Source of the DNA: Ahniella affigens
GTDB taxonomy: Bacteria > Pseudomonadota > Gammaproteobacteria > Xanthomonadales > Ahniellaceae
NCBI RefSeq assembly: GCF_003015185.1
Contig: NZ_CP027860.1
Location: 2,852,001-2,916,000, forward strand
Reading direction: 5' to 3'
Length of the DNA stretch: 64,000 nucleotides
Every line of letters begins with the position of its first letter. Position 1 is the stretch's first letter. The translations under genes and the position numbers were made by a program. The notes below the pieces were generated by a model. That model saw nothing but the letters and a program-made list of their open reading frames with translations, was not told the origin of the DNA and searched no databases. Below, in pieces: positions 1-64,000 of this stretch.

Positions 1-58
1 AGATCGTTCGCATTGATGCACTTAAAACCGCGCAGCTGACGGGTTCGGGATGACTCGG

Positions 59-2077
59 TTACGGATTCATGCCCCGCAGCACGATGCGAAACTCCACGCC
101 GGCATCCTGCGGCAGGTTGCTGGCCTCGGCAAAACCATGATGGGCCTCGGAAATCAACCGAACGATGTAGAGCCCAAGACCCAAATGCGGCACCTCGCCC
201 GCAGCTCTGAGACTACCCGCATCACGCACGCTGACCAGACTGTCGAAGAGTTTCTCCTGCATCCGCGCGGGCAACGGCGGACCCGAGTTGGCCACGGCGA
301 TTTCGATCTGCTCGTCGGGTCGGATCGACAGTTTGATCCGGATCCAACCGTCTTCAGGCGTAAACCCGCGGGCATTGTCGTATAGCTTATCGAGGGCTTG
401 AGCAATCAAATCGGGCGCGCCATAGAACGGTAGTTTTTCCTGTGGCAGCATCAAATGCACTTTGCGTGTGCCGGCGAGCGCCTGGTACGACTCGGCGCAG
501 CCCCGCACCACTTGCCCAAGTTCGAACGGCTCGGGCTCGGCCGCACTGATCGCCTTTTCCATGCGGCTCGCTTCAGCCATGGTCCGAAGAATGGCCCAAA
601 GTCGATCGGCACCATCGCGCGCGCGTTCGGCGTAGATCCGCGCGGACTCGGGCAACGGCTCGTGCTCTAAGTTATCGAGGGACGACCGGACAATGGCGAG
701 CGGCGTGTTCAATTCATGCGAGAGCTTGCTCGCGAGCGTTTTCAGGTAGTCGTTGTAGCCGCCGAGCTCGGCCAGCAGCTTCTGAAAGCTGCGCGACAGG
801 TCGCCAATCTCGTCCGACGCGGTCAGGTGCGGCAGTTTTACATCCAGACGTCCATCGGGTTTGAGCGCGCGCTCCGTAGCGTTTCTCAAACGCTGGATTC
901 GAAAACTCAGCACGCCCGCGAACCCGAACAACACCACACCGGCCACCAGCACCGCGATCAGACTCGCGGCGATCAACTTGGCAACCGCGCGATTGGCGAG
1001 TACCAGCATGGCCTCGCTCGACCGCTCCAGCACGAGCGCGCCGCGCACGTCACCCTGCCAGGCCATCGGCACCGCGGCCGCGACAATTACCGTGCGTTCA
1101 CTCGCTGACGGCCGCCACGTACTGGCGCGCAAGCCGCCCAGAGCCTGCCACACCATCGGCAAGTCCATGCGTTGCAATTCCCAGTCGAAGTCCTCCGCTT
1201 TCGAAAGCGGGGGCGCCAGCAACAGGCGATAAATCCAGGTGCCAAATTCCGGTGGCGGTCGGCCCGACGCCCGCTCTGCGACGGGCAAGCGGCCGGCTTT
1301 AGCTAACACTTCGCCGTCGCTCGACAACAACCGAAGCCGTGTGTGCTCGGGAACCAGCGCTTCCAGCGCGCGTGCCTGCGCGCCGTCAGTGCGCCAGAGT
1401 CGGGAACGGAGTTCATCGCCGCGCTCGCGCACCAGGCTCTGGATCTGCACTTGCCCCGCCTGGTTACGATCATGCACGAGCATATCGATCGGAATGTCGT
1501 CGGTCTCGCCACTCAGCACGAACTCCAGCCGATACCCCGACGTGGTCTCCTGCCATTCCCCGCGCAGCGCGAATTCGGCATCCGGCGGATCGGCGATGAA
1601 CTGCAACGCACCGGGTGCGGCGTTGCCAATGTCGAAATGCCGATGCTTGCTGCCCTCGCCCACGTCGATGCTCAGATGATCGAACTGACGCAGATCCTGC
1701 ATGCCCGGTGCGCGCGATCGACTGCGATCGTCGACTTCGATGTAGCCAAACAATGCTCCGGCCGACGCCGCCAGCTTCAGACGGGCGCGATCACCGGTGG
1801 CACGCTCGGGAATCAACGGGACCGATGCCCAGTCGTCGCCCGAACCGTCGATGAGCAGCCCTGTCGGCACCGGTGCCACCTGAATCGCGCGTGCAGCGAG
1901 CGGCAGTTCCGGCGCAGTGGCCACGAGTGCGCGGGCCAGGGCTTCGGCGGCGTCCAGTTGGGCTGCCTCCTGGCCTTCGCGGAGCAGAATCTCCATCTGC
2001 CGGACGAACTGAAATCCGGCCCAGGGCAACACCAGGGCAACCAATGCGACGAGAAACAGTTTGACGCGCAGACTCAT
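59..2077 (-). CDS. Sensor histidine kinase with CBM9/DOMON-like periplasmic domain
   Basis: Membrane-bound two-component sensor kinase, 672 residues. A hydrophobic N-terminal segment (about 5-22) and a second one (about 368-390) flank a periplasmic region of some 340 residues. A HAMP-like linker follows, then a DHp helix with phospho-acceptor His454 in SHELNTP, and a HATPase domain with N box YDNARGFTP and G box LGLGLYIV. The periplasmic part starts LLIDGSGDDW and includes GYIEVDD, resembling CBM9/DOMON-type beta sandwiches, so a sugar or cofactor ligand is possible (inference). Its start codon overlaps the end of pepP by four bases, so it is probably translationally coupled as the last gene of the operon. 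No response regulator is visible in the window. The architecture recalls the kinase of the proteobacterial dedicated sortase system, but no sortase is present, so I do not assign it. Confidence 0.9.
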   Translation of the reverse strand: MSLRVKLFLVALVALVLPWAGFQFVRQMEILLREGQEAAQLDAAEALARALVATAPELPLAARAIQVAPVPTGLLIDGSGDDWASVPLIPERATGDRARLKLAASAGALFGYIEVDDRSRSRAPGMQDLRQFDHLSIDVGEGSKHRHFDIGNAAPGALQFIADPPDAEFALRGEWQETTSGYRLEFVLSGETDDIPIDMLVHDRNQAGQVQIQSLVRERGDELRSRLWRTDGAQARALEALVPEHTRLRLLSSDGEVLAKAGRLPVAERASGRPPPEFGTWIYRLLLAPPLSKAEDFDWELQRMDLPMVWQALGGLRASTWRPSASERTVIVAAAVPMAWQGDVRGALVLERSSEAMLVLANRAVAKLIAASLIAVLVAGVVLFGFAGVLSFRIQRLRNATERALKPDGRLDVKLPHLTASDEIGDLSRSFQKLLAELGGYNDYLKTLASKLSHELNTPLAIVRSSLDNLEHEPLPESARIYAERARDGADRLWAILRTMAEASRMEKAISAAEPEPFELGQVVRGCAESYQALAGTRKVHLMLPQEKLPFYGAPDLIAQALDKLYDNARGFTPEDGWIRIKLSIRPDEQIEIAVANSGPPLPARMQEKLFDSLVSVRDAGSLRAAGEVPHLGLGLYIVRLISEAHHGFAEASNLPQDAGVEFRIVLRGMNP

Positions 2078-3399
2078 GCCAGACCCGCCATCCAGTGCTC
2101 GATCTCAGCAACAGTTTTGGGGACGTCGGCAGTCAAAATCTCAGGCTCACCCTTGGTGATCAGCACGTCGTCCTCGATGCGGACGCCGATACCGCGATAG
2201 GCGTCGGGAATCGTGGCATCGTCGGCGGCGAAGTACAGGCCTGGCTCAATCGTCAGCACCATGCCCGGTTCCAGCAAGCGAGGCTGGTCGTGCACGCGAT
2301 AATCGCCGACATCATGCACGTCCAGCCCGAGCCAATGGCCCGTCTTGTGCATGTAAAAACGTCGGTACCGGTGCTCGTTCAGCACCTCGCGCAGGCTCCC
2401 CGACAGCAGCCCGAGTTCGAGCAGACCTTTCGCAAGCGTGCGCACGGCCGCCTCGTGCATGGCGGTAAACGGCCGACCCGGTCGTGCCTCGCGAATCGCG
2501 GCGTGCTGCGCCGCCAACACGAGTTCGTAGATCTCGCGCTGCGGCGCACTGAAACGACCATTGGCCGGATACGTCCGCGTGATGTCCGACGCATACCACT
2601 GGTATTCGGCGCCGCCGTCTAGCAGCAGCAGATCGCCGTCGCGAATGGGACTTCGATTGCTTCGATAGTGCAGCACGCAAGCATTGGGGCCGGCGCCAAC
2701 AATCGGCTCGTAAGCGTTTACCGCCTGGTGCTTGCGGAGCACATACTCGAATTCGGCCTGTAGATCGGCCTCGTTCAATCCGGGGCGGATGGCGCGCATC
2801 GTGGCGCGATGCGCGAGCCCGGCAATGCGCGCGGATTCGCGCATCACTTGCAACTCGGCGCGAGATTTGAACAGCCGCAGATCATGCAGGCTGTGGCCGA
2901 GATCCACGAACTCATGCGGTGGCCTCGCCCCCTGCTTGACCTGGGCGCGAATACGCTCCAGCCATTGCAGTACGTGCTGGTCGAAGCCGGGATCGCGACC
3001 AAAGTGATAGAACACCCGGCTGCGGCCTTCGATCAAGCCCGGCAGGATGTCATCGATGTCCTCGATCGGAAACGCGTCGTCCACGAGCAGCGATTCCGGC
3101 GCCCGTTCCGGGCCAAGACGCTCGCCGTCCCAACGTTCGCGATCGGGATCGCGGCTGCGCAGGAACAACACCACTTCCGCAGGCTTTCGGCCTGGCACCA
3201 AAGCCAATACGGCTTCCGGCTCATCGAGGCCGGTCAGGTACGCGAAGTCACTATCCTGCCGATAGGCGTAGTGCGAATCGCGATTTCGGATTCGCTCTGG
3301 CGCGGCGCTCAGCAATGCAATCGAATCCTTGCCCATCATGCGCATCAACTGCTTGCGCCGGCGGCGATACTCCGGACTCGGGATGACCGGACGGGTCAA
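2074..3399 (-). CDS. pepP: Xaa-Pro aminopeptidase (aminopeptidase P)
   Basis: Cytoplasmic metallo-aminopeptidase that removes an N-terminal residue preceding proline. At 441 residues it matches the family length. The N-terminal creatinase-like domain (about 1-175) is followed by a pita-bread domain carrying all five dinuclear-metal ligands: Asp261 in LLLLDGGAEY, Asp272 in SDITRTYP, His355 in HKTGHWLGLDVHDVGDY, Glu385 in LTIEPGLYF and Glu409 in GVRIEDDVL. The gene overlaps the upstream UPF0149 gene (start inside its stop) and the downstream histidine kinase by four bases each. The ygfB-pepP order is conserved in gammaproteobacteria. In E. coli ubiH follows; here a sensor kinase takes that place. 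Confidence 0.97.
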   Translation of the reverse strand: MTRPVIPSPEYRRRRKQLMRMMGKDSIALLSAAPERIRNRDSHYAYRQDSDFAYLTGLDEPEAVLALVPGRKPAEVVLFLRSRDPDRERWDGERLGPERAPESLLVDDAFPIEDIDDILPGLIEGRSRVFYHFGRDPGFDQHVLQWLERIRAQVKQGARPPHEFVDLGHSLHDLRLFKSRAELQVMRESARIAGLAHRATMRAIRPGLNEADLQAEFEYVLRKHQAVNAYEPIVGAGPNACVLHYRSNRSPIRDGDLLLLDGGAEYQWYASDITRTYPANGRFSAPQREIYELVLAAQHAAIREARPGRPFTAMHEAAVRTLAKGLLELGLLSGSLREVLNEHRYRRFYMHKTGHWLGLDVHDVGDYRVHDQPRLLEPGMVLTIEPGLYFAADDATIPDAYRGIGVRIEDDVLITKGEPEILTADVPKTVAEIEHWMAGLA

Positions 3400-3947
3400 T
3401 GCCGGGTCTCCGTGGCCGGGCGGGCTTTCGCCTGGAGTGCATCACGAAGGTATAGAACGCCCATCCGCACAAACTCCTGAACCTCGATCAGATCACCCTC
3501 GCCACTCTCATCATCGGGGGCTTCCAGATCACTTCCCGCGATGCGGCCCAAGTCCATCAGGAGTTCCTGCTCCTCTTCATCGAGATCACGTTGGCGCAGC
3601 CGACCGGACATCGCGAGCCCGCTCAGAAAACCGCGAACCCACGCGCACAACGCGTTGGCGCGATCGGCCACGGGCAGATCAACGTCCGGCAGCAGTGGCT
3701 CGAAGGTCATGTCCTCGCTGCCCAAAGCAGCCCGTTCGGCCCGGGCCAGTTCGGTGAGGTCTTGCGCGCTGACCGAGTCAGTGCGGACGGTCTCGCCCAA
3801 TTGCTCCAGCGCCATCTGTTCGGCAATAACCTTGGCCTCGATGCTGCCTTCACACAGGAGGTGCGCGGTCAGGGCACCATGAAACTCAGCGGCACCCATG
3901 CCGACCTGCCATCGGCGCAATTGTTCATCGAGTTCGAGATAGTCCAT
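3396..3947 (-). CDS. ygfB: UPF0149 family protein (YgfB-like)
   Basis: Small cytoplasmic all-helical protein of 183 residues in the YgfB/YecA (UPF0149) family, whose members lie immediately upstream of pepP. Recognisable family features are the start MDYLELDEQLRRW, the central LCAWVRGFLSGLAMSG and the acidic segment DLDEEEQELLMDLGRIAG, followed by a C-terminal helix EFVRMGVLYLRDAL. Unlike YecA it has no C-terminal SEC-C zinc motif. It is the first gene of the ygfB-pepP-kinase unit and overlaps pepP by four bases. Molecular function is not established from sequence; E. coli YgfB has no catalytic motif. Confidence 0.9.
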   Translation of the reverse strand: MDYLELDEQLRRWQVGMGAAEFHGALTAHLLCEGSIEAKVIAEQMALEQLGETVRTDSVSAQDLTELARAERAALGSEDMTFEPLLPDVDLPVADRANALCAWVRGFLSGLAMSGRLRQRDLDEEEQELLMDLGRIAGSDLEAPDDESGEGDLIEVQEFVRMGVLYLRDALQAKARPATETRH

Positions 3948-4179
3948 GTCTTGGTCCTGATAGGTCTGAGCAGACAGCGCGCTCCAGGTGCCAGTTTAGC
4001 AGGCCGTCAAATGGCAACCTGCTGACGCGTACCTGAAGGCCAACCTGCCAATAGGCCAGAAGAACCCCCGACGCTCGATCCCTGGAACTCATTGCCAGCC
4101 ATTGTCAACAACGCAATCGAAGCCGATTGGACGACTTCCGACAGCGCCAGTTTGCGACGCAATCCGATATGCTCGGGCG

Positions 4180-7100
4180 GTGATCGAGCGATGCCACTAC
4201 CGCCTGTTTTTGGGACTGCTGTCCATGCTTTGGACAGCGTGGGCTGGCGCGGCCGCGAGTCCGGCGCCAGCCACCCTGGCGACCGAGCGAACCTATTTTT
4301 TTGAACGGGCGGGCCGCCGCGAGGATCTGGCCCAGAACACCGTCAATGCCATGCTGCAGGACCGAGCCGGGTTTCTGTGGATCGGCACGCAGGGCGGTTT
4401 GCATCGCTATGATGGCTACGAGTTTCTGCGCTTCCAGCATGTACCAGGGCGTGCCGATTCACTGCCAGACAGTTTCATCACGGCGCTAGCGGAAGACAGT
4501 AACGGGCGTCTGTACGTGGGCACGAATCGCCGGGGTCTGACGTATCGGGCCGCCGACTCAAGCAGCTTTCAACCGGTGCCCGAACGGGCCCAGGCTGGCC
4601 CCGGGGTTGCCAGTATCCAGGCGCTCAGTTTTGCCCCGGGACGCGGACTCTGGATCGGCAGTGCCGGTGGTCTTGAACTGCTGGAGCAAAACGGTCAGCG
4701 CAAGCCTTGGCTCTTGCAAAACGGTGGCGGCCCGATTCCAGCGATTGCCGACCTGAGCCTCTGCGCCAACGGCGATTTGCTGATCGCCAGCAATGCGGGC
4801 CTGTTTCGGGTCGCACACGGTGCGGATGTAGCCAGCCGGCTGGCCGCCGCCGAGGTCAGTTTCAGTTCGGTGCTGTGCACCGAAAATGGCACCGTCTACG
4901 CGGGCAGTCGTGGCCGCGTCATGCGCTTGACCGAGACCCAGGTCGAAACGATCTGGCCGGCGGCCGACGCGCCGGCACCGCCCGGTGTCGAGATTTTCGA
5001 TCTGGTCGAAGACCCAATGCAGCGCGTGTGGGTGGCGGTGCGCGGCAAGGGTCTCCTGATTCTGTCGCGGACTGGCCGGATGATCAGCGTGCTCCGGCAC
5101 AATCCGAGGCTGCCCGGCAGCTTGCCGGAAGATAGCGTGCGGCAACTGATGCGCGACCGCATGGGGCTCATCTGGGTCGGCGGCGACGTGCATGGCTTCT
5201 CCCGCACCGACCCGCGTGGTGCAAAATTCTCGTACCTGTTCGATCCAACCCTTGGCGACGATGAGGTGGCCAACAACAACATCCGCGCGCTGCTGCCGGA
5301 AGGCGACGCCGGGCTCTGGATCGGAACGGAAGGTGCGGGACTGAAGCACTATGATCTCAGCAGCCGCGAGATTCGCTCCCACACCGAGCCCTTGCAGCGG
5401 GTGCTGGACGGCGCGACGTCCCTGCGGATTTTTGCGATCCGGCGCGCGCCAGCCGATCCGTTGCTCTGGATCGGCAGCAATCGCGGTCTGCTGCACTATC
5501 AACCGGAGTCTGGCACTGCCGAACTCGTCAGCGTACGCGGATTGCCGGCGACAGTACCGGTGAATCCCGATACGCGAAGCCTGATGTTCAGCCGCGATCG
5601 CCGACTCTGGCTTGGGACATTCGACTCGGGCCTTCTTGGCTTCAACCCGGACAAACAGCAGTGGCAGCAGTATCTGAACGGTCATGACGACGCGCACAGC
5701 CTGTGGCACCCGATGGTGCTTGCCTTGCATGAGGACCGTCTTGGCCGCATCTGGATCGGCACGTTGAACGGTCTCAATGTGCTCGACCCGACCTCCGGGC
5801 AGTTGCTCCGGATCGGCAAGCGCGGCGCGTCGGGGGATCTCGCTGGCGATCTCGTGCGCGTGATCGCCGAAACCTCCGACGGTGCCATCTGGGTGGGCAC
5901 GCACAATGGTCTGAACCGCACCACCAACTTTCAGGGCGAGAATACCGATTTCGAACGCTTTACGTTGGCAGACGGGCTCAGCAACGACACGATTTACGGC
6001 ATCGCGGAAGACCTGCGCGGCCAGATCTGGGTCAGCACCAACGGCGGCATCAGCCGGATCGACCCGAACAAACGCATCGTGCAGAACTTCGGACTTCAGG
6101 ATGGCTTGCAGGCATTGGAATTCAACGGTGGCGCCTACACCACACTGCCCGACGGCCGGATCGCTTTCGGGGGCACCCAGGGCCTCAACTTTTTCAGCTC
6201 CGATGCGAATGAGCTCAGTCATTTCGAACCACCGATGGCAATTACCGCGACGCAGGTTGGCGACCAAATTGCGCCGATGTTCGCCGGTGGGCCAATCAAG
6301 GCACTTGAACTGCTGCCCGGGCAATCGGTCCTTGGCCTCAGTTTCGCCGCATTTGACTACATCGCGCCGGAACGTAATCAGTTCGAGTATCAGGTCCACG
6401 GGCTCGATTCGGGGCCCGTCAAGCTTGGCAACCGTCATGAGATCACACTGACCAACCTGGTCCCGGGCAACTACCAGATCGAAATCCGCGGCAGCAATCA
6501 CGATCATGTGTTCGCGAGCCAGCCGCTCCGCGTGCCGGTCATTGTGCATCCGTACTGGTGGCAGAGCTTCTGGTTCAAGAGCGCCTTGGGCCTGCTGATC
6601 AGTGGTTTCCTGATTGCCTACGCCGTACGCAGGCGGCGGCTGTTGCGGGAATGGGAGTCACAGAGCGAACAGCACCGCATCCAGAGCGAGCGACTCTCGT
6701 TGGCACTGTGGGCGAGCCGCGATGGATTCTGGGATTGGGACCTTCGCAACAAGCGCATGTCGATCTCCGGACCGGCAGAGTTTGCCGGCCTGTCCGGACA
6801 AGCTGAAATCAGCGAAGAGGAATGGGCGCGGCTTGGCGTGCACCAGGACGATCTGGGACGCGTGCAGCAAGCGTTGGTCGACCATGTCGATGGTCGGAGC
6901 GATCACTACGAGGCAGAATATCGAGTGCGGGTTCGCGACGGCCGCTACGTCTGGATCATGGCCCGCGGCCGAGCCGTTGCCCGGGACGAGCACGGCAAGG
7001 TGATCCGCGTGTCTGGCACGTTCCGCGATATCTCGGAAGCACGCGAACGTGACCGCGACCAACGCATTGCGCGCGAAGTGATCGCGAGCATGAGCGAGGC

Positions 7101-8748
7101 AGTCTGCGTGACGGATCTCGAGCATCGTTTTGCGTCGATCAATCCCGCGTTTACTCGTATTACCGGCTACGGTGTCGACGAAGTTCCGAACCTCACGTCG
7201 GATGTTCTCAATTCCGATCAACATCCCCGCGAGTTCTATCACGAGCTCCGCCGCAACCTCCTGAAGAACGGGCATTGGAGTGGCGAACTGTGGCAAAAGC
7301 GCAAGGATGGCGAACACTTCCTGGCATGGCTTGAAATGAGCGAAGTGCGCGATGCCGCCGGCAATCGTACGCACTGGGTGGCCGTGCTGACGGACATTAC
7401 CGACCGTAAGCGGGCCGAACAGGAACTCCGCTACCTGGCCAATTACGACACCCTGACCGGGCTGCCGAACCGCACCCTGCTTGCCGAGCGTCTGGCGCAT
7501 TCGTTGATTCGCGCTCGGCGCTTTGGCACCTACGTGGCGCTGCTGTTTCTCGACTTGGATCGCTTCAAGCACGTGAATGATTCGATGGGACATGCCGCTG
7601 GCGACCGTCTGTTAAAGGCGGTTGCCGCCCGGATCGTCACCAGCGTACGTGAGTCCGACACCGTCGCCCGTCTGGGTGGCGACGAGTTCACTGTGGTGCT
7701 GGAGGACTTGCACGACCCGACCGAAGCCGAGGCGGTGGCGCGCAAATTGTTGGAATCGTTCGCCACGCCGCTCGATCTGGATGGTCGTCAGGAAATGATC
7801 ATCTCGCCATCGATCGGCATCAGCCTGTATCCCGATCATGGGCAAGTGCCGACCGATCTGCTCAAACATGCCGACACGGCGATGTATTACGCGAAGGAAC
7901 GTGGTCGCAATACCTTCCAGGTTTACAACGATGCCATGGACGCCAAGGCGCGCATGCGCGCGAACATGGCCAATCAATTGCACAAGGCGCTGGAGCGCGG
8001 CGAACTGAGTCTGGTGTTCCAGCCCAAGCTGAATCTGGTCGAGCAACGCATCACGGGGGCTGAAGCCTTGCTGCGCTGGAAGAACCCGACGCTCGGCGTG
8101 ATCTCGCCCACGGAGTTCATTCCCGTTGCCGAAGAGACCGGGCTGATTGTCCCGATTGGTGAGTGGGTCATCCAACAGGCCTGCCAACAGTTGCTCCGCT
8201 GGACCGAAGCGGGCCTGACGCTGCCAACCATGGCGGTCAACGTGTCGGCACTGCAGCTGTTCCGCGGCGAGTTGGCGAAACGGCTGCGCGAGATTCTCGA
8301 TGCCATGCGAGTGCCAGCACATCGACTGGAGCTGGAGTTGACTGAGTCCATGCTCATGGCGAATCCAGAGCAATCGATTGCGACGCTGACGCAGATCAAG
8401 GCACTCGGTTTGCGCCTGGCGATCGACGATTTCGGTACCGGTTATTCCTCACTCGCCTATTTGAAGCGCTTGCCGATCGATACACTGAAGATCGACAAGG
8501 CGTTTATCGCTGATCTGACACTCGATCCTGACGACGAAGCGATCACCACGACGGTCATCATGATGGCGCATGCCATGGGTCTCAATGTGATTGCCGAAGG
8601 CGTCGAAACCAATGAGCAGATGCGCTATCTCGCTGATCAGAACTGCGATGAAGTGCAGGGTCATTTGATCAGCGCCCCGATGGACGCCGACCGCATGCTC
8701 CAGTTCCTGCTTGATCGCGTCAGCCGCGGCACCGATCTGTTTCGTTAG
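4180..8748 (+). CDS. Periplasmic-propeller sensor with PAS-PAS-GGDEF-EAL output
   Basis: Very large one-protein sensor that probably makes and degrades cyclic di-GMP. I chose the GTG start because it puts a signal sequence (HYRLFLGLLSMLWTAWAGAAA) at the N-terminus; the frame is open back to a TTG at 4102. About 650 residues of two-component-regulator propeller repeats follow (recurrent LWIGT.GGL and I..L.ED..G.IW), then a Y_Y_Y domain, one membrane helix near 800-818 and two PAS domains (about 835-950 and 960-1080). The GGDEF domain has an intact RLGGDEF (residues 1166-1170) and the EAL domain an intact EALLRW at 1295, with IDDFGTGYSSLAYL and AEGVET. Both catalytic signatures look functional, so net activity cannot be predicted. 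The ligand is unknown. No receiver or histidine kinase domain is fused, unlike Bacteroides propeller sensors. Confidence 0.95.
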   Translation: MIERCHYRLFLGLLSMLWTAWAGAAASPAPATLATERTYFFERAGRREDLAQNTVNAMLQDRAGFLWIGTQGGLHRYDGYEFLRFQHVPGRADSLPDSFITALAEDSNGRLYVGTNRRGLTYRAADSSSFQPVPERAQAGPGVASIQALSFAPGRGLWIGSAGGLELLEQNGQRKPWLLQNGGGPIPAIADLSLCANGDLLIASNAGLFRVAHGADVASRLAAAEVSFSSVLCTENGTVYAGSRGRVMRLTETQVETIWPAADAPAPPGVEIFDLVEDPMQRVWVAVRGKGLLILSRTGRMISVLRHNPRLPGSLPEDSVRQLMRDRMGLIWVGGDVHGFSRTDPRGAKFSYLFDPTLGDDEVANNNIRALLPEGDAGLWIGTEGAGLKHYDLSSREIRSHTEPLQRVLDGATSLRIFAIRRAPADPLLWIGSNRGLLHYQPESGTAELVSVRGLPATVPVNPDTRSLMFSRDRRLWLGTFDSGLLGFNPDKQQWQQYLNGHDDAHSLWHPMVLALHEDRLGRIWIGTLNGLNVLDPTSGQLLRIGKRGASGDLAGDLVRVIAETSDGAIWVGTHNGLNRTTNFQGENTDFERFTLADGLSNDTIYGIAEDLRGQIWVSTNGGISRIDPNKRIVQNFGLQDGLQALEFNGGAYTTLPDGRIAFGGTQGLNFFSSDANELSHFEPPMAITATQVGDQIAPMFAGGPIKALELLPGQSVLGLSFAAFDYIAPERNQFEYQVHGLDSGPVKLGNRHEITLTNLVPGNYQIEIRGSNHDHVFASQPLRVPVIVHPYWWQSFWFKSALGLLISGFLIAYAVRRRRLLREWESQSEQHRIQSERLSLALWASRDGFWDWDLRNKRMSISGPAEFAGLSGQAEISEEEWARLGVHQDDLGRVQQALVDHVDGRSDHYEAEYRVRVRDGRYVWIMARGRAVARDEHGKVIRVSGTFRDISEARERDRDQRIAREVIASMSEAVCVTDLEHRFASINPAFTRITGYGVDEVPNLTSDVLNSDQHPREFYHELRRNLLKNGHWSGELWQKRKDGEHFLAWLEMSEVRDAAGNRTHWVAVLTDITDRKRAEQELRYLANYDTLTGLPNRTLLAERLAHSLIRARRFGTYVALLFLDLDRFKHVNDSMGHAAGDRLLKAVAARIVTSVRESDTVARLGGDEFTVVLEDLHDPTEAEAVARKLLESFATPLDLDGRQEMIISPSIGISLYPDHGQVPTDLLKHADTAMYYAKERGRNTFQVYNDAMDAKARMRANMANQLHKALERGELSLVFQPKLNLVEQRITGAEALLRWKNPTLGVISPTEFIPVAEETGLIVPIGEWVIQQACQQLLRWTEAGLTLPTMAVNVSALQLFRGELAKRLREILDAMRVPAHRLELELTESMLMANPEQSIATLTQIKALGLRLAIDDFGTGYSSLAYLKRLPIDTLKIDKAFIADLTLDPDDEAITTTVIMMAHAMGLNVIAEGVETNEQMRYLADQNCDEVQGHLISAPMDADRMLQFLLDRVSRGTDLFR

Positions 8749-8815
8749 GGAGCGCACGCATGTCAGGTCCTGGTTCGATCCAGCGTACGCCTTGGATCAG
8801 CCCAAGGAATCGGTC

Positions 8816-10471
8816 ATGCCCGTGCCGCGTTTGTTTCACGCCCTACCCTGCTACGCACTCGTTGTCAGCCTCAGTCTGCTCCATGCCAGCCCCGTTCAGG
8901 CGCTGGTATTCACAATCGACACGACCAGCGATGCGAACCTCAGCGATTGCACGGCCGCTGCGGCCGACTGCTCGTTGCGAGGTGCGATCACCAAAGCCAA
9001 CCTCACCGTCGCCAGAGACCAGCTCAATTTCGATATCCCAGAAACCGACCCGGGGTTTCAGACGGCGAGCGGACACTGGCGCATACTCGTCGGTGCGACA
9101 ACGTTGCCTTTCCTCTCCGAAGCGATGGATGTCGATGGCTATTCGCAACCAGGCGCGAGCCCAGCCACGCAATCGCCCGATCAGGGTGGCATCAACGCGG
9201 TGATCAAGATCGAATTGATGCCAGCACAGATTGCCGGCAATCAACAGGTTGGGCTCGACATCGGGCTGGCCAATTTCAACATGCCGGCCAGCACCATTCG
9301 CGGCCTCGCGATCAGTGGATTCAGCTCGCAGATTCAATTGGCCGGCGGATTTGGCCATGCGATCGAGGGCTGCTTTCTGGGCACCGATCCGACCGGCACG
9401 ACTGCGACCATCAGCAACCCGACTGTGCAGACCACCGCAATACGCATTCAGGGGCCGGGGCCGTACCGCATTGGTGGCTTGCAGCCGGCGCAACGCAATT
9501 TGATCAGCGGCGTTCGCAACGGCATCAACTGGTTTGTCGCGTCCTCAGGCATGGTGATCCAAGGAAACCAGTTCGGCACGAATGCGGCTGGCACCGCGGC
9601 GATTCCAATTCATGGTGACGGTTTCGGCATCGTGGGCAGCTGGACCAATACGCTCGTTGGCGACGACACCACTGCCGGCCGAAACATTTTTGCCGCGATC
9701 AGCTTTTCGGCCATCAGAATATTTGGACAATCCATCAACGACTTCACCGGTACGCGCATCGTCGGCAACTGGTTCGGTACCGACATCACCGGTACCAAGG
9801 CACTGGGCAATGGTCGGAATCCGCAGAGCCCGACGCAGAAACAGGCGACGATCCATGTTTCGGGCAGCAACTGCCGACTCAACATCGGCGGGCTCAATCC
9901 CGGGGAGCCCAACCGCATCGCGTTCGGCGGTGCGGCCGGGCTGCTGGTCGATCAATGCAACGGTCTCTCGGCGATCGCCAACGAATTCATCGGCAATCAA
10001 CTGATCCCCATCGACAACGCTTTTGGCGGGGGCGCGGTCGGCGCAACACCGAACGATGTCGACGATGCCGATAGCACCGGTGGCAACCGACTGCAGAACT
10101 ACCCTGAGCTCACGTTGCCCCCCGACTTTGCGCCGACGGGCAGTGATCAAGTGGCCCTGCAATACCGAGTTGACACCGCCACGACGAACGCCGTCTACCC
10201 GTTGACGGTTTACTTCTTCCGCGGCGCCTGTGGCGGCGGCAGTGCGTCCCTGCTGGCCAGCGACACCTATGTCAGCGCCGATGCCGAGCAGCTTCGCAGC
10301 TTCAACCTGCAAAGCGGCGACGTCGGCAACGTCCTGCCTTTGGTCGTACTGGCGGTAGATGCCCAAGGCAACAGCAGCGAGTTTGCGCCGATGATTGGCG
10401 AGCGCATCTTTGGTGATGGCTTGGAGGACACACCGGCCGCAGACCCAGGTGGTTCATGCCCCGGCGCATGA
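8816..10471 (+). CDS. Secreted CSLREA-type right-handed beta-helix protein
   Basis: Exported protein of 551 residues. The ATG start is preceded by an AAGGAA ribosome-binding site and opens a clear signal peptide (ALVVSLSLLHASPVQA). A CSLREA-like start (TIDTTSDANLSDC...CSLRGAITKAN) leads into parallel beta-helix coils with recurrent I.GN.FGTD..G motifs, then a C-terminal beta-sandwich-like region (VALQYRVDT...FFRGACGGGSASLLASD). The C-terminus carries RIFGDGLED, one of five related FxDGFE-like motifs in the window, followed by about 16 further residues. Such proteins are usually surface or extracellular adhesins or polysaccharide-interacting proteins. The gene lies 67 bases after the cyclic-di-GMP sensor; co-transcription is possible but unproven. 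Confidence 0.85.
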   Translation: MPVPRLFHALPCYALVVSLSLLHASPVQALVFTIDTTSDANLSDCTAAAADCSLRGAITKANLTVARDQLNFDIPETDPGFQTASGHWRILVGATTLPFLSEAMDVDGYSQPGASPATQSPDQGGINAVIKIELMPAQIAGNQQVGLDIGLANFNMPASTIRGLAISGFSSQIQLAGGFGHAIEGCFLGTDPTGTTATISNPTVQTTAIRIQGPGPYRIGGLQPAQRNLISGVRNGINWFVASSGMVIQGNQFGTNAAGTAAIPIHGDGFGIVGSWTNTLVGDDTTAGRNIFAAISFSAIRIFGQSINDFTGTRIVGNWFGTDITGTKALGNGRNPQSPTQKQATIHVSGSNCRLNIGGLNPGEPNRIAFGGAAGLLVDQCNGLSAIANEFIGNQLIPIDNAFGGGAVGATPNDVDDADSTGGNRLQNYPELTLPPDFAPTGSDQVALQYRVDTATTNAVYPLTVYFFRGACGGGSASLLASDTYVSADAEQLRSFNLQSGDVGNVLPLVVLAVDAQGNSSEFAPMIGERIFGDGLEDTPAADPGGSCPGA

Positions 10472-10507
10472 CGTGCCGTGTCATACCCACCCCCATTTCG
10501 CGCCGCA

Positions 10508-10536
10508 TTGCGGCAAACCGTTGCCGCCGTTACACT
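10508..10536 (+). promoter_or_regulatory. Probable sigma-70 promoter of tRNA-Arg
   Basis: A TTGCGG -35 box is separated by exactly 17 bases from a TACACT -10 box, placing the transcription start near 10543, about seven bases before the mature tRNA. Seen directly in the sequence; activity is inferred. Confidence 0.6.
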
Positions 10537-10549
10537 AGCCGACTCGCGT

Positions 10550-10626
10550 GCGCCCGTAGCTCAGCTGGATAGAGTAGCGGCTTCCGAAGCCGTTGGTCGG
10601 GGGTTCGAATCCCTCCGGGCGCGCCA
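10550..10626 (+). tRNA. tRNA-Arg (anticodon CCG)
   Basis: 77-base cloverleaf. The acceptor stem GCGCCCG pairs with CGGGCGC, the D stem GCTC with GAGT, and the anticodon stem GCGGC with GCCGT (one G-U). The anticodon loop is TTCCGAA, giving CCG. The T arm contains GGTTCGAATCC. The discriminator G and the 3' CCA are encoded. It reads the CGG arginine codon. No integrase or duplicated 3' end is seen next to it. Confidence 0.97.
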
Positions 10627-10797
10627 GTTTCTGCAGCAGCGCGACGATGTCTGCGCGCCAGGTGAGTGCGAATCACGTCGCGATCGATCAGGCCGCGCAT
10701 CGAGGCGCGAGTCACTTACCCTGCAAATCGGTCGGCACCTCCGCCAGCGCGTACCACGCGATCTCAAATCGTCGGTCGAACCGACCGTTGGCTCGCG

Positions 10798-11484
10798 TCA
10801 CGTCCTCGATGCTGGCTTTGGCTTTCTGCCAATCACATTCAACAATGCGGCCGCCGCCACATGATCGCCGTCCGCATCCGCACGGAGCAGCCACGACCGG
10901 GCTCGCTGACGCTGCGGCCGATCGACTAACGCAAGGAGATTGAGCAGCGCCAGCCAGTACTGTGCATCCTCACGGTCTCGGGGTGTGATGTTCGAACCGG
11001 ATGGATCGAGCGCCAGTTCGAAGTGCTTTCGGGCCACCTCAAAGTCTTGTGCAGTACCGTGACCCAGCATCGCACACAGGCCGATTTGCACGTGCGCGCC
11101 GAGTTCGCCCAGTGCTGCGGCCCGCTCGTAGTACTGAAACGCATGGCGCGGGCAACCCAGATCCCGGTAGCAAATGCCGAGGTTGTAAGCGGCCGAAGCA
11201 TCCCCCAGGCGTAAGGCCTTGCGCAAATACCGCATTTCGGCCTTCGTGTCAGACGCGTTGCTACTGAGTTCGGCCAACTTGATCAGCGCACTACTACTGC
11301 CCAACACCGCCGCGCGCTCAAGATATTCGCGCGCTTTCGGCAGGTCCGGCGTTGCCAGCAGTCTGCCGGCACGAGTTCTGACGCCATCGGCGACATAGTA
11401 ACCGAGCATGCAGAGCGATTCCGCGTCGTCACGATTGGCCGCCTTCAGCGCCACACGCCACGCTTGTGCTGTCATCTGATGCAT
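10798..11484 (-). CDS. Sel1/TPR-like repeat protein
   Basis: Helical-repeat protein of 228 residues with about four Sel1-like units, each carrying the pattern A..YLG.CY...G....A..YYE+AA.LG (for example DASAAYNLGICYRDLGCPRHAFQ and the following ELGAHVQIGLCAMLGHG). No signal peptide is seen, so it is probably cytoplasmic and mediates protein interactions. I chose the ATG preceded by GGAG at a six-base distance. The frame is open to a GTG at 11616, which has no ribosome-binding site. It follows the MacB-like permease on the same strand and may be the tail of that operon. Its 3' end faces the tRNA gene. Partner unknown. Confidence 0.75.
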   Translation of the reverse strand: MHQMTAQAWRVALKAANRDDAESLCMLGYYVADGVRTRAGRLLATPDLPKAREYLERAAVLGSSSALIKLAELSSNASDTKAEMRYLRKALRLGDASAAYNLGICYRDLGCPRHAFQYYERAAALGELGAHVQIGLCAMLGHGTAQDFEVARKHFELALDPSGSNITPRDREDAQYWLALLNLLALVDRPQRQRARSWLLRADADGDHVAAAALLNVIGRKPKPASRT

Positions 11485-11624
11485 GGTCCGCTCCATCCGC
11501 TCGTCTGCATGCAGTATCGCAACAAACACCGGCGCGGAGGCAGCCGCAACGCCAATCCGCGCACACCTGAACGGCGCCGCCACATCGCCAGAGCGTCCGA
11601 CGAACGTCGGATGCACCGAATGGT

Positions 11625-12842
11625 TTACTCGTGCCGCAGCGCGTCGATCGGGTTCATGGACGCCGCACGCCGTGCCGGGAAAAAGCCGAATACGACGCCG
11701 ATCACGAACGAAAAGCTGAATGCCAGCAGGTTGATCGACGGATCAAACTCGAACGACGTGCGCATTAGCGGCGCGAGCCCCATGGAGGCGAGCAATGCGA
11801 CGAGCAAGCCGACCACGCCGCCAAGGCACGATAGCGTGACCGCCTCGACCAGAAACTGCAGCAGCACCTCGCGCCGCAAAGCGCCAATCGCCAGTCGGAT
11901 ACCGATCTCGCGGGTGCGTTCGGTGACCGACACGAGCATGATGTTCATGATGCCAATGCCGCCCACGAGCAGACTCACCGCAGCCACAGCGCCGAGCAGC
12001 GTGGTCATGGTGCGCGTCGTGCTTGCCAGGGTGTCCGACAGTTGCTTGGCGTCGAAAATGTTGAAGTTGTCATCCATACTGGCGACGATGTTGCGGCGCT
12101 CTCTGAGCAGCGCCGTGATCGACGCGCTGACATTCTTCGTCTCGAAGCGCTTGTCCACGGCGACCTGGAACGAGCCGACGTCCTGGCGGCCGGTCAGCCG
12201 GCGCATGACGGCCTTGATCGGCATGACCACCTGGTCATCCTGATCCGGGCCAAACCCAGCCTGGCCGCGCTTGGCCAAAACACCAATCACCTCACAGCTG
12301 ATGTCGCGCAGCCGCAGGCTGCGGCCGAGTGGTTCGATCTGCTTGAACAGATTCGTCGCGATCGTGGCACCAATGACGCAGACGGATTTGCCGGCGCCCT
12401 CCTCCTCCTCAGTGAACAAGCGGCCCGATTCGAGCGTCAAGGACGACGACGCAAAGTAGTCGTTGGTGGTGCCAGCGACGGTGGTCGACCAGTTCTGCGC
12501 CTCATGGACGGCCGTGACGGACGCACTGGTCTGCGGCGCGACATAGAGCACGCCGCCGATCTGCTGCCGAACGGCCGCAACGTCATCAAGACTGAACTGT
12601 GGCGCAAACGCGCCGCCACCGCGGCCAAAGCCCTGACCCGGTCGCACCGTCAGCAGGTTCGCCCCAAGGTTCGAGATGCTTTGCTCAACCGATCTGGTCG
12701 CAGCGTTGCCAAGTGTCACCATGGTCACGACAGCCGCGACACCAATAATGATCCCAAGCGTCGTCAGGAACGAGCGCAGCACGTGCCTTCTGATCTCGCG
12801 CAGCGCGAGCAGCAGCGTGGTACCCAGCATCCGGAAGTCCAT
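11625..12842 (-). CDS. MacB-like ABC transporter permease (FtsX family)
   Basis: Inner-membrane permease of a tripartite MacAB-type exporter, 405 residues. One transmembrane helix lies at about 20-45 (SFLTTLGIIIGVAAVVTMVTLG), followed by a large periplasmic MacB_PCD domain (about 50-265) and three C-terminal helices forming the FtsX domain (LLGAVAAVSLLVGGIGIMNIM, FLVEAVTLSCLGGVVGLL, LLAFSFSFVIGVVFGF). The motif MLVSVTERTREIGIRLAIGA is characteristic of the family. The permease and ATPase are separate polypeptides here, whereas E. coli MacB is a fusion. Its ATG shares one base with the stop of the ATPase gene (TGATG), so the two are likely coupled. The substrate is not predictable: macrolides, peptides and lipoproteins are all known for relatives. 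Confidence 0.92.
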   Translation of the reverse strand: MDFRMLGTTLLLALREIRRHVLRSFLTTLGIIIGVAAVVTMVTLGNAATRSVEQSISNLGANLLTVRPGQGFGRGGGAFAPQFSLDDVAAVRQQIGGVLYVAPQTSASVTAVHEAQNWSTTVAGTTNDYFASSSLTLESGRLFTEEEEGAGKSVCVIGATIATNLFKQIEPLGRSLRLRDISCEVIGVLAKRGQAGFGPDQDDQVVMPIKAVMRRLTGRQDVGSFQVAVDKRFETKNVSASITALLRERRNIVASMDDNFNIFDAKQLSDTLASTTRTMTTLLGAVAAVSLLVGGIGIMNIMLVSVTERTREIGIRLAIGALRREVLLQFLVEAVTLSCLGGVVGLLVALLASMGLAPLMRTSFEFDPSINLLAFSFSFVIGVVFGFFPARRAASMNPIDALRHE

Positions 12843-13543
12843 CAGCGCACCTCCCGGCTCGCAATGCGGCCATCGCGAAATTTGACGATGGTCGACGCGA
12901 AGGCCGCCATGTCCGGCTCATGTGTCACCATGATGATGGTCATGCCCAGCTCGCGATTCAGTCCCGTCAACAGTTCCATGATTTCAATCGAGCGCTCGCT
13001 GTCCAGATTGCCGGTGGGTTCATCGGCAAGGAGCACCTGTGGTTTGGTGACAATGGCTCGGGCAATCGCGACACGCTGTTGCTGGCCACCAGACAATTCT
13101 GCCGGCGTGTGATCGTGCCAGGCGGCAAGACCTACCTGCTCCAGTGCCGCCATCGCGCGCTCCTGGCGCACTTTGGCGGGATCACCGCGGTACAACAGCG
13201 GCAACTCGACGTTTTCCAATGCCGTGGTACGCGCCAGCAAATTGAAGCCCTGAAACACGAAACCCAGATAGCGCCGACGCAACAGCGCCCGCTGATCCTG
13301 ATCGAAGGCTTCGACCGGAATCCCGTGAAACCGATACGTGCCGCCCGTTGGCACGTCCAGACAGCCCAGGATGTTCATCATCGTCGACTTGCCGGAACCA
13401 GATGCGCCCATCACCGCGACGAATTCGCGGTCATGAATATCGAGGTCAACCCCCCGCAACGCCTGAAACGCCGCCTGCCCGGTCCCGAAGACTTTAGTAA
13501 TGCCGCGGAGCTCGATCAGCGCCGGCGCTTGTTCCGCACTCAT
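12842..13543 (-). CDS. MacB-like ABC transporter ATP-binding protein
   Basis: Cytoplasmic ATPase subunit of the exporter, 233 residues. Walker A GASGSGKST, Q-loop FVFQGFNLLARTTALENVELPL, signature LSGGQQQRVAIARA, Walker B VLLADEPTGNLDS and switch His in MVTHEPDMA are all intact; this is the LolD/MacB subgroup. I chose the ATG of MSAEQAPALIEL because the upstream adaptor gene stops across it (ATGA overlap). The frame continues open further upstream inside the adaptor gene, but that is out-of-frame sequence. It is translationally coupled on both sides: adaptor, ATPase, permease. Confidence 0.95.
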   Translation of the reverse strand: MSAEQAPALIELRGITKVFGTGQAAFQALRGVDLDIHDREFVAVMGASGSGKSTMMNILGCLDVPTGGTYRFHGIPVEAFDQDQRALLRRRYLGFVFQGFNLLARTTALENVELPLLYRGDPAKVRQERAMAALEQVGLAAWHDHTPAELSGGQQQRVAIARAIVTKPQVLLADEPTGNLDSERSIEIMELLTGLNRELGMTIIMVTHEPDMAAFASTIVKFRDGRIASREVR

Positions 13544-14859
13544 TGCGACGCCATCTCGCCGGTGACCACATCCATGCCCGCTTGCAACGTGTCGGATTCC
13601 ACGATCGTCCGCGAGCCGTCCGACGAACCAACCGTCACCTCGATTGGCTCGGCCTTGCCCGTCTTGCCGAGCAAGTACAATGTGCGCTTCGCACCCCGAC
13701 CAATGGCAACTTCGCGCTGCGAATCCGGGCGCTGCATGCGCGGGAACGCCATCAGCGCCGTGCCACCGCGATTGCTCGTTTGCGTGCCACCCGCGGTCGG
13801 CGTGTAGCGCAGTGCCGCGTTCGGCACCAACAGCGCATCTTGCTCGACACTCGTAACGAGCGTCGCCGTGGCGGTCATGCCCGGGCGCAGCAGGCCTTTG
13901 GGATTCTCGACATCGAGCACTGCGGTGTAGGACACGACGGTTGAAGTCGTCGCCGCGCCGGTCGTTTGGGTCGTTGAGTTCGCGCCAAAGTCGACACGCC
14001 GCACGGTGGCCGGGAATACTTTGCCCGGCCAAGCGTCTACCGTGAACGACGCTGGCATGCCCTCGCGAACCTGACCCACATCCGCTTCGTCAACCTTGAC
14101 CTTCGCCTGCATCGACGACAGGTCTTCAGCAATGACAAAGAGTTCGGGTGCGCTGAAGGACGCCGCAACCGTTTGGCCCGGCTCGGCGTTGCGCGCAAGC
14201 ACCACACCATTGACCGGCGATCGCAGCGTCGCCCGCGTCAGGTTGGTGCGATCTGACGACAACTGCGCTTCGGCGGACACGACATTCGCCTTGGCACTGG
14301 CCTGATTGGCGAGGGCACGTCGATAGGCCGCTCGGGCCACGTCCAGATCGGCTTGCGACGGGATCGTGCCGCCAGACTTTTCGAAGATGCGGTCCAGTCG
14401 ATCAAGCGATGCTTTTGTTTCAACCACCGTCGCGTCAGCTTGCTGCACGCCCGCCTTGGCGGCGCCCAGCGATGCGTCGCTGCGACGGATCGCATCTTCG
14501 AGCCGCGTGGTATCGAGGATGGCCAGCGGTTGATCCAGCGTCACGGAGTCGTTGACATCGACCAACACCTGGCGGACCAGTCCGGATACTTCTGAGCCAA
14601 CAGTCACTTGATTGGTCGGTTCGAGATTGCCAGTCGCCGTCACGGTCACTCGCATCTCGCCGCGCTCGATCTTCGCGGTCGCCAATCTGGTCTCAGTCTG
14701 CTTGCCGCCGAACAGCACGTTGGCGACCACCAATGCGAGCAGCACCACGAACGCAAGAACCAACCATTTGCGCCAGCGTTGCCAGCGCGATTTCGGGGTC
14801 ACCCCGAGAAAGGTATCGACTGCAGTATTTGAGCGTGATGCCGATGAATCGCGGGTCAT
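13540..14859 (-). CDS. MacA/HlyD-family periplasmic adaptor
   Basis: Membrane-fusion protein of 439 residues linking the inner-membrane ABC transporter to an outer-membrane channel. A cytoplasmic start of about 30 residues precedes one membrane anchor (WLVLAFVVLLALVVANVLFG). Split lipoyl halves follow (NLEPTNQVTVGSEVSGLV and ATLRSPVNGVVLARNAEPGQTV) around an alpha-helical hairpin (about 115-190, rich in Ala, Asp and Gln), then beta-barrel and C-terminal domains (KGLLRPGMTATATLVT). It is the first gene of the three-gene exporter operon. No TolC-type channel gene is in the window, so the outer-membrane partner must lie elsewhere. Confidence 0.93.
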   Translation of the reverse strand: MTRDSSASRSNTAVDTFLGVTPKSRWQRWRKWLVLAFVVLLALVVANVLFGGKQTETRLATAKIERGEMRVTVTATGNLEPTNQVTVGSEVSGLVRQVLVDVNDSVTLDQPLAILDTTRLEDAIRRSDASLGAAKAGVQQADATVVETKASLDRLDRIFEKSGGTIPSQADLDVARAAYRRALANQASAKANVVSAEAQLSSDRTNLTRATLRSPVNGVVLARNAEPGQTVAASFSAPELFVIAEDLSSMQAKVKVDEADVGQVREGMPASFTVDAWPGKVFPATVRRVDFGANSTTQTTGAATTSTVVSYTAVLDVENPKGLLRPGMTATATLVTSVEQDALLVPNAALRYTPTAGGTQTSNRGGTALMAFPRMQRPDSQREVAIGRGAKRTLYLLGKTGKAEPIEVTVGSSDGSRTIVESDTLQAGMDVVTGEMASQ

Positions 14860-15142
14860 GTGGGGGCAAGGTCAATGAGTCAGCTCATGAGTGTAGCCGA
14901 TGCCTTTGTGAGTTCCCGGTTATGAATCCGGCACGATGGGCGTTGATCCTCCCCGTTAAGTCACTTGCTATCGGGTCTGGCGCCGCGTGCGGGTCGCCAT
15001 TTGAATCCCATAGTCAACCCGCAACTTCAGTCGCGCGACCGATTGCCGGACGCATGCACGTAGCAATCGTGCCATGTCGGAGCTCGCTGGCGACTTGGCG
15101 TTGATTGTCAAGAATCAACACACGAACGCCGTCGCCAATCGA

Positions 15143-15712
15143 TCAGTCGTCCGCGGGCGTCGCTGCCGCCACCGCAGCGGCCAATGCGTCACCCACATCG
15201 CAAGCCGGCTCGTCGTCAACGCTGGTCGCTAACCATTCAAAGTAGTAGCGCGGTCGGCCCGGAGTGTCATGGGCATTCCGCTCAAGCACGTAGTGCCGAA
15301 CGCGAACAGGCTGAGGGTCCGCATACCCCTCGCCCAATTCGCGATCAGCGCGCCAAAGATGCACGACACCGTCGACTTGTGCGACCCGGAAGTCAGTGAG
15401 GACACAATCGGCGCCTTGCCGACTACTCAGCTGAGTCTGTTCACGATGCTGTTCGAACACCGGCACCAGCCGCCATTGCGGCTCCGGATCATCCCGATCC
15501 TGCACCACAAAGAACGTCACCACAAAGTCGTGAGCGTTGAAATTCTCGCGTAGCGTATTGATGGTCAGGAGCGACTCATGGTCGGACAACGATATGACTT
15601 CGCCGACCGGAACGGCCGGCACGACGGCCTCCGGTGACGCCGCCGCTTCGCATCCGCAGAACCCCAACCAACCGAGAAACGTGAGGCTAGCGATCCATTG
15701 ACGTAACTGCAT
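15143..15712 (-). CDS. Small exported protein of unknown function
   Basis: 189 residues with a likely signal sequence (MQLRQWIASLTFLGWLGFCGCEAAASPEA). Two cysteines in FCGC make lipoprotein processing possible, but the lipobox is poor. The mature part is mixed polar sequence with no motif I recognise (HDFVVTFFVVQDRDDPEPQWRLVPVF, then VVHLWRADRELGEGYADPQ); it has a weakly acidic, Ala-rich tail. It stands alone between the exporter operon and the divergently oriented RND pair, with about 280-base gaps on either side. The frame, codon bias and signal sequence support a real gene; function is unknown. Confidence 0.6.
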   Translation of the reverse strand: MQLRQWIASLTFLGWLGFCGCEAAASPEAVVPAVPVGEVISLSDHESLLTINTLRENFNAHDFVVTFFVVQDRDDPEPQWRLVPVFEQHREQTQLSSRQGADCVLTDFRVAQVDGVVHLWRADRELGEGYADPQPVRVRHYVLERNAHDTPGRPRYYFEWLATSVDDEPACDVGDALAAAVAAATPADD

Positions 15713-15985
15713 GGTGATTGCTCCAAAGTACGTGCTGCTTGCGACCTTCGCGCCAGTCCGGGTCCGTTACAAGCCTGATCGCGCGGCATCAGTAATTCGC
15801 CCGCAATTGGACGCACAGACGCCTGAATCGAATCGTCCAAAAACAGGTTTGGGCGACGCCAGCCGCTGCCGCGCACGCGTCTGAATGGCACCCAAACCGT
15901 TCCGATATGACTCTCGGCCTACTTTCCGATTCTGGAGCCGCATCTCGGTGCACCGAAGCGCATAATCGGGAGATGACTAACGGAA

Positions 15986-17113
15986 ATGACCAATATGAAA
16001 CGCGACAAGCATTATCGAGGCATGGGCCTCTGGGATAAATCACGCTGGGCCACGGGGCTTGGAATCGCCCTGCTCGTGCTCAGCGCCTGCAGCAAAACCG
16101 AAGACACGCCCGAAGCGGAAGCACCCAAGTCATTGGCGGTCACCGCTGTGATCGTCGGCGCGAAGTCGATGGCCAACAATCTGCGCCTTTCCGGATCGAT
16201 TGCGCCTTGGGAGGAAGTCCGACTGGGCGTCGAACTCTCCGGCTACCGCGTCCAGTCTGTGCTTGTCGAAACCGGCGCTGTCGTTCACCGAGGGGACGTC
16301 CTGCTCAAACTGGACGCCCGTCTGCTCGACATGGAGCGCGCGCAAGCGGATGCCCAGCTGGCGCAGGCCAAGGCGAATCTGGAGCTCGCCGTGGCCAACG
16401 GCAAGCGCGCCCGCGACATGCTGGCGAAGAAGGTTATTTCGACGCAGCAAGCTGAGGAATGGATGGCCGGCGAGAAGACTAACGCTGCCGCCGTTCAAGT
16501 CGCCGTGGCGGCGGTCGACGCAGCCCGTTTGCGACAAGACTTCGCAGTACTGCGCGCGCCGCACGATGGCGTCATCGCGGTGCGCAGTGTGGACCCGGGC
16601 CAAGTCGTCAATCCGGGCGATGTGCTGATGACTTTGGTCCGCGATGGTCGCTTGGAATGGCGCGCGGAAGTGACCGAAGGCAACCTTCTCGCCATCAATC
16701 CAGGCCAAACCATTTCACTGAAATGCCCAGACGGTTCTGACGTCAACGGCACGGTACGCACGCGCTCGCCCGGGCTCGATGCCCGCACAAGGACCGGCCT
16801 CGTGTACGCCGATCTGCCCGACCCCAAGGGCCTCCGCGCCGGCATGTTCGCCGAAGGCGCGATTACGCTCGGCGAGTCGTCGTTACTGCGCGTGCCGAGT
16901 GGCGCCCTGCTGCTGCGCGATGGCTTTGCATACGTCTACGTCATCGATCAAGACAGCAAGGCCCGTGAGCGGCGCGTGGAACTCGGTGACCGGCAGCAAG
17001 GCTGGGTCGAGATTCGCACCGGGCTCACGGCCGGCGAGCGCATTGTCAGCAAGGGCGCGGCGTTTATCGGTGACGGCGATGTGGTTCGGGTGGTGGAAGG
17101 CACTGCGTCATGA
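15986..17113 (+). CDS. RND efflux periplasmic adaptor lipoprotein
   Basis: Membrane-fusion subunit of an RND efflux pump, 375 residues. The signal peptide ends in a lipobox (LLVLSAC), so the mature protein is probably lipid-anchored. The lipoyl halves (GSIAPWEEVRLGVELSGYR and LRAPHDGVIAVRSVDPGQVV) flank a helical hairpin rich in Ala, Lys and Gln; barrel and membrane-proximal domains follow (VYADLPDPKGLRAGMFAEG). Alternative in-frame starts at the second Met or at MGLWDKS (16022) would also keep the lipobox. It overlaps the permease gene by four bases (ATGA). There is no third, channel-encoding gene. Confidence 0.92.
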   Translation: MTNMKRDKHYRGMGLWDKSRWATGLGIALLVLSACSKTEDTPEAEAPKSLAVTAVIVGAKSMANNLRLSGSIAPWEEVRLGVELSGYRVQSVLVETGAVVHRGDVLLKLDARLLDMERAQADAQLAQAKANLELAVANGKRARDMLAKKVISTQQAEEWMAGEKTNAAAVQVAVAAVDAARLRQDFAVLRAPHDGVIAVRSVDPGQVVNPGDVLMTLVRDGRLEWRAEVTEGNLLAINPGQTISLKCPDGSDVNGTVRTRSPGLDARTRTGLVYADLPDPKGLRAGMFAEGAITLGESSLLRVPSGALLLRDGFAYVYVIDQDSKARERRVELGDRQQGWVEIRTGLTAGERIVSKGAAFIGDGDVVRVVEGTAS

Positions 17114-20100
17114 ACTTCTCCGCCTGGTCGATCCATCGCCCTTTGCCGGCGATTCTGGCCTTTATCATGTTGTGTATTGCGGGTCTGTTCGGCTTTCACA
17201 AGCTGGCCATTTCGCGCTTTCCGGATATCGCTTTCCCAATGGTCGCGGTCACCGTCACGTTGCCGGGCGCGACGCCGGGTCAGCTTGAAACCGAGGTCGC
17301 GCGCAAAGTTGAAGACTCAGTCGCGAGCCTTCGGGACGTCAAACGCATCGTTTCGAACATCAGCGAAGGCGTCAGCACGACCCTGATCGAGTTTCGCCTC
17401 GAACGCGATCTGAACGAAGCGCTCGACGACGTTCGGGACTCGGTGACCCGTATCCGCACCGACTTGCCGGTTGAGGTCGAAGAGCCGATCGTGCAGAAGA
17501 TCGAGATCACCGGCGGGTCCATGCTGACTTACACGGTCGCGTCGGAGTCACTCGGTGTTGAAGAGCTATCGTGGTTTGTCGATCACGACATCACCAAGGT
17601 GCTTTATGGTGTGCGGGGTGTCGGCCGCGTCAAGCGACTCGGTGGTATTGAGCGCGAAGTCCGCGTCGATCTGAAGCCGGATGCCCTACTCGCTTATGGC
17701 ATTACCGCGGGCGAGGTCTCGGCGCAGTTGGCCCGCATTCAAGTGGAACGCCCGGGCGGGCGCTCGACTTGGGCGGGTGCTGAGCAAGCGATCCGAACCG
17801 TCGGCACGGTGCGCGACGCCCGTGCGTTGGAGCAATACGCGATTGCATTGCCGGACGGACGCCAAGTCCGACTGAATCAATTGGCCGATGTTCGCGATGG
17901 TGCAGCCGAGCTCAGTCAATTGGCGTTGCTCAATGGCAAGCCAGCGGTTGGCTTTGAAATTTCGCGCACCCGCGGCGCGAGCGAGGTCGATGTCGCTCGC
18001 GAGATTCGCACCGCGCTCGAACACGTCCGAAAGGACAACCCGCGCATCACGATCGAACAAGTTGCCTCGACGGTAGAAGAAGCCGAAGGCTCCTATTCGT
18101 CATCGATGGCCATGTTGATCGAAGGGTCGCTGCTCGCAGTACTCGTCGTGCTCTGGTTCCTGCGCGACTGGCGCTCTACTTGGATCTCAGCCATTGCGCT
18201 GCCGTTGTCGATCATCCCGACGTTCCTGGTCATGTGGCTGTTCGGCTTCAGCTTGAACCTGATCACTTTGCTCGCGTTGGCGGTGGTCGTCGGCATTCTT
18301 GTCGACGACGCGATCGTTGAAGTCGAGAATATCGACCGCCACCTCGCGATGGGCAAGTCCCCAAAGCAAGCGGCGCTTGATGCGGCCGACGAGATTGGTT
18401 TGGCCGTCATCGCCACCTCCATGACCCTGGCGGCCGTATTCGTGCCCGTCGCGTTCATGCCCGGCATTCCGGGCAAGTTCTTCCGCGAGTTTGGCTGGAC
18501 TGCGGCGACCGCCGTGTTGTTCTCGCTGGCGGTCGCCCGTTTGCTGACACCCATGATGGCGGCCTATCAGCTCAAGGCGAAGCCGCACCGCGAGGACGAC
18601 ACGCCCTTGATGAAACGCTATCTGGGCTGGGTGGACTGGGCACTCCGGCATCGGGCCACCACGCTGTGGGCCGCGTTCGCGATGTTCGTCGGCTCGTTGA
18701 TGATCGTGCCGCTGATTCCGTCCACGTTTATTCCATCCAGCGACCTCGGCCGCAGCAACTTGAGCTTGGAACTGCCGCCCGGCACGCCGATCGAAGAGAC
18801 AGCGGCCATTGCCGAGCAGGCGCGAACGGCGATGGAGAATCTGCCCGAGTTGGCCAGTGTGTTCACGATCATCGGCGGCGTCATCGATATCGGCGACCCT
18901 GGCAAAACGGGCGTGGGCGAAGTGCGCAAAGCGACGCTGATCCTGAACTGGAATCCCGCTGATGAGCGGGACCGTGGCCAGAAGGAACTCGAAGCCGATG
19001 TGCGCCTGCGACTGAAAGACTTGCCCGGCACACGCGTCAGTTTCATCAGCACCGAGCCGGGCGAACTGATGCAGTTGGTACTCGCCAGCGATGATCCGGA
19101 CCTGCTGCTCAGTGCTGCCCGCGATCTGGAGCGCGACTTGCGCACCATTCCGGGCCTGGGCTCGATCAGTTCCTCGGCATCACTGCTGCGACCGGAAGTC
19201 GTCATCACCCCAGACCCAGCGCGCGCCGCCGATCTCGGCGTTGCGACGGCGGACATTGCCGAGGCCGCACGGATTGCGACCGCTGGCGACTTCCGGCAAC
19301 GCCTCGCCAAACTCAATCTGCCCGAACGCCAGATTCCGATCCGGGTCCGCCTTGCCGAATCGGCGCTTAGCAACGAAGCACTGATTGGCATGCTGCGTGT
19401 GCCGTCGAAGAACGGCCCGGTGCCGTTGGCGGCAGTGGCCAAGATCGAGTTGTCGAGCGGTCCATCGCAGATTGATCGCTTCGGCCGCAGCCGCAACGTT
19501 GGTCTCACCGCGGAGCTCAATGGCCGCCCGCTGGGAGATGTCATGAAAGAGGTCGAGCAATTGCCTTCCGTTCGCAATCTGCCGAAGGGCGTGTCGTTCT
19601 TGAATGCGGGTGACGCGGAAGTGTTCGTCGAGTTGTTTTACGGCTTTATTCTGGCGATGGCGACTGGCGTCTTCTGCGTCTACGCCGTGCTGATTTTGCT
19701 GTTCAACCACCCGCTGCATCCCATCACGATTCTGCTCGCCGTACCCTTATGTGCGGGCGGTGCGTTCGGCGCGTTATTGCTGACCGGCACCTGGTTGTCG
19801 CTACCGGCGCTAATCGGGCTGCTCATGCTGATTGGCATTGCGACGAAGAACTCCATCCTGCTGGTCGACTACGCCGTAATTGCCGAGCATGACCAAGGCT
19901 TGAGTCAACACGACGCGCTGATCGATGCGTGTCGCAAGCGTGCCCGTCCGGTGTTGATGACCTCGATTGCGATGACTGCGGGCATGTTGCCCATCGCACT
20001 CGGTTTTGGAGCTGATGCAAGCTTCCGGCAGCCGATGGCCATTGCCGTCATCGGTGGCTTGGCGACATCCACGATTCTGAGCCTGATCGTGATTCCCGCC

Positions 20101-20199
20101 GCCTACGCGGTGATTGACTCTATCGGTCATCGCCTCGGCATTCGAAGCAAGCAGCGTGGCCATGTTTCAGAATTGGCGCCGAACGCAATAGAAGGGTAG
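17110..20199 (+). CDS. RND efflux permease (AcrB/HAE1-like)
   Basis: Proton-driven inner-membrane exporter of 1029 residues, the usual length for the family. It has twelve predicted membrane helices in the 1+5+1+5 pattern with two large periplasmic loops. The proton-relay aspartate pair is present in TM4 (VVGILVDDAIVEVENI). The conserved start FSAWSIHRPLPAILAFIMLC and the C-terminal GIATKNSILLVDYA and RARPVLMTSIAMTAGMLPIALG are typical. It is translationally coupled to the adaptor. Heavy-metal (CzcA-type) signatures are not obvious, so drug, bile-salt or metabolite export is more likely. Specificity is not predictable from this sequence. Confidence 0.95.
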   Translation: MNFSAWSIHRPLPAILAFIMLCIAGLFGFHKLAISRFPDIAFPMVAVTVTLPGATPGQLETEVARKVEDSVASLRDVKRIVSNISEGVSTTLIEFRLERDLNEALDDVRDSVTRIRTDLPVEVEEPIVQKIEITGGSMLTYTVASESLGVEELSWFVDHDITKVLYGVRGVGRVKRLGGIEREVRVDLKPDALLAYGITAGEVSAQLARIQVERPGGRSTWAGAEQAIRTVGTVRDARALEQYAIALPDGRQVRLNQLADVRDGAAELSQLALLNGKPAVGFEISRTRGASEVDVAREIRTALEHVRKDNPRITIEQVASTVEEAEGSYSSSMAMLIEGSLLAVLVVLWFLRDWRSTWISAIALPLSIIPTFLVMWLFGFSLNLITLLALAVVVGILVDDAIVEVENIDRHLAMGKSPKQAALDAADEIGLAVIATSMTLAAVFVPVAFMPGIPGKFFREFGWTAATAVLFSLAVARLLTPMMAAYQLKAKPHREDDTPLMKRYLGWVDWALRHRATTLWAAFAMFVGSLMIVPLIPSTFIPSSDLGRSNLSLELPPGTPIEETAAIAEQARTAMENLPELASVFTIIGGVIDIGDPGKTGVGEVRKATLILNWNPADERDRGQKELEADVRLRLKDLPGTRVSFISTEPGELMQLVLASDDPDLLLSAARDLERDLRTIPGLGSISSSASLLRPEVVITPDPARAADLGVATADIAEAARIATAGDFRQRLAKLNLPERQIPIRVRLAESALSNEALIGMLRVPSKNGPVPLAAVAKIELSSGPSQIDRFGRSRNVGLTAELNGRPLGDVMKEVEQLPSVRNLPKGVSFLNAGDAEVFVELFYGFILAMATGVFCVYAVLILLFNHPLHPITILLAVPLCAGGAFGALLLTGTWLSLPALIGLLMLIGIATKNSILLVDYAVIAEHDQGLSQHDALIDACRKRARPVLMTSIAMTAGMLPIALGFGADASFRQPMAIAVIGGLATSTILSLIVIPAAYAVIDSIGHRLGIRSKQRGHVSELAPNAIEG

Positions 20200-20631
20200 T
20201 CATTCAAAACGGTTGTTGCTTAGAACGGCAGACGTGTCGCGCGCAATAGAGATATTGCGCCAAAACACACAGGCATCTCGTTGCGTCTCGATGCAACGGG
20301 TGGGCGGCCCGATACAGGCAGCGGGCGTTCTGAACCTTGCGCATTGGCAGGCGCGCAGCTGTGCCTGAGGTCCAGTGGCCGCCAGTGCGCGGCCATATCT
20401 CATCATGGCACGGTGCGATTCACGGCCCCCAGCGACCCTGAACGCATTCAGAGTCTGCACAAGGAACTCGGCAACAACCTGGGCAATGGACGCAACAAGA
20501 GCCCGAACGCCGACTTTGCGAAAGTGTGCAACATCACACATTGCCTGGGGGATTTTCCGGATGGCGCCCCCGCTTGCGATTACCTAATCTGGTTACATCG
20601 CAATCCGCGATTCACCGCACAAGGCAAGCCC
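20200..20631. other. 432-base intergenic region with two small hairpins
   Basis: No convincing gene. Two hairpins follow the RND permease: 20241-20260 (stem GCGCAATA/TATTGCGC with a GAGA loop) and 20279-20298 (CGTTGC/GCAACG). Neither has a U-run, so terminator function is doubtful. The frame of the next gene stays open to 20281, but that stretch lacks coding character and the signal peptide starts at 20632. Confidence 0.5.
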
Positions 20632-21885
20632 ATGTTAAGCAAGACGAACGCCCGCTCACTCCTGGCCATACCGCTGTTGGCGCTTGGCGCGCAGTCCGAA
20701 GCCACGGTGATCAGCCGTGAGTTTTCAGCCACCTGGATCGACCCGGCCCATACGGGCCATGGCTTCAACATTGAGGTGGTCGGTCAAGGCACCACGCAAA
20801 CGATGTTGGCGTATTGGTATACCTATGATGCCGCAGGTCGGCCGAGTTGGGTCGTCGCCAACGGCACAGTGCAAGGCGACCGGGCCACGCTGAACGCATT
20901 TACGGCTGAAGGCGGTGCGCCCGGTAGCAACTTCGATCCGGGCAATGTCCGCCTGACGAACTGGGGCACGCTCAACATCCAGTTCAGCGACTGCAACAAC
21001 GGGGTGGTGTCGTACCAGCCCGTGGTGCCTGGCCTCAGTGCTGGCACGGTCAACATCAGTCGCCTGACGATACTCCACAATACGACGTGCAGCGGCGGCA
21101 TCTCGGGTCTGACGCCCACCAATGTGGTGGCGAGCGAATTGACGCAATTCCTGACCAACCAAGGCGTGTATCCATCGGCGCAGGCGAAGGCCAATTTTGA
21201 GGAACGCACCGAACGCACCGAATTCAAGGTCGAGGTCGAGGACGTTCCGGCTGGCACGTATCGCGTGCGGGTTGGCGGTGTTGATCGCGGCAGCGTCACT
21301 GCAGTGCAAACGGCCAGTGGCATTCAAGGCGAGGTCGAGTACCGAAGCCCTGTTGAGCCGGGCAAGGTCCTGCTGAACTTCGACCCTCGCGGCCAAAACG
21401 TGGAAGTACTGCAAGGCGCAACCGTATTGTTTGCTGGCGTATTCACGGGGAACGGCTCCGGCGACGACGGTGGCGGCAACAACGGCGGTGGCAACAACGG
21501 TGGTGGCAATAATGGTGGCGGCAACACCGGTGGCAGTGGCGCACCGCCTTTCGGGAACGCTGAGTACACCATGTCAGTGGAACCGCAAGGCAACGATGGC
21601 CCCGAGCTCAAAGCAGAGCTGAAGCAACGTAGTGATCGCGTGGAATTCTCGGTCGAATTGGAAGACCTGCCGGTCGCGAGTTACACCGTGAAGGTCGATG
21701 GCACGGAGCGCGGTAACGTCAATGTGGTCACCGTGGCTGGCGGCACCGAAGGCGAACTCGAGTTCCGGAACCCCGTCGAGGCCGGCAAAGTGCTGCTCGA
21801 TTTCGATCCTCGCGGCAAGCGCATCGATATTGAACTGAACGGCCAAGTCAAGATCACCGGCTTGTTCCCGACGACACCTGATTGA
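20632..21885 (+). CDS. Secreted protein with duplicated C-terminal domain and Gly/Asn linker
   Basis: Exported protein of 417 residues; the start is supported by AAGGCA upstream and a signal peptide (SLLAIPLLALGAQSEA). The N-terminal domain (about 25-155) has the pattern WIDPAHTGHGFNIEV...LAYWYTYDAAGRPSWVVANG, which recurs in secreted Lysobacterales proteins. Two copies of an approximately 75-residue domain follow, with matching cores (VEVEDVPAGTYRVRVGGVDRG and VELEDLPVASYTVKVDGTERG, each ending in a GKVLL.FDPRG motif). They are joined by a linker encoded by four 15-base repeats giving GGGNN units. Function unknown; a matrix or surface role is an inference. Confidence 0.8.
   Translation: MLSKTNARSLLAIPLLALGAQSEATVISREFSATWIDPAHTGHGFNIEVVGQGTTQTMLAYWYTYDAAGRPSWVVANGTVQGDRATLNAFTAEGGAPGSNFDPGNVRLTNWGTLNIQFSDCNNGVVSYQPVVPGLSAGTVNISRLTILHNTTCSGGISGLTPTNVVASELTQFLTNQGVYPSAQAKANFEERTERTEFKVEVEDVPAGTYRVRVGGVDRGSVTAVQTASGIQGEVEYRSPVEPGKVLLNFDPRGQNVEVLQGATVLFAGVFTGNGSGDDGGGNNGGGNNGGGNNGGGNTGGSGAPPFGNAEYTMSVEPQGNDGPELKAELKQRSDRVEFSVELEDLPVASYTVKVDGTERGNVNVVTVAGGTEGELEFRNPVEAGKVLLDFDPRGKRIDIELNGQVKITGLFPTTPD
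21469..21528 (+). repeat. Four 15-base tandem repeats coding GGGNN linker
   Basis: Consensus ggtggyggcaacaac repeated four times with synonymous differences, inside the secreted protein gene. It encodes a flexible Gly/Asn linker between the two duplicated domains; copy number could vary by slippage. Confidence 0.85.
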
Positions 21886-21913
21886 TCGGCAGCCTTCAAC
21901 AATCAACCTTTGC

Positions 21914-21945
21914 AAACGGCCCGGGCAACCGGGCCGTTTGTTTTG
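21914..21945 (+). terminator. Rho-independent terminator
   Basis: A perfect 11-bp stem (AAACGGCCCGG / CCGGGCCGTTT) with a GCAA tetraloop is followed by G and TTTT, 28 bases after the stop of the Gly-linker protein gene. It has the A-tract/T-tract symmetry of a bidirectional terminator. Confidence 0.9.
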
Positions 21946-22044
21946 CCGGCGCACCATGGCTCAGCATGCGGCTGGTACCGGCCAGCCCGTTTTGGTCAGC
22001 GCCCCTTTGTTGCCAAGCCCGTCATTTCGCGCCAACATGTCTGG

Positions 22045-22878
22045 ATGCCTGATTCCAAGCACCATTTGCCAGAACCCCTGGATAAAGCCATTGAGCGCAT
22101 CGGCGATGCCCGCGACGAAGCGCGGGAGTTGGCGCCGCTGGTCGAGCGCGCCGAAGCGGTGTCGCATTGGCAAACGGTCAAGCGCTTCTGGCCCCTGCTG
22201 CTGCTGGCTACGATCGCGATCCTGGTGTTGTCCAGTGGGGTGCTGTCCGAACTGACCCTGAGCAATCTGGAGGCACGTCATGTCGAATTGCTGCATGCCG
22301 CGGCCCAGCACCCGGTGCTCATTCGGATGGCGCTGCTTCTGGCCATCGTCTCATTGATCGTGACGAGCCTTCCCGGCACACCGGTGCTGGCGATGACCGC
22401 TGGTTTGCTGTTTGGCATCGCCGAGGGCGCCCTGTGGTCGATTGTCGGGGACACACTCGGTGCTTTGGCCCTGTTTTTGCTGACCAGGCGCTCGGTGCGC
22501 CAAGACCAACCCAGCACGCCCGGGGCGCTGATTCAAAAGCTGAAAGCCGGCTTCGCCAGCCATCCAAATAGTTACGCGCTGTTCCTGCGCCTCGTGCCAG
22601 TGTTTCCATTCTCGGCCGTCAGCATTGCGCTGGCCTGGTTGGGGTGTCACATCCGGACGTTTATCTGGACGACCGCACTTGGCGTCGCACCATCGGCCCT
22701 GGTCTACGCGGCAATCGGCGATGGCTTCGAGTCTGCCTTGAAGGAGCATCGCGCCTTGACCCTCGATCTGCTTGGGGAACCTCGGTTCTTGATTCCGCTC
22801 ATCGCGATTGGCGTCTTGGCGTTGCTGCCGGTCTTGCTGGGGCTGCGTGGGAAGAAGCAACCGCCGCCAGAAGCCTGA
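22045..22878 (+). CDS. TVP38/TMEM64 (DedA-like) membrane protein
   Basis: Polytopic inner-membrane protein of 277 residues. A cytoplasmic N-terminal section with amphipathic helix (LDKAIERIGDARDEARELAPLVERA) precedes the first helix (PLLLLATIAILVLSSGVL). The family core then follows: VTSLPGTPVLAMTAGLLFG, AEGALWSIVGDTLGALALFLLTR and LFLRLVPVFPFSAVSIALAWLG. The R-x-x-P re-entrant motif is present (LRLVPVFPF). I chose the ATG of MPDSKHHLPE; the upstream open frame runs through the terminator hairpin and is unlikely to be translated. Relatives act in envelope lipid handling, including undecaprenyl or phospholipid scrambling; the exact substrate is not known here. Confidence 0.85.
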   Translation: MPDSKHHLPEPLDKAIERIGDARDEARELAPLVERAEAVSHWQTVKRFWPLLLLATIAILVLSSGVLSELTLSNLEARHVELLHAAAQHPVLIRMALLLAIVSLIVTSLPGTPVLAMTAGLLFGIAEGALWSIVGDTLGALALFLLTRRSVRQDQPSTPGALIQKLKAGFASHPNSYALFLRLVPVFPFSAVSIALAWLGCHIRTFIWTTALGVAPSALVYAAIGDGFESALKEHRALTLDLLGEPRFLIPLIAIGVLALLPVLLGLRGKKQPPPEA

Positions 22879-22972
22879 TCCCTATCCGCAGTTCGCGATT
22901 GTTTGCGACCTATTTTGCAAGCTTCACGGTTGGCATCCGGTCTGCTGCCATAGCCCTACTTGGAGTGCACTG

Positions 22973-24190
22973 ATGCGACGATCCCCACTCACTGCTGCGG
23001 TACTCGCGCTGTTCGCCCCATGGGCCCACGCCGAGGGCGATTGGCTGGTTTTCGGCCACGTTGCTGCGGCGGCATCTGCCAATCAAGCACCAGACAGTTG
23101 GAGCCAGGGTGGCGTCGGGCGCTATCTCGATGATGACGCCCGCTTGAGCGCGCATATCGGCATCAATTGGCAGCCTAGCCTCGAATGGGAGCTGATGATT
23201 CACGCCCGGGCCGATACCGATTCCGACGGTAACGCGCAAGCGTTGGGTTTGGTCGAGACTTATGTGGCGCGGAACGTGTTCCTCGATCATGGCAGCAGCC
23301 TCCGCGTTCGCGCTGGCCAGTTCTTTTTGCCATCGTCGCGCGAAGCGATCGATCCACTTTGGCAGTCACGCTACCAGTTGAGCCTGTCCGCCCTGAACAG
23401 TTGGATTGCTGAGGAGTATCGGCCAATCGGTGTGGACGTGGCCTGGCGCAATGACCCTGAGTCGGCGTCGGAACTGGAATTCGGCCTGACGGCCTTCGGC
23501 GGCAATGACAGTTCTGGCACGCTGCTCGCCTGGCGCGGCTTCAGCAGCCACGATCGGTTGAGCGTGCTCGGGGAAGTGCTGCCGTTGCCCGCATTGCCGA
23601 CGCTCGATTCGGGGTTTGCCGGTCAACGCGATGATGGCAGCAAGCCGTTTGGGCCCGATCTCGATGGCCGCATCGGCTATGCCGCGCGCATTCGTGTGGG
23701 CCAACGTGAGCGCTTCCGGCTCCTCGCAAGCCTCAATGACAATCGGGGCGACCGCGAACTCCATCGCGGCGAATACGCTTGGGCAACGCGTTTTTGGCAG
23801 TTCGGTGCCGAATGGCGGTGGAACGAGTCCTGGACGTTAGCCGCCGAGCACTTGCAAGGTCGAACCGGCATGGGCACGCAAACCGGGCCGCATGTGGACA
23901 TCGACTATCGAACCACCTATGCGCTGGCTTCTTGGCAGTTCCATCCCGAATGGCGTGCTTCCGCACGCTGGGAACGCTTTGCGATTGATGACCGCGATGG
24001 CGTGCAGGAAGACAACAGCGATCGCGGCCATGGCCCCACGCTGAGCGTCCTGTACAGCCCGAGCGAACACTGGCGGTTTGGGTTGGAATGGCAGCATCTG
24101 AACACCCATCACGCCGCCAGCAGCTTGATCGGCACCGAAACCGAGACGGCAGGCCAAGTGGTGCGCGTCGAGGCGCGGTTCTTGTTCTGA
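22973..24190 (+). CDS. Outer-membrane beta-barrel (porin-like) protein
   Basis: 405 residues with a signal peptide (MRRSPLTAAVLALFAPWAHA) and GGAG upstream of the ATG. The mature sequence alternates polar and hydrophobic residues in amphipathic strands ending in aromatic residues (for example WELMIHARADTDSDG, SLRVRAGQFFLPSSREAIDPL, RFRLLASLNDN, WTLAAEHLQG). It ends in a terminal strand VVRVEARFLF with C-terminal Phe, the BAM recognition signature. The GQFFLPSS segment recalls phosphate-selective porin O/P-like proteins. The substrate is unknown. It stands alone, convergent with hemF. Confidence 0.8.
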   Translation: MRRSPLTAAVLALFAPWAHAEGDWLVFGHVAAAASANQAPDSWSQGGVGRYLDDDARLSAHIGINWQPSLEWELMIHARADTDSDGNAQALGLVETYVARNVFLDHGSSLRVRAGQFFLPSSREAIDPLWQSRYQLSLSALNSWIAEEYRPIGVDVAWRNDPESASELEFGLTAFGGNDSSGTLLAWRGFSSHDRLSVLGEVLPLPALPTLDSGFAGQRDDGSKPFGPDLDGRIGYAARIRVGQRERFRLLASLNDNRGDRELHRGEYAWATRFWQFGAEWRWNESWTLAAEHLQGRTGMGTQTGPHVDIDYRTTYALASWQFHPEWRASARWERFAIDDRDGVQEDNSDRGHGPTLSVLYSPSEHWRFGLEWQHLNTHHAASSLIGTETETAGQVVRVEARFLF

Positions 24191-24211
24191 CGGGCAACGG
24201 ATCGCGGCGAA

Positions 24212-25923
<1,712 letters not shown>

Positions 25924-26093
25924 TCCTCTCGAACCAATGAACCCACGAGCTTAGTCAATCCGCTCGACGCGGTCATGGCAAAAGTGCGGCAGATGGGCGG
26001 CGGCCTGGGCGAGGCGGCGACGATGCGCCGATTCCGGTTTGGCGAACCCGCAACAGGCATCGGAACGTGCCACAAGCGCAGTTAGAAATGGGA
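25924..26093. other. Intergenic region upstream of repeat array
   Basis: 170 bases between the uppP start and the first palindromic repeat. The last 30 bases (cacaagcgcagttagaaatggg) are a degenerate version of the spacer that separates the repeat copies. I see no gene. Confidence 0.5.
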
Positions 26094-26462
26094 TTTTGTA
26101 GGAGCGGCTTCAGCCGCGAACAGGTGTACGGCAAGATTGGTTCGGGCCTGAAGGCCCTCATACAAAAAGGCAGCGGACCCTGCCGCAAGCGCGGTTGAAA
26201 CGCGATTTTGTAGGAGCGGCTTCAGCCGCGAACAGGTGTGCGGCAAGTTTGGTTCGGGCCTGAAGGCCCTCCTACAAAAAGGCAGCGGACCCTGCCGCAA
26301 GCGCGGTTGAAACGGGATTTTGTAGGAGCGGCTTCAGCCGCGAACAGGTGTGCGGCAAGTTTGGTTCGGGCCTGAAGGCCCTCCTACAAAAACCGAATGA
26401 ATCTCGCCATGCATCAAAGTTCGAAGCGTGGTTGTTGTAGGAGCGGCTTCAGCCGCGAACCG
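26094..26462. repeat. Tandem REP/BIME-like palindromic array (112-bp period)
   Basis: Three nearly identical 75-base palindromic elements (26094-26168, 26206-26280, 26318-26392) are separated by a 37-base spacer, giving an exact 112-base period. A left arm only remains at 26434-26462. Each element is bounded by TTTTGTAGGAG and CTCCTACAAAAA (complementary ends) and contains two inner hairpins, GCGGCT-TC-AGCCGC and GGGCCT-GA-AGGCCC. This resembles REP pairs mobilised by RAYT transposases in other gammaproteobacteria. No RAYT gene is in the window. The array lies between divergent uppP and the 3' end of the methyltransferase-like gene. Confidence 0.9.
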
Positions 26463-26557
26463 ACCTTGCGGCAAGATTCACTTGGCCTGAAGTGCCCTTT
26501 GGGAGCCAGCCCGATGACTGCCAGACCGGCAGCCATCAGAGCTGATTTGTTTAGACG

Positions 26558-27394
26558 TTACTGCTTGGCTGCCGGCTTTCGGAACCGGAGCGTCATCCGA
26601 TCCGACTCACCGATCGCGGCGTACTTGTCGTGGTCCTTGTCGCCCATCGCGAAATTCGGCGGCAGGGTCCAGACGCCATTCGGATGGTCTTTGGTGTCCT
26701 TAGGATTCGCGTTGATCTCGCTCTCGGCTTCGAGCACAAAGCCCGCATCCGTCGCCAGCTTCACGACATAGTCCTGCGCAATGTACCCGGACTTGGCACT
26801 GGCTTCGGCACTCGTTCCGGAAGCGGCGCGGTGCTCGACCACACCGAGCACGCCACCGGCCTTCAGGACGTTGAAGAACGCGTTGAACATGTCGGCGTCG
26901 GCCTTGGCCGCAGTCCAGTTGTGCACGTTGCGAAACGTCAGCACCGCGTCGGCGCTGCCCGGATCACCGAAGCTTGCCGCGCCCATCTTGAACGAGACGG
27001 TCTTGACGTCTGAGTAGTGCTCGGGATCCGCCGCCAGCTTGGCCGCGAAATCGCCGTTGCTCTTCGTATAGTACTTTTTCGCCCCATCGCTGGATGCCGA
27101 CGCCGGATCGACCACGGCAGCCGTCAAGCTACCCTGGCCCTTGAGCCACGGGCCGAGCACCTCGGTGTACCAGCCGCCACCCGGGGTGATCTCGATGACG
27201 TGCATGTCCGGTTTGATACCGAAAAACGCCAGCGTTTCCTTTGGATGACGATACTGATCACGGGCCTGGTTGGCCTCGGTGCGATGCTTGCCGGCCAAGA
27301 CGGAATCGAGAGTGACCTCGCCAGCAGCAGCCGCCAACGACGTCACGGAGAGCAAGGACGCGCCAGCCAGGGCCAGCAAAGAACGATGCAACAT
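26558..27394 (-). CDS. Exported SAM-methyltransferase-like protein (COG4798 type)
   Basis: 278 residues. A signal peptide (SLLALAGASLLSVTSLAAAA) is followed by a class I methyltransferase-like fold: motif I region DMHVIEITPGGGWYTEVLGPWL, an acidic strand AAVVDPAS, and FGDPGSADAVLTFRNVHNWTA preceding FFNVLKAGGVLGVVEHRA. The second glycine-rich motif is EITPGGGWY rather than the common VGCGxG. I chose the ATG that gives the signal peptide. Relatives annotated as predicted methyltransferases also carry signal sequences, which is odd because SAM is cytoplasmic. Enzymatic activity and substrate are therefore uncertain. Confidence 0.8.
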   Translation of the reverse strand: MLHRSLLALAGASLLSVTSLAAAAGEVTLDSVLAGKHRTEANQARDQYRHPKETLAFFGIKPDMHVIEITPGGGWYTEVLGPWLKGQGSLTAAVVDPASASSDGAKKYYTKSNGDFAAKLAADPEHYSDVKTVSFKMGAASFGDPGSADAVLTFRNVHNWTAAKADADMFNAFFNVLKAGGVLGVVEHRAASGTSAEASAKSGYIAQDYVVKLATDAGFVLEAESEINANPKDTKDHPNGVWTLPPNFAMGDKDHDKYAAIGESDRMTLRFRKPAAKQ

Positions 27395-27527
27395 GGGGAA
27401 CCTCCCAGGGGTCAAAGGAACCCGGAAAGTAACACGGTCTTGGTGATGCGCCCATGGACATCGGTTGGGTCCCAAGCCGGGAACTTTTGCCGGCGACCAA
27501 TGGTCGCCGTCCAGTCGTGCAAACGCT

Positions 27528-29021
27528 TCAGCCTTCCTGCGGAATCGTCAGCCAGCGCCGAATGCTCTCTGCGGCGTCGCGGCCGTCTTGCACCGCCGTG
27601 ACCACGAGATCGGCGCCGCGAACCGTATCCCCGCCCGCGAAGACTTTCGCAACGCTGGTCTGGTATGCCAATCGGGCCGAACGCGGTTGCCGCCGGCCCG
27701 CATCGCTGCGCCGAACCTGCACGCGCTGCTCGGCATCCAGATCATCAGCGGCGAGTACCGACCGCAACCACGCTGGTTGCTCGGCGCGAAAGCCAAACGC
27801 CTGAATGACGAGGTCGGCAGCAATTTCGCGCTCGCTGCCGGGAATCGTCTGGACCCCACCGCTGCGCGATCCGGCACTGATTTCGGTTTCTGCCATCTGC
27901 ACGGCGCGTACGGGACTGTCGTCCTCTGGCCCATGCCCCAAAATCGCAAGCGGTTGTCGGTTGAACAGGAACTGCACGCCTTCGTCCTTGGCGTTCTTGA
28001 CTTCCCGGCGACTGCCCGGCATCGACGCCTCATCGCGCCGGTACACGCAGGTGACCTGCGACGCCCCGAGCCGAACCGCGGTGCGCACACAATCCATGCC
28101 GGTATCGCCGCCACCAAGCACCACGACTCGCTTGCCCGCCAGATCGAGCGTGGGCGCGCCATGCGACCAGCCTGCAATCACTGCTTCATGGGCAGATTCG
28201 GAACCCAGGACCCGTCGGCCATTGCTGACCAGAAACGGCAACGCGGGCACCACGCCCGGTCGATCCTGGCCAGACAGCCGGCCGTTTACATAGCGATACG
28301 CGCCATTGCCGATGAACACCGCGTCGAAGTCGTTCAACAACGTCTCGAAGCTTTGGTCGCGGCCAATTTCGACGCCCAGGTGAAACTGCACGCCCATGCC
28401 TTCAAGCAACATGCGGCGTGTCGCAATCACTTCTTTTTCGAGCTTGAACGGCGGAATGCCAAACGTCAGCAGACCACCAATTTCTTCGTAGCGATCGAAG
28501 ACATGCGCCGCGATGCCGGCACGCGCCAAACGGTCAGCACAGGCAAGCCCGGCTGGCCCGGCGCCGATGATGGCGACCTTGAAACGCGTCGGTCGCACCC
28601 GGCTCAGATCCGGGCGCCAGCCCGCCTTCACGGCAGTATCGACGATGTATTTCTCTACGGAGCCGATCGTCACCGCCTCAAAGCCCACGTTGATCGTGCA
28701 AGCGCCCTCGCACAAGCGATCCTGCGGGCACACGCGACCACAGATTTCCGGCAACGGGTTCGTTTCGTGGGCCAGATCACACGCCTCAAACAGCCGCCCT
28801 TCGCGTACGAGCGCCAACCAGTTTGGAATGTCGTTGTGGACCGGACACTTGGCCGAGCAATACGGATTTCCACAGTCCAGGCAGCGTGCACTCTGCTCGG
28901 TCGCGCCGGCGGCATCAAAGCTGCCGTAGATTTCGGACCACCCGAGCACACGCACTGCCACCGCAAGCTCGCGTGGCTGCTTCCTTGGCACATCCATGAA
29001 CTGAAACGGCGTGATCTTCAT
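27528..29021 (-). CDS. gltD: Glutamate synthase (NADPH) small subunit
   Basis: 497 residues. It supplies electrons from NADPH through FAD to the large subunit. N-terminal Cys clusters for [4Fe-4S] centres (CLDCGNPYCSAKCPVHNDIPNW and CGRVCPQDRLCEGAC) are followed by the FAD motif IIGAGPAGLACADRLA, the NADPH motif VVVLGGGDTGMDCVRTA and the C-terminal VFAGGDTVRGADLVVTA. Its ATG overlaps the stop of gltB by four bases. Confidence 0.98.
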   Translation of the reverse strand: MKITPFQFMDVPRKQPRELAVAVRVLGWSEIYGSFDAAGATEQSARCLDCGNPYCSAKCPVHNDIPNWLALVREGRLFEACDLAHETNPLPEICGRVCPQDRLCEGACTINVGFEAVTIGSVEKYIVDTAVKAGWRPDLSRVRPTRFKVAIIGAGPAGLACADRLARAGIAAHVFDRYEEIGGLLTFGIPPFKLEKEVIATRRMLLEGMGVQFHLGVEIGRDQSFETLLNDFDAVFIGNGAYRYVNGRLSGQDRPGVVPALPFLVSNGRRVLGSESAHEAVIAGWSHGAPTLDLAGKRVVVLGGGDTGMDCVRTAVRLGASQVTCVYRRDEASMPGSRREVKNAKDEGVQFLFNRQPLAILGHGPEDDSPVRAVQMAETEISAGSRSGGVQTIPGSEREIAADLVIQAFGFRAEQPAWLRSVLAADDLDAEQRVQVRRSDAGRRQPRSARLAYQTSVAKVFAGGDTVRGADLVVTAVQDGRDAAESIRRWLTIPQEG

Positions 29022-32000
29022 GCGGCCCTCTTCAAGCTGTCGATCAGCGATTCGAGGCTCGCTGCCTTGGGTTTGACCAGCCAGAACTTGCCTACGAAGT
29101 CACGATACTCCGTCAACAGCGTTCGACCCCAACTGCTCTCAGTCTCGAACACATGTCGCGTGACCAGGCGCTTGAGGTGCTGCAGATGATGTTCCATGCC
29201 CTCAGGCGACAGGCGCAAGATGTCGATGAGTTCATGGTTGTAGCGATCGACAAAGTTGCGATCGAGGTCGAGCACATAGGCGAGACCACCAGTGAAGCCA
29301 GCGCCAAAGTTCATGCCCGTCGAGCCGAGCACCACGACGACGCCACCGGTCATGTACTCGCAGCAATGATCGCCTGCCCCTTCGATGACGGCGGTCGCAC
29401 CCGAATTTCGAACTGCGAAGCGCTCACCGGCCCGACCGGCGGCATAGAGCTCGCCACCCGTTGCACCATAGAGGCAGGTATTGCCCATGATGGGCGTGTC
29501 CTTCGGTACATAACGGGCCGACTGCGGCGGCCGCAGCACAATCTTGCCATCACTCATGCCTTTGCCAACATAGTCGTTGGCATCGCCTTCCAGATACAGA
29601 TTCAAACCACCTGCATTGAACGCGCCGAAGCTCTGCCCGGCATGGCCGTGCAAGCGCAGATAAAGCGGCTTGTCCTGCATGCCGTGATTGCCATGATGGC
29701 GCGCAATCAAGCCAGAGATCCCGGCCCCGATCGAGCGATCGCGATTACTGATCTCAAAGGCGAATTCGCCGCCTGACTTGTTAACGATCGCCGGCCGAAG
29801 CTCGGCCAGCATGCGCTTCGCAAGCAAAGCGGGATCGCGCGGTGGATTGCGGGTGTCGGCCGCGCAATGCATGCTGTCCGTGACCAGCGCATCGTTCGCC
29901 AGTAGCGGGCGCAAGTCGAGCCCATGTTGTTTCGCAGTATCGCCCTCCAACACTCGCAGCAAGTCGGTACGCCCGATGATCTCCTCCAGCGAGCGCGCCC
30001 CCAGTTTGGCGAGCCAATGCCGGGTCTCTTCGGCGACGAACTGGAAGTAGTTCATGACGCGCTCGGGCAAGCCCGTGAAGTGCTGCTCGCGCAAGCGCTC
30101 ATCCTGCGTGGCAACACCGGTCGCGCAATTGTTCAAGTGACAGATGCGGAGATATTTGCACCCCAGCGCGATCATCGGCACCGTACCGAAACCGAAACTG
30201 TCGGCGCCGAGCAGTGCGGCCTTGACGACATCGAGGCCGGTCTTCAGGCCACCATCAATCTGCAGCCGGACTTTGCTGCGCAAGCCGTTCTGCCGGAGTG
30301 TCTGCCGCGCTTCCGCAAGACCCATTTCCCAGGGCGTGCCCGCGTATTTGATGGATGAGATCGGGCTTGCGCCGGTGCCACCGTCATAGCCCGAGATCGT
30401 CACCAAATCCGCGTACGCCTTGGCCACGCCCGCGACGACCGTGCCGATACCGGCATGTGCCACCAGCTTGACCGACACAAGCGCCTCGGGGTTAATCTGC
30501 TTCAAGTCGAAAATGAGCTGCGCCAAGTCTTCGATCGAATAGATATCGTGATGGGGCGGCGGCGAAATCAATCCGATACCCGGCCGCGCATAGCGCAACC
30601 GTGCAATCAGATCGTTGACCTTGTGACCAGGCAGCTGCCCACCCTCGCCCGGCTTCGCACCTTGCGCCACTTTGATCTGCAGCACTTCGGCATTGATCAG
30701 ATACTCGGGCGTCACGCCGAATCGGCCGGACGCCACCTGCTTGATCTTCGACGACTTCTCGGTGCCATAGCGCGCCGGGTCTTCGCCGCCTTCGCCGGAA
30801 TTCGAGCGTCCGCCCAGCCGGTTCATCGCAATGGCGAGCGCCTCGTGCGCCTCGGGCGACAGGGCACCGAGCGACATGCCCGCCGAGTCGAATCGTTTCA
30901 GCAGCAGTTCGACCGGCTCGACCTCGCTTAACGGAATCGGCTCAGCCAGAACCTTCAACTCCAAGAGATCCCGCAACGTCGATGGCGGCCGTTCGTTGAC
31001 CGCATCGGCAAAGCGCTGATAGTCGCTAAAGTCGCCGGTCATCACGGCGCGCTGCAGGTTCTGCACCACTTCCGGGTTGAACATGTGGTACTCGCCGCCG
31101 TGGCGGTACTTCAGCAGACTGCCGGCTTCGAGTCCCTCGGCGGGGTCGAGCGCCAGTTGCAGCAAGTCGAGTGCCTCCTGCTCCAGTTCCTTGAAGCCGG
31201 CGCCGCCGACCCGACTGGGCGTGTGCGCAAAACACAGATCGACGACGTCGCGCTTCAACCCGATGATCTCGAACAGGCGCGCCCCTCGATACGAACCGAT
31301 GGTCGAAATTCCCATCTTCGAGATGATCTTCAGCAATCCCTTTTTGATGCCACGCCGGAAACTGCGGCCCAACTCTGTCGCTTCGCCACTCCGCTTCGGC
31401 TTCAACACCTTCTCAGCACCAAGCGACAGCAAGGTCTGGTAAGCCAGATACGGGTACACCGCAGTGGCGCCATAGCCAATCAGGCACGCAAAATGATGCG
31501 GGTCGCGCGCCGTGCCCGTCTCGATGATCAGGTTGCATTCGCAGCGCAGTCCAGCCTTGACCAGGTGCTCATGCACCGCACCCGTCGCCAACAGCGCGTG
31601 CATCGGCAACAAGCCGGCTTCCGGATCGAGGTCTGACAGGATCACGATGACGGTCCCAGCCCGCACCGATTCCTCGACGCGCGCGCACAGGACTTCGAGC
31701 GCCGCTTTCAAGCCAAGCTCGGGCGCCGCGTACAATCGAAATCGTTCGTGCGCGTTGACGAACTCGTCCATCGCGAGGATCTGCCGGAGCTTCCGCTGCG
31801 ACAACACCGGCGAGTTCAGCATGATCTGGCGCGCGTTCTCGGGCGCCATCTCAAACACGTTGCCCTCGCGACCAATCTGCGTCACGAGACTCATGACACA
31901 TTGCTCGCGCAGCGGGTCGATTGGCGGATTGGTGACCTGGGCAAACGCCTGGCGGAAATAGTCATACAGCGACCGCGGCAATTCGGACAGCACCGCCAAC

Positions 32001-33517
32001 GGCGTGTCGTCGCCCATCGAGCCAACGGCCTCCTGCTCGGTTTCCGCCAAGACGCGGAGCACGTCCTCCCGTTCTTCGCGCGTCAGTTGGAACAACTTTT
32101 GATGCCGGAGCAAACGCTCGGAGGTGAACGGTTCGGCCGCCAAGGCCGGGTCGATCAGATCCGACGTGAGGTAGCGGCTGCCTTGCTTCAGCCAACGCTT
32201 GAACGGCGCCCGGGCGCGATTGATCGCATCGATCGCGCTACTGTCGAGCAGTTCGCCACTGTAAAGGTCGGCCGCGACCATTTCGCCCGGGCCGAGCTTA
32301 CCCTTCTTGACGATCGACGCTGCCGGCACATCGAATACACCCGACTCAGAGGCCACCATCAGGTGACGGTCTTCCGTCAACAACCAGCGCGCTGGCCGCA
32401 AGCCGTTGCGATCAACGGTACAGGCGGCATAGCGCCCATCACACAGCACGATCGCCGCCGGGCCATCCCACGGATCGACCGACAGCGAGTGGTAATCGTA
32501 GAACGCTGCCAAGTCCGGATCAGTCGCTTCCAGCGCTCCGGTGGCGGGCGGAATCAATACACGCATCGCGTGAATCAGTTCCATGCCACCAATGAGCAGC
32601 ACTTCCAACATGTTGTCCAGACTCATCGAGTCGGAGCCATCGAGCGACACGAGCGGCTTCAGTTCGCGGAGATCGATCGCTGGCGTCCGCCATTTGGAAC
32701 TCCGCGCCTCGGCCCAGTGCCGATTCCCTTCGATCGTGTTGATTTCGCCATTGTGCGCCAGATACCGGAAGGGCTGCGCGAGCGGCCAGCGCGGCGCGGT
32801 GTTGGTCGAGAATCGCTGGTGGAACGTGATGAAGCTCGCGGCCATCAGCGGGTGCCGAAGGTCGGGATAGAACACCGGCAAGTTGGCCGGCAGCACCATC
32901 GCCTTGTAGCCCAGACTCTGCGCGGACAACGACACGACGTAGAAGTCTTTGTCGGCTGCAAGCGCGATCTCGGTTCGTCGCCGGGCCAGGAACAGGGCGC
33001 GCTGAAAGCTCGTCTGGTCCATCGCCACCGTCGGTTGCACGAAGACCTGCTGCATGTCGGGCAATGACGCGCGTGCCGCATCGCCCAAAGGACTCAGATC
33101 GATTGGCAAATCGCGCCAGCCGATCAGACGCACCTCGACGCGCTCGCACTCCCGCTTCAGGCGCTCGCGGGCGACAGCGGCGCGCTCGGGATCCCGACTC
33201 AAAAAGACATTGCCGGCGGCAAAGATGGGTCCGAGTCGGAGCCCAACTTCAGCCGCCATATGACGAAGGAATTTTTCAGGCTTGGACAACAACACGCCAC
33301 AGCCGTCGCCGCTCTTGCCATCGGCGCCGACAGCGCCGCGATGCGCCATGCGCTCGAGCGCCGTGAGGCCGGCATCAATCAGGCTGCGTTTCGGCTCATG
33401 GTCGAGCGATGCGATCAGGCCAAAGCCACACGCATCATGCTCAAATCGCGACTCGTAAAGACCCAGGCTCGCGGGTCGCTGCTCGCCACCTTCAGGGTTG
33501 TCTGATCCATCCGCCAT
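29018..33517 (-). CDS. gltB: Glutamate synthase (NADPH) large subunit
   Basis: 1499 residues. It transfers the amide of glutamine to 2-oxoglutarate, making two glutamates. The class II glutaminase domain begins at Cys31 after a short propeptide (HDACGFGLIASLDHEPKRS). The synthase domain holds the FMN site (VSISGYDGGTGASPISSIKYAG-type segment) and the [3Fe-4S] cysteines (GCKYLRICHLNNCATG). The C-terminal GXGXG beta-helix domain follows (GATGGELYAAGRAGERFAVRNSGA). The start has a strong GGGAGGA ribosome-binding site. It forms a two-gene operon with gltD; the glnD gene in the same window links to the same nitrogen-assimilation network. Confidence 0.98.
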   Translation of the reverse strand: MADGSDNPEGGEQRPASLGLYESRFEHDACGFGLIASLDHEPKRSLIDAGLTALERMAHRGAVGADGKSGDGCGVLLSKPEKFLRHMAAEVGLRLGPIFAAGNVFLSRDPERAAVARERLKRECERVEVRLIGWRDLPIDLSPLGDAARASLPDMQQVFVQPTVAMDQTSFQRALFLARRRTEIALAADKDFYVVSLSAQSLGYKAMVLPANLPVFYPDLRHPLMAASFITFHQRFSTNTAPRWPLAQPFRYLAHNGEINTIEGNRHWAEARSSKWRTPAIDLRELKPLVSLDGSDSMSLDNMLEVLLIGGMELIHAMRVLIPPATGALEATDPDLAAFYDYHSLSVDPWDGPAAIVLCDGRYAACTVDRNGLRPARWLLTEDRHLMVASESGVFDVPAASIVKKGKLGPGEMVAADLYSGELLDSSAIDAINRARAPFKRWLKQGSRYLTSDLIDPALAAEPFTSERLLRHQKLFQLTREEREDVLRVLAETEQEAVGSMGDDTPLAVLSELPRSLYDYFRQAFAQVTNPPIDPLREQCVMSLVTQIGREGNVFEMAPENARQIMLNSPVLSQRKLRQILAMDEFVNAHERFRLYAAPELGLKAALEVLCARVEESVRAGTVIVILSDLDPEAGLLPMHALLATGAVHEHLVKAGLRCECNLIIETGTARDPHHFACLIGYGATAVYPYLAYQTLLSLGAEKVLKPKRSGEATELGRSFRRGIKKGLLKIISKMGISTIGSYRGARLFEIIGLKRDVVDLCFAHTPSRVGGAGFKELEQEALDLLQLALDPAEGLEAGSLLKYRHGGEYHMFNPEVVQNLQRAVMTGDFSDYQRFADAVNERPPSTLRDLLELKVLAEPIPLSEVEPVELLLKRFDSAGMSLGALSPEAHEALAIAMNRLGGRSNSGEGGEDPARYGTEKSSKIKQVASGRFGVTPEYLINAEVLQIKVAQGAKPGEGGQLPGHKVNDLIARLRYARPGIGLISPPPHHDIYSIEDLAQLIFDLKQINPEALVSVKLVAHAGIGTVVAGVAKAYADLVTISGYDGGTGASPISSIKYAGTPWEMGLAEARQTLRQNGLRSKVRLQIDGGLKTGLDVVKAALLGADSFGFGTVPMIALGCKYLRICHLNNCATGVATQDERLREQHFTGLPERVMNYFQFVAEETRHWLAKLGARSLEEIIGRTDLLRVLEGDTAKQHGLDLRPLLANDALVTDSMHCAADTRNPPRDPALLAKRMLAELRPAIVNKSGGEFAFEISNRDRSIGAGISGLIARHHGNHGMQDKPLYLRLHGHAGQSFGAFNAGGLNLYLEGDANDYVGKGMSDGKIVLRPPQSARYVPKDTPIMGNTCLYGATGGELYAAGRAGERFAVRNSGATAVIEGAGDHCCEYMTGGVVVVLGSTGMNFGAGFTGGLAYVLDLDRNFVDRYNHELIDILRLSPEGMEHHLQHLKRLVTRHVFETESSWGRTLLTEYRDFVGKFWLVKPKAASLESLIDSLKRAA

Positions 33518-33754
33518 GCCGCACGTCCTCCCGATCGTTCTGGATTCGAGGCGTCATGGTTTGCCGATCGTTTGGTTCCAGACGCCGTTTCTGCACTCCT
33601 ACCAACATCCTGTAGGTGTGCGGCGTAGAGTCTTGGCTCTAGCGCCCGCGATTTCCAGAGAATGCAAACGTATGAGCCCGGAATGTCATGAGGCCGTCGG
33701 TTGGGGTATCGAGGCGCCTGGGCAGACACAGGGGTCTGCCCTGCGGGCTAGGTG

Positions 33755-34861
33755 TCAGTGCCCGGATTGCATCTGCGAATCCGGTGCGGGCACACACCCG
33801 AAATGGTTCACGAGATGCCCATCGACTTTGTCGGCACGCCGAATGAACTCGCCGACGCGTTCGATCAGGTGCTCACGATCGCGGGTGCTGAACACGTCGG
33901 TCGTATGAATCACGCAGTTCATGCGGACAATGGAGCCGTCGAGATCAAACGAGAACGGCGCGTGCTCTTCATCAAGCAGGTACCCGAACAACTCATCCAC
34001 GCCGCGCGTCGGGGTCTCTACCATCGGCGACGAAAAATTCAGATGTTCGCTGCAGCAACACCAGGCCTTGATGGGCGCGGTGCCCGCGTGACAGGACCAG
34101 TTCTGATGGCCGTGCCTCGCGATCACCGGATCGATGCCGGCGCGGGTCAAGGCGGTCTCGACGAAATGGGCCAGCGGGTCGGTTTCGACATCGGAGAAGT
34201 AGTCGGCGAAATGATGCTGGGTTTCCAGATTGCTGCCGCACTGCTGACAATAGCGCTGCGCCTTGGTGATCAGGACCTCGCAGACCGGGCACTGCACGCC
34301 AAACGGCACGGATTGCTCGCGGAACTCACCGATGAACTTGCGGACATCATTGACCGGAATCCCGAAGCCCACCGAATCGGCATCGAGTTTGCAGGTGGTG
34401 ACGGCGATGATGCGCCGCTCGTCATCCAGAATGGGTCCGCCCGAGTTGCCCGGATTGATTGCCGCATCCGTCTGCACGTAGTACTGATTGTCGAAGCGTT
34501 GATGCGGATGCGAAATCACGCCCTCGGTCACCGACAACGGCAGTCCAATCGGAAACCCGAGAATGTGCACAGACTGCTTGGGCTTCAACTTGCTGTCGTC
34601 ACCAAGCGCCAAAACCGTGCCGTCCAGCGGCTCGCTCAATTCGACAATGGCGAGGTCGCGATACGGATGCAGCCTTCGCACAGTCGCCCGAATGCGCGTG
34701 CGGTTCCGAAGCTCGATGGCGACATCGCGAAACGGCTGCACCACATGGCAGTTGGTCAGCAGATGGCGCTCGTCGATCAGCCAGCCGCTGCCCGTGCCGG
34801 TACCAGTGTAGACCTGATAGACGCCTAATGATTCGATCTTGTTTGGCATACGTCGGCTCAT
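33755..34861 (-). CDS. Cytoplasmic trypsin-like serine protease with zinc ribbon
   Basis: 368 residues without signal peptide. The N-terminal chymotrypsin-fold protease domain (about 10-180) has the full triad: His39 (LLTNCHVV), Asp69 (HPYRDLAIVEL) and Ser140 (INPGNSGGP). This resembles HtrA/DegP proteases, but no PDZ domain follows. A four-Cys zinc ribbon comes next (Cys191-x2-Cys194, Cys205-x2-Cys208), then a C-terminal domain of about 140 residues (PFSFDLDGSIVRMNCVIHTT...HLIERVGEFIRRAD) resembling YbjN/CesT-type chaperone folds (inference). It overlaps the upstream 390-residue gene by four bases and is the last gene of a three-gene cassette with a P-loop ATPase. Substrate unknown; an intracellular regulated protease in a conflict or quality-control system is a hypothesis. 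Confidence 0.88.
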   Translation of the reverse strand: MSRRMPNKIESLGVYQVYTGTGTGSGWLIDERHLLTNCHVVQPFRDVAIELRNRTRIRATVRRLHPYRDLAIVELSEPLDGTVLALGDDSKLKPKQSVHILGFPIGLPLSVTEGVISHPHQRFDNQYYVQTDAAINPGNSGGPILDDERRIIAVTTCKLDADSVGFGIPVNDVRKFIGEFREQSVPFGVQCPVCEVLITKAQRYCQQCGSNLETQHHFADYFSDVETDPLAHFVETALTRAGIDPVIARHGHQNWSCHAGTAPIKAWCCCSEHLNFSSPMVETPTRGVDELFGYLLDEEHAPFSFDLDGSIVRMNCVIHTTDVFSTRDREHLIERVGEFIRRADKVDGHLVNHFGCVPAPDSQMQSGH

Positions 34862-36030
34862 GGCATGGTCTCGGCGGGCTCTTCTTCGGACGGGGTCTGC
34901 ACACCGTGCTTGCCAAACTCGTTGGCCAATTGCTCGGCCTGCTTCAATAACGAATCAAGCACCTCGCGAATGGGCTTCTCGTGGGCGCTCGCCAGAAACT
35001 GCAGCAACGCCTGCTCCACTGGCTCTGGCCAGGAGAAGCTGCCCAGCAGGTAGCTCGCATAGGCCACCAGCTCCAATCCGGCTTCCAGCAGGCGGCCATT
35101 GGCGCGATGCTCGTGGATGGTCTGCATGCGCTCGCCAGCGCCATAGAGCGAGTGAATCGACGACGGCGACCCTTCACGCAGCGGATTGATCGCGTAGTCA
35201 CCATGGCCGAGGCTCGCCAGGAGTCTGGCCTCATCGACGGCCTGCATGCTGCGAATCAATTTGGCCATTGCCGAGTCGCGCTTGCTGACCGACTCATCCC
35301 GATCCGAAATCTCGTCGGCCTGCTCGTCCAGCGTAATGCGCAACGATCCGTGCAGCGGCAACACCACCCGGACCAGATGGCTCGCCAGCGAGCCCACGAA
35401 ATCCAACATGCGGACCGACCGTCGGCGCCGGACTTCGTTGTGCAAGATCTCCATGTCGCGCCAGTGTTGCTGCCAGAACTTCAACGCCGCCGCCGCCTCG
35501 TCGCTACTGAGTGCGCGCAGTGGCGCGGCGCCGGGACGGGCCACCTGAAACTCCTCAGCCAGCCACTGATCGTGCTGGCTGGCGTCGGCGGGCAGTTTGA
35601 GCAACACTTCCAAAAGCTTTAGCGGATGCAGGTCGGCCAGCGCTTCGCGGAACTCAAGGCGCAAAACCTTGGCCTTCAAACGCGGCTGCCAGACTTGGCC
35701 TGACCCCGCGAGACGCGACAGCGCAAACCGCAGCAGCGCCGTGGCGTTGGCGCCGTCTACCAGTTCCGCCAGGACAGTGGTGATCAAGAGGTCGTTGCCC
35801 TCGATCCGGACGTCGAACAGCGCACTGCCTTGGGCAAAACTGAACGGCAGCGCGAACGGCTTGTCCGCCAGCACCTCCGGCATCGCGTGGGTAAAGATCT
35901 CGGTGATCGCCGACGGATAGTCGCCTCGATCAAACAGTTCAATGGCAAAGTCGCGGCGCGCGTAGTCGCGGGCCGTTAGCGGACGGCGGTGGCGGATCGG
36001 TGGCGGGCAATAGAAAGCACTTAGGGACAT
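34858..36030 (-). CDS. Uncharacterised 390-residue protein of the protease cassette
   Basis: 390 residues, no signal peptide and no membrane segment. Residues about 55-150 (FSFAQGSALFDVRIEGNDLLITTVL...LRLEFREALADLHPLKLLEVLLKLPADAS) look like a YbjN/CesT-type alpha-beta chaperone fold, similar in layout to the C-terminal domain of the neighbouring protease (inference by eye). The middle is helical and basic (EILHNEVRRRRSVRMLDFVG) and contains RITLDEQADEISDRDESVSKRDSAMAKL. The C-terminal helices end in an acidic tail EEEPAETMP. It overlaps the protease gene by four bases and lies 74 bases after the P-loop gene, so all three are likely one transcript. I recognise no named family. Confidence 0.7.
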   Translation of the reverse strand: MSLSAFYCPPPIRHRRPLTARDYARRDFAIELFDRGDYPSAITEIFTHAMPEVLADKPFALPFSFAQGSALFDVRIEGNDLLITTVLAELVDGANATALLRFALSRLAGSGQVWQPRLKAKVLRLEFREALADLHPLKLLEVLLKLPADASQHDQWLAEEFQVARPGAAPLRALSSDEAAAALKFWQQHWRDMEILHNEVRRRRSVRMLDFVGSLASHLVRVVLPLHGSLRITLDEQADEISDRDESVSKRDSAMAKLIRSMQAVDEARLLASLGHGDYAINPLREGSPSSIHSLYGAGERMQTIHEHRANGRLLEAGLELVAYASYLLGSFSWPEPVEQALLQFLASAHEKPIREVLDSLLKQAEQLANEFGKHGVQTPSEEEPAETMP

Positions 36031-36104
36031 GGCAGCTTGTGGTGGCTGCAGGTTCGCTGCAACCCATTCTTGAGGTCAATCCAGCATTGTCGCAAATTAT
36101 GGGC

Positions 36105-36953
36105 TCAACTTCCGACGATCTCGTCAATACCAACGAGACTATTGAGCGCGCGCACGGTATCAGTCAGCGCCGGCGCGGTGGCCGCCGCAAACAGGCGATC
36201 ACGGTCGACGTACTCCATCCAGCCGAACACGCAATGGCGCAGGTGTTCCTCGGTCCGGACATTGGCCAGCGCGTCTTTCAGAATTTTCTCGAATTCACTG
36301 ACGGTAGGCGTGCTCCCGAGCACCTCGAACAACTGCCCGAACGCCACAAACAACTCGCGCGCATCCTGCCCCATTCGAAAGTCCTCGGGCCGATACGCAA
36401 AGGCTCCGGAACCCGCATCGGCCCAGATTCGGTAGCTGACCCGAGCCAGTGAGTGGTACAGCGGATCATTCGAGATCAGCACCAGCAAGAAGTTGCGCGA
36501 ATGCGCACGCACGCTGCCAAATGTGCCAACCCAAAGCTGCTTCTTGATGAACTCGAACAGGCGGACCTGATCGCGGAAATCCGCAGCCTGCAATTGGTCC
36601 AGGATCAGAATCGTGCGCTCGGCCTCGCTGAAGGCGCAGGCTTCGAGCACCGACTTCTCCAGCGCACTGAGATTCGGCTCGACCATCTGGCCGCCGTCCT
36701 CGTCGTCGAGCTGCGTGACGATCACAGTCGGCGCCACCGGCTCCGGCACCGAGAAGTCGTGGTAGACCACTCGCGGGTACGCCAGCGCCTGCGCCAGCGC
36801 ATTCGCAAATGCGGTCTTGCGCCGGCCAGAGTCACCGGCCACGTTCAGACAGCGCAGATGCGCGAGCTCGACCGCGAACAGGCTCTGCACCTGAAATTCG
36901 TAGTCGTCATTGGATTCGAATCCGGCTTCTGCCAGTTTGCGTCGAAGATTCAT
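36105..36953 (-). CDS. P-loop NTPase with degenerate Walker motifs
   Basis: 282 residues; the first gene of the three-gene cassette. A P-loop-like segment (NVAGDSGRRKTAFANALAQ) has Gly40-x4-Arg45-Lys46-Thr47, so the glycine normally before the Walker Lys is Arg. The Walker B-like strand RTILILDQLQAAD has Asp119 followed by Gln rather than Glu. A sensor-1-like LLVLISND and an arginine-containing YHSLARVSYRIW follow. C-terminal helices resemble an AAA+/STAND lid. The domain order fits an AAA-like switch, but the deviations suggest weak or absent hydrolysis (inference). Its promoter would lie in the 164-base gap shared with the divergent secreted-protein gene. Confidence 0.75.
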   Translation of the reverse strand: MNLRRKLAEAGFESNDDYEFQVQSLFAVELAHLRCLNVAGDSGRRKTAFANALAQALAYPRVVYHDFSVPEPVAPTVIVTQLDDEDGGQMVEPNLSALEKSVLEACAFSEAERTILILDQLQAADFRDQVRLFEFIKKQLWVGTFGSVRAHSRNFLLVLISNDPLYHSLARVSYRIWADAGSGAFAYRPEDFRMGQDARELFVAFGQLFEVLGSTPTVSEFEKILKDALANVRTEEHLRHCVFGWMEYVDRDRLFAAATAPALTDTVRALNSLVGIDEIVGS

Positions 36954-37117
36954 CTGCTGACGCTATCCAACGTAGGCCCGCCAACGCAAGCACTTGCCGC
37001 CATGGTGCAGGCCTTTGCCCCTGTGTTGCATTTCTCGCAAACGGCTGATTTTGCACTCTTTTTTGGTCCAGGCACTGCTTAGACTGGAGTCCAGACAAGA
37101 AACTCGGAAGCGCGCGC

Positions 37118-39946
37118 ATGACTCCCAGAACATCCCACCGGCTCGCCCGAATCCCGAATCATGCCGCGTTGGCATCACTCTGGCCGCGCATCGCGAAATC
37201 CGCTGCGCTGGCCGCCACGCTGCTGGTGGCCGGCACCGTTTGCGCCGCTGAGCCGCCCGATTCCGACCAAGCGACGCGTCGCAAGGGGCCGAGCGAGGTC
37301 GTGGTAGCGGACGGCCCGACCGTGCGGCATTTGGACCTTCGCGGTCTGCCCAAGGCGCATCTCGGGGTTCCGATGGCACACCCCAAGGATCAGGAGGAAG
37401 ACCAGGAGCACGACCTCGAATCGCGCCAATTCTCAGCCTGGACTCGCGGCGGCCTGCTCGATGCCATCCCGGGGTTCCAGGCTCCGGGCAAAGCACAGGC
37501 CTTCCGGTCGCCCCTGGCGTTTGGGCAGCCCAGCCCAGTCGTCAACGGCATCAACTATACGGGCACGGTTCCGGCTGATCCCACGGGTGATGCGGGCCCG
37601 AACCACTATGTCCAGGCCGTCAATGGCGCATCCAGCAGCGTGTTCGCAGTTTTCGACAAGGTGACGGGTGCCCAGATTGCCGGTCCCATTGCGTTGTCCA
37701 GTCTCAGTAGCGGGAATTGCTCCGGGACCGACTCGGATCCACAAGTGATTTATGACCAGTTGGCAAACCGCTGGGTCCTTGCCCACTTGATCATGTCGGC
37801 CAATCGCGTGTGTCTACATGTGAGCGGGGGCAGTGATCCCATTAACACGAGTTGGACCCAGTACGCGTTCGATTTCTCGTTCTTCCCGGACTACCCAAAG
37901 CTCGCGGTCTGGGACAGCGCTTACGCCCTGGTCACCAATAACGAATTCGTCGACGCCAGCACCACGAACTGGCGCACCCGGTTTGCCGTTTTGGATCGCG
38001 CCGCCATGCTCGCCGGCCTGCCCGCCACCGCCCAGGTCTTTGAGAGCGCGCGCTACTCGAACGGCTCGCGACCGTTCACGCCCGTTGTGCCGGTTGGCTT
38101 CAAAGGCCACAATCTGCCTAAAGCCGACACACCGCTGATGTTCATGGTGCTGATCGACGAGGAGTCGCAGTTTTTTGGCGAGCCGGCCGAGATCGATTTC
38201 GTCGAGGATCGGCTGCAGCTGTACACCGTCACGCCAAACTTTGCGAACCCGAATGCCAGCGTCTTCGGCGGCCCAACGACGATCCGCGTGCTCGATATGC
38301 AATTCGCGGCCAACCGCTTTCCCTCCCAACCTGGTGGCGTGCAGTTGGCATCGTTCAGCGGCACGGGCATGCACCGCAGCACGTATCGCAATCTGGGCGA
38401 CCGCGAAGTAATCACGATTGCAACCAATCAACCGGCAGGGGCATTTCAGGGCTATGGCGATCCGCAACTCGGGGCCCTGTTTGGTGCGACGTGGATCGAA
38501 CTGGAACGCATTGGCGGCGCCGCCTCAAACTGGGTGCTCGCAGACCAGGGCAACTTCAGCCTAAACGACGGTGTTTCCCGGTTCATGGCGGCGCTGAATG
38601 TCGACAATGCGGGCAATCTCGGCCTCGCCTACTCAGCGGTCGGCGAATCGAGCAATCTGTTCCCGAGTCTCCGCTACACGGGACGGCTGCGGGGCGACCC
38701 GGCGCAGACGATGACGTTTGCCGAAACCACGTTGGCAACGGGGGTCGCGGCGCAGTCATTCACTGGCACCACCGAACGCTGGGGCGACTACTTCGATCTG
38801 AGTCTCGACCCGGATGGCTGTCGCTTCTGGTTCACGGGCGCCTACATGGACGACAGCACCTGGGGTACCCGCATTGGTGCATTCAAGCATGATTCCTGCG
38901 GCGCGCCGAACTTTGCATTCAGTGGCCCAAGCAACGTGTTCAAGGTCTGCAACGTCAGCACCACCGCCCTGCCGCCACAGAGTGTGCAGGTCAATAGTCA
39001 GAACGGATATTGGCGGGATGTCGCGCTCGGATTCACCAATCTGCCCGCGGGCATCAGCGCCAATGTCACACCAACCAGTATTCGCCCAAGTGGTGCCGTG
39101 ACAGCCAATATCAGTGTTGCGGCCGGCACGAGCCCGGGTCTCTATGCCGCTAGTCTGCAAGGGACCGAAGGTGTGCTCAGCAACGTGCTCAACTTCCAGA
39201 TCGATGTCGATCAACCCACCACTGCCGCCAGCCTCACTGCACCCGCCAACGCAGCCACGAGCCAGCCCAGCATTGTCCGTCTGCAATGGGACGCTGTTCC
39301 GGGCGTCGATGACTACGTCGTGGATGTCGATACCGACAACACATTCACGCCACCCCTCACCATGAGTCGGATCACTTCGAGCACGTTTCTCGACACGGAT
39401 CTGCTGGCCGGCAACACCACCTACTTTTGGCGCGTGCGTGGCCGCAATACCTGTGGCGAGGGCACCAACAGCAGCGTGCGCTCGTTTACGACCGTCGCGA
39501 ACTTCTGCAAGACGGTCAACACGGCCCTGAGCAACGGCGCCACGGTGACCGACACCATCACCGTGCCCGCCGGCGTTGCCGGTGTCGTCCAGAATCTGGA
39601 TATTCGATTCGTCGAGAACAATGTTCCGGCAACCAATGTCCGAGTCGACGTGACCCGCATGAGCGACAACCTGACGGTCCGATTGCTGGAGACCGGCTGC
39701 AGTGCCAGCAACGCGATCAACACCATTTTCGACGACGCCGGCACGACCGCCCCCTGCAATAACACGACCCTTGGCGCGCGGACCGTCCCGACTCAGGCGC
39801 TGACCGCGTTTGACCAGGGCAACCTGGCCGGCGACTGGCGCATTTCGGTATCCAATATCGGTAGCAGTAACGGCCAGTTCATCCTGTGGTGCCTGCAACC
39901 GCAGAATCTGGTGCTGCCGAACCTGTTTGGCGACAGTTTTGAATAG
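37118..39946 (+). CDS. Large secreted protein with C-terminal P-domain
   Basis: 942 residues. A long basic N-region and hydrophobic core (IAKSAALAATLLVAGTVCAA) form a signal peptide, followed by a charged propeptide-like stretch (to about 110). The central 450 residues (GPNHYVQAVNGASSSVFAVFD ... RWGDYFDLSLDPDGCRFWFTGAY) look like a beta-propeller-like domain. A fibronectin-like segment follows (SQPSIVRLQWDAVPGVDDYVVDVDTD), and then a proprotein-convertase P-domain (VTDTITVPAGVAGVVQNLDIRF to LAGDWRISVSNIGSSNGQFILWCL). The last residues are NLFGDSFE, the shared C-terminal motif. No protease triad is visible. It is divergent from the protease cassette. Confidence 0.85.
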   Translation: MTPRTSHRLARIPNHAALASLWPRIAKSAALAATLLVAGTVCAAEPPDSDQATRRKGPSEVVVADGPTVRHLDLRGLPKAHLGVPMAHPKDQEEDQEHDLESRQFSAWTRGGLLDAIPGFQAPGKAQAFRSPLAFGQPSPVVNGINYTGTVPADPTGDAGPNHYVQAVNGASSSVFAVFDKVTGAQIAGPIALSSLSSGNCSGTDSDPQVIYDQLANRWVLAHLIMSANRVCLHVSGGSDPINTSWTQYAFDFSFFPDYPKLAVWDSAYALVTNNEFVDASTTNWRTRFAVLDRAAMLAGLPATAQVFESARYSNGSRPFTPVVPVGFKGHNLPKADTPLMFMVLIDEESQFFGEPAEIDFVEDRLQLYTVTPNFANPNASVFGGPTTIRVLDMQFAANRFPSQPGGVQLASFSGTGMHRSTYRNLGDREVITIATNQPAGAFQGYGDPQLGALFGATWIELERIGGAASNWVLADQGNFSLNDGVSRFMAALNVDNAGNLGLAYSAVGESSNLFPSLRYTGRLRGDPAQTMTFAETTLATGVAAQSFTGTTERWGDYFDLSLDPDGCRFWFTGAYMDDSTWGTRIGAFKHDSCGAPNFAFSGPSNVFKVCNVSTTALPPQSVQVNSQNGYWRDVALGFTNLPAGISANVTPTSIRPSGAVTANISVAAGTSPGLYAASLQGTEGVLSNVLNFQIDVDQPTTAASLTAPANAATSQPSIVRLQWDAVPGVDDYVVDVDTDNTFTPPLTMSRITSSTFLDTDLLAGNTTYFWRVRGRNTCGEGTNSSVRSFTTVANFCKTVNTALSNGATVTDTITVPAGVAGVVQNLDIRFVENNVPATNVRVDVTRMSDNLTVRLLETGCSASNAINTIFDDAGTTAPCNNTTLGARTVPTQALTAFDQGNLAGDWRISVSNIGSSNGQFILWCLQPQNLVLPNLFGDSFE

Positions 39947-40036
39947 TGCTTAGGGAGTCCAGCCGCCCCTTTGGTGCGCTGATTCGCGCATCAGACTGTC
40001 AGCGACGATGCGCGATTTTCACGACGGCACAGTGTG

Positions 40037-40133
40037 GCAAGTAGCCCTCTCCCCAGCCCGCTCCCACTCGCGTGGGAGCGGGAGCACTCCCTCCCCCGCG
40101 ATCGCGGGGAGGGCTCGGGAGGGGGTTACTTGC
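40037..40133. repeat. Large GC-rich inverted repeat between convergent genes
   Basis: Outer arms GCAAGTA and TACTTGC enclose two strong hairpins: 40057-40082 (CCCGCTCCCAC/GTGGGAGCGGG, loop TCGC) and about 40089-40113 (CCCTCCCC/GGGGAGGG around GCGATCGC). It lies between the ends of the P-domain protein gene and glnD. It could stop transcription in both directions, though no U-run is present. It looks like a dispersed intergenic repeat rather than a gene. Confidence 0.75.
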
Positions 40134-40204
40134 GGTCAGAATCGTCACCGGCCGCAGTTTATGGGTTAGCAAAACCTAATGTGTTACGGCGTGTTTGATG
40201 AGCG

Positions 40205-40266
40205 GATCTGAATCAGTCCATCTTGGAAATTCAGACCCGTCGAGCCCCTGAACTTGTTCAGAGGCG
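40205..40266. repeat. Reduced copy of five-hairpin repeat (hairpins 1 and 5)
   Basis: Matches the ends of the full element found near 52.3 and 59.5 kb: ATCTGAATCAGTCCATCTTGG...TTCAGAC followed directly by CCCTGAACTTGTTCAGAGG. The three middle hairpins are missing. It lies two bases before the glnD stop, in the convergent intergenic region. Confidence 0.8.
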
Positions 40267-40268
40267 CC

Positions 40269-42875
40269 TCAGCGCCGATTGCGCGCAAACGGATTCAGTT
40301 CGTGGGCCAGGGTGCGTGACAGCGCGTCGCGTTGCTCCAGGCTCAGCGGTTTGCCGTCGAGCGTGGACAGCAAGAAGATATCTTCGACGCGTTCGCCAAA
40401 CGTGGCGATGCGGGCATCATGCACGGCCAAACCCACCGCCCGGAACACCTGAGCAATCTGCGCAAGCAAACCGGGCCGATCCGAACACACCAAGCCCATT
40501 TCCGTGCGGCCGGCCGCTTCATCGTCGCTGAAGTCGAGTTTCAGCGCCAATTGGAAGTGCTTTTGTTGCCGGGTCCAGGCGCGTCGCGCCGGCGTCAGAC
40601 TGAGCTCTGGTTTGCCGAGTTCATCGCTGAGCCGCGCCCCGAGGTCTTCGATTCGTTCTGGGTCGATCAGCGGCTTGTGCTCGGCGTCGAGCACCTGGAA
40701 CGTATCGAGCACATGCCCGAGCTTGGAGCTGACAATGCGCGCTTCGAGCACGGACAATTGCAAACGGTCCAGCACCGCAGTGATCGTCGCAAACACACCG
40801 TCACGGTCGGCTGAATAGACAAACACCTCAGTCGTGCCGTGCTCGGTCGGCGAGCGCACCGCAGTCAATGGCTCGGCGCGGCCAGCATGCTTCAGCACCG
40901 CAGCCGTCTGCCACGCAATCTGTGTGGGGCTGAACCGCAGAAATGACTCGGCCGGGTACTCCGCCCACAAAGCTTCGGCGGCATTCGCCTGGATGCCGGA
41001 TTGGGCCAGCAGTTCCAGCGCCATGCGCTGCACATCGCGAATACGCTCCGATTCATGAACCGGATGCTCCAACCCACGCCGCAACGCATAGCGCGTAGTT
41101 TGATACAGATCGCCGAGCAGCCGCTCCTTCCAGCCATTCCAGAGTTTTGGGTTGGTGCCCGAGATATCGGCCACGGTCAACAAGTACAAATAGTCCAGAC
41201 GTTCCCAATCACGAACCACACTCGCGAACCGATGCACCACTTGTGGATCGCCAATATCCTGCTTCTGCGCCGTCACCGACATGGTCAGATGTTCGCGCAC
41301 CAGCCAACTGATCAGATCGGTGTCGGTCTGACTGAGGCCCGCCTGTGCGCCAAACTGGCGCGCCTCGACCTCGCCAAGCTCCGAGTGATCACCACCCTTG
41401 CCCTTGGCAATGTCATGAAACAAGCCGGCCAGCAACAGCAACTCGGGCTTTCGGATGCGTTTTCTGACTTCATAGGCGAGCGGATACGTTTTCTGCGTCG
41501 ACTCGCGATTGAAGCGTGCCAGGTTATGCATGACAAACAAGGTGTGCTGATCGACCGTGTAGGCATGAAACATGTCGTATTGCATACGGCCGCTGACTTG
41601 ATCGAACGCCGGCACGAGGCGCCCGAGCAAGCCGATATCAGCAAGCGCTTCGACCACGTTCATCACCTCGCCCGGCTCGCGCAGCAGATTCGGCAAAGAG
41701 GTGCGCAGACTCGCAATCTGCTCGGCTGAGAGTTGCTGGCACAGGCTGCTCATTGGTCCTGCCAACGCGGCGGCCGGTCGCAGCTTCTCATTGGCTTGCG
41801 CGAGTAGCCTGAGGCATTGAATCAGCCGGTCCAGATTGGCCGCCAAGCTTTGCGGCTCGACGTGATCGAGACGGCCTTCGCGGACAAAGAATCCGTGTTC
41901 AAGCTCACGCTGGTCGGCCTGACTCGGCAAAACCCGCGCCTGCACTCGCTCCCAGACGCGCCGGCTCAAACGCTGCACAGCGGCAGACGCGCGGTAAAAC
42001 CCTTGCATGAAGCGCTCGACTGCGAGTTTGGGATTCGCATCCTGAAACCCGAACTGCGCGGCCAACTCACGCTGATGATCAAACAGCAGGCGTTCTTCGC
42101 GCCGTTTGAGCAACCGGTGCAAACCGAATCGCACCTGCCACAGCACGTCGCGCGCCTTCAGTAAGGCTTGCAGTTCTTCTTGGGTGCACAACCGCAAATC
42201 CGCCCAGGACTCGATTGCTTCCGTGCCAAATGCGCGCTTGATCACCCATTGCAATGCGTGCAAGTCGCGCAAGCCGCCTGGGCCTTCCTTGATGTTTGGT
42301 TCCAGATTGAATGCGGTGTCATTGAAACGGGCGTGCCGCTCGCGTTGCTCATCGAGCTTGGCCTGCATGAAACGCGGCGCCGGCCAAAGATCCGGGTGTT
42401 CCAGCGCGACGATCAACCGCTCGAAGGCATCACGGTCGCCGGTCAGATAGCGCGCCTCGAACAGTGCTGTGGCCGAGGTCAGATCGCGCTCGGCCTCTTC
42501 CAGACAGGCTCGGTGGCTGCGCACGATGTGACTGGCTTGCAAGCCTAAGTTCCAGAACTGCGATAGCAACGCTTCCAAAGCCCGATTGACCTCTGGGCGC
42601 ATCGGTTCTGGAACAATCAACAGTACGTCGATATCGGACTGCGGCAACAACTCGCGCCGACCGAAACCACCTGTCGCAACGAGCGCAACGTCATGAATCC
42701 CAGTGAACGTGTGCTCGAACGCCGCGATCACCACCCGGTCAACGGTGCGGGTACGCTCTTCGATCAACTCGGCGACTGGCCCGCCCAGAGCAAAGTGGGT
42801 TTCGGTCTCGAACACATTGCGCATCAACTGCTCGCGCAATTTGGAACTGGAGAAAGGAGCCTCAGTTTCAGTCAT
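40269..42875 (-). CDS. glnD: Bifunctional uridylyltransferase/uridylyl-removing enzyme
   Basis: 868-residue nitrogen sensor that uridylylates PII at low glutamine and removes UMP at high glutamine. The nucleotidyltransferase domain has GGFGRRELLPQSDIDVLLI with the catalytic Asp pair. The central helical region leads to an HD domain (LLLLAGLFHDIAKGKGGDHSELG). Two C-terminal ACT domains bind glutamine (VFVYSADRDGVFATITAVLDRL and MGLVCSDRPGLLAQIAQVFR). Length and domain order match the family. It is 16 bases downstream of map in the same orientation, the conserved map-glnD arrangement. Here rpsB is not next to map. Confidence 0.97.
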   Translation of the reverse strand: MTETEAPFSSSKLREQLMRNVFETETHFALGGPVAELIEERTRTVDRVVIAAFEHTFTGIHDVALVATGGFGRRELLPQSDIDVLLIVPEPMRPEVNRALEALLSQFWNLGLQASHIVRSHRACLEEAERDLTSATALFEARYLTGDRDAFERLIVALEHPDLWPAPRFMQAKLDEQRERHARFNDTAFNLEPNIKEGPGGLRDLHALQWVIKRAFGTEAIESWADLRLCTQEELQALLKARDVLWQVRFGLHRLLKRREERLLFDHQRELAAQFGFQDANPKLAVERFMQGFYRASAAVQRLSRRVWERVQARVLPSQADQRELEHGFFVREGRLDHVEPQSLAANLDRLIQCLRLLAQANEKLRPAAALAGPMSSLCQQLSAEQIASLRTSLPNLLREPGEVMNVVEALADIGLLGRLVPAFDQVSGRMQYDMFHAYTVDQHTLFVMHNLARFNRESTQKTYPLAYEVRKRIRKPELLLLAGLFHDIAKGKGGDHSELGEVEARQFGAQAGLSQTDTDLISWLVREHLTMSVTAQKQDIGDPQVVHRFASVVRDWERLDYLYLLTVADISGTNPKLWNGWKERLLGDLYQTTRYALRRGLEHPVHESERIRDVQRMALELLAQSGIQANAAEALWAEYPAESFLRFSPTQIAWQTAAVLKHAGRAEPLTAVRSPTEHGTTEVFVYSADRDGVFATITAVLDRLQLSVLEARIVSSKLGHVLDTFQVLDAEHKPLIDPERIEDLGARLSDELGKPELSLTPARRAWTRQQKHFQLALKLDFSDDEAAGRTEMGLVCSDRPGLLAQIAQVFRAVGLAVHDARIATFGERVEDIFLLSTLDGKPLSLEQRDALSRTLAHELNPFARNRR

Positions 42876-42891
42876 CGGGCTCCTCTCATGG

Positions 42892-43668
42892 TCATCCGGA
42901 TGCGCGCTCGTTGGCGCTCAGGGTCAGCACTTCGAAGCCAGAATCAGTCACCGCAATGGTGTGCTCCCACTGTGCCGACAACGATTTGTCGCGGGTCACC
43001 ACCGTCCAGCCATCGGGCAACAGGCGGGTCTCTTTCTTGCCGGCGTTGATCATCGGCTCGATCGTGAACGTCATGCCCTCTTTCAATACCGGACCAGTCC
43101 CTGGGCTGCCGTAATGCAGCACTTGCGGGTCTTCGTGATAGACCTGACCGATGCCGTGGCCACAATACTCGCGCACCACGGAGAAGCGCTCGCCTTCGGC
43201 AAATTTCTGGATCGCATGACCAATGTCGCCGAGCGTTGCCCCTGGACGGACCATGTGAATACCCCGCCACATGGCCTCATACGTCACCTCGACCAGACGC
43301 TTGGCGAGCACATTGGGCTCACCCACCACGTACATGCGGCTGGTATCGCCATGCCAGCCATCCTTGATAACCGTGACATCGATATTGATGATGTCGCCAT
43401 CCTTCAGCACCTTGCTGGCGCTCGGGATGCCGTGGCAGATCACGTGATTGACCGACGTGCAGATGGTTTTGGGAAAGCCTCGGTAGCCAAGATTGGCCGG
43501 GATGGTTTTCTGTACTGTGACAATATAGTCATGACAGATCGCATCGAGCTCTTCGGTGCTGACGCCGGCGCGCACGTGCTCGCCGATCATGTCCAACACT
43601 TCCGAAGCCAGGCGGCCCGCCTCGCGCATGCGCGCGACCTCGGCAGGGGTCTTGATTACAATATTCAT
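42892..43668 (-). CDS. map: Methionine aminopeptidase type I
   Basis: 258 residues; removes the initiator Met from nascent proteins. The metal ligands are recognisable in INIDVTVIKDGWHGDTSRMY (two Asp), HGIGQVYHEDP (His), FTIEPMINAG (Glu) and QWEHTIAVT (Glu). The start MNIVIKTPAEVARMREAG is the conserved N-terminus; an in-frame ATG seven codons upstream is possible but less likely. No clear ribosome-binding site precedes either. Upstream of glnD in one operon. Confidence 0.97.
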   Translation of the reverse strand: MNIVIKTPAEVARMREAGRLASEVLDMIGEHVRAGVSTEELDAICHDYIVTVQKTIPANLGYRGFPKTICTSVNHVICHGIPSASKVLKDGDIINIDVTVIKDGWHGDTSRMYVVGEPNVLAKRLVEVTYEAMWRGIHMVRPGATLGDIGHAIQKFAEGERFSVVREYCGHGIGQVYHEDPQVLHYGSPGTGPVLKEGMTFTIEPMINAGKKETRLLPDGWTVVTRDKSLSAQWEHTIAVTDSGFEVLTLSANERASG

Positions 43669-43940
43669 GGGGCGTCGACGATCTAGCATGCGGATATTGT
43701 AGGCGAATCAAGACGTTCTGAACATTCGGCCGGAAATTCGGCGCGGCGGGGGCCGGAACTGCCCTTTGAACTCATCACGAAAGCGTCGAGTTAAAGCTCG
43801 AACTTAGGACGCTGCACCTGGTGCCAAGCGGACGCCAACGCGTACACGACCATGCCGGGCTGGCCCGACCCACCGCTGGATGCCTGTCCGGTCAACAATC
43901 CATAGGGATACAATTCGGTTGCGCTAATTCCTTGACGGTG

Positions 43941-44747
43941 ATGGTTATTTCGCAGACTTCGACACACCCGGTATTCGTCATTGGCGCGCCGCTTTCCGGC
44001 GCCGGCCGCGTTGCCGCGTGGCTCGGGCAACACGGGCAGGCTCGGATGCTGCGCCTGATCCAGGCGTCGGGCCCGGAGTGGGCGCGCGATTCCGACCGGC
44101 TGCACATTTCGGATGACGCCGCAGCGACGGTTCGGCAGGGACTAGCGACGCAACAGGGCGCCCGTATCGAAACCCATCCAGCCATCGCCTTGAACGTGGA
44201 TGTCATCGCAACAGTTTTCCCGCGGGCGCGCTTTTTATTCTTGTACCGAGACGTGCGCGAACACCTGGCGCGTATGTTGAACGCATGGGACGCGCAGCGC
44301 TATGTGCACCCGAGCGGGGTTCACTGTGGCAGTCATCAGCCCTGGTGCCTGAATTTGCCGCAAAACTGGTCCAGCGTCGCGCATTGGCCGGTTGATCAAA
44401 TCGTCGCCTGGCAGTGGGTCATCAGCACCCAGTGGGCCCTCAACGCCTTGGCTGCGCTGCCTGCTGAGCGATGGGCCATTGCGTCGTTCGACCGTCTGCT
44501 GAGCGATGGCCAGGGCGAGCGCCTGCGGCTTACGCGTGTGCTCGGATTGCCGACACCGGCCACGTCACCCGTGTTGGCTCGTGTCGGCGAGCAATCGCCA
44601 GCCTTGGCCAACTGGCAGGGCTACGGCGAGCGCATCGCGGCGCTCGCACCACTCGTTGCCGCCCAGGCCGATCGTGCCGTCAAGCTCTTTGCCGAGCGCC
44701 CGAATACCCGCGCGCAGCGGTCACTTGAGCGCTCTAGTCCACCCTGA
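43941..44747 (+). CDS. Sulfotransferase-like protein
   Basis: 268 residues, cytoplasmic. The N-terminal PVFVIGAPLSGAGRVAAWLG matches the 5'-phosphosulfate loop of PAPS-dependent sulfotransferases in position, although the usual RSGTT-like sequence is altered to PLSGAGR. FPRARFLFLYRDVREHLARMLNAW corresponds to the 3'-phosphate binding strand and helix (family: R.P.d.........S). Further residues RWAIASFDRLLSD fit the family's downstream strand. The ATG with GACGGTG upstream was chosen; the frame is open from 43821. It stands alone between map (divergent) and a convergent adhesin gene. Acceptor unknown. Confidence 0.7.
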   Translation: MVISQTSTHPVFVIGAPLSGAGRVAAWLGQHGQARMLRLIQASGPEWARDSDRLHISDDAAATVRQGLATQQGARIETHPAIALNVDVIATVFPRARFLFLYRDVREHLARMLNAWDAQRYVHPSGVHCGSHQPWCLNLPQNWSSVAHWPVDQIVAWQWVISTQWALNALAALPAERWAIASFDRLLSDGQGERLRLTRVLGLPTPATSPVLARVGEQSPALANWQGYGERIAALAPLVAAQADRAVKLFAERPNTRAQRSLERSSPP

Positions 44748-44789
44748 TCAGATTGGCACGGCAGCCGGATTGCACGTGCCGTAACGAAA

Positions 44790-44828
44790 CAGGGCCCGAA
44801 TCGGTCGATTCGAGCCCTGCTCCGTTTT
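44790..44828 (+). terminator. Terminator between convergent genes
   Basis: The stem CAGGGC-CGAATC / GATTCG-GCCCTG has one internal C·A mismatch and a GGTC loop, followed by CTCCGTTTT. It sits between the sulfotransferase-like gene and the convergent adhesin gene and could serve the plus-strand gene. Confidence 0.65.
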
Positions 44829-44861
44829 ACCCAACCGCGAGACTGCTGCGATCGCCCCGAA

Positions 44862-47315
44862 TTACTTCGCGGCAGCAGCCTGTGCCGCAGCCAAATCTGC
44901 GAACAGCACCACACGAACTTTTCGGTAGCTGCCGTCCGCCCGTTTGACCGACTTCAGCACAATGGCCGCGCCTGCTGGCACGTCGGCCAAGGCGCGCTCG
45001 GTGCCGAACCCGCGAAGGCCACGACGGTCGACGACCTCCACTTTGCTCGCATCGACGGTAATCGACTCACCACTGGCCAAGCTGACGGTCGCTTGATTGG
45101 CCTCAACCCGAGCCGTGGCAACGACGCCCGCGACTTTGTGCCGTTCCAAATTGGCGGCTTCACTGCTCGGCGCCGTAAAGAGACCCGCAACGCCAAGCAC
45201 CAAGGCTGCGCCGAGCATCGGCGTCGCGTTGCTCCGACGCTTACGAACCAGCGCCCCCAGTCCTAGCATACCCAACACGCCCGCTAGCAATGCCCAAGGA
45301 CTATTGACCGGAACCGGCGTGAAGTCGTCATCCGTGATCGTGACAACATTGCTTTGATTCGTGCCCAAAGCGGCACCCACGGGCGCCGACACCGTCAACG
45401 TGAAGTCTTCCGGCCCCTCAACGAGCAGATCCGGCAGAATCGGCACGGTGACCGTCTTCGGTGCGCCATCGCCTGCGGCCCAATTGACCGCGGTGTTGAC
45501 GCTCGAATAATCGGCACCAGCGGCCGCTGAGCCGTCGCTACTCGTGACGGTCACGGACGCAGCGCCTGAGAAATCGCCCGTACGCTGCAGGGTGACGAGA
45601 ACGCTGCCGCCCGATTCGCCCACCGCAGTCGTTGTCGCCAGGAAGTCGACGTTGGACAACACGACGTCGGTGTCGTTGATTGTCACCGTCTGCGATCCGA
45701 CCGCACCGATGGAGCCGCCGACTGGATTGGAGAGCGTCAGCGTGAACGCCTCGGCAGCTTCCGGAATGGCATCGTCAACGATTGGCACCAGAATGGTCTT
45801 GTCCGCAATGTCACCAGCAGCCCAGTTGAGGGTTCCGCTAGTTGTCGTGAAATCGCTGCCGGCCGACGCGCTTCCCGCGACCGTGTTGAAGTCAACGCTA
45901 GCGGCGCCGTCGCCGGCAGGACGTTGGACGGTGACCGAAGCGTTGCCAGCCTCTTCAGCAACCGACTGCGCGGCCGTGCTGAGGCTGATGATCGAGGCCT
46001 GGAGTTCCACAGCACCAATATCGTCGGCAGCACCCGATGGACGCGGGTTGCCGCGCTGATCCACGGCCAAGGCCGTGTTGCCAGCATCGACGACCGGGCT
46101 GCCGAAAGCAGGCACCTGGGTGAATGTCGGCCCGCCATTGTCGGCCAGCGGCCCAAGGACGGGATCCTGATTCAGGATATTGCCGCCATTGTCGACGATG
46201 GTTGCGGCACCCGGAACTTCAACCAACGTACGCGTCAGCGCAAAGTTTCCGGAAATGTCGGCATCGGTTGCGGCGGTGTTATCGGCGATGATGGAATCGG
46301 TCGCGGTAACACTCGCAGAAGAATAGACAGCCACGCCGCCGCCAACCGCCGCGCTGTTGCCTGCAATCGTCGCGTTTTCCAGCGTGACCGTGGCCGCCCC
46401 TGTGTAGTATGCAAACAAACCACCGCCTGCCGCCGTGGCCTGGTTACCGGAGACCGTTGAATTCGACACGATCTGGGACGTATCCGTGAACATGCTCATC
46501 ACCGCGCCGCCATAGCTACCGGAGTTGCCATTCAGGGTGGATCGGCTGATATTCAGGCCGGAGCCATCGATCTGATACAGATAGATGCCACCGCCAAAAT
46601 TCGTGGCCGCATTCGTGGCCATCGTTGAGTCAGTCAGGTCAAACGTGCCGGTCTGGTGATAAAGGTAAATACCGCCACCGCCATCGACCGCTGTATTGCC
46701 GGAAATGACCGAATTCTCGATCGTCAGGGTGGGGCCCGAGGTGTAGAAGTAGATGCCGCCGCCATCACGACCCGACGTGTTGCCGGTGATCTGGCTATTG
46801 CGAATCACCATATCCATCTGACCACCAACAATGTCGGTCGCGGCGATTCCACCACCACCCGCCGTCGCACTATTGCCCTCGATGACGACACCGTCGAGGG
46901 TCAGGTCCTGGCCAAAGTTGATAATGCCACCACCGAAGGTCACGCCGCCGCCGCCCGTGATCCGGAGATCATTGATCTCCACGGCGACTGGCGTCGAGTT
47001 ATAGAGATAGAACACACGACTGGCGTTGTTGCCACTGACGCTCAGGACTGCGGCGCCGGGGCCATTGATCGTGACGGCGTCAGTAATGGCTATCTGACCG
47101 GAAGTCAGCGTAATGGTACCGGTCACGTTGGCCGCGAACTCAACCGTATCCGCGCCCGCAGCACCCTCCGCATCCAAGACCGCCTGACGCAGACTGCCCG
47201 CGCCGGAATCGTTGGTATTCGTCACCGTGAACGTTGCCGCGTCGGCATCACCCGCAGTTCCAGCCAGACCGGCCGCGACCAGTCCACCCACCTTCAGCAG
47301 TTTCTCGCTTTGCAT
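44862..47315 (-). CDS. Secreted beta-helix/Calx-beta adhesin with internal IPTL-like segment
   Basis: 817 residues; start supported by AGGGAG upstream and a signal-like start (EKLLKVGGLVAAGLAGTAGDADAA). A CSLREA/choice-of-anchor-Q-type parallel beta-helix (about 30-430; FTVTNTNDSGAGSLRQAVLDAE, repeated NSTVSGN.A and GGGGI) is followed by two Calx-beta domains (each V.E..G...V.VQR ... DF, ending in TLTLSNPVG/TLTVSAPVG and a TI.DDD-like motif). Then comes an IPTL-CTERM-like segment (PVNSPWALLAGVLGMLGLGALVRKRRS). Unusually, it is followed by a second hydrophobic stretch (MLGAALVLGVAGLFTAPSSEAA) and about 100 soluble residues (VEVVDRRGLRGFG...VRVVLFADLAAAQAA). Cell-surface location is likely; function is unknown. 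Confidence 0.85.
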   Translation of the reverse strand: MQSEKLLKVGGLVAAGLAGTAGDADAATFTVTNTNDSGAGSLRQAVLDAEGAAGADTVEFAANVTGTITLTSGQIAITDAVTINGPGAAVLSVSGNNASRVFYLYNSTPVAVEINDLRITGGGGVTFGGGIINFGQDLTLDGVVIEGNSATAGGGGIAATDIVGGQMDMVIRNSQITGNTSGRDGGGIYFYTSGPTLTIENSVISGNTAVDGGGGIYLYHQTGTFDLTDSTMATNAATNFGGGIYLYQIDGSGLNISRSTLNGNSGSYGGAVMSMFTDTSQIVSNSTVSGNQATAAGGGLFAYYTGAATVTLENATIAGNSAAVGGGVAVYSSASVTATDSIIADNTAATDADISGNFALTRTLVEVPGAATIVDNGGNILNQDPVLGPLADNGGPTFTQVPAFGSPVVDAGNTALAVDQRGNPRPSGAADDIGAVELQASIISLSTAAQSVAEEAGNASVTVQRPAGDGAASVDFNTVAGSASAGSDFTTTSGTLNWAAGDIADKTILVPIVDDAIPEAAEAFTLTLSNPVGGSIGAVGSQTVTINDTDVVLSNVDFLATTTAVGESGGSVLVTLQRTGDFSGAASVTVTSSDGSAAAGADYSSVNTAVNWAAGDGAPKTVTVPILPDLLVEGPEDFTLTVSAPVGAALGTNQSNVVTITDDDFTPVPVNSPWALLAGVLGMLGLGALVRKRRSNATPMLGAALVLGVAGLFTAPSSEAANLERHKVAGVVATARVEANQATVSLASGESITVDASKVEVVDRRGLRGFGTERALADVPAGAAIVLKSVKRADGSYRKVRVVLFADLAAAQAAAAK

Positions 47316-47556
47316 CTTGTGCTCCCTGTCACATACCCGCACATGATGAACCGAAACTGAGCAATTTGTCCATGTGCCGAACCATGCGAAGGTATCCCAT
47401 AAATTGGGACAGCCTGCGTCTGCAGACGGATATCCGCGAGCGCGCACCGACAGAGAAGCCCGGACCGATCCGAGCGCCATGCGCCACAACGGCCCAAGCT
47501 CAATCCTCGCCAGCGTAGGGGCCAAAGCCCCACGCAACCTGCGCTCCGGGCGGGCG

Positions 47557-48702
47557 TTACAAGCCCTGCAATCGAGTGGCTGCCGCCTGGAGCGTTACAT
47601 CATTTTTTGCAAAGCAGAACCGGATCAGCCGGGCTTCGGGCGCGCGTTGATAGAACGCCGAGACCGGAATGGCGGCCACCCCTTTCTCGGCGCACAGCCA
47701 TTCGCAAAACGCCCTGTCGTCCTGATCACTGATGTCGGAATAGTCGACGATCTGGAAATACGCACCAGCGACCGGCAGCAACTTGAACCGGGTCCCGGCC
47801 AGCATGGCGCGAAACTGATCGCGCTTGTCCTGATAGAACGCTGGCAGCTCACGGTAGTGCTCCGGCATTTGCTCCAGCACATCGGCCAGCGCCCATTGCG
47901 CCGGATTGAACGTGCAGAACGTCAGATACTGGTGCACCTTGCGGAATTCGGCACTCAATGCGGCCGGCGCCACGCAATAGCCAATCTTCCAACCAGTGCA
48001 GTGATACGTCTTGCCGAAACTCGAAATGACGAAGCTGCGCTCAGCCAATTCAGGATGGCGCAGTACGCTTTGGTGATCGACGCCATCAAACACGATGTGC
48101 TCGTAGACCTCATCCGAAATGACGATCAAATCATGGCGGCGCGCGATCTCGGCGAGCGCATCCAAGTCGGCGCGACTGAACACCGCGCCACTCGGGTTGT
48201 GCGGCGAGTTGACGATGATCGCACGCGTCTTGCTCGTGCAGGCATCATGGACGCGCTGCCAATCCACCGAAAAATCCGGGAGCGTCAGTTCGACGTGGAC
48301 GGCCTTGCCGCCATTGAGCTCGATGGCGGGCTCGTAGCTGTCATAGCATGGGTCGAGTACGATGACCTCATCGCCCGCGCGCACGATCGCAGCAATCGCT
48401 GCGTACAGCGCCTCAGTTGCGCCGCTCGTCACCGTCACTTCCGAATCGGCGTTGACCGGCCGGCCATAGAGCGCGGCGGTCTTCAGCGCAATCTGCTCGC
48501 GCAAACGCGGCACGCCCGTCATCGGCGCGTACTGGTTCTTGCCTTCGTGCATGTAACGATTCAGTGCGACCCGCAAGGCTTCCGGCCCTTCGAAATCCGG
48601 AAAGCCCTGACCCAGGTTCACGGCCTGATGCTTCATGGCCAGCTGACTCATGACCGTAAAGATCGTGGTACCAACGTTCGGCAATTTGCTCTGAATCTGC
48701 AT
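47557..48702 (-). CDS. Class I PLP-dependent aminotransferase (methionine aminotransferase-like)
   Basis: 381 residues, fold-type I. Key segments are NLGQGFPDFEGPEAL, QYAPMTGVPRLREQIA, VTSGATEALYAAIAAIV, IIVNSPHNPSGAVFS, VISDEVYEHIVFDG and the PLP-lysine motif SSFGKTYHCTGWKIGYC. The order and sequences match the YbdL/kynurenine-aminotransferase group, which uses methionine or aromatic amino acids. Only three bases separate it from alaS, so it is likely the second gene of that transcript. Confidence 0.9.
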   Translation of the reverse strand: MQIQSKLPNVGTTIFTVMSQLAMKHQAVNLGQGFPDFEGPEALRVALNRYMHEGKNQYAPMTGVPRLREQIALKTAALYGRPVNADSEVTVTSGATEALYAAIAAIVRAGDEVIVLDPCYDSYEPAIELNGGKAVHVELTLPDFSVDWQRVHDACTSKTRAIIVNSPHNPSGAVFSRADLDALAEIARRHDLIVISDEVYEHIVFDGVDHQSVLRHPELAERSFVISSFGKTYHCTGWKIGYCVAPAALSAEFRKVHQYLTFCTFNPAQWALADVLEQMPEHYRELPAFYQDKRDQFRAMLAGTRFKLLPVAGAYFQIVDYSDISDQDDRAFCEWLCAEKGVAAIPVSAFYQRAPEARLIRFCFAKNDVTLQAAATRLQGL

Positions 48703-48705
48703 GGC

Positions 48706-51339
48706 TCAGCCCAATTTGGATTGTGCAAAGGTTGCAACGCTGGCCAAAGCCGACGCGACATTCGGACCGTCTTCACCGCCACCTTGCGCCATATCGGGGC
48801 GACCACCGCCCTTGCCATTGATCTGACCCGCAACATGCGCGATCAGCTCCCCGGCTTTCAGCTTGCCGAGCGCCGCACCACTCGCACCGGCGATCAACGT
48901 GATCTTGCCCTCAGCCCCGGAAGCCAGCACCACGGCGCAGTCGGTCAGCTTGTTCTTCAGCTGGTCCACAGCTTCGCGCAGGCCCTTGCTGTCCAAGCCA
49001 TCCAGACGCGCGGCGATGACCTTGATGCCAGCAATCTCGGTTGGCTTCTCAGCCAGTTCGGCAATCGCCGCCCCGGCCGCTTTGGCTTTCAGCGATTCCA
49101 GTTCGCGTTCAAGCTCTCTTTGTTTGTCGAACAGTTTTTTCAGCTTGCTCGTGACTTCGTCGGTCGAACTCGACAGCAACGCGGCGACTTCGGCCAATTG
49201 ATCTTCCTCGTGCTCGACCAGCGCTTCCGCGCCCGCGCCAGTAAACGCTTCAATACGACGCACACCGGACGCCACACCGCCTTCGGTGACAATCTTGAAC
49301 AGGCCGATGTCACCCGTACGGCTGACATGCGTGCCACCGCAAAGCTCCGTCGAGAAGTCGCCCATCTTCAACACGCGCACGCGCTCGCCGTACTTCTCGC
49401 CGAACAACGCCATCGCGCCAAAGTCGAGCGCTTCCTGCATGCCCATCTGATGCACTTCGGCCTCGGCATTCGCGCGAATCTCGGCGTTGACGAGCCGCTC
49501 AATCTGGCGCAACTCCGCATCCGACACCGGCTGGAAGTGCGAGAAGTCAAACCGCAACCGATCAGGTGCAACCAGCGAGCCCTTCTGCTGCACATGTTCG
49601 CCGAGCACTTTGCGGAGTGCGGCGTGCATCAAGTGCGTCGCTGAGTGGTTCAGAATGATCTGTTGACGACGGGCGGCATCGACGCTGGCATCAAGCACCG
49701 CGCCGACCGTCAAGGTACGTCCGCTCCACACACCCACGTGCGAAAAAAATGTACCGGCGAGCTTGATCGTGTCGTCAACGCGGAACGTGCCGAGCGCGCT
49801 TTCCAGCGAGCCCGTGTCGCCAACCTGGCCACCCGATTCGGCGTAAAACGGCGTGCGATCGAGCACGACCAACGCACTCTCGCCGTCGTTAACCTGATCG
49901 ATCAACTTGCCCGAACGGATCAGCCCGACGACCTTGCAGCCCTGTGCGTCGACCGCGCCGTAGCCGAGGAACTCGGTTGCCGGCAAACCCTTGACGGTTT
50001 CGGCGGTGACCACATGCTGCGCTTCGAACTGCGATGCCGCGCGGCCACGCTCCTTCTGCTGCTGCATGGCATGTTCGAAGCCGGCCATGTCCACCGTCAG
50101 CCCGCGTTCGCGCGCGACGTCGGCAGTCAGGTCAACCGGGAAGCCGTAGGTGTCATACAGACGAAACGCATCAACACCAGCGATCTCTTTTGCGCCACTG
50201 GCCGTGACAGCTTCAAATACTTTCATGCCCTTGTCGAGCGTCTCGGAGAACTTCTCCTCTTCGAGCTTCAACACTTGCTCAACCTGTGCGCGCTTCTGGC
50301 GCAGTTCCGGATACGCCTCACCCATCAATTCATCGAGCGTGCGTACGAGCTTGTGGAAGAACAGGCCTTTGCAACCAAGCTTGTGACCATGCCGCAGCGC
50401 ACGCCGGATGATGCGGCGGAGCACGTAGCCGCGACCTTCGTTCGACGGCAGCACGCCATCGACGATCATGAACGAGCACGCGCGGATGTGGTCGGCAATA
50501 ACATTTAAAGACGGATTGTCGAAATCGGTGCGGTTCGTCACGCTGGCCGCGGCCTTGACGAGCGCCTGCATCGAATCGATCTGGTAATTCGAGTGCACAT
50601 GCTGCAGCACCGCCGTCAGACGCTCCAGGCCCATACCGGTATCGACACAAGGCTTCGGCAGTGGCGTCAGCGTGCCATCAGCCGAGCGGTCGAACTGCAT
50701 GAACACGAGGTTCCAGATTTCGATGTAGCGATCGCCGTCTTGGTCCGCCGAGCCCGGCGGGCCGCCGAACACACCTTCGCCGTGATCGTAGAAGATTTCG
50801 GAGCACGGGCCGCAAGGGCCGGTATCGGCCATCTGCCAGAAGTTGTCAGACGCATACGGCGCGCCCTTGTTGTCGCCAATGCGCACAATGCGCTCGGCCG
50901 GCACGCCCACTTCCTTCTCCCAGATGCCAAACGCCTCGTCATCGGTGTGATAGACGGTGACCCAGAGTTTTTCTTTCGGCAAACCGTAAACCGAGGTCAG
51001 CAATTCCCACGCATAGTGGATCGCATCGCGCTTAAAGTAGTCGCCGAAACTGAAGTTGCCAAGCATTTCGAAGAACGTGTGGTGACGCGCGGTGTAGCCG
51101 ACGTTCTCCAGATCGTTGTGTTTGCCGCCGGCGCGCACGCAGCGCTGGGCCGTCGCGGCACGCGTGTACGAGCGCTTCTCGGCGCCCAGGAACATGTCCT
51201 TGAACTGCACCATGCCCGAGTTGGTGAACATCAGGGTCGGGTCGTTGCCCGGCACCAAGGGGCTCGATGCGACGACCTCATGGCCCTTGCTGGCAAAGAA
51301 CTTCAGAAAGGCGCTACGGATCTCGGCGCTGGTTTTCAT
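48706..51339 (-). CDS. alaS: Alanine-tRNA ligase
   Basis: 877 residues. The catalytic domain begins [20 protein letters not shown] with [15 protein letters not shown] and [18 protein letters not shown]. The editing domain carries the zinc ligands [11 protein letters not shown] (HxxxH) and [13 protein letters not shown] (CxxxH). The C-terminal DHHA1 domain contains a Gly-rich [15 protein letters not shown] chose the conserved MKTS start; an open frame 22 codons upstream has no support. Confidence 0.98.
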
Positions 51340-51487
51340 GGTGAACATCCAAGGCAAACAGAAGAATGACCCCCGATCATAGCGAATTTGGCCGGTCTTT
51401 CGCATATTTCGCGTGTGATCAAAGCCTTACACGACCGCCCTCGGCGTCTGCGTGCAAAGCGGCCACCAACTGAGGCACCATCGCCGG

Positions 51488-52294
51488 ATGAGCCTTTACC
51501 CCGAACGCATCGTCTGCCTGACCGAAGAACCGACCGAAGTCCTGTACGCGCTGGGCGAACAGGACCGGATTGTTGGGATTTCCGGGTTCACCGTCCGCCC
51601 AGCCCGGGCCCGCAAGGAAAAGCCCAAGGTCTCGGCCTTTCTGAGCGCCAAGATCGACCGGATCCTCGACCTGAAACCCGATCTCGCAATCGGGTTTTCG
51701 GACATTCAGGCCGACATTGCCCAAGCGCTGATCAAGGCCGGCATCGAGGTCTGGATCAGCAACCATCGGTCGATCGAGGGGATCCGGGGCTACATCTTGC
51801 GGCTTGGCGCCATGGTCGGCGCCGCTGCCAGGGCCGAACACTACCTCGGCGAGATCGATCGGCAGATGGACCATATCCGGGCCCGAGCCGCCGCCCTGCC
51901 CTGGCGGCCGCGCGTCTACTTCGAGGAATGGGATGAACCGAGAATCAGCGCGATTCGCTGGGTCTCAGAACTCATTGAACTCGCCGGCGGCCAGGACATT
52001 TTTCCCGAACGTGCCAAAGCGAGCCTGGCGAAGGACCGCATTCTGCCCGACGACAGCGAGATCATTGCCCGCAACCCGGAGTTGATTCTGGGCTCCTGGT
52101 GCGGCAAGCGCTTCCGGCCTGAACTGGTCGCGGCCAGACCCGGCTACCCGGCCATTAGCGCTGTTCGCATGGGGCATGTTTACGAGATCAAGTCACCGAT
52201 CATCTTGCAACCGGGGCCTGCTGCGCTGACTGATGGTCTTTCGGCGTTGCACCAAGCCATTTCCCGCTGCATAAAGCTTCGGGACAAGGATTGA
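51488..52294 (+). CDS. Cobalamin-binding BtuF-like protein without signal peptide
   Basis: 268 residues of the helical-backbone metal/corrinoid receptor family (Peripla_BP_2). It starts MSLYPERIVCLTEEPTEVLYALGEQDRIVGISGFTV, then has LKPDLAIGFSDIQADIAQALIKAGIEV, ELIELAGGQDIFPE and ARNPELILGSWCGKRF. The usual export signal is absent, so it is either cytoplasmic or a salvage/regulatory protein rather than an ABC receptor (inference). It is divergent from alaS, whose start lies about 150 bases away. No transport genes are nearby. Confidence 0.8.
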   Translation: MSLYPERIVCLTEEPTEVLYALGEQDRIVGISGFTVRPARARKEKPKVSAFLSAKIDRILDLKPDLAIGFSDIQADIAQALIKAGIEVWISNHRSIEGIRGYILRLGAMVGAAARAEHYLGEIDRQMDHIRARAAALPWRPRVYFEEWDEPRISAIRWVSELIELAGGQDIFPERAKASLAKDRILPDDSEIIARNPELILGSWCGKRFRPELVAARPGYPAISAVRMGHVYEIKSPIILQPGPAALTDGLSALHQAISRCIKLRDKD

Positions 52295-52312
52295 TCGCCG
52301 GGGCATTCGTTT

Positions 52313-52469
52313 AGGGAGGGTCTGAATAAGTCCATCCTGGACTTTCAAACCCGCACTGAGTCCGGCACGTGTCCGGACTCAGTGCCCCAAAATCAAGCAC
52401 TTGCGTGCTTGATTCTGGGCGGGCCATCCATGGCCCGAATCGCCTCTGAACTTGTTCAGAGGCTCCTTA
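52313..52469. repeat. Five-hairpin dispersed repeat, copy A
   Basis: Five consecutive perfect or near-perfect hairpins: 52320-52350 (GTCTGAA...TTCAAAC with an inner AGTCCA/TGGACT), 52353-52385 (13 bp, loop CACGTGT), 52391-52414 (AATCAAGCAC/GTGCTTGATT, loop TTGC), 52420-52437 (CGGGCCA/TGGCCCG) and 52442-52463 (GCCTCTGAAC/GTTCAGAGGC). The ends GGAG...TCTGAA and TTCAGA...CTCC can also pair with each other. It lies between the convergent BtuF-like and beta-helix genes. The nearly identical copy B is at 59496-59650. Confidence 0.9.
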
Positions 52470-55400
52470 GTCTTCGAATCCATCCGCCAGCAACACGTCT
52501 TGACTAGTCCCAGTCCCGCGAATCGTCAACGTCTGGCTATCACCATTGCTGGATTGAAAGGTCAGCACCTGCTCGAAGAACCCAACACCCACGGGCGCAA
52601 ACTCGATTCGTTGCACACACGCACCGTGCGCCGGAACCAAGACACCTGGCGATGCGTCGCAGGTGCCGCTGCCCGAGGTGGCAAACGGCGGCAACACTGG
52701 CGTCGTACGACTGATCGTACGCGCAACGGTGTCAGGATTACCTACCTCAATAGCTGAGGAGTACGCCGCATTGCCAATCAGCACCGTCCCGAGATCAACC
52801 ACACTGGGAAAAATACCAATTCCGCCACTGGTTCCAAAGCCCCGCAATACGGCGGGCACGTCAATCGGCGCGCCGCCCTGGTAGCCTGCACTTCCAGACA
52901 ACGTGGCAATAGCATCCACCGGACCCGTACCGAACGGCAAAAATGTCGCTTGCAGGCTGCAAGGGGTCGCCCCACTCACCGTAACGGGAAAAGCACCGCA
53001 ATTGCCGTTGCCGATGTGTGTGAATGGCGATAGCACGCCGACCAGATTGTCGATTCGCCACCAGGCCGGGCTGCCGCCGTTGACCAAATCCAGCGATACG
53101 GGAACAGTGTTACCCACACGCGCGAACACACGATTCGCCGTGGCGGCACTAAGTACTGGGGCCACCACATCTCCCTCAAGCGATGTAAAGGATGTCTGAC
53201 CATCTTGGGAGATCAGGCGCAGTGAGCCGCGATAGGACCCCGGCGCGTTCGACTCCAGATGAACACGGAGATCGCAAGATTCCCCCGCATCAAGACCGAT
53301 TCCGAAGCCACAAGTACTATTCTGTTCGAAGAAGGCGCCTTGTTGATCAAAGACGATGCTGGCGCCCAGTACTGCCGCTCCAGGTAGGGCGACATTCGCG
53401 ACGGCAAGCGTCTGAACGTTGCTGCGCTCACCCGTCATGACAGTCCCAAACTGCAATCTGAAGCTCGACACAGCGAGATCACCTTGAGGCTGCCCGCCGC
53501 CGAGTTCGTCGGCCCCCAAATCCACCAGTCCATCGCCTCCTGGACGGAAATCATCATCAATATCCAAGGGCATAGGCGGGTCTAGGTTGGTGGCGCCGAC
53601 ATGGTGTGCGGGCGAGTCACCGCGAAGATGCAACACATCCTTCAATTGAAACCTCGGATTCGCGTCCAGACTGTGCGTGCCACCCCCGGCAACGGCCAGC
53701 CAACTGGCCAGGGCCGGATAGTCCTGGTGGTTGTTGCCGGTACTGCGGCGAACCGCGACCCCACCGCTACCACCAGCATGGATCAGGTTGTAGTCATGGG
53801 TGCTGGAATGGCCGTCGACCAACCACAAAGCGACATGAGTCGTCGCCGCCTGCTCGTTAGTGTGCACATTCGCGATCACGTTATTTTCTAGAAGCGCCGC
53901 CGACGGCGCCACCACTTGCACGGCACTTGTCGGCACACCACCGCCGCCCGGCCCGCCCTCGACCAGGACACTATTCTGGCGGAATAGAACCTGACCGGTT
54001 CCTTCAATCCGAACGCCAGTCATGGCCAGATCGCCCGTGATCTGCGACGCATCTGGCCTTCTTCCTAGATAAACCGAGTTGTCATGAACGCGCAGCGAAC
54101 TCGCCGTTTTCAACGACATGCCTTGCAAACTGGCCAGACCGCCTTCTCGGGCCTGCAGCGTAAACACAGCATTGTGCGACACCTCATTGAGCCCCGTGGT
54201 CGCGTCAGACTCAACCGAAATGCCTTGCACCATCGGCGCCGCGACGCTGTAGCTATTGCTGAGGTCATACACGCGGTTCTTGATGACCAGCGCGCTACCG
54301 TTGGCTGGCGCCCGAACCCAGATCCCTTGTGTCGCGGGCAAGCCATTCGGCCCGCCATAGCTTGGGCCAGAAATGCGCGTGATCGTGTTCGACTGGATAT
54401 CGTTGTTCTGGCAATCGCTCTGAATCCCGACGACTCGCCCGCCCAACGGTGACGCGGACTCGCTGATCAGGGAGGCGAATTCACGGTCACCAATCCGAGC
54501 GTTGCGGATACGCAGCAGGGCGCCACCATTTTGGCTGGCGGTACAGAGCACGCCATGGAGCCGGAAATCGGTCAAGCCGCCAACACTTCGCACGCGCATG
54601 TCGCGAATATCGAGACCATTGATGAGCAATTCCGCCGGGCCACGCATGGCGATTGCGGTCACTTCTGTTGGCGATCCTGTGTTGGTCTCGACCAGCAGCG
54701 GACCGATCTCGTTGTTGTTCGCCGTAAACGCCCCGCTGGCGATGTTGATACCGACGAAGGCCGCGCTGTCGCCGATTCCCGATGCATTAGCGCCGGTGCG
54801 CTGCAAGCGCGTGATTTGGTTGAAGTGCGCTGACCCCACCTGGTCGGGCGGCAGGCGCAGAAAGATGCCAATGATCTTGGCATTACCGCCCGAAAACACA
54901 TTGTCCGAAGTATCCACATCGCGAGCGCCGAAGCGATTCCCCCCCACATCGATGGCGCCAGCATTGACAGCCGCTGTCGTGACATCGACGTGGATGCCGT
55001 GATGCGTCACCGGTGTGGTCAGCGTATCGAATTGCCGGACAACAGACTGATGAATCTGATTGCCACCAATCGTCATCGTGTGGCAGCCATTGCCCACATA
55101 GATGGCCGCTGTATTGGCGCCGGGCGCGAAGACGTCCACAAAGCGGTTCGAACCCACGGTGATTGAGGCATTACCAGCTTCTGCCGACGTTACCGAGCCG
55201 AGGCAGAAAAAGCCTTGGCGTAGCGCGCTGTTCGTCGTCGGCGCGCCAATCACGTTGTTGGTAGCGGTTACCGTGTCGATGCCTTGCCCGGTCGCGCCGC
55301 TGATAATGACTGCGCCGCCCGGCGTGCCCATCGGCACCGTCGCACGACTGTAAATGGTCAGCCCCGTAAGCGCCGCACCTTGAATCTCGCCACGCAAACG

Positions 55401-55829
55401 GATTGTGCTGGTCCCCGCAACGTTACTCGTATTCGAGTTGCTGATCTCCAGCGATCCGTTGTTGAGTTGGTTGCCATCAATCTGCACCTGATCCGCACCA
55501 TTCAGATCAATCAAAGGCAACCCGGCCCCTGGATCACCGACGATACGGCGAACGCCAATCGGCTGCACCACCACGCTGCCGTATTGCGCCGCGCCGACGC
55601 CACTGGCGTTCAGCACGGCTGAGTTCGTCTCGGTGGTGTCTGCCAGAATCTCGATTTGAATGTCACCTTGATGCGCCCCGTTGTTGACCGCATCAAACGC
55701 AGCCTTCAAGGTCGGATACAGCATCGGGTTTGGGCTGACCCGGACGTTCTGCGCAAGCACCGGCCCCACGTTGACAAAAAGTAAGCCGAAAATCAGGACT
55801 GACGACAAGCGTTGAATCATGAGGACCAT
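52467..55829 (-). CDS. Secreted beta-helix / choice-of-anchor-D protein (paralogue 1)
   Basis: 1120 residues. A signal peptide ending VGPVLA is followed by QNVRVSPNPMLYPTLKAAFDAVN and a long right-handed beta-helix with IDLNGADQVQIDGNQL and TSTIRLRGEIQGAAL. Three Ig-like choice-of-anchor-D/HYDIN-type domains follow from about residue 800 (for example FGTVMTGERSNVQTLAVANV, DLGTVLIGNAAYSSAIEVGNP). The C-terminus is VLLADGFED. It is a clear paralogue of the neighbouring gene, with the same architecture and length and about half of positions identical by eye in the N- and C-terminal thirds. Likely extracellular or surface-attached; function unknown. Confidence 0.88.
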   Translation of the reverse strand: MVLMIQRLSSVLIFGLLFVNVGPVLAQNVRVSPNPMLYPTLKAAFDAVNNGAHQGDIQIEILADTTETNSAVLNASGVGAAQYGSVVVQPIGVRRIVGDPGAGLPLIDLNGADQVQIDGNQLNNGSLEISNSNTSNVAGTSTIRLRGEIQGAALTGLTIYSRATVPMGTPGGAVIISGATGQGIDTVTATNNVIGAPTTNSALRQGFFCLGSVTSAEAGNASITVGSNRFVDVFAPGANTAAIYVGNGCHTMTIGGNQIHQSVVRQFDTLTTPVTHHGIHVDVTTAAVNAGAIDVGGNRFGARDVDTSDNVFSGGNAKIIGIFLRLPPDQVGSAHFNQITRLQRTGANASGIGDSAAFVGINIASGAFTANNNEIGPLLVETNTGSPTEVTAIAMRGPAELLINGLDIRDMRVRSVGGLTDFRLHGVLCTASQNGGALLRIRNARIGDREFASLISESASPLGGRVVGIQSDCQNNDIQSNTITRISGPSYGGPNGLPATQGIWVRAPANGSALVIKNRVYDLSNSYSVAAPMVQGISVESDATTGLNEVSHNAVFTLQAREGGLASLQGMSLKTASSLRVHDNSVYLGRRPDASQITGDLAMTGVRIEGTGQVLFRQNSVLVEGGPGGGGVPTSAVQVVAPSAALLENNVIANVHTNEQAATTHVALWLVDGHSSTHDYNLIHAGGSGGVAVRRSTGNNHQDYPALASWLAVAGGGTHSLDANPRFQLKDVLHLRGDSPAHHVGATNLDPPMPLDIDDDFRPGGDGLVDLGADELGGGQPQGDLAVSSFRLQFGTVMTGERSNVQTLAVANVALPGAAVLGASIVFDQQGAFFEQNSTCGFGIGLDAGESCDLRVHLESNAPGSYRGSLRLISQDGQTSFTSLEGDVVAPVLSAATANRVFARVGNTVPVSLDLVNGGSPAWWRIDNLVGVLSPFTHIGNGNCGAFPVTVSGATPCSLQATFLPFGTGPVDAIATLSGSAGYQGGAPIDVPAVLRGFGTSGGIGIFPSVVDLGTVLIGNAAYSSAIEVGNPDTVARTISRTTPVLPPFATSGSGTCDASPGVLVPAHGACVQRIEFAPVGVGFFEQVLTFQSSNGDSQTLTIRGTGTSQDVLLADGFED

Positions 55830-56053
55830 TGGGACAGTAAGGTGAGGATGCGCCCCTGGCGTCTCCGCGGGACTTGCGCGCGAAGTTTGCCCACTTTCTC
55901 ATAAGCACGCCATTCGCTTTGACATTCGTCGCCAAATTGGCTCTGATTGTGTCCACGAGTATCCCTGTGACGTGAGACAGATCAGGCGCAATACATCACG
56001 TAGGCGTCGCTACCACGGCAACCTGACCCACGAAGCCGCAGGCGTCGGCCGTG

Positions 56054-59000
56054 TTACTCAAACCCATCCGCATGCAGCACGCCAGCTGGCACGCCCGTAC
56101 CGCGCAGGAGCACAGTCATGGCGTCGCCATCACTGGACTGCACCGTCAGCGTCTGTTCGAACACACCCGGCCCAATGGGCGAGAAGCCGACACGCTGCAC
56201 GCACGATGCATGCGCCGCGACCGACACGCCCGGCGATGCCGCGCACGTCGTGCCCGCAGCCTCGAAAAATGGAGCCTGAACTGGCGTCACTACAGCGACA
56301 CTGCGGGCCGCCAAATCGCCGTTGCCGAGGTAAGCCGTCAGGGGTTCGGCGCTTGCGCCGACCTCGACATTACCAAAGTTCAGCACCGTGGGAAGTGCGC
56401 CCAAGGTGTTGGTTGTACCGACCGCTTGAATGATGACCGGCGACACCCACGGCAGACCACCATAAAATCCAGCCCGTCCGCGAACAAACGCAAACGAATT
56501 CGCAGAACCCGCCGTATTCGGCGCAAACTGAAGGTCCAAAGTGCATCCCTGCATCGGACCAAGTTGCACCGGTAGCGGCCCGCAAGTTCCGTTACCGATC
56601 AGGCTGAAAGGGGTAGATAGGTTGTTGATTGCGTCGATCTGCCAATAGTCAGGCACGCCAAGATTCTCGAGTTGCAAACTCGCAGCGACGGTGCTGAAGA
56701 CGCGCGCAAACAGGGGGCTTTCTATCCCTGCGCGCAGCGTCGGGGCCACAACTTCGCCAGTCAACGAAACGAAAGCAGTCTCGCCTCGGCTCGAAGAGAT
56801 GCGCAGACTGCTTTGCACCGGCGCAGCCGTCTCCGATTGCATCACCAGTCCAATCACGCAGCTGTCGCCCGGCGCCAGACTTGAGCCTGGCGAACACGTC
56901 GTCCCATCGCCAAACGTGATCCCGTTTTGGAAGTCGATGTCGTACTGAACCGTGATCCCCTCTGCTATGGCCGGTGCATCATTTGCCAAGACGAGAGACT
57001 GTACCGGGCTATATTCACCGGTTATGACTGTCCCGAAGTCGATCGAAGAACGCGATACCGAAAGTGAACCTGGCTCAACCCCGGGCACGTGCTCATCGGC
57101 ACCGAGATCCGCCAGCCCGTCGGTTCCCGGGCGCGGATCATTGTCGATATCGAACGCATCAAGTCCGCTCAATCCGATCGGCGTCAGGGCAATGTTTCGG
57201 GCGACCGAATCAGCCCGCAGATGCAACACGTTGTTCAGCATGAATCCCGGCTCGTCGCTGAGATTGTGCGTCCCCCCGCCCACAAGCGATTGCCAACTGG
57301 CGAGATCGTTAAAGTCCTGATTGACCGTGCCGTTGCTGCTTCGAATCAGAACGCCACCCACCCCGCTAGCATCGTAGAGATTGTAGTCATGCTGGTTGGA
57401 GTAACCATCGACGAACCAGACTGCCACATGCTGGCCGGTGCCAGTGTCGTTGCTGCGCTGATTGGCGATCACGTTGTTCTGCATCAATGCCTGGGTCGGT
57501 GCCAAAAGCTCGATCGCCCGCGTCGCCTCAGATCCGGTAACGCCTTCCCCAGTGAGCAGCACGCTGTTATGCAGAACAGACGCCGTGCCTGTTCCTTCCA
57601 GCCGAATACCGCCCATCGCCATACCGGCTCGAATCGGTGACCCATCCCAGTTCTCGCCGAGCTTGACGGAATTGCCATAGACGAGGGTTGAACTACTGGA
57701 TTTGATGCGTAAGCCTTGCAGCATCGCGTTCGGCGCATCGGCCTGGAGCCCGTAGATCGCGTTCAAGGAGACGCTGTTGATGCTCGCAGTCGCCGAATTG
57801 TCGACCATGATTCCTTGCACGGTTGCCGAGCCGGAAAGGCTGCTCGAACGCAAGTGCGACACTTGGTTGTTGCGAATATTCGCGAGACCATTTGCTTGGT
57901 TGCGCACATAAAGGCCGAGCACAGCAGAAACCGCACCATCCCCGGCCTCGCCCGGAGCAACCAGCCCGGCAATCGTGCTGTTGGTGACGAGTGATCGCGC
58001 ACATTCGCTATAGACACCGGAAACCTGTCCGCCCAGCGGCGAAGTGGATTCGACCACCAGCGAATCCGACAACAAGCCGCCCACCCGCGCGAACGACAGG
58101 TTCAGTTCGGACAGGGCACCAGGCGCCTGCACGCACTGAATCCCATAAAGGCGAAGCTGCGTTTGGCCACTTGGGGATCTCGACTTGATGTCATACAGCC
58201 AGGGATTGAATGCCAAGAGATCGCCAGAGCCATAGAGCCCCATTCCCACAACATCCGCAGCGCCCGCCCAATTGGTCTCGAATACAAAGGGGCCAAACCG
58301 GTCGTTAAAGCTGCCATGGTATGAACGCGTCACCAGCAAGCCCGCGAACGGCGCCGCCACACCGACACCACTCGAGTCCGCGTTCAGGCGCTGGATCCGG
58401 CCAACCAGATTGTCCCGAGACTCGGTGAGCTGGTCGGGGCCCGAGTCGATGAAGATCCCAACGAATTTTCCATTGCCGTCGACCAAACGCATATCCGCAC
58501 TGCTATTTGGCCCACTGCCGCCGATCGTGTTACGAAGCAGGTAGATGGGATTCGGCGCTGCAGCGACGCTAGTTGCATGAATCCGGATCCCGAAATGTGT
58601 CGGCGCGATACGTGGCGACCCAAAATGCTGGATTCGGCTCTGATAGATCTCGTTGTCTGTAATGGCAAGCCCATGACAACCATTGCCAATCTGAATGGCG
58701 GCACTGTCGGCGTCGCTCGAGAAGATGTTGGCGAACCGATTTCGACTGACGGTGAGCGCGGCATTGCCCGCGGCGACTGAATCCGTCGCGCCGGTGCAAA
58801 AGAATCCTTGCGTCAAGGTTGAATCATTTTGCGAACTGCCAATAAGGTTGCCGTCGATCAGAACTGAATCGACCCCTTCACCCAAGGTGTCGCTAATCAC
58901 CAACGCCCCACCAGCGGCGCCCATGGGGACGGTGGCGTCGCTGAAAATTCGAAGATTGCTGAGATTTGCAGTCCGAATGTCGCCTCGCAGCCGTATGGTG

Positions 59001-59410
59001 CTGGTGCCCACGGTGTGGGACTGACTGAAGTTGCTGAAAGTCAGGGTGTTGCCATCGTGGTTGATGCCATTGATCGTCACGTTGTCGGCACCGTTGAGAT
59101 CAACCATGGGTTGCCCATTGCCTGGGTTGCCAGCAACTGTTCTGGCGCCGACCGGCACCATCGTGACGGATGCATACGACGCTGCTCCGACACCACTCGC
59201 ATTCAGGACGGCAGTCGTGTTCTCGACCGTATCTTCCAGAATTTCAATCTGAACGGTGCCGGCATGTGCCCCCGCATTGATTGCATCAAACGCTGCTTTC
59301 AACGTCGGATAAGACGATGGGTTTGGGCTGACTTGGACATTTTGCGCAGTTGCCGATCCGGCAACAATCAGGGCCGACAATAGTGCGCACTTCAGAACTG
59401 GAGACCGCAT
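56054..59410 (-). CDS. Secreted beta-helix / choice-of-anchor-D protein (paralogue 2)
   Basis: 1118 residues; AAAGGA ribosome-binding site before the ATG and signal peptide ending VAGSATA. The mature start QNVQVSPNPSSYPTLKAAFDAIN matches paralogue 1, as do VDLNGADNVTINGINH and the three HYDIN-type domains (FGTVITGEYSPVQSLVLAND, NFGNVEVGASAEPLTAYLGN). The C-terminus is VLHADGFE. The 643-base-long upstream region carries copies D and B of the hairpin repeat, copy D lying about 30 bases before the start codon, within the probable leader. The two paralogues are 224 bases apart and may be separate transcripts. Confidence 0.88.
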   Translation of the reverse strand: MRSPVLKCALLSALIVAGSATAQNVQVSPNPSSYPTLKAAFDAINAGAHAGTVQIEILEDTVENTTAVLNASGVGAASYASVTMVPVGARTVAGNPGNGQPMVDLNGADNVTINGINHDGNTLTFSNFSQSHTVGTSTIRLRGDIRTANLSNLRIFSDATVPMGAAGGALVISDTLGEGVDSVLIDGNLIGSSQNDSTLTQGFFCTGATDSVAAGNAALTVSRNRFANIFSSDADSAAIQIGNGCHGLAITDNEIYQSRIQHFGSPRIAPTHFGIRIHATSVAAAPNPIYLLRNTIGGSGPNSSADMRLVDGNGKFVGIFIDSGPDQLTESRDNLVGRIQRLNADSSGVGVAAPFAGLLVTRSYHGSFNDRFGPFVFETNWAGAADVVGMGLYGSGDLLAFNPWLYDIKSRSPSGQTQLRLYGIQCVQAPGALSELNLSFARVGGLLSDSLVVESTSPLGGQVSGVYSECARSLVTNSTIAGLVAPGEAGDGAVSAVLGLYVRNQANGLANIRNNQVSHLRSSSLSGSATVQGIMVDNSATASINSVSLNAIYGLQADAPNAMLQGLRIKSSSSTLVYGNSVKLGENWDGSPIRAGMAMGGIRLEGTGTASVLHNSVLLTGEGVTGSEATRAIELLAPTQALMQNNVIANQRSNDTGTGQHVAVWFVDGYSNQHDYNLYDASGVGGVLIRSSNGTVNQDFNDLASWQSLVGGGTHNLSDEPGFMLNNVLHLRADSVARNIALTPIGLSGLDAFDIDNDPRPGTDGLADLGADEHVPGVEPGSLSVSRSSIDFGTVITGEYSPVQSLVLANDAPAIAEGITVQYDIDFQNGITFGDGTTCSPGSSLAPGDSCVIGLVMQSETAAPVQSSLRISSSRGETAFVSLTGEVVAPTLRAGIESPLFARVFSTVAASLQLENLGVPDYWQIDAINNLSTPFSLIGNGTCGPLPVQLGPMQGCTLDLQFAPNTAGSANSFAFVRGRAGFYGGLPWVSPVIIQAVGTTNTLGALPTVLNFGNVEVGASAEPLTAYLGNGDLAARSVAVVTPVQAPFFEAAGTTCAASPGVSVAAHASCVQRVGFSPIGPGVFEQTLTVQSSDGDAMTVLLRGTGVPAGVLHADGFE

Positions 59411-59438
59411 GCAAATCCTTTGTGACCGATTAAAAGCA

Positions 59439-59467
59439 TCTGAATGAGTCCGTCGTGAACGTTCAGA
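59439..59467. repeat. Solo first hairpin of five-hairpin repeat (copy D)
   Basis: TCTGAA...TTCAGA arms enclose GTCCGTCGTGAAC, matching hairpin 1 of copies A and B with diverged loop. It lies in the upstream leader of the minus-strand beta-helix gene and could influence its expression (inference). Confidence 0.65.
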
Positions 59468-59495
59468 CTTTGCTTACGTGACGACTGAACGCGCT

Positions 59496-59650
59496 AAGGA
59501 GGGTCTGAATAAGTCCATCCTGGACTTTCAGACCCACAATGAGTCCGGCACATGTCCGGACTCATTGCTCCAGAATCAAGCACTAGCGTGCTCGATTCTG
59601 GGCGGGCCATCCATGGCCCGCATCGCCTCTGAACTTGTTCAGAGGCTCTC
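59496..59650. repeat. Five-hairpin dispersed repeat, copy B
   Basis: Same order and orientation as copy A, about 90% identical by eye: GTCTGAA...TTCAGAC, CAATGAGTCCGG/CCGGACTCATTG, GAATCAAGCAC/GTGCTCGATTC, GCGGGCCA/TGGCCCGC, GCCTCTGAAC/GTTCAGAGGC. In hairpin 2 a C-G pair of copy A is replaced by A-T, a compensatory change that keeps the stem. Hairpin 3 gained one A·C mismatch. Confidence 0.9.
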
Positions 59651-60042
59651 AAACTTGAGTTACTCGAAATCAGACCCCGGCGTCGCGCACCGACCACCAC
59701 CAATGTCCGCGCAGCGGCTCCGGTGTGGCTCGGTCGCGCCAATGGGCGCTCACACCGACGATTTGCGGTGCGAGATTCCCCCAACTGGCCGCGAAATTTG
59801 CGAACTGTCGAGGTGTTTCAAAGCCCTCGGTTCTCACTGTACGAGGCTTGTGCAGGATTTGGCGACTGTATCGCCGCCTCTTGTGGTGAATCACAGTTTC
59901 GCGAGACGCTTAATGACAGGCAGTCGCTGAACACGCCCAGCGGCGATTCGGGCCGTCCTTGGCCCGATCACAACGTCCAACGGACAAAGCCGCAGAGTTC
60001 TTGTGCTGATACACTGCGAGTGCGAGTAGAGCGGAGGCAATC
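59651..60042. other. 392-base intergenic region without visible gene
   Basis: Between repeat copy B and the next secreted-protein gene. Short open frames on both strands lack start signals and family resemblance. A possible -10 box TACACT at 60010-60015 and a strong GCGGAGG ribosome-binding site precede the gene at 60043; no matching -35 box is seen. Confidence 0.5.
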
Positions 60043-61404
60043 ATGGGCATGCTGAACCGTACCGCGATGTGGCTGATTGGGTTGGCATGGTGCACCCCTT
60101 GCTTGGGTGGCACATTGACGAATCTTGCCATGACACCCGCTGTGACGACGGTTGGCACCACGACCCAGTACACCGTGACGTTTCGCGCGCCGTCGACGAC
60201 CTTCGGACCCAATCGCGCGTTGCGCATCAATAACGCCGCGGGCGCTGGCGGCAACACCAATTTCCAGGGTGCCACCGTGCAGTCGGCCAGCGGCGGGTTG
60301 ACGCTTACGGTTGGACTGGCGGCGGCCACTGAAATCTACGTTTATCCCTCAGCTGGGAGCCCGACGGTAGCGGCCAACACCACGATCACTATCGTGTTCA
60401 ACGGCATCACCAACCCGATCGTCACCAACGGCAACCCGTACGCCTTGGAAGTGGGTGTTCTCGATGGCTCTGCCATCGATACCGGCACCGCTCCGGGAAA
60501 CACCTACACCGCCAATCCCGCCCCGTTCGTCGTGACGCCGATTCCAGATCAGACCAACCTGGAAGAGCAATCCGGACAAGTCGTCGTGGCCAGCAACCTG
60601 AACACTCATTTCAGTGATGGCGATGGCGACCCGTTGAGCTTTGCGATCCAGAGCAATTCCAATGCTGCGGCGGTCACGCCGCAGATCATTGGCAACAGTC
60701 TGCGCGTGACGCCAAATGGATTTGGGACCGCCACGATCACGATTCGGGCCAGCGACGGGCAGGAGGGATTTGCCGACGATACGTTCATGGTGCGCGCGAT
60801 CGGATTCTTGAGTAGTCCGGGCGTGACGCCGGGCGACACCATCGTCGGCCGCACCACGAGCTATACCCTGAGTTTCACGACCGACACCGCAGTATCAGCA
60901 GGCGACTTCCTCGCGTTCTATACCGGCGTCGGCGGGGCCAATCAGACCAACAGCGCGCTCGTCTCTCTGAGTGGTGGGCTCAGCGGCACCAAGACCAGCG
61001 GTGGCAGCACGGGCACCGTCATTCGCATCGACAGCGGCAGCATTGCGGCGCACACAGCCATGACGCTGGTGCTCGGGAATCTGGTGAACCCATTGGTCGC
61101 CGGAACCAGCCCGCAGTACCTGATCGAAAAGACCGACGGCAGCCAAACCCAAGACTATGCTCGCTTGCTGGGGACGCAATTTTTCGACCCGCCAGACAGC
61201 GTTTTTGCCAACAGTTTTGAAGACAGCGGTTTGACGATCTGGAAATCCGTTTGGCCGACCGACGGCTCGGCTGCGGCAGTGATTTGGTATGACCCCATCA
61301 GTGATCGCTATCGCATTGGTGAGGAGATCCGCGCGGGCGATGATCCGACCTTGAATCCGTGGCTTCGGGCAGCGATTTCAACCGGGAATCTGCCACCGAA
61401 TTAA
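60043..61404 (+). CDS. Secreted beta-sandwich protein with internal FANSFED motif
   Basis: 453 residues with a strong GCGGAGG ribosome-binding site and signal peptide (MWLIGLAWCTPCLGG). Two related immunoglobulin-like units begin LTNLAMTPAVTTVGTTTQYTVTF and LSSPGVTPGDTIVGRTTSYTLSF, each ending in a LNG/LGNLVNP-type strand. Between them lies a cadherin-like FVVTPIPDQTNLEEQSGQVVV...HFSDGDGDPLSFAIQ segment. Near the C-terminus comes SVFANSFED, the same motif that ends the neighbouring secreted proteins, but here about 60 further residues follow (WKSVWPTDGSAAAVIWYDPISDRYRIG). Surface or extracellular; function unknown. Confidence 0.82.
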   Translation: MGMLNRTAMWLIGLAWCTPCLGGTLTNLAMTPAVTTVGTTTQYTVTFRAPSTTFGPNRALRINNAAGAGGNTNFQGATVQSASGGLTLTVGLAAATEIYVYPSAGSPTVAANTTITIVFNGITNPIVTNGNPYALEVGVLDGSAIDTGTAPGNTYTANPAPFVVTPIPDQTNLEEQSGQVVVASNLNTHFSDGDGDPLSFAIQSNSNAAAVTPQIIGNSLRVTPNGFGTATITIRASDGQEGFADDTFMVRAIGFLSSPGVTPGDTIVGRTTSYTLSFTTDTAVSAGDFLAFYTGVGGANQTNSALVSLSGGLSGTKTSGGSTGTVIRIDSGSIAAHTAMTLVLGNLVNPLVAGTSPQYLIEKTDGSQTQDYARLLGTQFFDPPDSVFANSFEDSGLTIWKSVWPTDGSAAAVIWYDPISDRYRIGEEIRAGDDPTLNPWLRAAISTGNLPPN

Positions 61405-61822
61405 CGCAACAGGCAGGCGCAATCGTTCAGCCGAGCGCAACAGGGTCGACCCGCTTGGTGCGGCCGTTGCACGAGGCCTGGGTCTCGTAGCCTTGGCGTC
61501 TCGAAGCCAGGGGAACTCGATTCACGAGTCTGCGGCCACATGAACCCCAAACCTGAACCGACTGGATGCGCCCAACCTACTCGAATCGTTAAAACCGTGT
61601 TAAGACTTTCGTTCAGTTTTCCCTTTTAGAACAAGGGTTTGACGAGACATTCTGAGGCAGGTTATTGTCCAGCCTTCGCCCTAGTGAAGTGACTGTGAGT
61701 CCATGCTGCGACCAGCCGCCCTTGCTGCCCAGCTCTTGCCTGCCTTCACGGGTATTCCCATACCTTGCCTGATGCCTGGCGCGTGTGCGCCGGCCTCAGC
61801 TGATTGATTGGACCCTGCACGC
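61405..61822. other. 418-base intergenic region upstream of M23 hydrolase
   Basis: No gene recognised. It contains the promoter candidate at 61639-61668 and an AT-richer stretch (61590-61640). tyrS, which is divergent from this murein hydrolase in several relatives, is absent. Confidence 0.5.
61639..61668 (+). promoter_or_regulatory. Candidate sigma-70 promoter for M23 hydrolase-anmK
   Basis: TTGACG (-35) is separated by 18 bases from TATTGT (-10), about 150 bases before the M23 gene start. Inferred from consensus similarity only. Confidence 0.45.
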
Positions 61823-63286
61823 ATGCTGTTTCGAAACGACGACGAGAAAAGCCGGCAGCGCCAACGCCGCCAAGCCCTTCGCCGCCACGCCCAGCGCCGG
61901 CACAAGCATTTTTACAACGCCTGGCCCGACTGGAGCTTCATCCAGAACTTCCGCGCCGCGCCGGTCACTTGGCGCAGCGAACGCGGAATGATCACGATTG
62001 TCGCCGGCATTCTGGCGCTGCTTGCGCTCGTCGTACTGCCCAGCTGGGCGGCGGTGTTCGGGCGCGGGGAACTGCCGCTCGGGCCTACCATTCCGCTGGT
62101 CTTGCCCGCAATGACCACCGACGCGCCCACCTGGAAGGACGATCGCCAAGCGCTGATCAACGGCGTTTACACTCGGATCGATGAAGCCGGGATGTGGACA
62201 ACCATCACGGTCGAGAAAGGACAGACACTCGGCGCAATCTTTGCCGAGATCGGCGTCAATGGCAGCCATCTGGCGCAGCTCCTGGGCCAGATGAAGGACT
62301 CGCGGGCCCTGACCACGCTCAAGCCGGGTGAAAAGCTGGGCGTCAAACGTGCGCCGGACGGCCATCTCCTCGCCATTCAGTACGACGCCGACGGCAACAC
62401 CCGGAAACTGGTCGAGTGGCATGGCGATCGCGTTCAGGAATCGACGATTGAGCGTCCTCTCGAACGCCGCACCCACGTGGCGTCCGGCATCATCGAGAGT
62501 TCCCTGTTTGCCGCCGCTGAAGACGCCGGCCTCAGCGATGACATGGTGGTCGAATTGGCCAAGGTGTTCGGTTACGACATCGACATGGCGCAGGACCTGC
62601 GTAAGGGTGACAAGTTCTTCGTGGTCTACGAGGCCAGCTATCGCGATGGCGAGCCGGTCGCCGGCGGTCGGGTGTTGGCGGCAACGTTCTACAACCGCGC
62701 CAAGCGCTTCGAAGCGGTTGGCTACCAGCGCGCCGGCGGCGATTTCGAGTATTACGACCAGAGCGGCCGACCGCTGCGCAAGGACTTCATCCGCACGCCG
62801 GTCGAGTTCTCCCGGATCAGCTCGCGGTTCTCCTCCGCCCGCAAGCATCCGGTGCTCGGCACCGTGCGCGCGCATCGCGGCGTCGACTACGCGGCCCCGT
62901 CCGGCACGCCAATCATTGCTGCGTCCAATGGCAAGGTCAGCTTTTCTGGCTGGCAGAATGGCTATGGCAACGTGATCATTCTCGATCATGGACGCGGCTA
63001 CTCGACGCTCTACGGGCATATGTCCCGGCGTGTGGCCAACCGTGGTGTCCGCGTGCGTCAGGGCGAGGTCATTGGCTACGTCGGCATGACCGGACTCGCC
63101 AGTGGCCCGCATCTGCACTATGAATTCCGCGTCAACGGCGTGCACCGCGATCCGCTGAAGGTCACGATGCCGCCACCAGAACGCCTGCCACTGACCTTGA
63201 TGGCAGCGTTCCAGAAAGCGGTCAAGCCATCGCTTTATTTGCTCGCCCGGTTGGAAGGCCCGTTCCCGACCACGGTTCAGAAGTAA
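61823..63286 (+). CDS. M23 family murein DD-endopeptidase with OapA/LysM-like domain
   Basis: 487 residues, MepM-like, cleaving peptidoglycan cross-links in the periplasm. A basic cytoplasmic N-terminus of about 55 residues (KSRQRQRRQALRRHAQRRHKH) precedes one membrane anchor (GMITIVAGILALLALVVLPSW). The OapA/LysM-like region (TITVEKGQTLGAIFAEIGVNGSHL) follows, then a helical segment and the M23 domain with zinc ligands in HRGVDYAAPSG and HLHYEFRVNG. The ATG of MLFRNDDEK was chosen over a TTG five codons upstream. The stop overlaps the anmK start (TAATG), linking cell-wall cleavage to muropeptide recycling. Confidence 0.92.
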   Translation: MLFRNDDEKSRQRQRRQALRRHAQRRHKHFYNAWPDWSFIQNFRAAPVTWRSERGMITIVAGILALLALVVLPSWAAVFGRGELPLGPTIPLVLPAMTTDAPTWKDDRQALINGVYTRIDEAGMWTTITVEKGQTLGAIFAEIGVNGSHLAQLLGQMKDSRALTTLKPGEKLGVKRAPDGHLLAIQYDADGNTRKLVEWHGDRVQESTIERPLERRTHVASGIIESSLFAAAEDAGLSDDMVVELAKVFGYDIDMAQDLRKGDKFFVVYEASYRDGEPVAGGRVLAATFYNRAKRFEAVGYQRAGGDFEYYDQSGRPLRKDFIRTPVEFSRISSRFSSARKHPVLGTVRAHRGVDYAAPSGTPIIAASNGKVSFSGWQNGYGNVIILDHGRGYSTLYGHMSRRVANRGVRVRQGEVIGYVGMTGLASGPHLHYEFRVNGVHRDPLKVTMPPPERLPLTLMAAFQKAVKPSLYLLARLEGPFPTTVQK

Positions 63287-64000
63287 TGCTCGCGCTGGGT
63301 TTAATCTCTGGGACCAGTGCTGACGCCATCGATGTTGCATTGATCGAAACCGAGCCCAGGCCACGGCTTGTGGCCACCCATGCCGAACCCTACACAACCG
63401 CTTTGCGCGAGAGCATTCTCGCGCTGAGCCAGAGCGGAACCATTTCGTTGCAGGCTCTCGGTGAACTCGACGTGGCGATTGCGCGGGCATTTGCGCAGGC
63501 CGCGATCAATCTGCTGTTCAAAACCAATCGGAGTCCGGCCGATGTCGCCGTGCTCGGCTCGCATGGCCAGACTGTCTGGCATGCGCCCGATTCGGACCTC
63601 CCATTCACGATGCAACTCGGCGATCCAAATGTCATCGCCGAATTGACTGGCATCACCACCGTGGCCGATTTCCGCCGTCGCGATATTGCTGCGGGCGGTC
63701 AAGGTGCGCCCTTGGTGCCCGCATTTCACCAAGCCCTGTTCCACTACGCCGATGAAGATCGGGCAATCCTCAATCTCGGCGGCATTGCCAACCTGACCCT
63801 GCTCTCTGGCAACGGCAACGTGCGTGGCTTCGACACCGGGCCTGCCAACGCGCTGCTCGATGCGTGGTGCCAGCAAAACTGGGGTATGCCGTGTGATGCG
63901 GATGGCGCGTTCGCCGCGTCGGGTCGCGTCATTCAGGGCCTGCTCGATGAATTGATGCAAGAACCCTACTTCGCCCGCCCCGCGCCGAAAAGCACTGGTC
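63286..64000 (+). CDS. anmK: Anhydro-N-acetylmuramic acid kinase (partial, runs off end)
   Basis: First 238 residues of the kinase that phosphorylates and opens 1,6-anhydro-MurNAc during peptidoglycan recycling. It starts MLALGLISGTSADAIDVALIE, where GTSxDxxD is the N-terminal ATP-site motif, then has LGSHGQTVWHAP, QLGDPNVIAELTGITTVADFRRRDIAAGGQGAPLVP and the characteristic ILNLGGIANLTLL and GFDTGPANALLDAW. It begins inside the stop of the M23 gene, so it is translationally coupled. Confidence 0.97.
   Translation, partial: MLALGLISGTSADAIDVALIETEPRPRLVATHAEPYTTALRESILALSQSGTISLQALGELDVAIARAFAQAAINLLFKTNRSPADVAVLGSHGQTVWHAPDSDLPFTMQLGDPNVIAELTGITTVADFRRRDIAAGGQGAPLVPAFHQALFHYADEDRAILNLGGIANLTLLSGNGNVRGFDTGPANALLDAWCQQNWGMPCDADGAFAASGRVIQGLLDELMQEPYFARPAPKSTG

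Follow-up and report, generated by a model that had tools for sequence, protein, structure and literature searches.

A mobile five-hairpin element with IS5-type ends in Ahniella affigens and other Pseudomonadota, probably specifying a CsrA/RsmA-binding RNA

The 64,000-nucleotide stretch of the Ahniella affigens genome analyzed here (the window) carries two copies, A and B, of a mobile element whose five-hairpin structure is conserved by compensatory base changes. The element is a MITE mobilised by an IS5-family insertion sequence (IS), and not a REP/RAYT element. Its folds and loops suggest that the structure serves as an RNA read from the minus strand, opposite to the strand of the window, and this RNA most likely binds CsrA/RsmA.

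A first-pass annotation of the window had described two copies with inverted repeats, and this observation is confirmed, as both are present (Table 1). The length of 155 bases given there had to be corrected, since the exact element is 152 bp and the earlier 155–157 bp took in flanking bases. The reduced form with only hairpins 1 and 5, also recorded at that time, is one of at least 12 copies of 68 bp. Two of the window copies meet gene ends: the right duplication of copy A reads CTAA on the minus strand and includes the TAA stop codon of the gene at 52467-55829, and the 68-bp form adjoins the stop codon of the minus-strand gene at 40269-42875.

Table 1. Element copies, hairpins and flanking duplications, in window positions.
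Feature	Position	Strand	Remarks
Copy A, 152-bp element	52315..52466	minus (proposed RNA)	genome 2904315-2904466; ends read on the plus strand: left GGAGGGTCTGAA, right TTCAGAGGCTCC
Left 4-bp target duplication, copy A	52311..52314		TTAG
Right 4-bp target duplication, copy A	52467..52470		TTAG
Hairpin 1, copy A	52319..52351	minus	bears left IS-type end; minus-strand apex CAGGAUG
Hairpin 2, copy A	52353..52385	minus	site of the C-G / A-T compensatory change
Hairpin 3, copy A	52387..52418	minus	minus-strand apex C-GCAA-G (GNRA)
Hairpin 4, copy A	52420..52437	minus	minus-strand apex C-AUGGAU-G (CsrA/RsmA-type hexaloop)
Hairpin 5, copy A	52442..52463	minus	bears right IS-type end
Copy B, 152-bp element	59498..59649	minus	target duplication CTAA/CAAA
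Left flank, copy B	59494..59497		CTAA
Right flank, copy B	59650..59653		CAAA
Hairpin 1, copy B	59502..59534	minus	
Hairpin 2, copy B	59536..59568	minus	
Hairpin 3, copy B	59570..59601	minus	
Hairpin 4, copy B	59603..59620	minus	
Hairpin 5, copy B	59625..59646	minus	
Short form, hairpins 1 and 5 only	40201..40268	minus	68 bp; older size class
Possible decayed hairpin-1 remnant beside copy B	59439..59467		

Copies A and B belong to a population of at least 77 copies of 151–153 bp in the genome. The genome survey comprised at least 123 site clusters among the matches listed, in which low-identity copies are under-counted. The size classes among these matches are 68, about 103, 151–153 and 174–176 bp, and tandem arrays consist of two to four 127-bp units each. 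A chance origin of the repeat is excluded because the expected number of matches to the hairpin 1 and hairpin 5 patterns in shuffled sequences is zero, and scores of near-identical copies reside in the genome. The element is thus neither a two-copy duplication nor a sequence with random stem mutations (see below), the two outcomes that the first-pass annotation had set against a structured element. A plasmid collection searched with three query elements and a phage collection searched with one gave no match.

The ends and insertion sites of the copies demonstrate the mobility of the element and identify its partner IS. The copies have IS5-type inverted ends and are flanked by 4-bp target duplications (CTAG, TTAG, CTAA), which are perfect in 55 of the 135 candidate copies listed, compared with 11 when the flanks are re-paired. 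An IS5-family IS that has the end sequence GGAGGGTCTGAACAAGTC at each side is also present in the genome, in 13 near-identical copies; its 4-bp target sites (CTAG/TTAG/CTAA) equal those of the MITE. Compared with this resident full-length IS, the left MITE end, GGAGGGTCTGAA(Y)AAGTC, agrees at 17 of 18 consensus bases (18 of 18 in the copies having C), and the right end, GGAGCCTCTGAACAAGTT, at 15 of 18. The partner transposase falls into the IS5 family (NF033581, transpos_IS5_4, 325.6 bits against a cut-off of 140) and contains the domains PF01609 and PF05598. Another genus of the order supplies empty sites: at five of its loci, the flanks are joined contiguously in congeners, and the best case covers 341/341 positions with no net gap at 97% identity. 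Because of the shared ends and target sites, the 4-bp duplications, the 13 IS copies and the empty sites, we identify the element as an IS5-mobilised MITE, presumably mobilised in trans. Together with the several size classes and the conserved fold, these features bear out the earlier description of a structured, modular, MITE-like mobile element. Among ten carriers searched, close relatives of the A. affigens transposase were seen only in G002 (94%) and G009 (52%), with fragments in one more, and partners in other hosts are therefore deduced from ends and target duplications.

The earlier interpretation was only partly supported, as the proposed relation to REP sequences did not survive. REP/REPIN sequences moved by RAYT have a negligible probability as the origin of the element, and we rejected them. 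Although the genome encodes a RAYT-type Y1 transposase (L032), neither this locus nor that of an IS200-like gene (L031) is flanked by, or contains, any of the hairpins, and the 4-bp target duplications, the IS5-type ends and the IS5-family DDE partner IS all speak against such an origin.

A covariance model detected the five-hairpin element of about 151 bp in 99 of 398 genomes of the order, in 43 of 274 genomes of the class, and also in another class of Pseudomonadota. The same five hairpins occur in 39 of 98 genera of the order and in 35 of 222 genera of the class sample, and their length, number and order are constant across genera and classes, with loops kept while stems are replaced. In an alignment of 81 copies, 622 cells of the inner hairpins hold double changes, compared with 161 after shuffling. 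Over the 35 inner pairs, 94.2% of the cells are paired (68.3% when shuffled), and covariation reaches 0.648 against 0.182 in shuffles; the model to which the copies were aligned already had this structure, yet slid controls collapse to 0.122 or less. The coupled C-G to A-T change first noticed in hairpin 2 is genuine, but it represents one of several alleles at the hairpin base (pair 42-68; 43 C-G, 19 A-T and 3 T-A in 70 own-genome copies), and covariation is massive across genera and classes. Among the own copies, stems are half as variable as unpaired positions. A Ruminococcus match to the hairpin 3 motif consisted of that hairpin alone, with the remaining four absent, and was discarded. The element has no match in Rfam at gathering score (the best weak match has an E of 0.45), nor to its CsrB, CsrC and RsmX/Y/Z families. 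The earlier suggestion of an ncRNA family, one without a name in Rfam, is plausible. In open papers we did not find the sequences of the element, nor a description of it in the open literature on MITEs, IS5, hairpins and CsrA.

That the structure functions as RNA rather than DNA, and is read from the minus strand, appears well supported because of an excess of G-U pairs, the GNRA loop in hairpin 3 and the CsrA/RsmA-like apical loops. G-U pairs number 215 on the minus against 121 on the plus strand in diverse copies, and 72 against 32 in own copies, with one recurrent hairpin 3 site supplying part of the bias. Folds are stable in both orientations, and the minus fold is the stabler in 98 of 118. 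The loop of hairpin 3 is GNRA-like in 43 of 78 genomes. The linkers separating the hairpins are only a few bases each, thereby leaving little room for an internal promoter.

On the minus strand, hairpin 4 has the apex C-ANGGAN-G (CANGGANG) in 70 of 78 genomes, its GGA being unpaired in the ensemble of folds (0.9999 on average across 57 elements), and hairpin 1 carries a loop with GGA in 74 of 78. With two GGA loops per unit on this strand, the multiple-hairpin GGA feature of CsrA decoys is present, even though some copies, e.g., L356, lack the hairpin 4 motif. The apex of hairpin 1 corresponds to the CsrB repeat, CAGGA(U/A/C)G (PMC7652899), and that of hairpin 4 to the ANGGAN hexaloop of the CsrA-type site in RsmZ (PMC3791407). 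SELEX with CsrA yielded the consensus RUACARGGAUGU in hairpins with loops of mostly six bases and mostly short stems, and binding may be weaker where a stem is very stable (PMC7652899); the stems of the element are long, unlike most of these. CsrA is encoded by 41 of the 43 carrier genomes in the class sample, which is weak evidence because 234 of the 274 genomes of the class have CsrA in any case. From these loops, we infer that hairpins 4 and 1 would bind CsrA/RsmA, with the consequences considered below.

The explanation we favor, and hold to be fairly probable as a whole, is that full-length ISs with the same ends supply an IS5-family transposase in trans, which would act on the ends borne by hairpins 1 and 5 and insert the element at YTAR sites, often at stop codons. 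The cargo would be a conserved five-hairpin RNA of the minus strand, not degenerate IS sequence, exposing CsrA/RsmA-type GGA loops in hairpins 4 and 1 and a GNRA loop in hairpin 3. Most likely made by read-through from neighboring genes, this RNA would most likely bind CsrA/RsmA, serving either as a decoy scattered over many copies or as a transferable CsrA site within UTRs.

The structure could instead work as single-stranded or cruciform DNA that aids transposition or is bound by a host DNA factor, without any RNA role. Every copy is mobile DNA, the transposase ends sit in hairpins 1 and 5, and DNA, too, can form stable hairpins with GNA/GNNA loops. Insertion orientation relative to flanking genes is also unbiased genome-wide, and an orientation bias toward host genes in support of sense transcription, at which the window copies had hinted, was rejected. 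We nevertheless consider a DNA role unlikely: IS5 transposases act on double-stranded ends, wobble pairs are biased to one strand, and the invariant GGA amid free N positions agrees with a known RNA-protein consensus on one strand only. A generic stabiliser of mRNA 3′-ends, or a REP/BIME-like terminator or insulator, benefiting the host after insertion near stop codons would agree with the stable folds in both orientations and with the 28 gene ends, against one gene start, lying within 10 bp of an element genome-wide. However, YTAR target sites hold stop codons, which explains the location at gene ends without any function; own copies lack a U-run after hairpin 5, and such a role gives no reason for GGA loops to be invariant on one strand, which makes it improbable.

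Paired changes might also arise without selection if template switching during replication perfected quasi-palindromes, and at the base of hairpin 2 paired changes in the own genome indeed far exceed single ones (22 double at pair 42-68, with few intermediates). Such a mutation bias is highly improbable as the explanation, as it leaves unexplained why the hairpins keep their length, number and order across genera and classes, and since loops are conserved though stems are replaced and stems vary half as much as unpaired positions.

MITEs are generally seen as IS remnants, with interiors that have no conserved function. The interior structure of this element is kept while its sequence turns over, implying selection on a transposon-borne RNA. 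If the proposed CsrA/RsmA binding is true, transposition can seed or titrate the sites of a global regulator genome-wide, and the elements are candidate RsmA antagonists in Lysobacterales. Tentatively, we may be looking at a transposable superfamily of CsrA/RsmA-binding RNAs, in which MITEs with host-differing IS5-like ends have dispersed an ancient five-hairpin cargo among Gammaproteobacteria and into one or more further classes. Each genome would then have received tens to hundreds of CsrA sites, which would function as a mobile sponge or provide portable control in UTRs.

BOX elements of Streptococcus pneumoniae resemble the element as dispersed, modular, structured small repeats. By their description, they are set apart by lineage, sequence and modules (PMC3049150). 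REP/REPIN sequences with RAYT are likewise high-copy intergenic palindromes (PMC3116915, PMC2817692), but they rely on another transposase class and are palindromes of 20–40 bp (PMC3733652) without the five-hairpin order. The QMITEs of Coxiella burnetii, compared here by description, are also gammaproteobacterial MITEs with stable transcript folds and are tied to small RNA evolution (PMC5896051, PMC10969869), whereas their duplications of 7–9 bp and ends of 23–29 bp are unlike those of the element. MITEPgRS and BrickBuilt of Porphyromonas gingivalis are similarly short and non-coding, with ends matching resident IS5-family ISs, and BrickBuilt has internal tandem repeats where our element has 127-bp arrays; the portions of that report used here describe no interior of several hairpins that compensatory changes conserve from genus to genus (PMC4596501). 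In Xanthomonas campestris, RsmU (sRX061), an RsmA-sequestering sRNA of Lysobacterales from a 3′ UTR, shares the GGA motifs, but it is a single locus found in Xanthomonas only and not a repeat; the study presents it as a first RsmA-sequestering RNA and reports none in two other Xanthomonas species (PMC7694677). CsrB/CsrC and RsmX/Y/Z present a series of hairpins with GGA loops (PMC7652899, PMC3791407), as does the element, but they are single-locus, promoter-driven genes, whereas the element has no match in Rfam, carries two GGA loops in each unit, is transposable and occurs in scores of copies.

Copies A and B in the window both contain five perfect or near-perfect palindromes in identical order, and shuffled sequence yielded zero comparable matches. 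The first-pass annotation regarded them as a possible REP/MITE relative or ncRNA family; our analysis shows a MITE that is mobilised by an IS5-family IS and whose interior is conserved in structure. Alignment of the copies with their flanks revealed fixed ends, GGAGGGTCTGAA...TTCAGAGGCTCC, flanked by 4-bp direct repeats. A perfect repeat borders 55 of 135 candidate copies, versus 11 expected from re-paired flanks, and CTAG, TTAG, and CTAA are the most frequent duplications among these candidates. A partner IS of ~1.22 kb, with GGAGGGTCTGAACAAGTC at both ends and 4-bp duplications of the same kind, is present in the home genome in 13 essentially identical copies. Its 342-residue transposase, containing the PF01609 and PF05598 domains, reaches 325.6 bits with the IS5 model NF033581, for which the cut-off is 140. 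The MITE consensus matches the IS end at 17/18 bases on the left and 15/18 on the right; therefore, hairpins 1 and 5 are partly the transposon ends themselves. Genome G002, a carrier from a sister genus, also harbors this IS, bounded by the same ends and by CTAG on either side. Empty sites were found for five loci from another genus, where the joined flanks are contiguous in congeners; the best one, in genome G241, covers 341/341 positions at 97% identity, the element being present in genome G258.

Searching the 6.12 Mb home genome detected at least 40 near-full-length copies with 93–99% identity, together with tandem arrays, more than 100 hairpin 5 sites, and, when as many as three mismatches were allowed, 162 hairpin 1 sites. 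Among the retrieved loci, at least 77 copies fall into the 151–153-bp class, 71 of the 77 being exactly 152 bp. The common ends diverge from the consensus by 12% in the 68-bp class and 18% in the 103-bp class, compared with 3% in the 152-bp class. The two shorter classes are older, as this greater divergence of their shared ends shows. Array units are closer to their neighbors in the same array than to units elsewhere, which suggests local expansion. The arrays also multiply the number of GGA loops.

Locations and composition of the element copies, size classes, and neighboring features
Feature	Location	Description
Copy A	window 52315-52466	
Copy B	window 59498-59649	
Paralogous gene pair	window 52467-55829 and 56054-59410	adjacent same-strand genes, clearly paralogous large secreted proteins (~1120 aa); MITE copies on either side
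68-bp class		hairpins 1 and 5
~103-bp class		hairpins 1, 2, and 5
151–153-bp class		all five hairpins
174–176-bp class		additional hairpin within hairpin 2
Tandem arrays	G000:C1:213732, 1106044, 1228234, 2430008, 3008590, 5721025	two to four 127-bp units (hairpins 1–4), terminated by one hairpin 5; matching target duplications in most
Partner IS and MITE copy in a sister genus	G002:C22:62291-64653	the two lie ~1.2 kb apart; single MITE copy detected in this genome
L032	G000:C1:982769-983104	RAYT-like transposase gene adjoining a ~115-bp tandem-repeat array unrelated to the element
L034, L037-L051, and others		~19 loci, long proteins (~320-350 aa) with partial Y1 transposase similarity

When the minus strand was folded as RNA, 144/157 diverse elements from 79 genomes were predicted to form precisely five hairpins. 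We assessed covariation in 81 aligned copies over 35 pairs, comprising hairpins 2–4 together with the inner part of hairpin 1; the transposon ends were excluded. Paired cells amounted to 94.2% (68.3% when shuffled), double-change cells to 622 (161), and covariation to 0.648 (0.182), dropping to at most 0.122 when the partner was slid by 1–3 columns; fitting the alignment to a model of the same structure biases it in favor of pairing, although hairpin lengths are nearly constant. In distant hosts, the stems of hairpins 2 and 3 are wholly substituted with pairing still perfect. Among 70 home-genome copies, 55 compensatory double changes, mostly at the base of hairpin 2, were observed versus 17.5 expected from independent changes, and paired positions are half as variable as unpaired ones. 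Template switching, a mutation bias that would maintain palindromes, is an alternative reading of such conserved pairing, which we rank below a role as RNA.

Genomes of the same family contain diverged copies, among them G009 and G008 (~75% identity), with all five hairpins retained. The exact 24-base hairpin 3 motif led to copies in Lysobacter chinensis, Dyella choica, Rehaibacterium terrae, a Thermomonas MAG, and others. The ends depend on the host (GGAAGGTCTGGACAAG, GGCAACACTGAACAAG, CAGGGTGCTGAATAAG); despite these differing ends, the length is mostly 141–154 bp, and YTAR-like duplications of 4 bp are seen repeatedly. A covariance model built from 16 sequences found the element in 99/398 genomes (39/98 genera) of an order sample and 43/274 genomes (35/222 genera) of a class sample; its E-values are rough, and the distribution is based on direct inspection of copies. 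A phylum-wide draw placed the element in another class too, chiefly in one family (f208), where two inspected copies retain the architecture with TTAG/TTAA or TTAA/TTAA flanks. No match turned up in collections of plasmids and phages. In the MAG JAUIED01, near-identical 141-bp copies with CAGGGTGCTGAA ends (L192, L193, L197, and L200) suggest recent activity through a different mobiliser.

Several features support the view that the element acts as RNA, read from the minus strand. Folded as RNA, the minus strand is predicted to be more stable in 98/118 diverse elements (plus strand in 15) and in 52 home-genome copies (plus strand in 11). G-U pairs number 215 on the minus and 121 on the plus strand among diverse copies, and 72 and 32 in the home genome; these strand-bias counts are non-independent of ancestry, and one recurrent hairpin 3 site (A-C on plus, G-U on minus) contributes much. 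The loop motifs point the same way as stability and the G-U bias. On the minus strand, the hairpin 3 loop is of the GNRA type (C-GCAA-G or C-GUAA-G) in 43/78 genomes, hairpin 4 has a C-ANGGAN-G apex in 70/78, with freely varying N positions and the GGA unpaired in the ensemble, and hairpin 1 a GGA in 74/78 (CAGGANG in 45). Neither CANGGANG nor GNRA motifs were found on the plus strand of the same hairpins. A DNA-level role in transposition, in place of one as RNA, is ranked lower.

Around 115 copies (≤200 bp), genes called with a home-made hexamer model are arranged as ++ (30), convergent (30), -- (26), divergent (12), or overlapping (17). Within 10 bp of the element lie 28 gene ends, in both orientations, versus one gene start. 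A generic stabiliser of 3′-ends is another reading of the element, also ranked below the RNA role. The YTAR target contains TAA and TAG, and at copy A the duplicated TTAG provides the stop codon of the neighboring gene. The window copies are all in sense with the adjacent minus-strand gene; this orientation was not used as evidence because the pattern fails genome-wide.

The array beside L032 is probably the REP array of that RAYT-like gene itself, and the ~19 Y1-like multicopy loci are a separate mobile family of the home genome. The element sequences were absent from the open papers searched, and we found no description of such an element in the open literature searched; an earlier description elsewhere, for example in subscription papers or ISfinder, is possible.

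By analogy with known ligands, the minus-strand RNA may bind CsrA/RsmA. Read-through from neighboring genes would produce this RNA from the element copies, and the putative binding could serve the element, e.g., by relieving repression, or the host. CsrA is encoded in 41/43 class-sample carriers, each of the two exceptions having a single weak match; this co-occurrence is weak support because 234/274 class-sample genomes encode CsrA regardless. The ANGGAN hexaloop is the RsmA/CsrA recognition motif seen in the complex with RsmZ hairpin 2 (PMC3791407), and the hairpin loops of CsrB carry CAGGA(U/A/C)G repeats (PMC7652899). SELEX for CsrA yielded RUACARGGAUGU, mostly in loops of six bases (PMC7652899); in eight genomes, hairpin 4 reads CACAGGGATGTG, which contains the SELEX core ACARGGAUGU.
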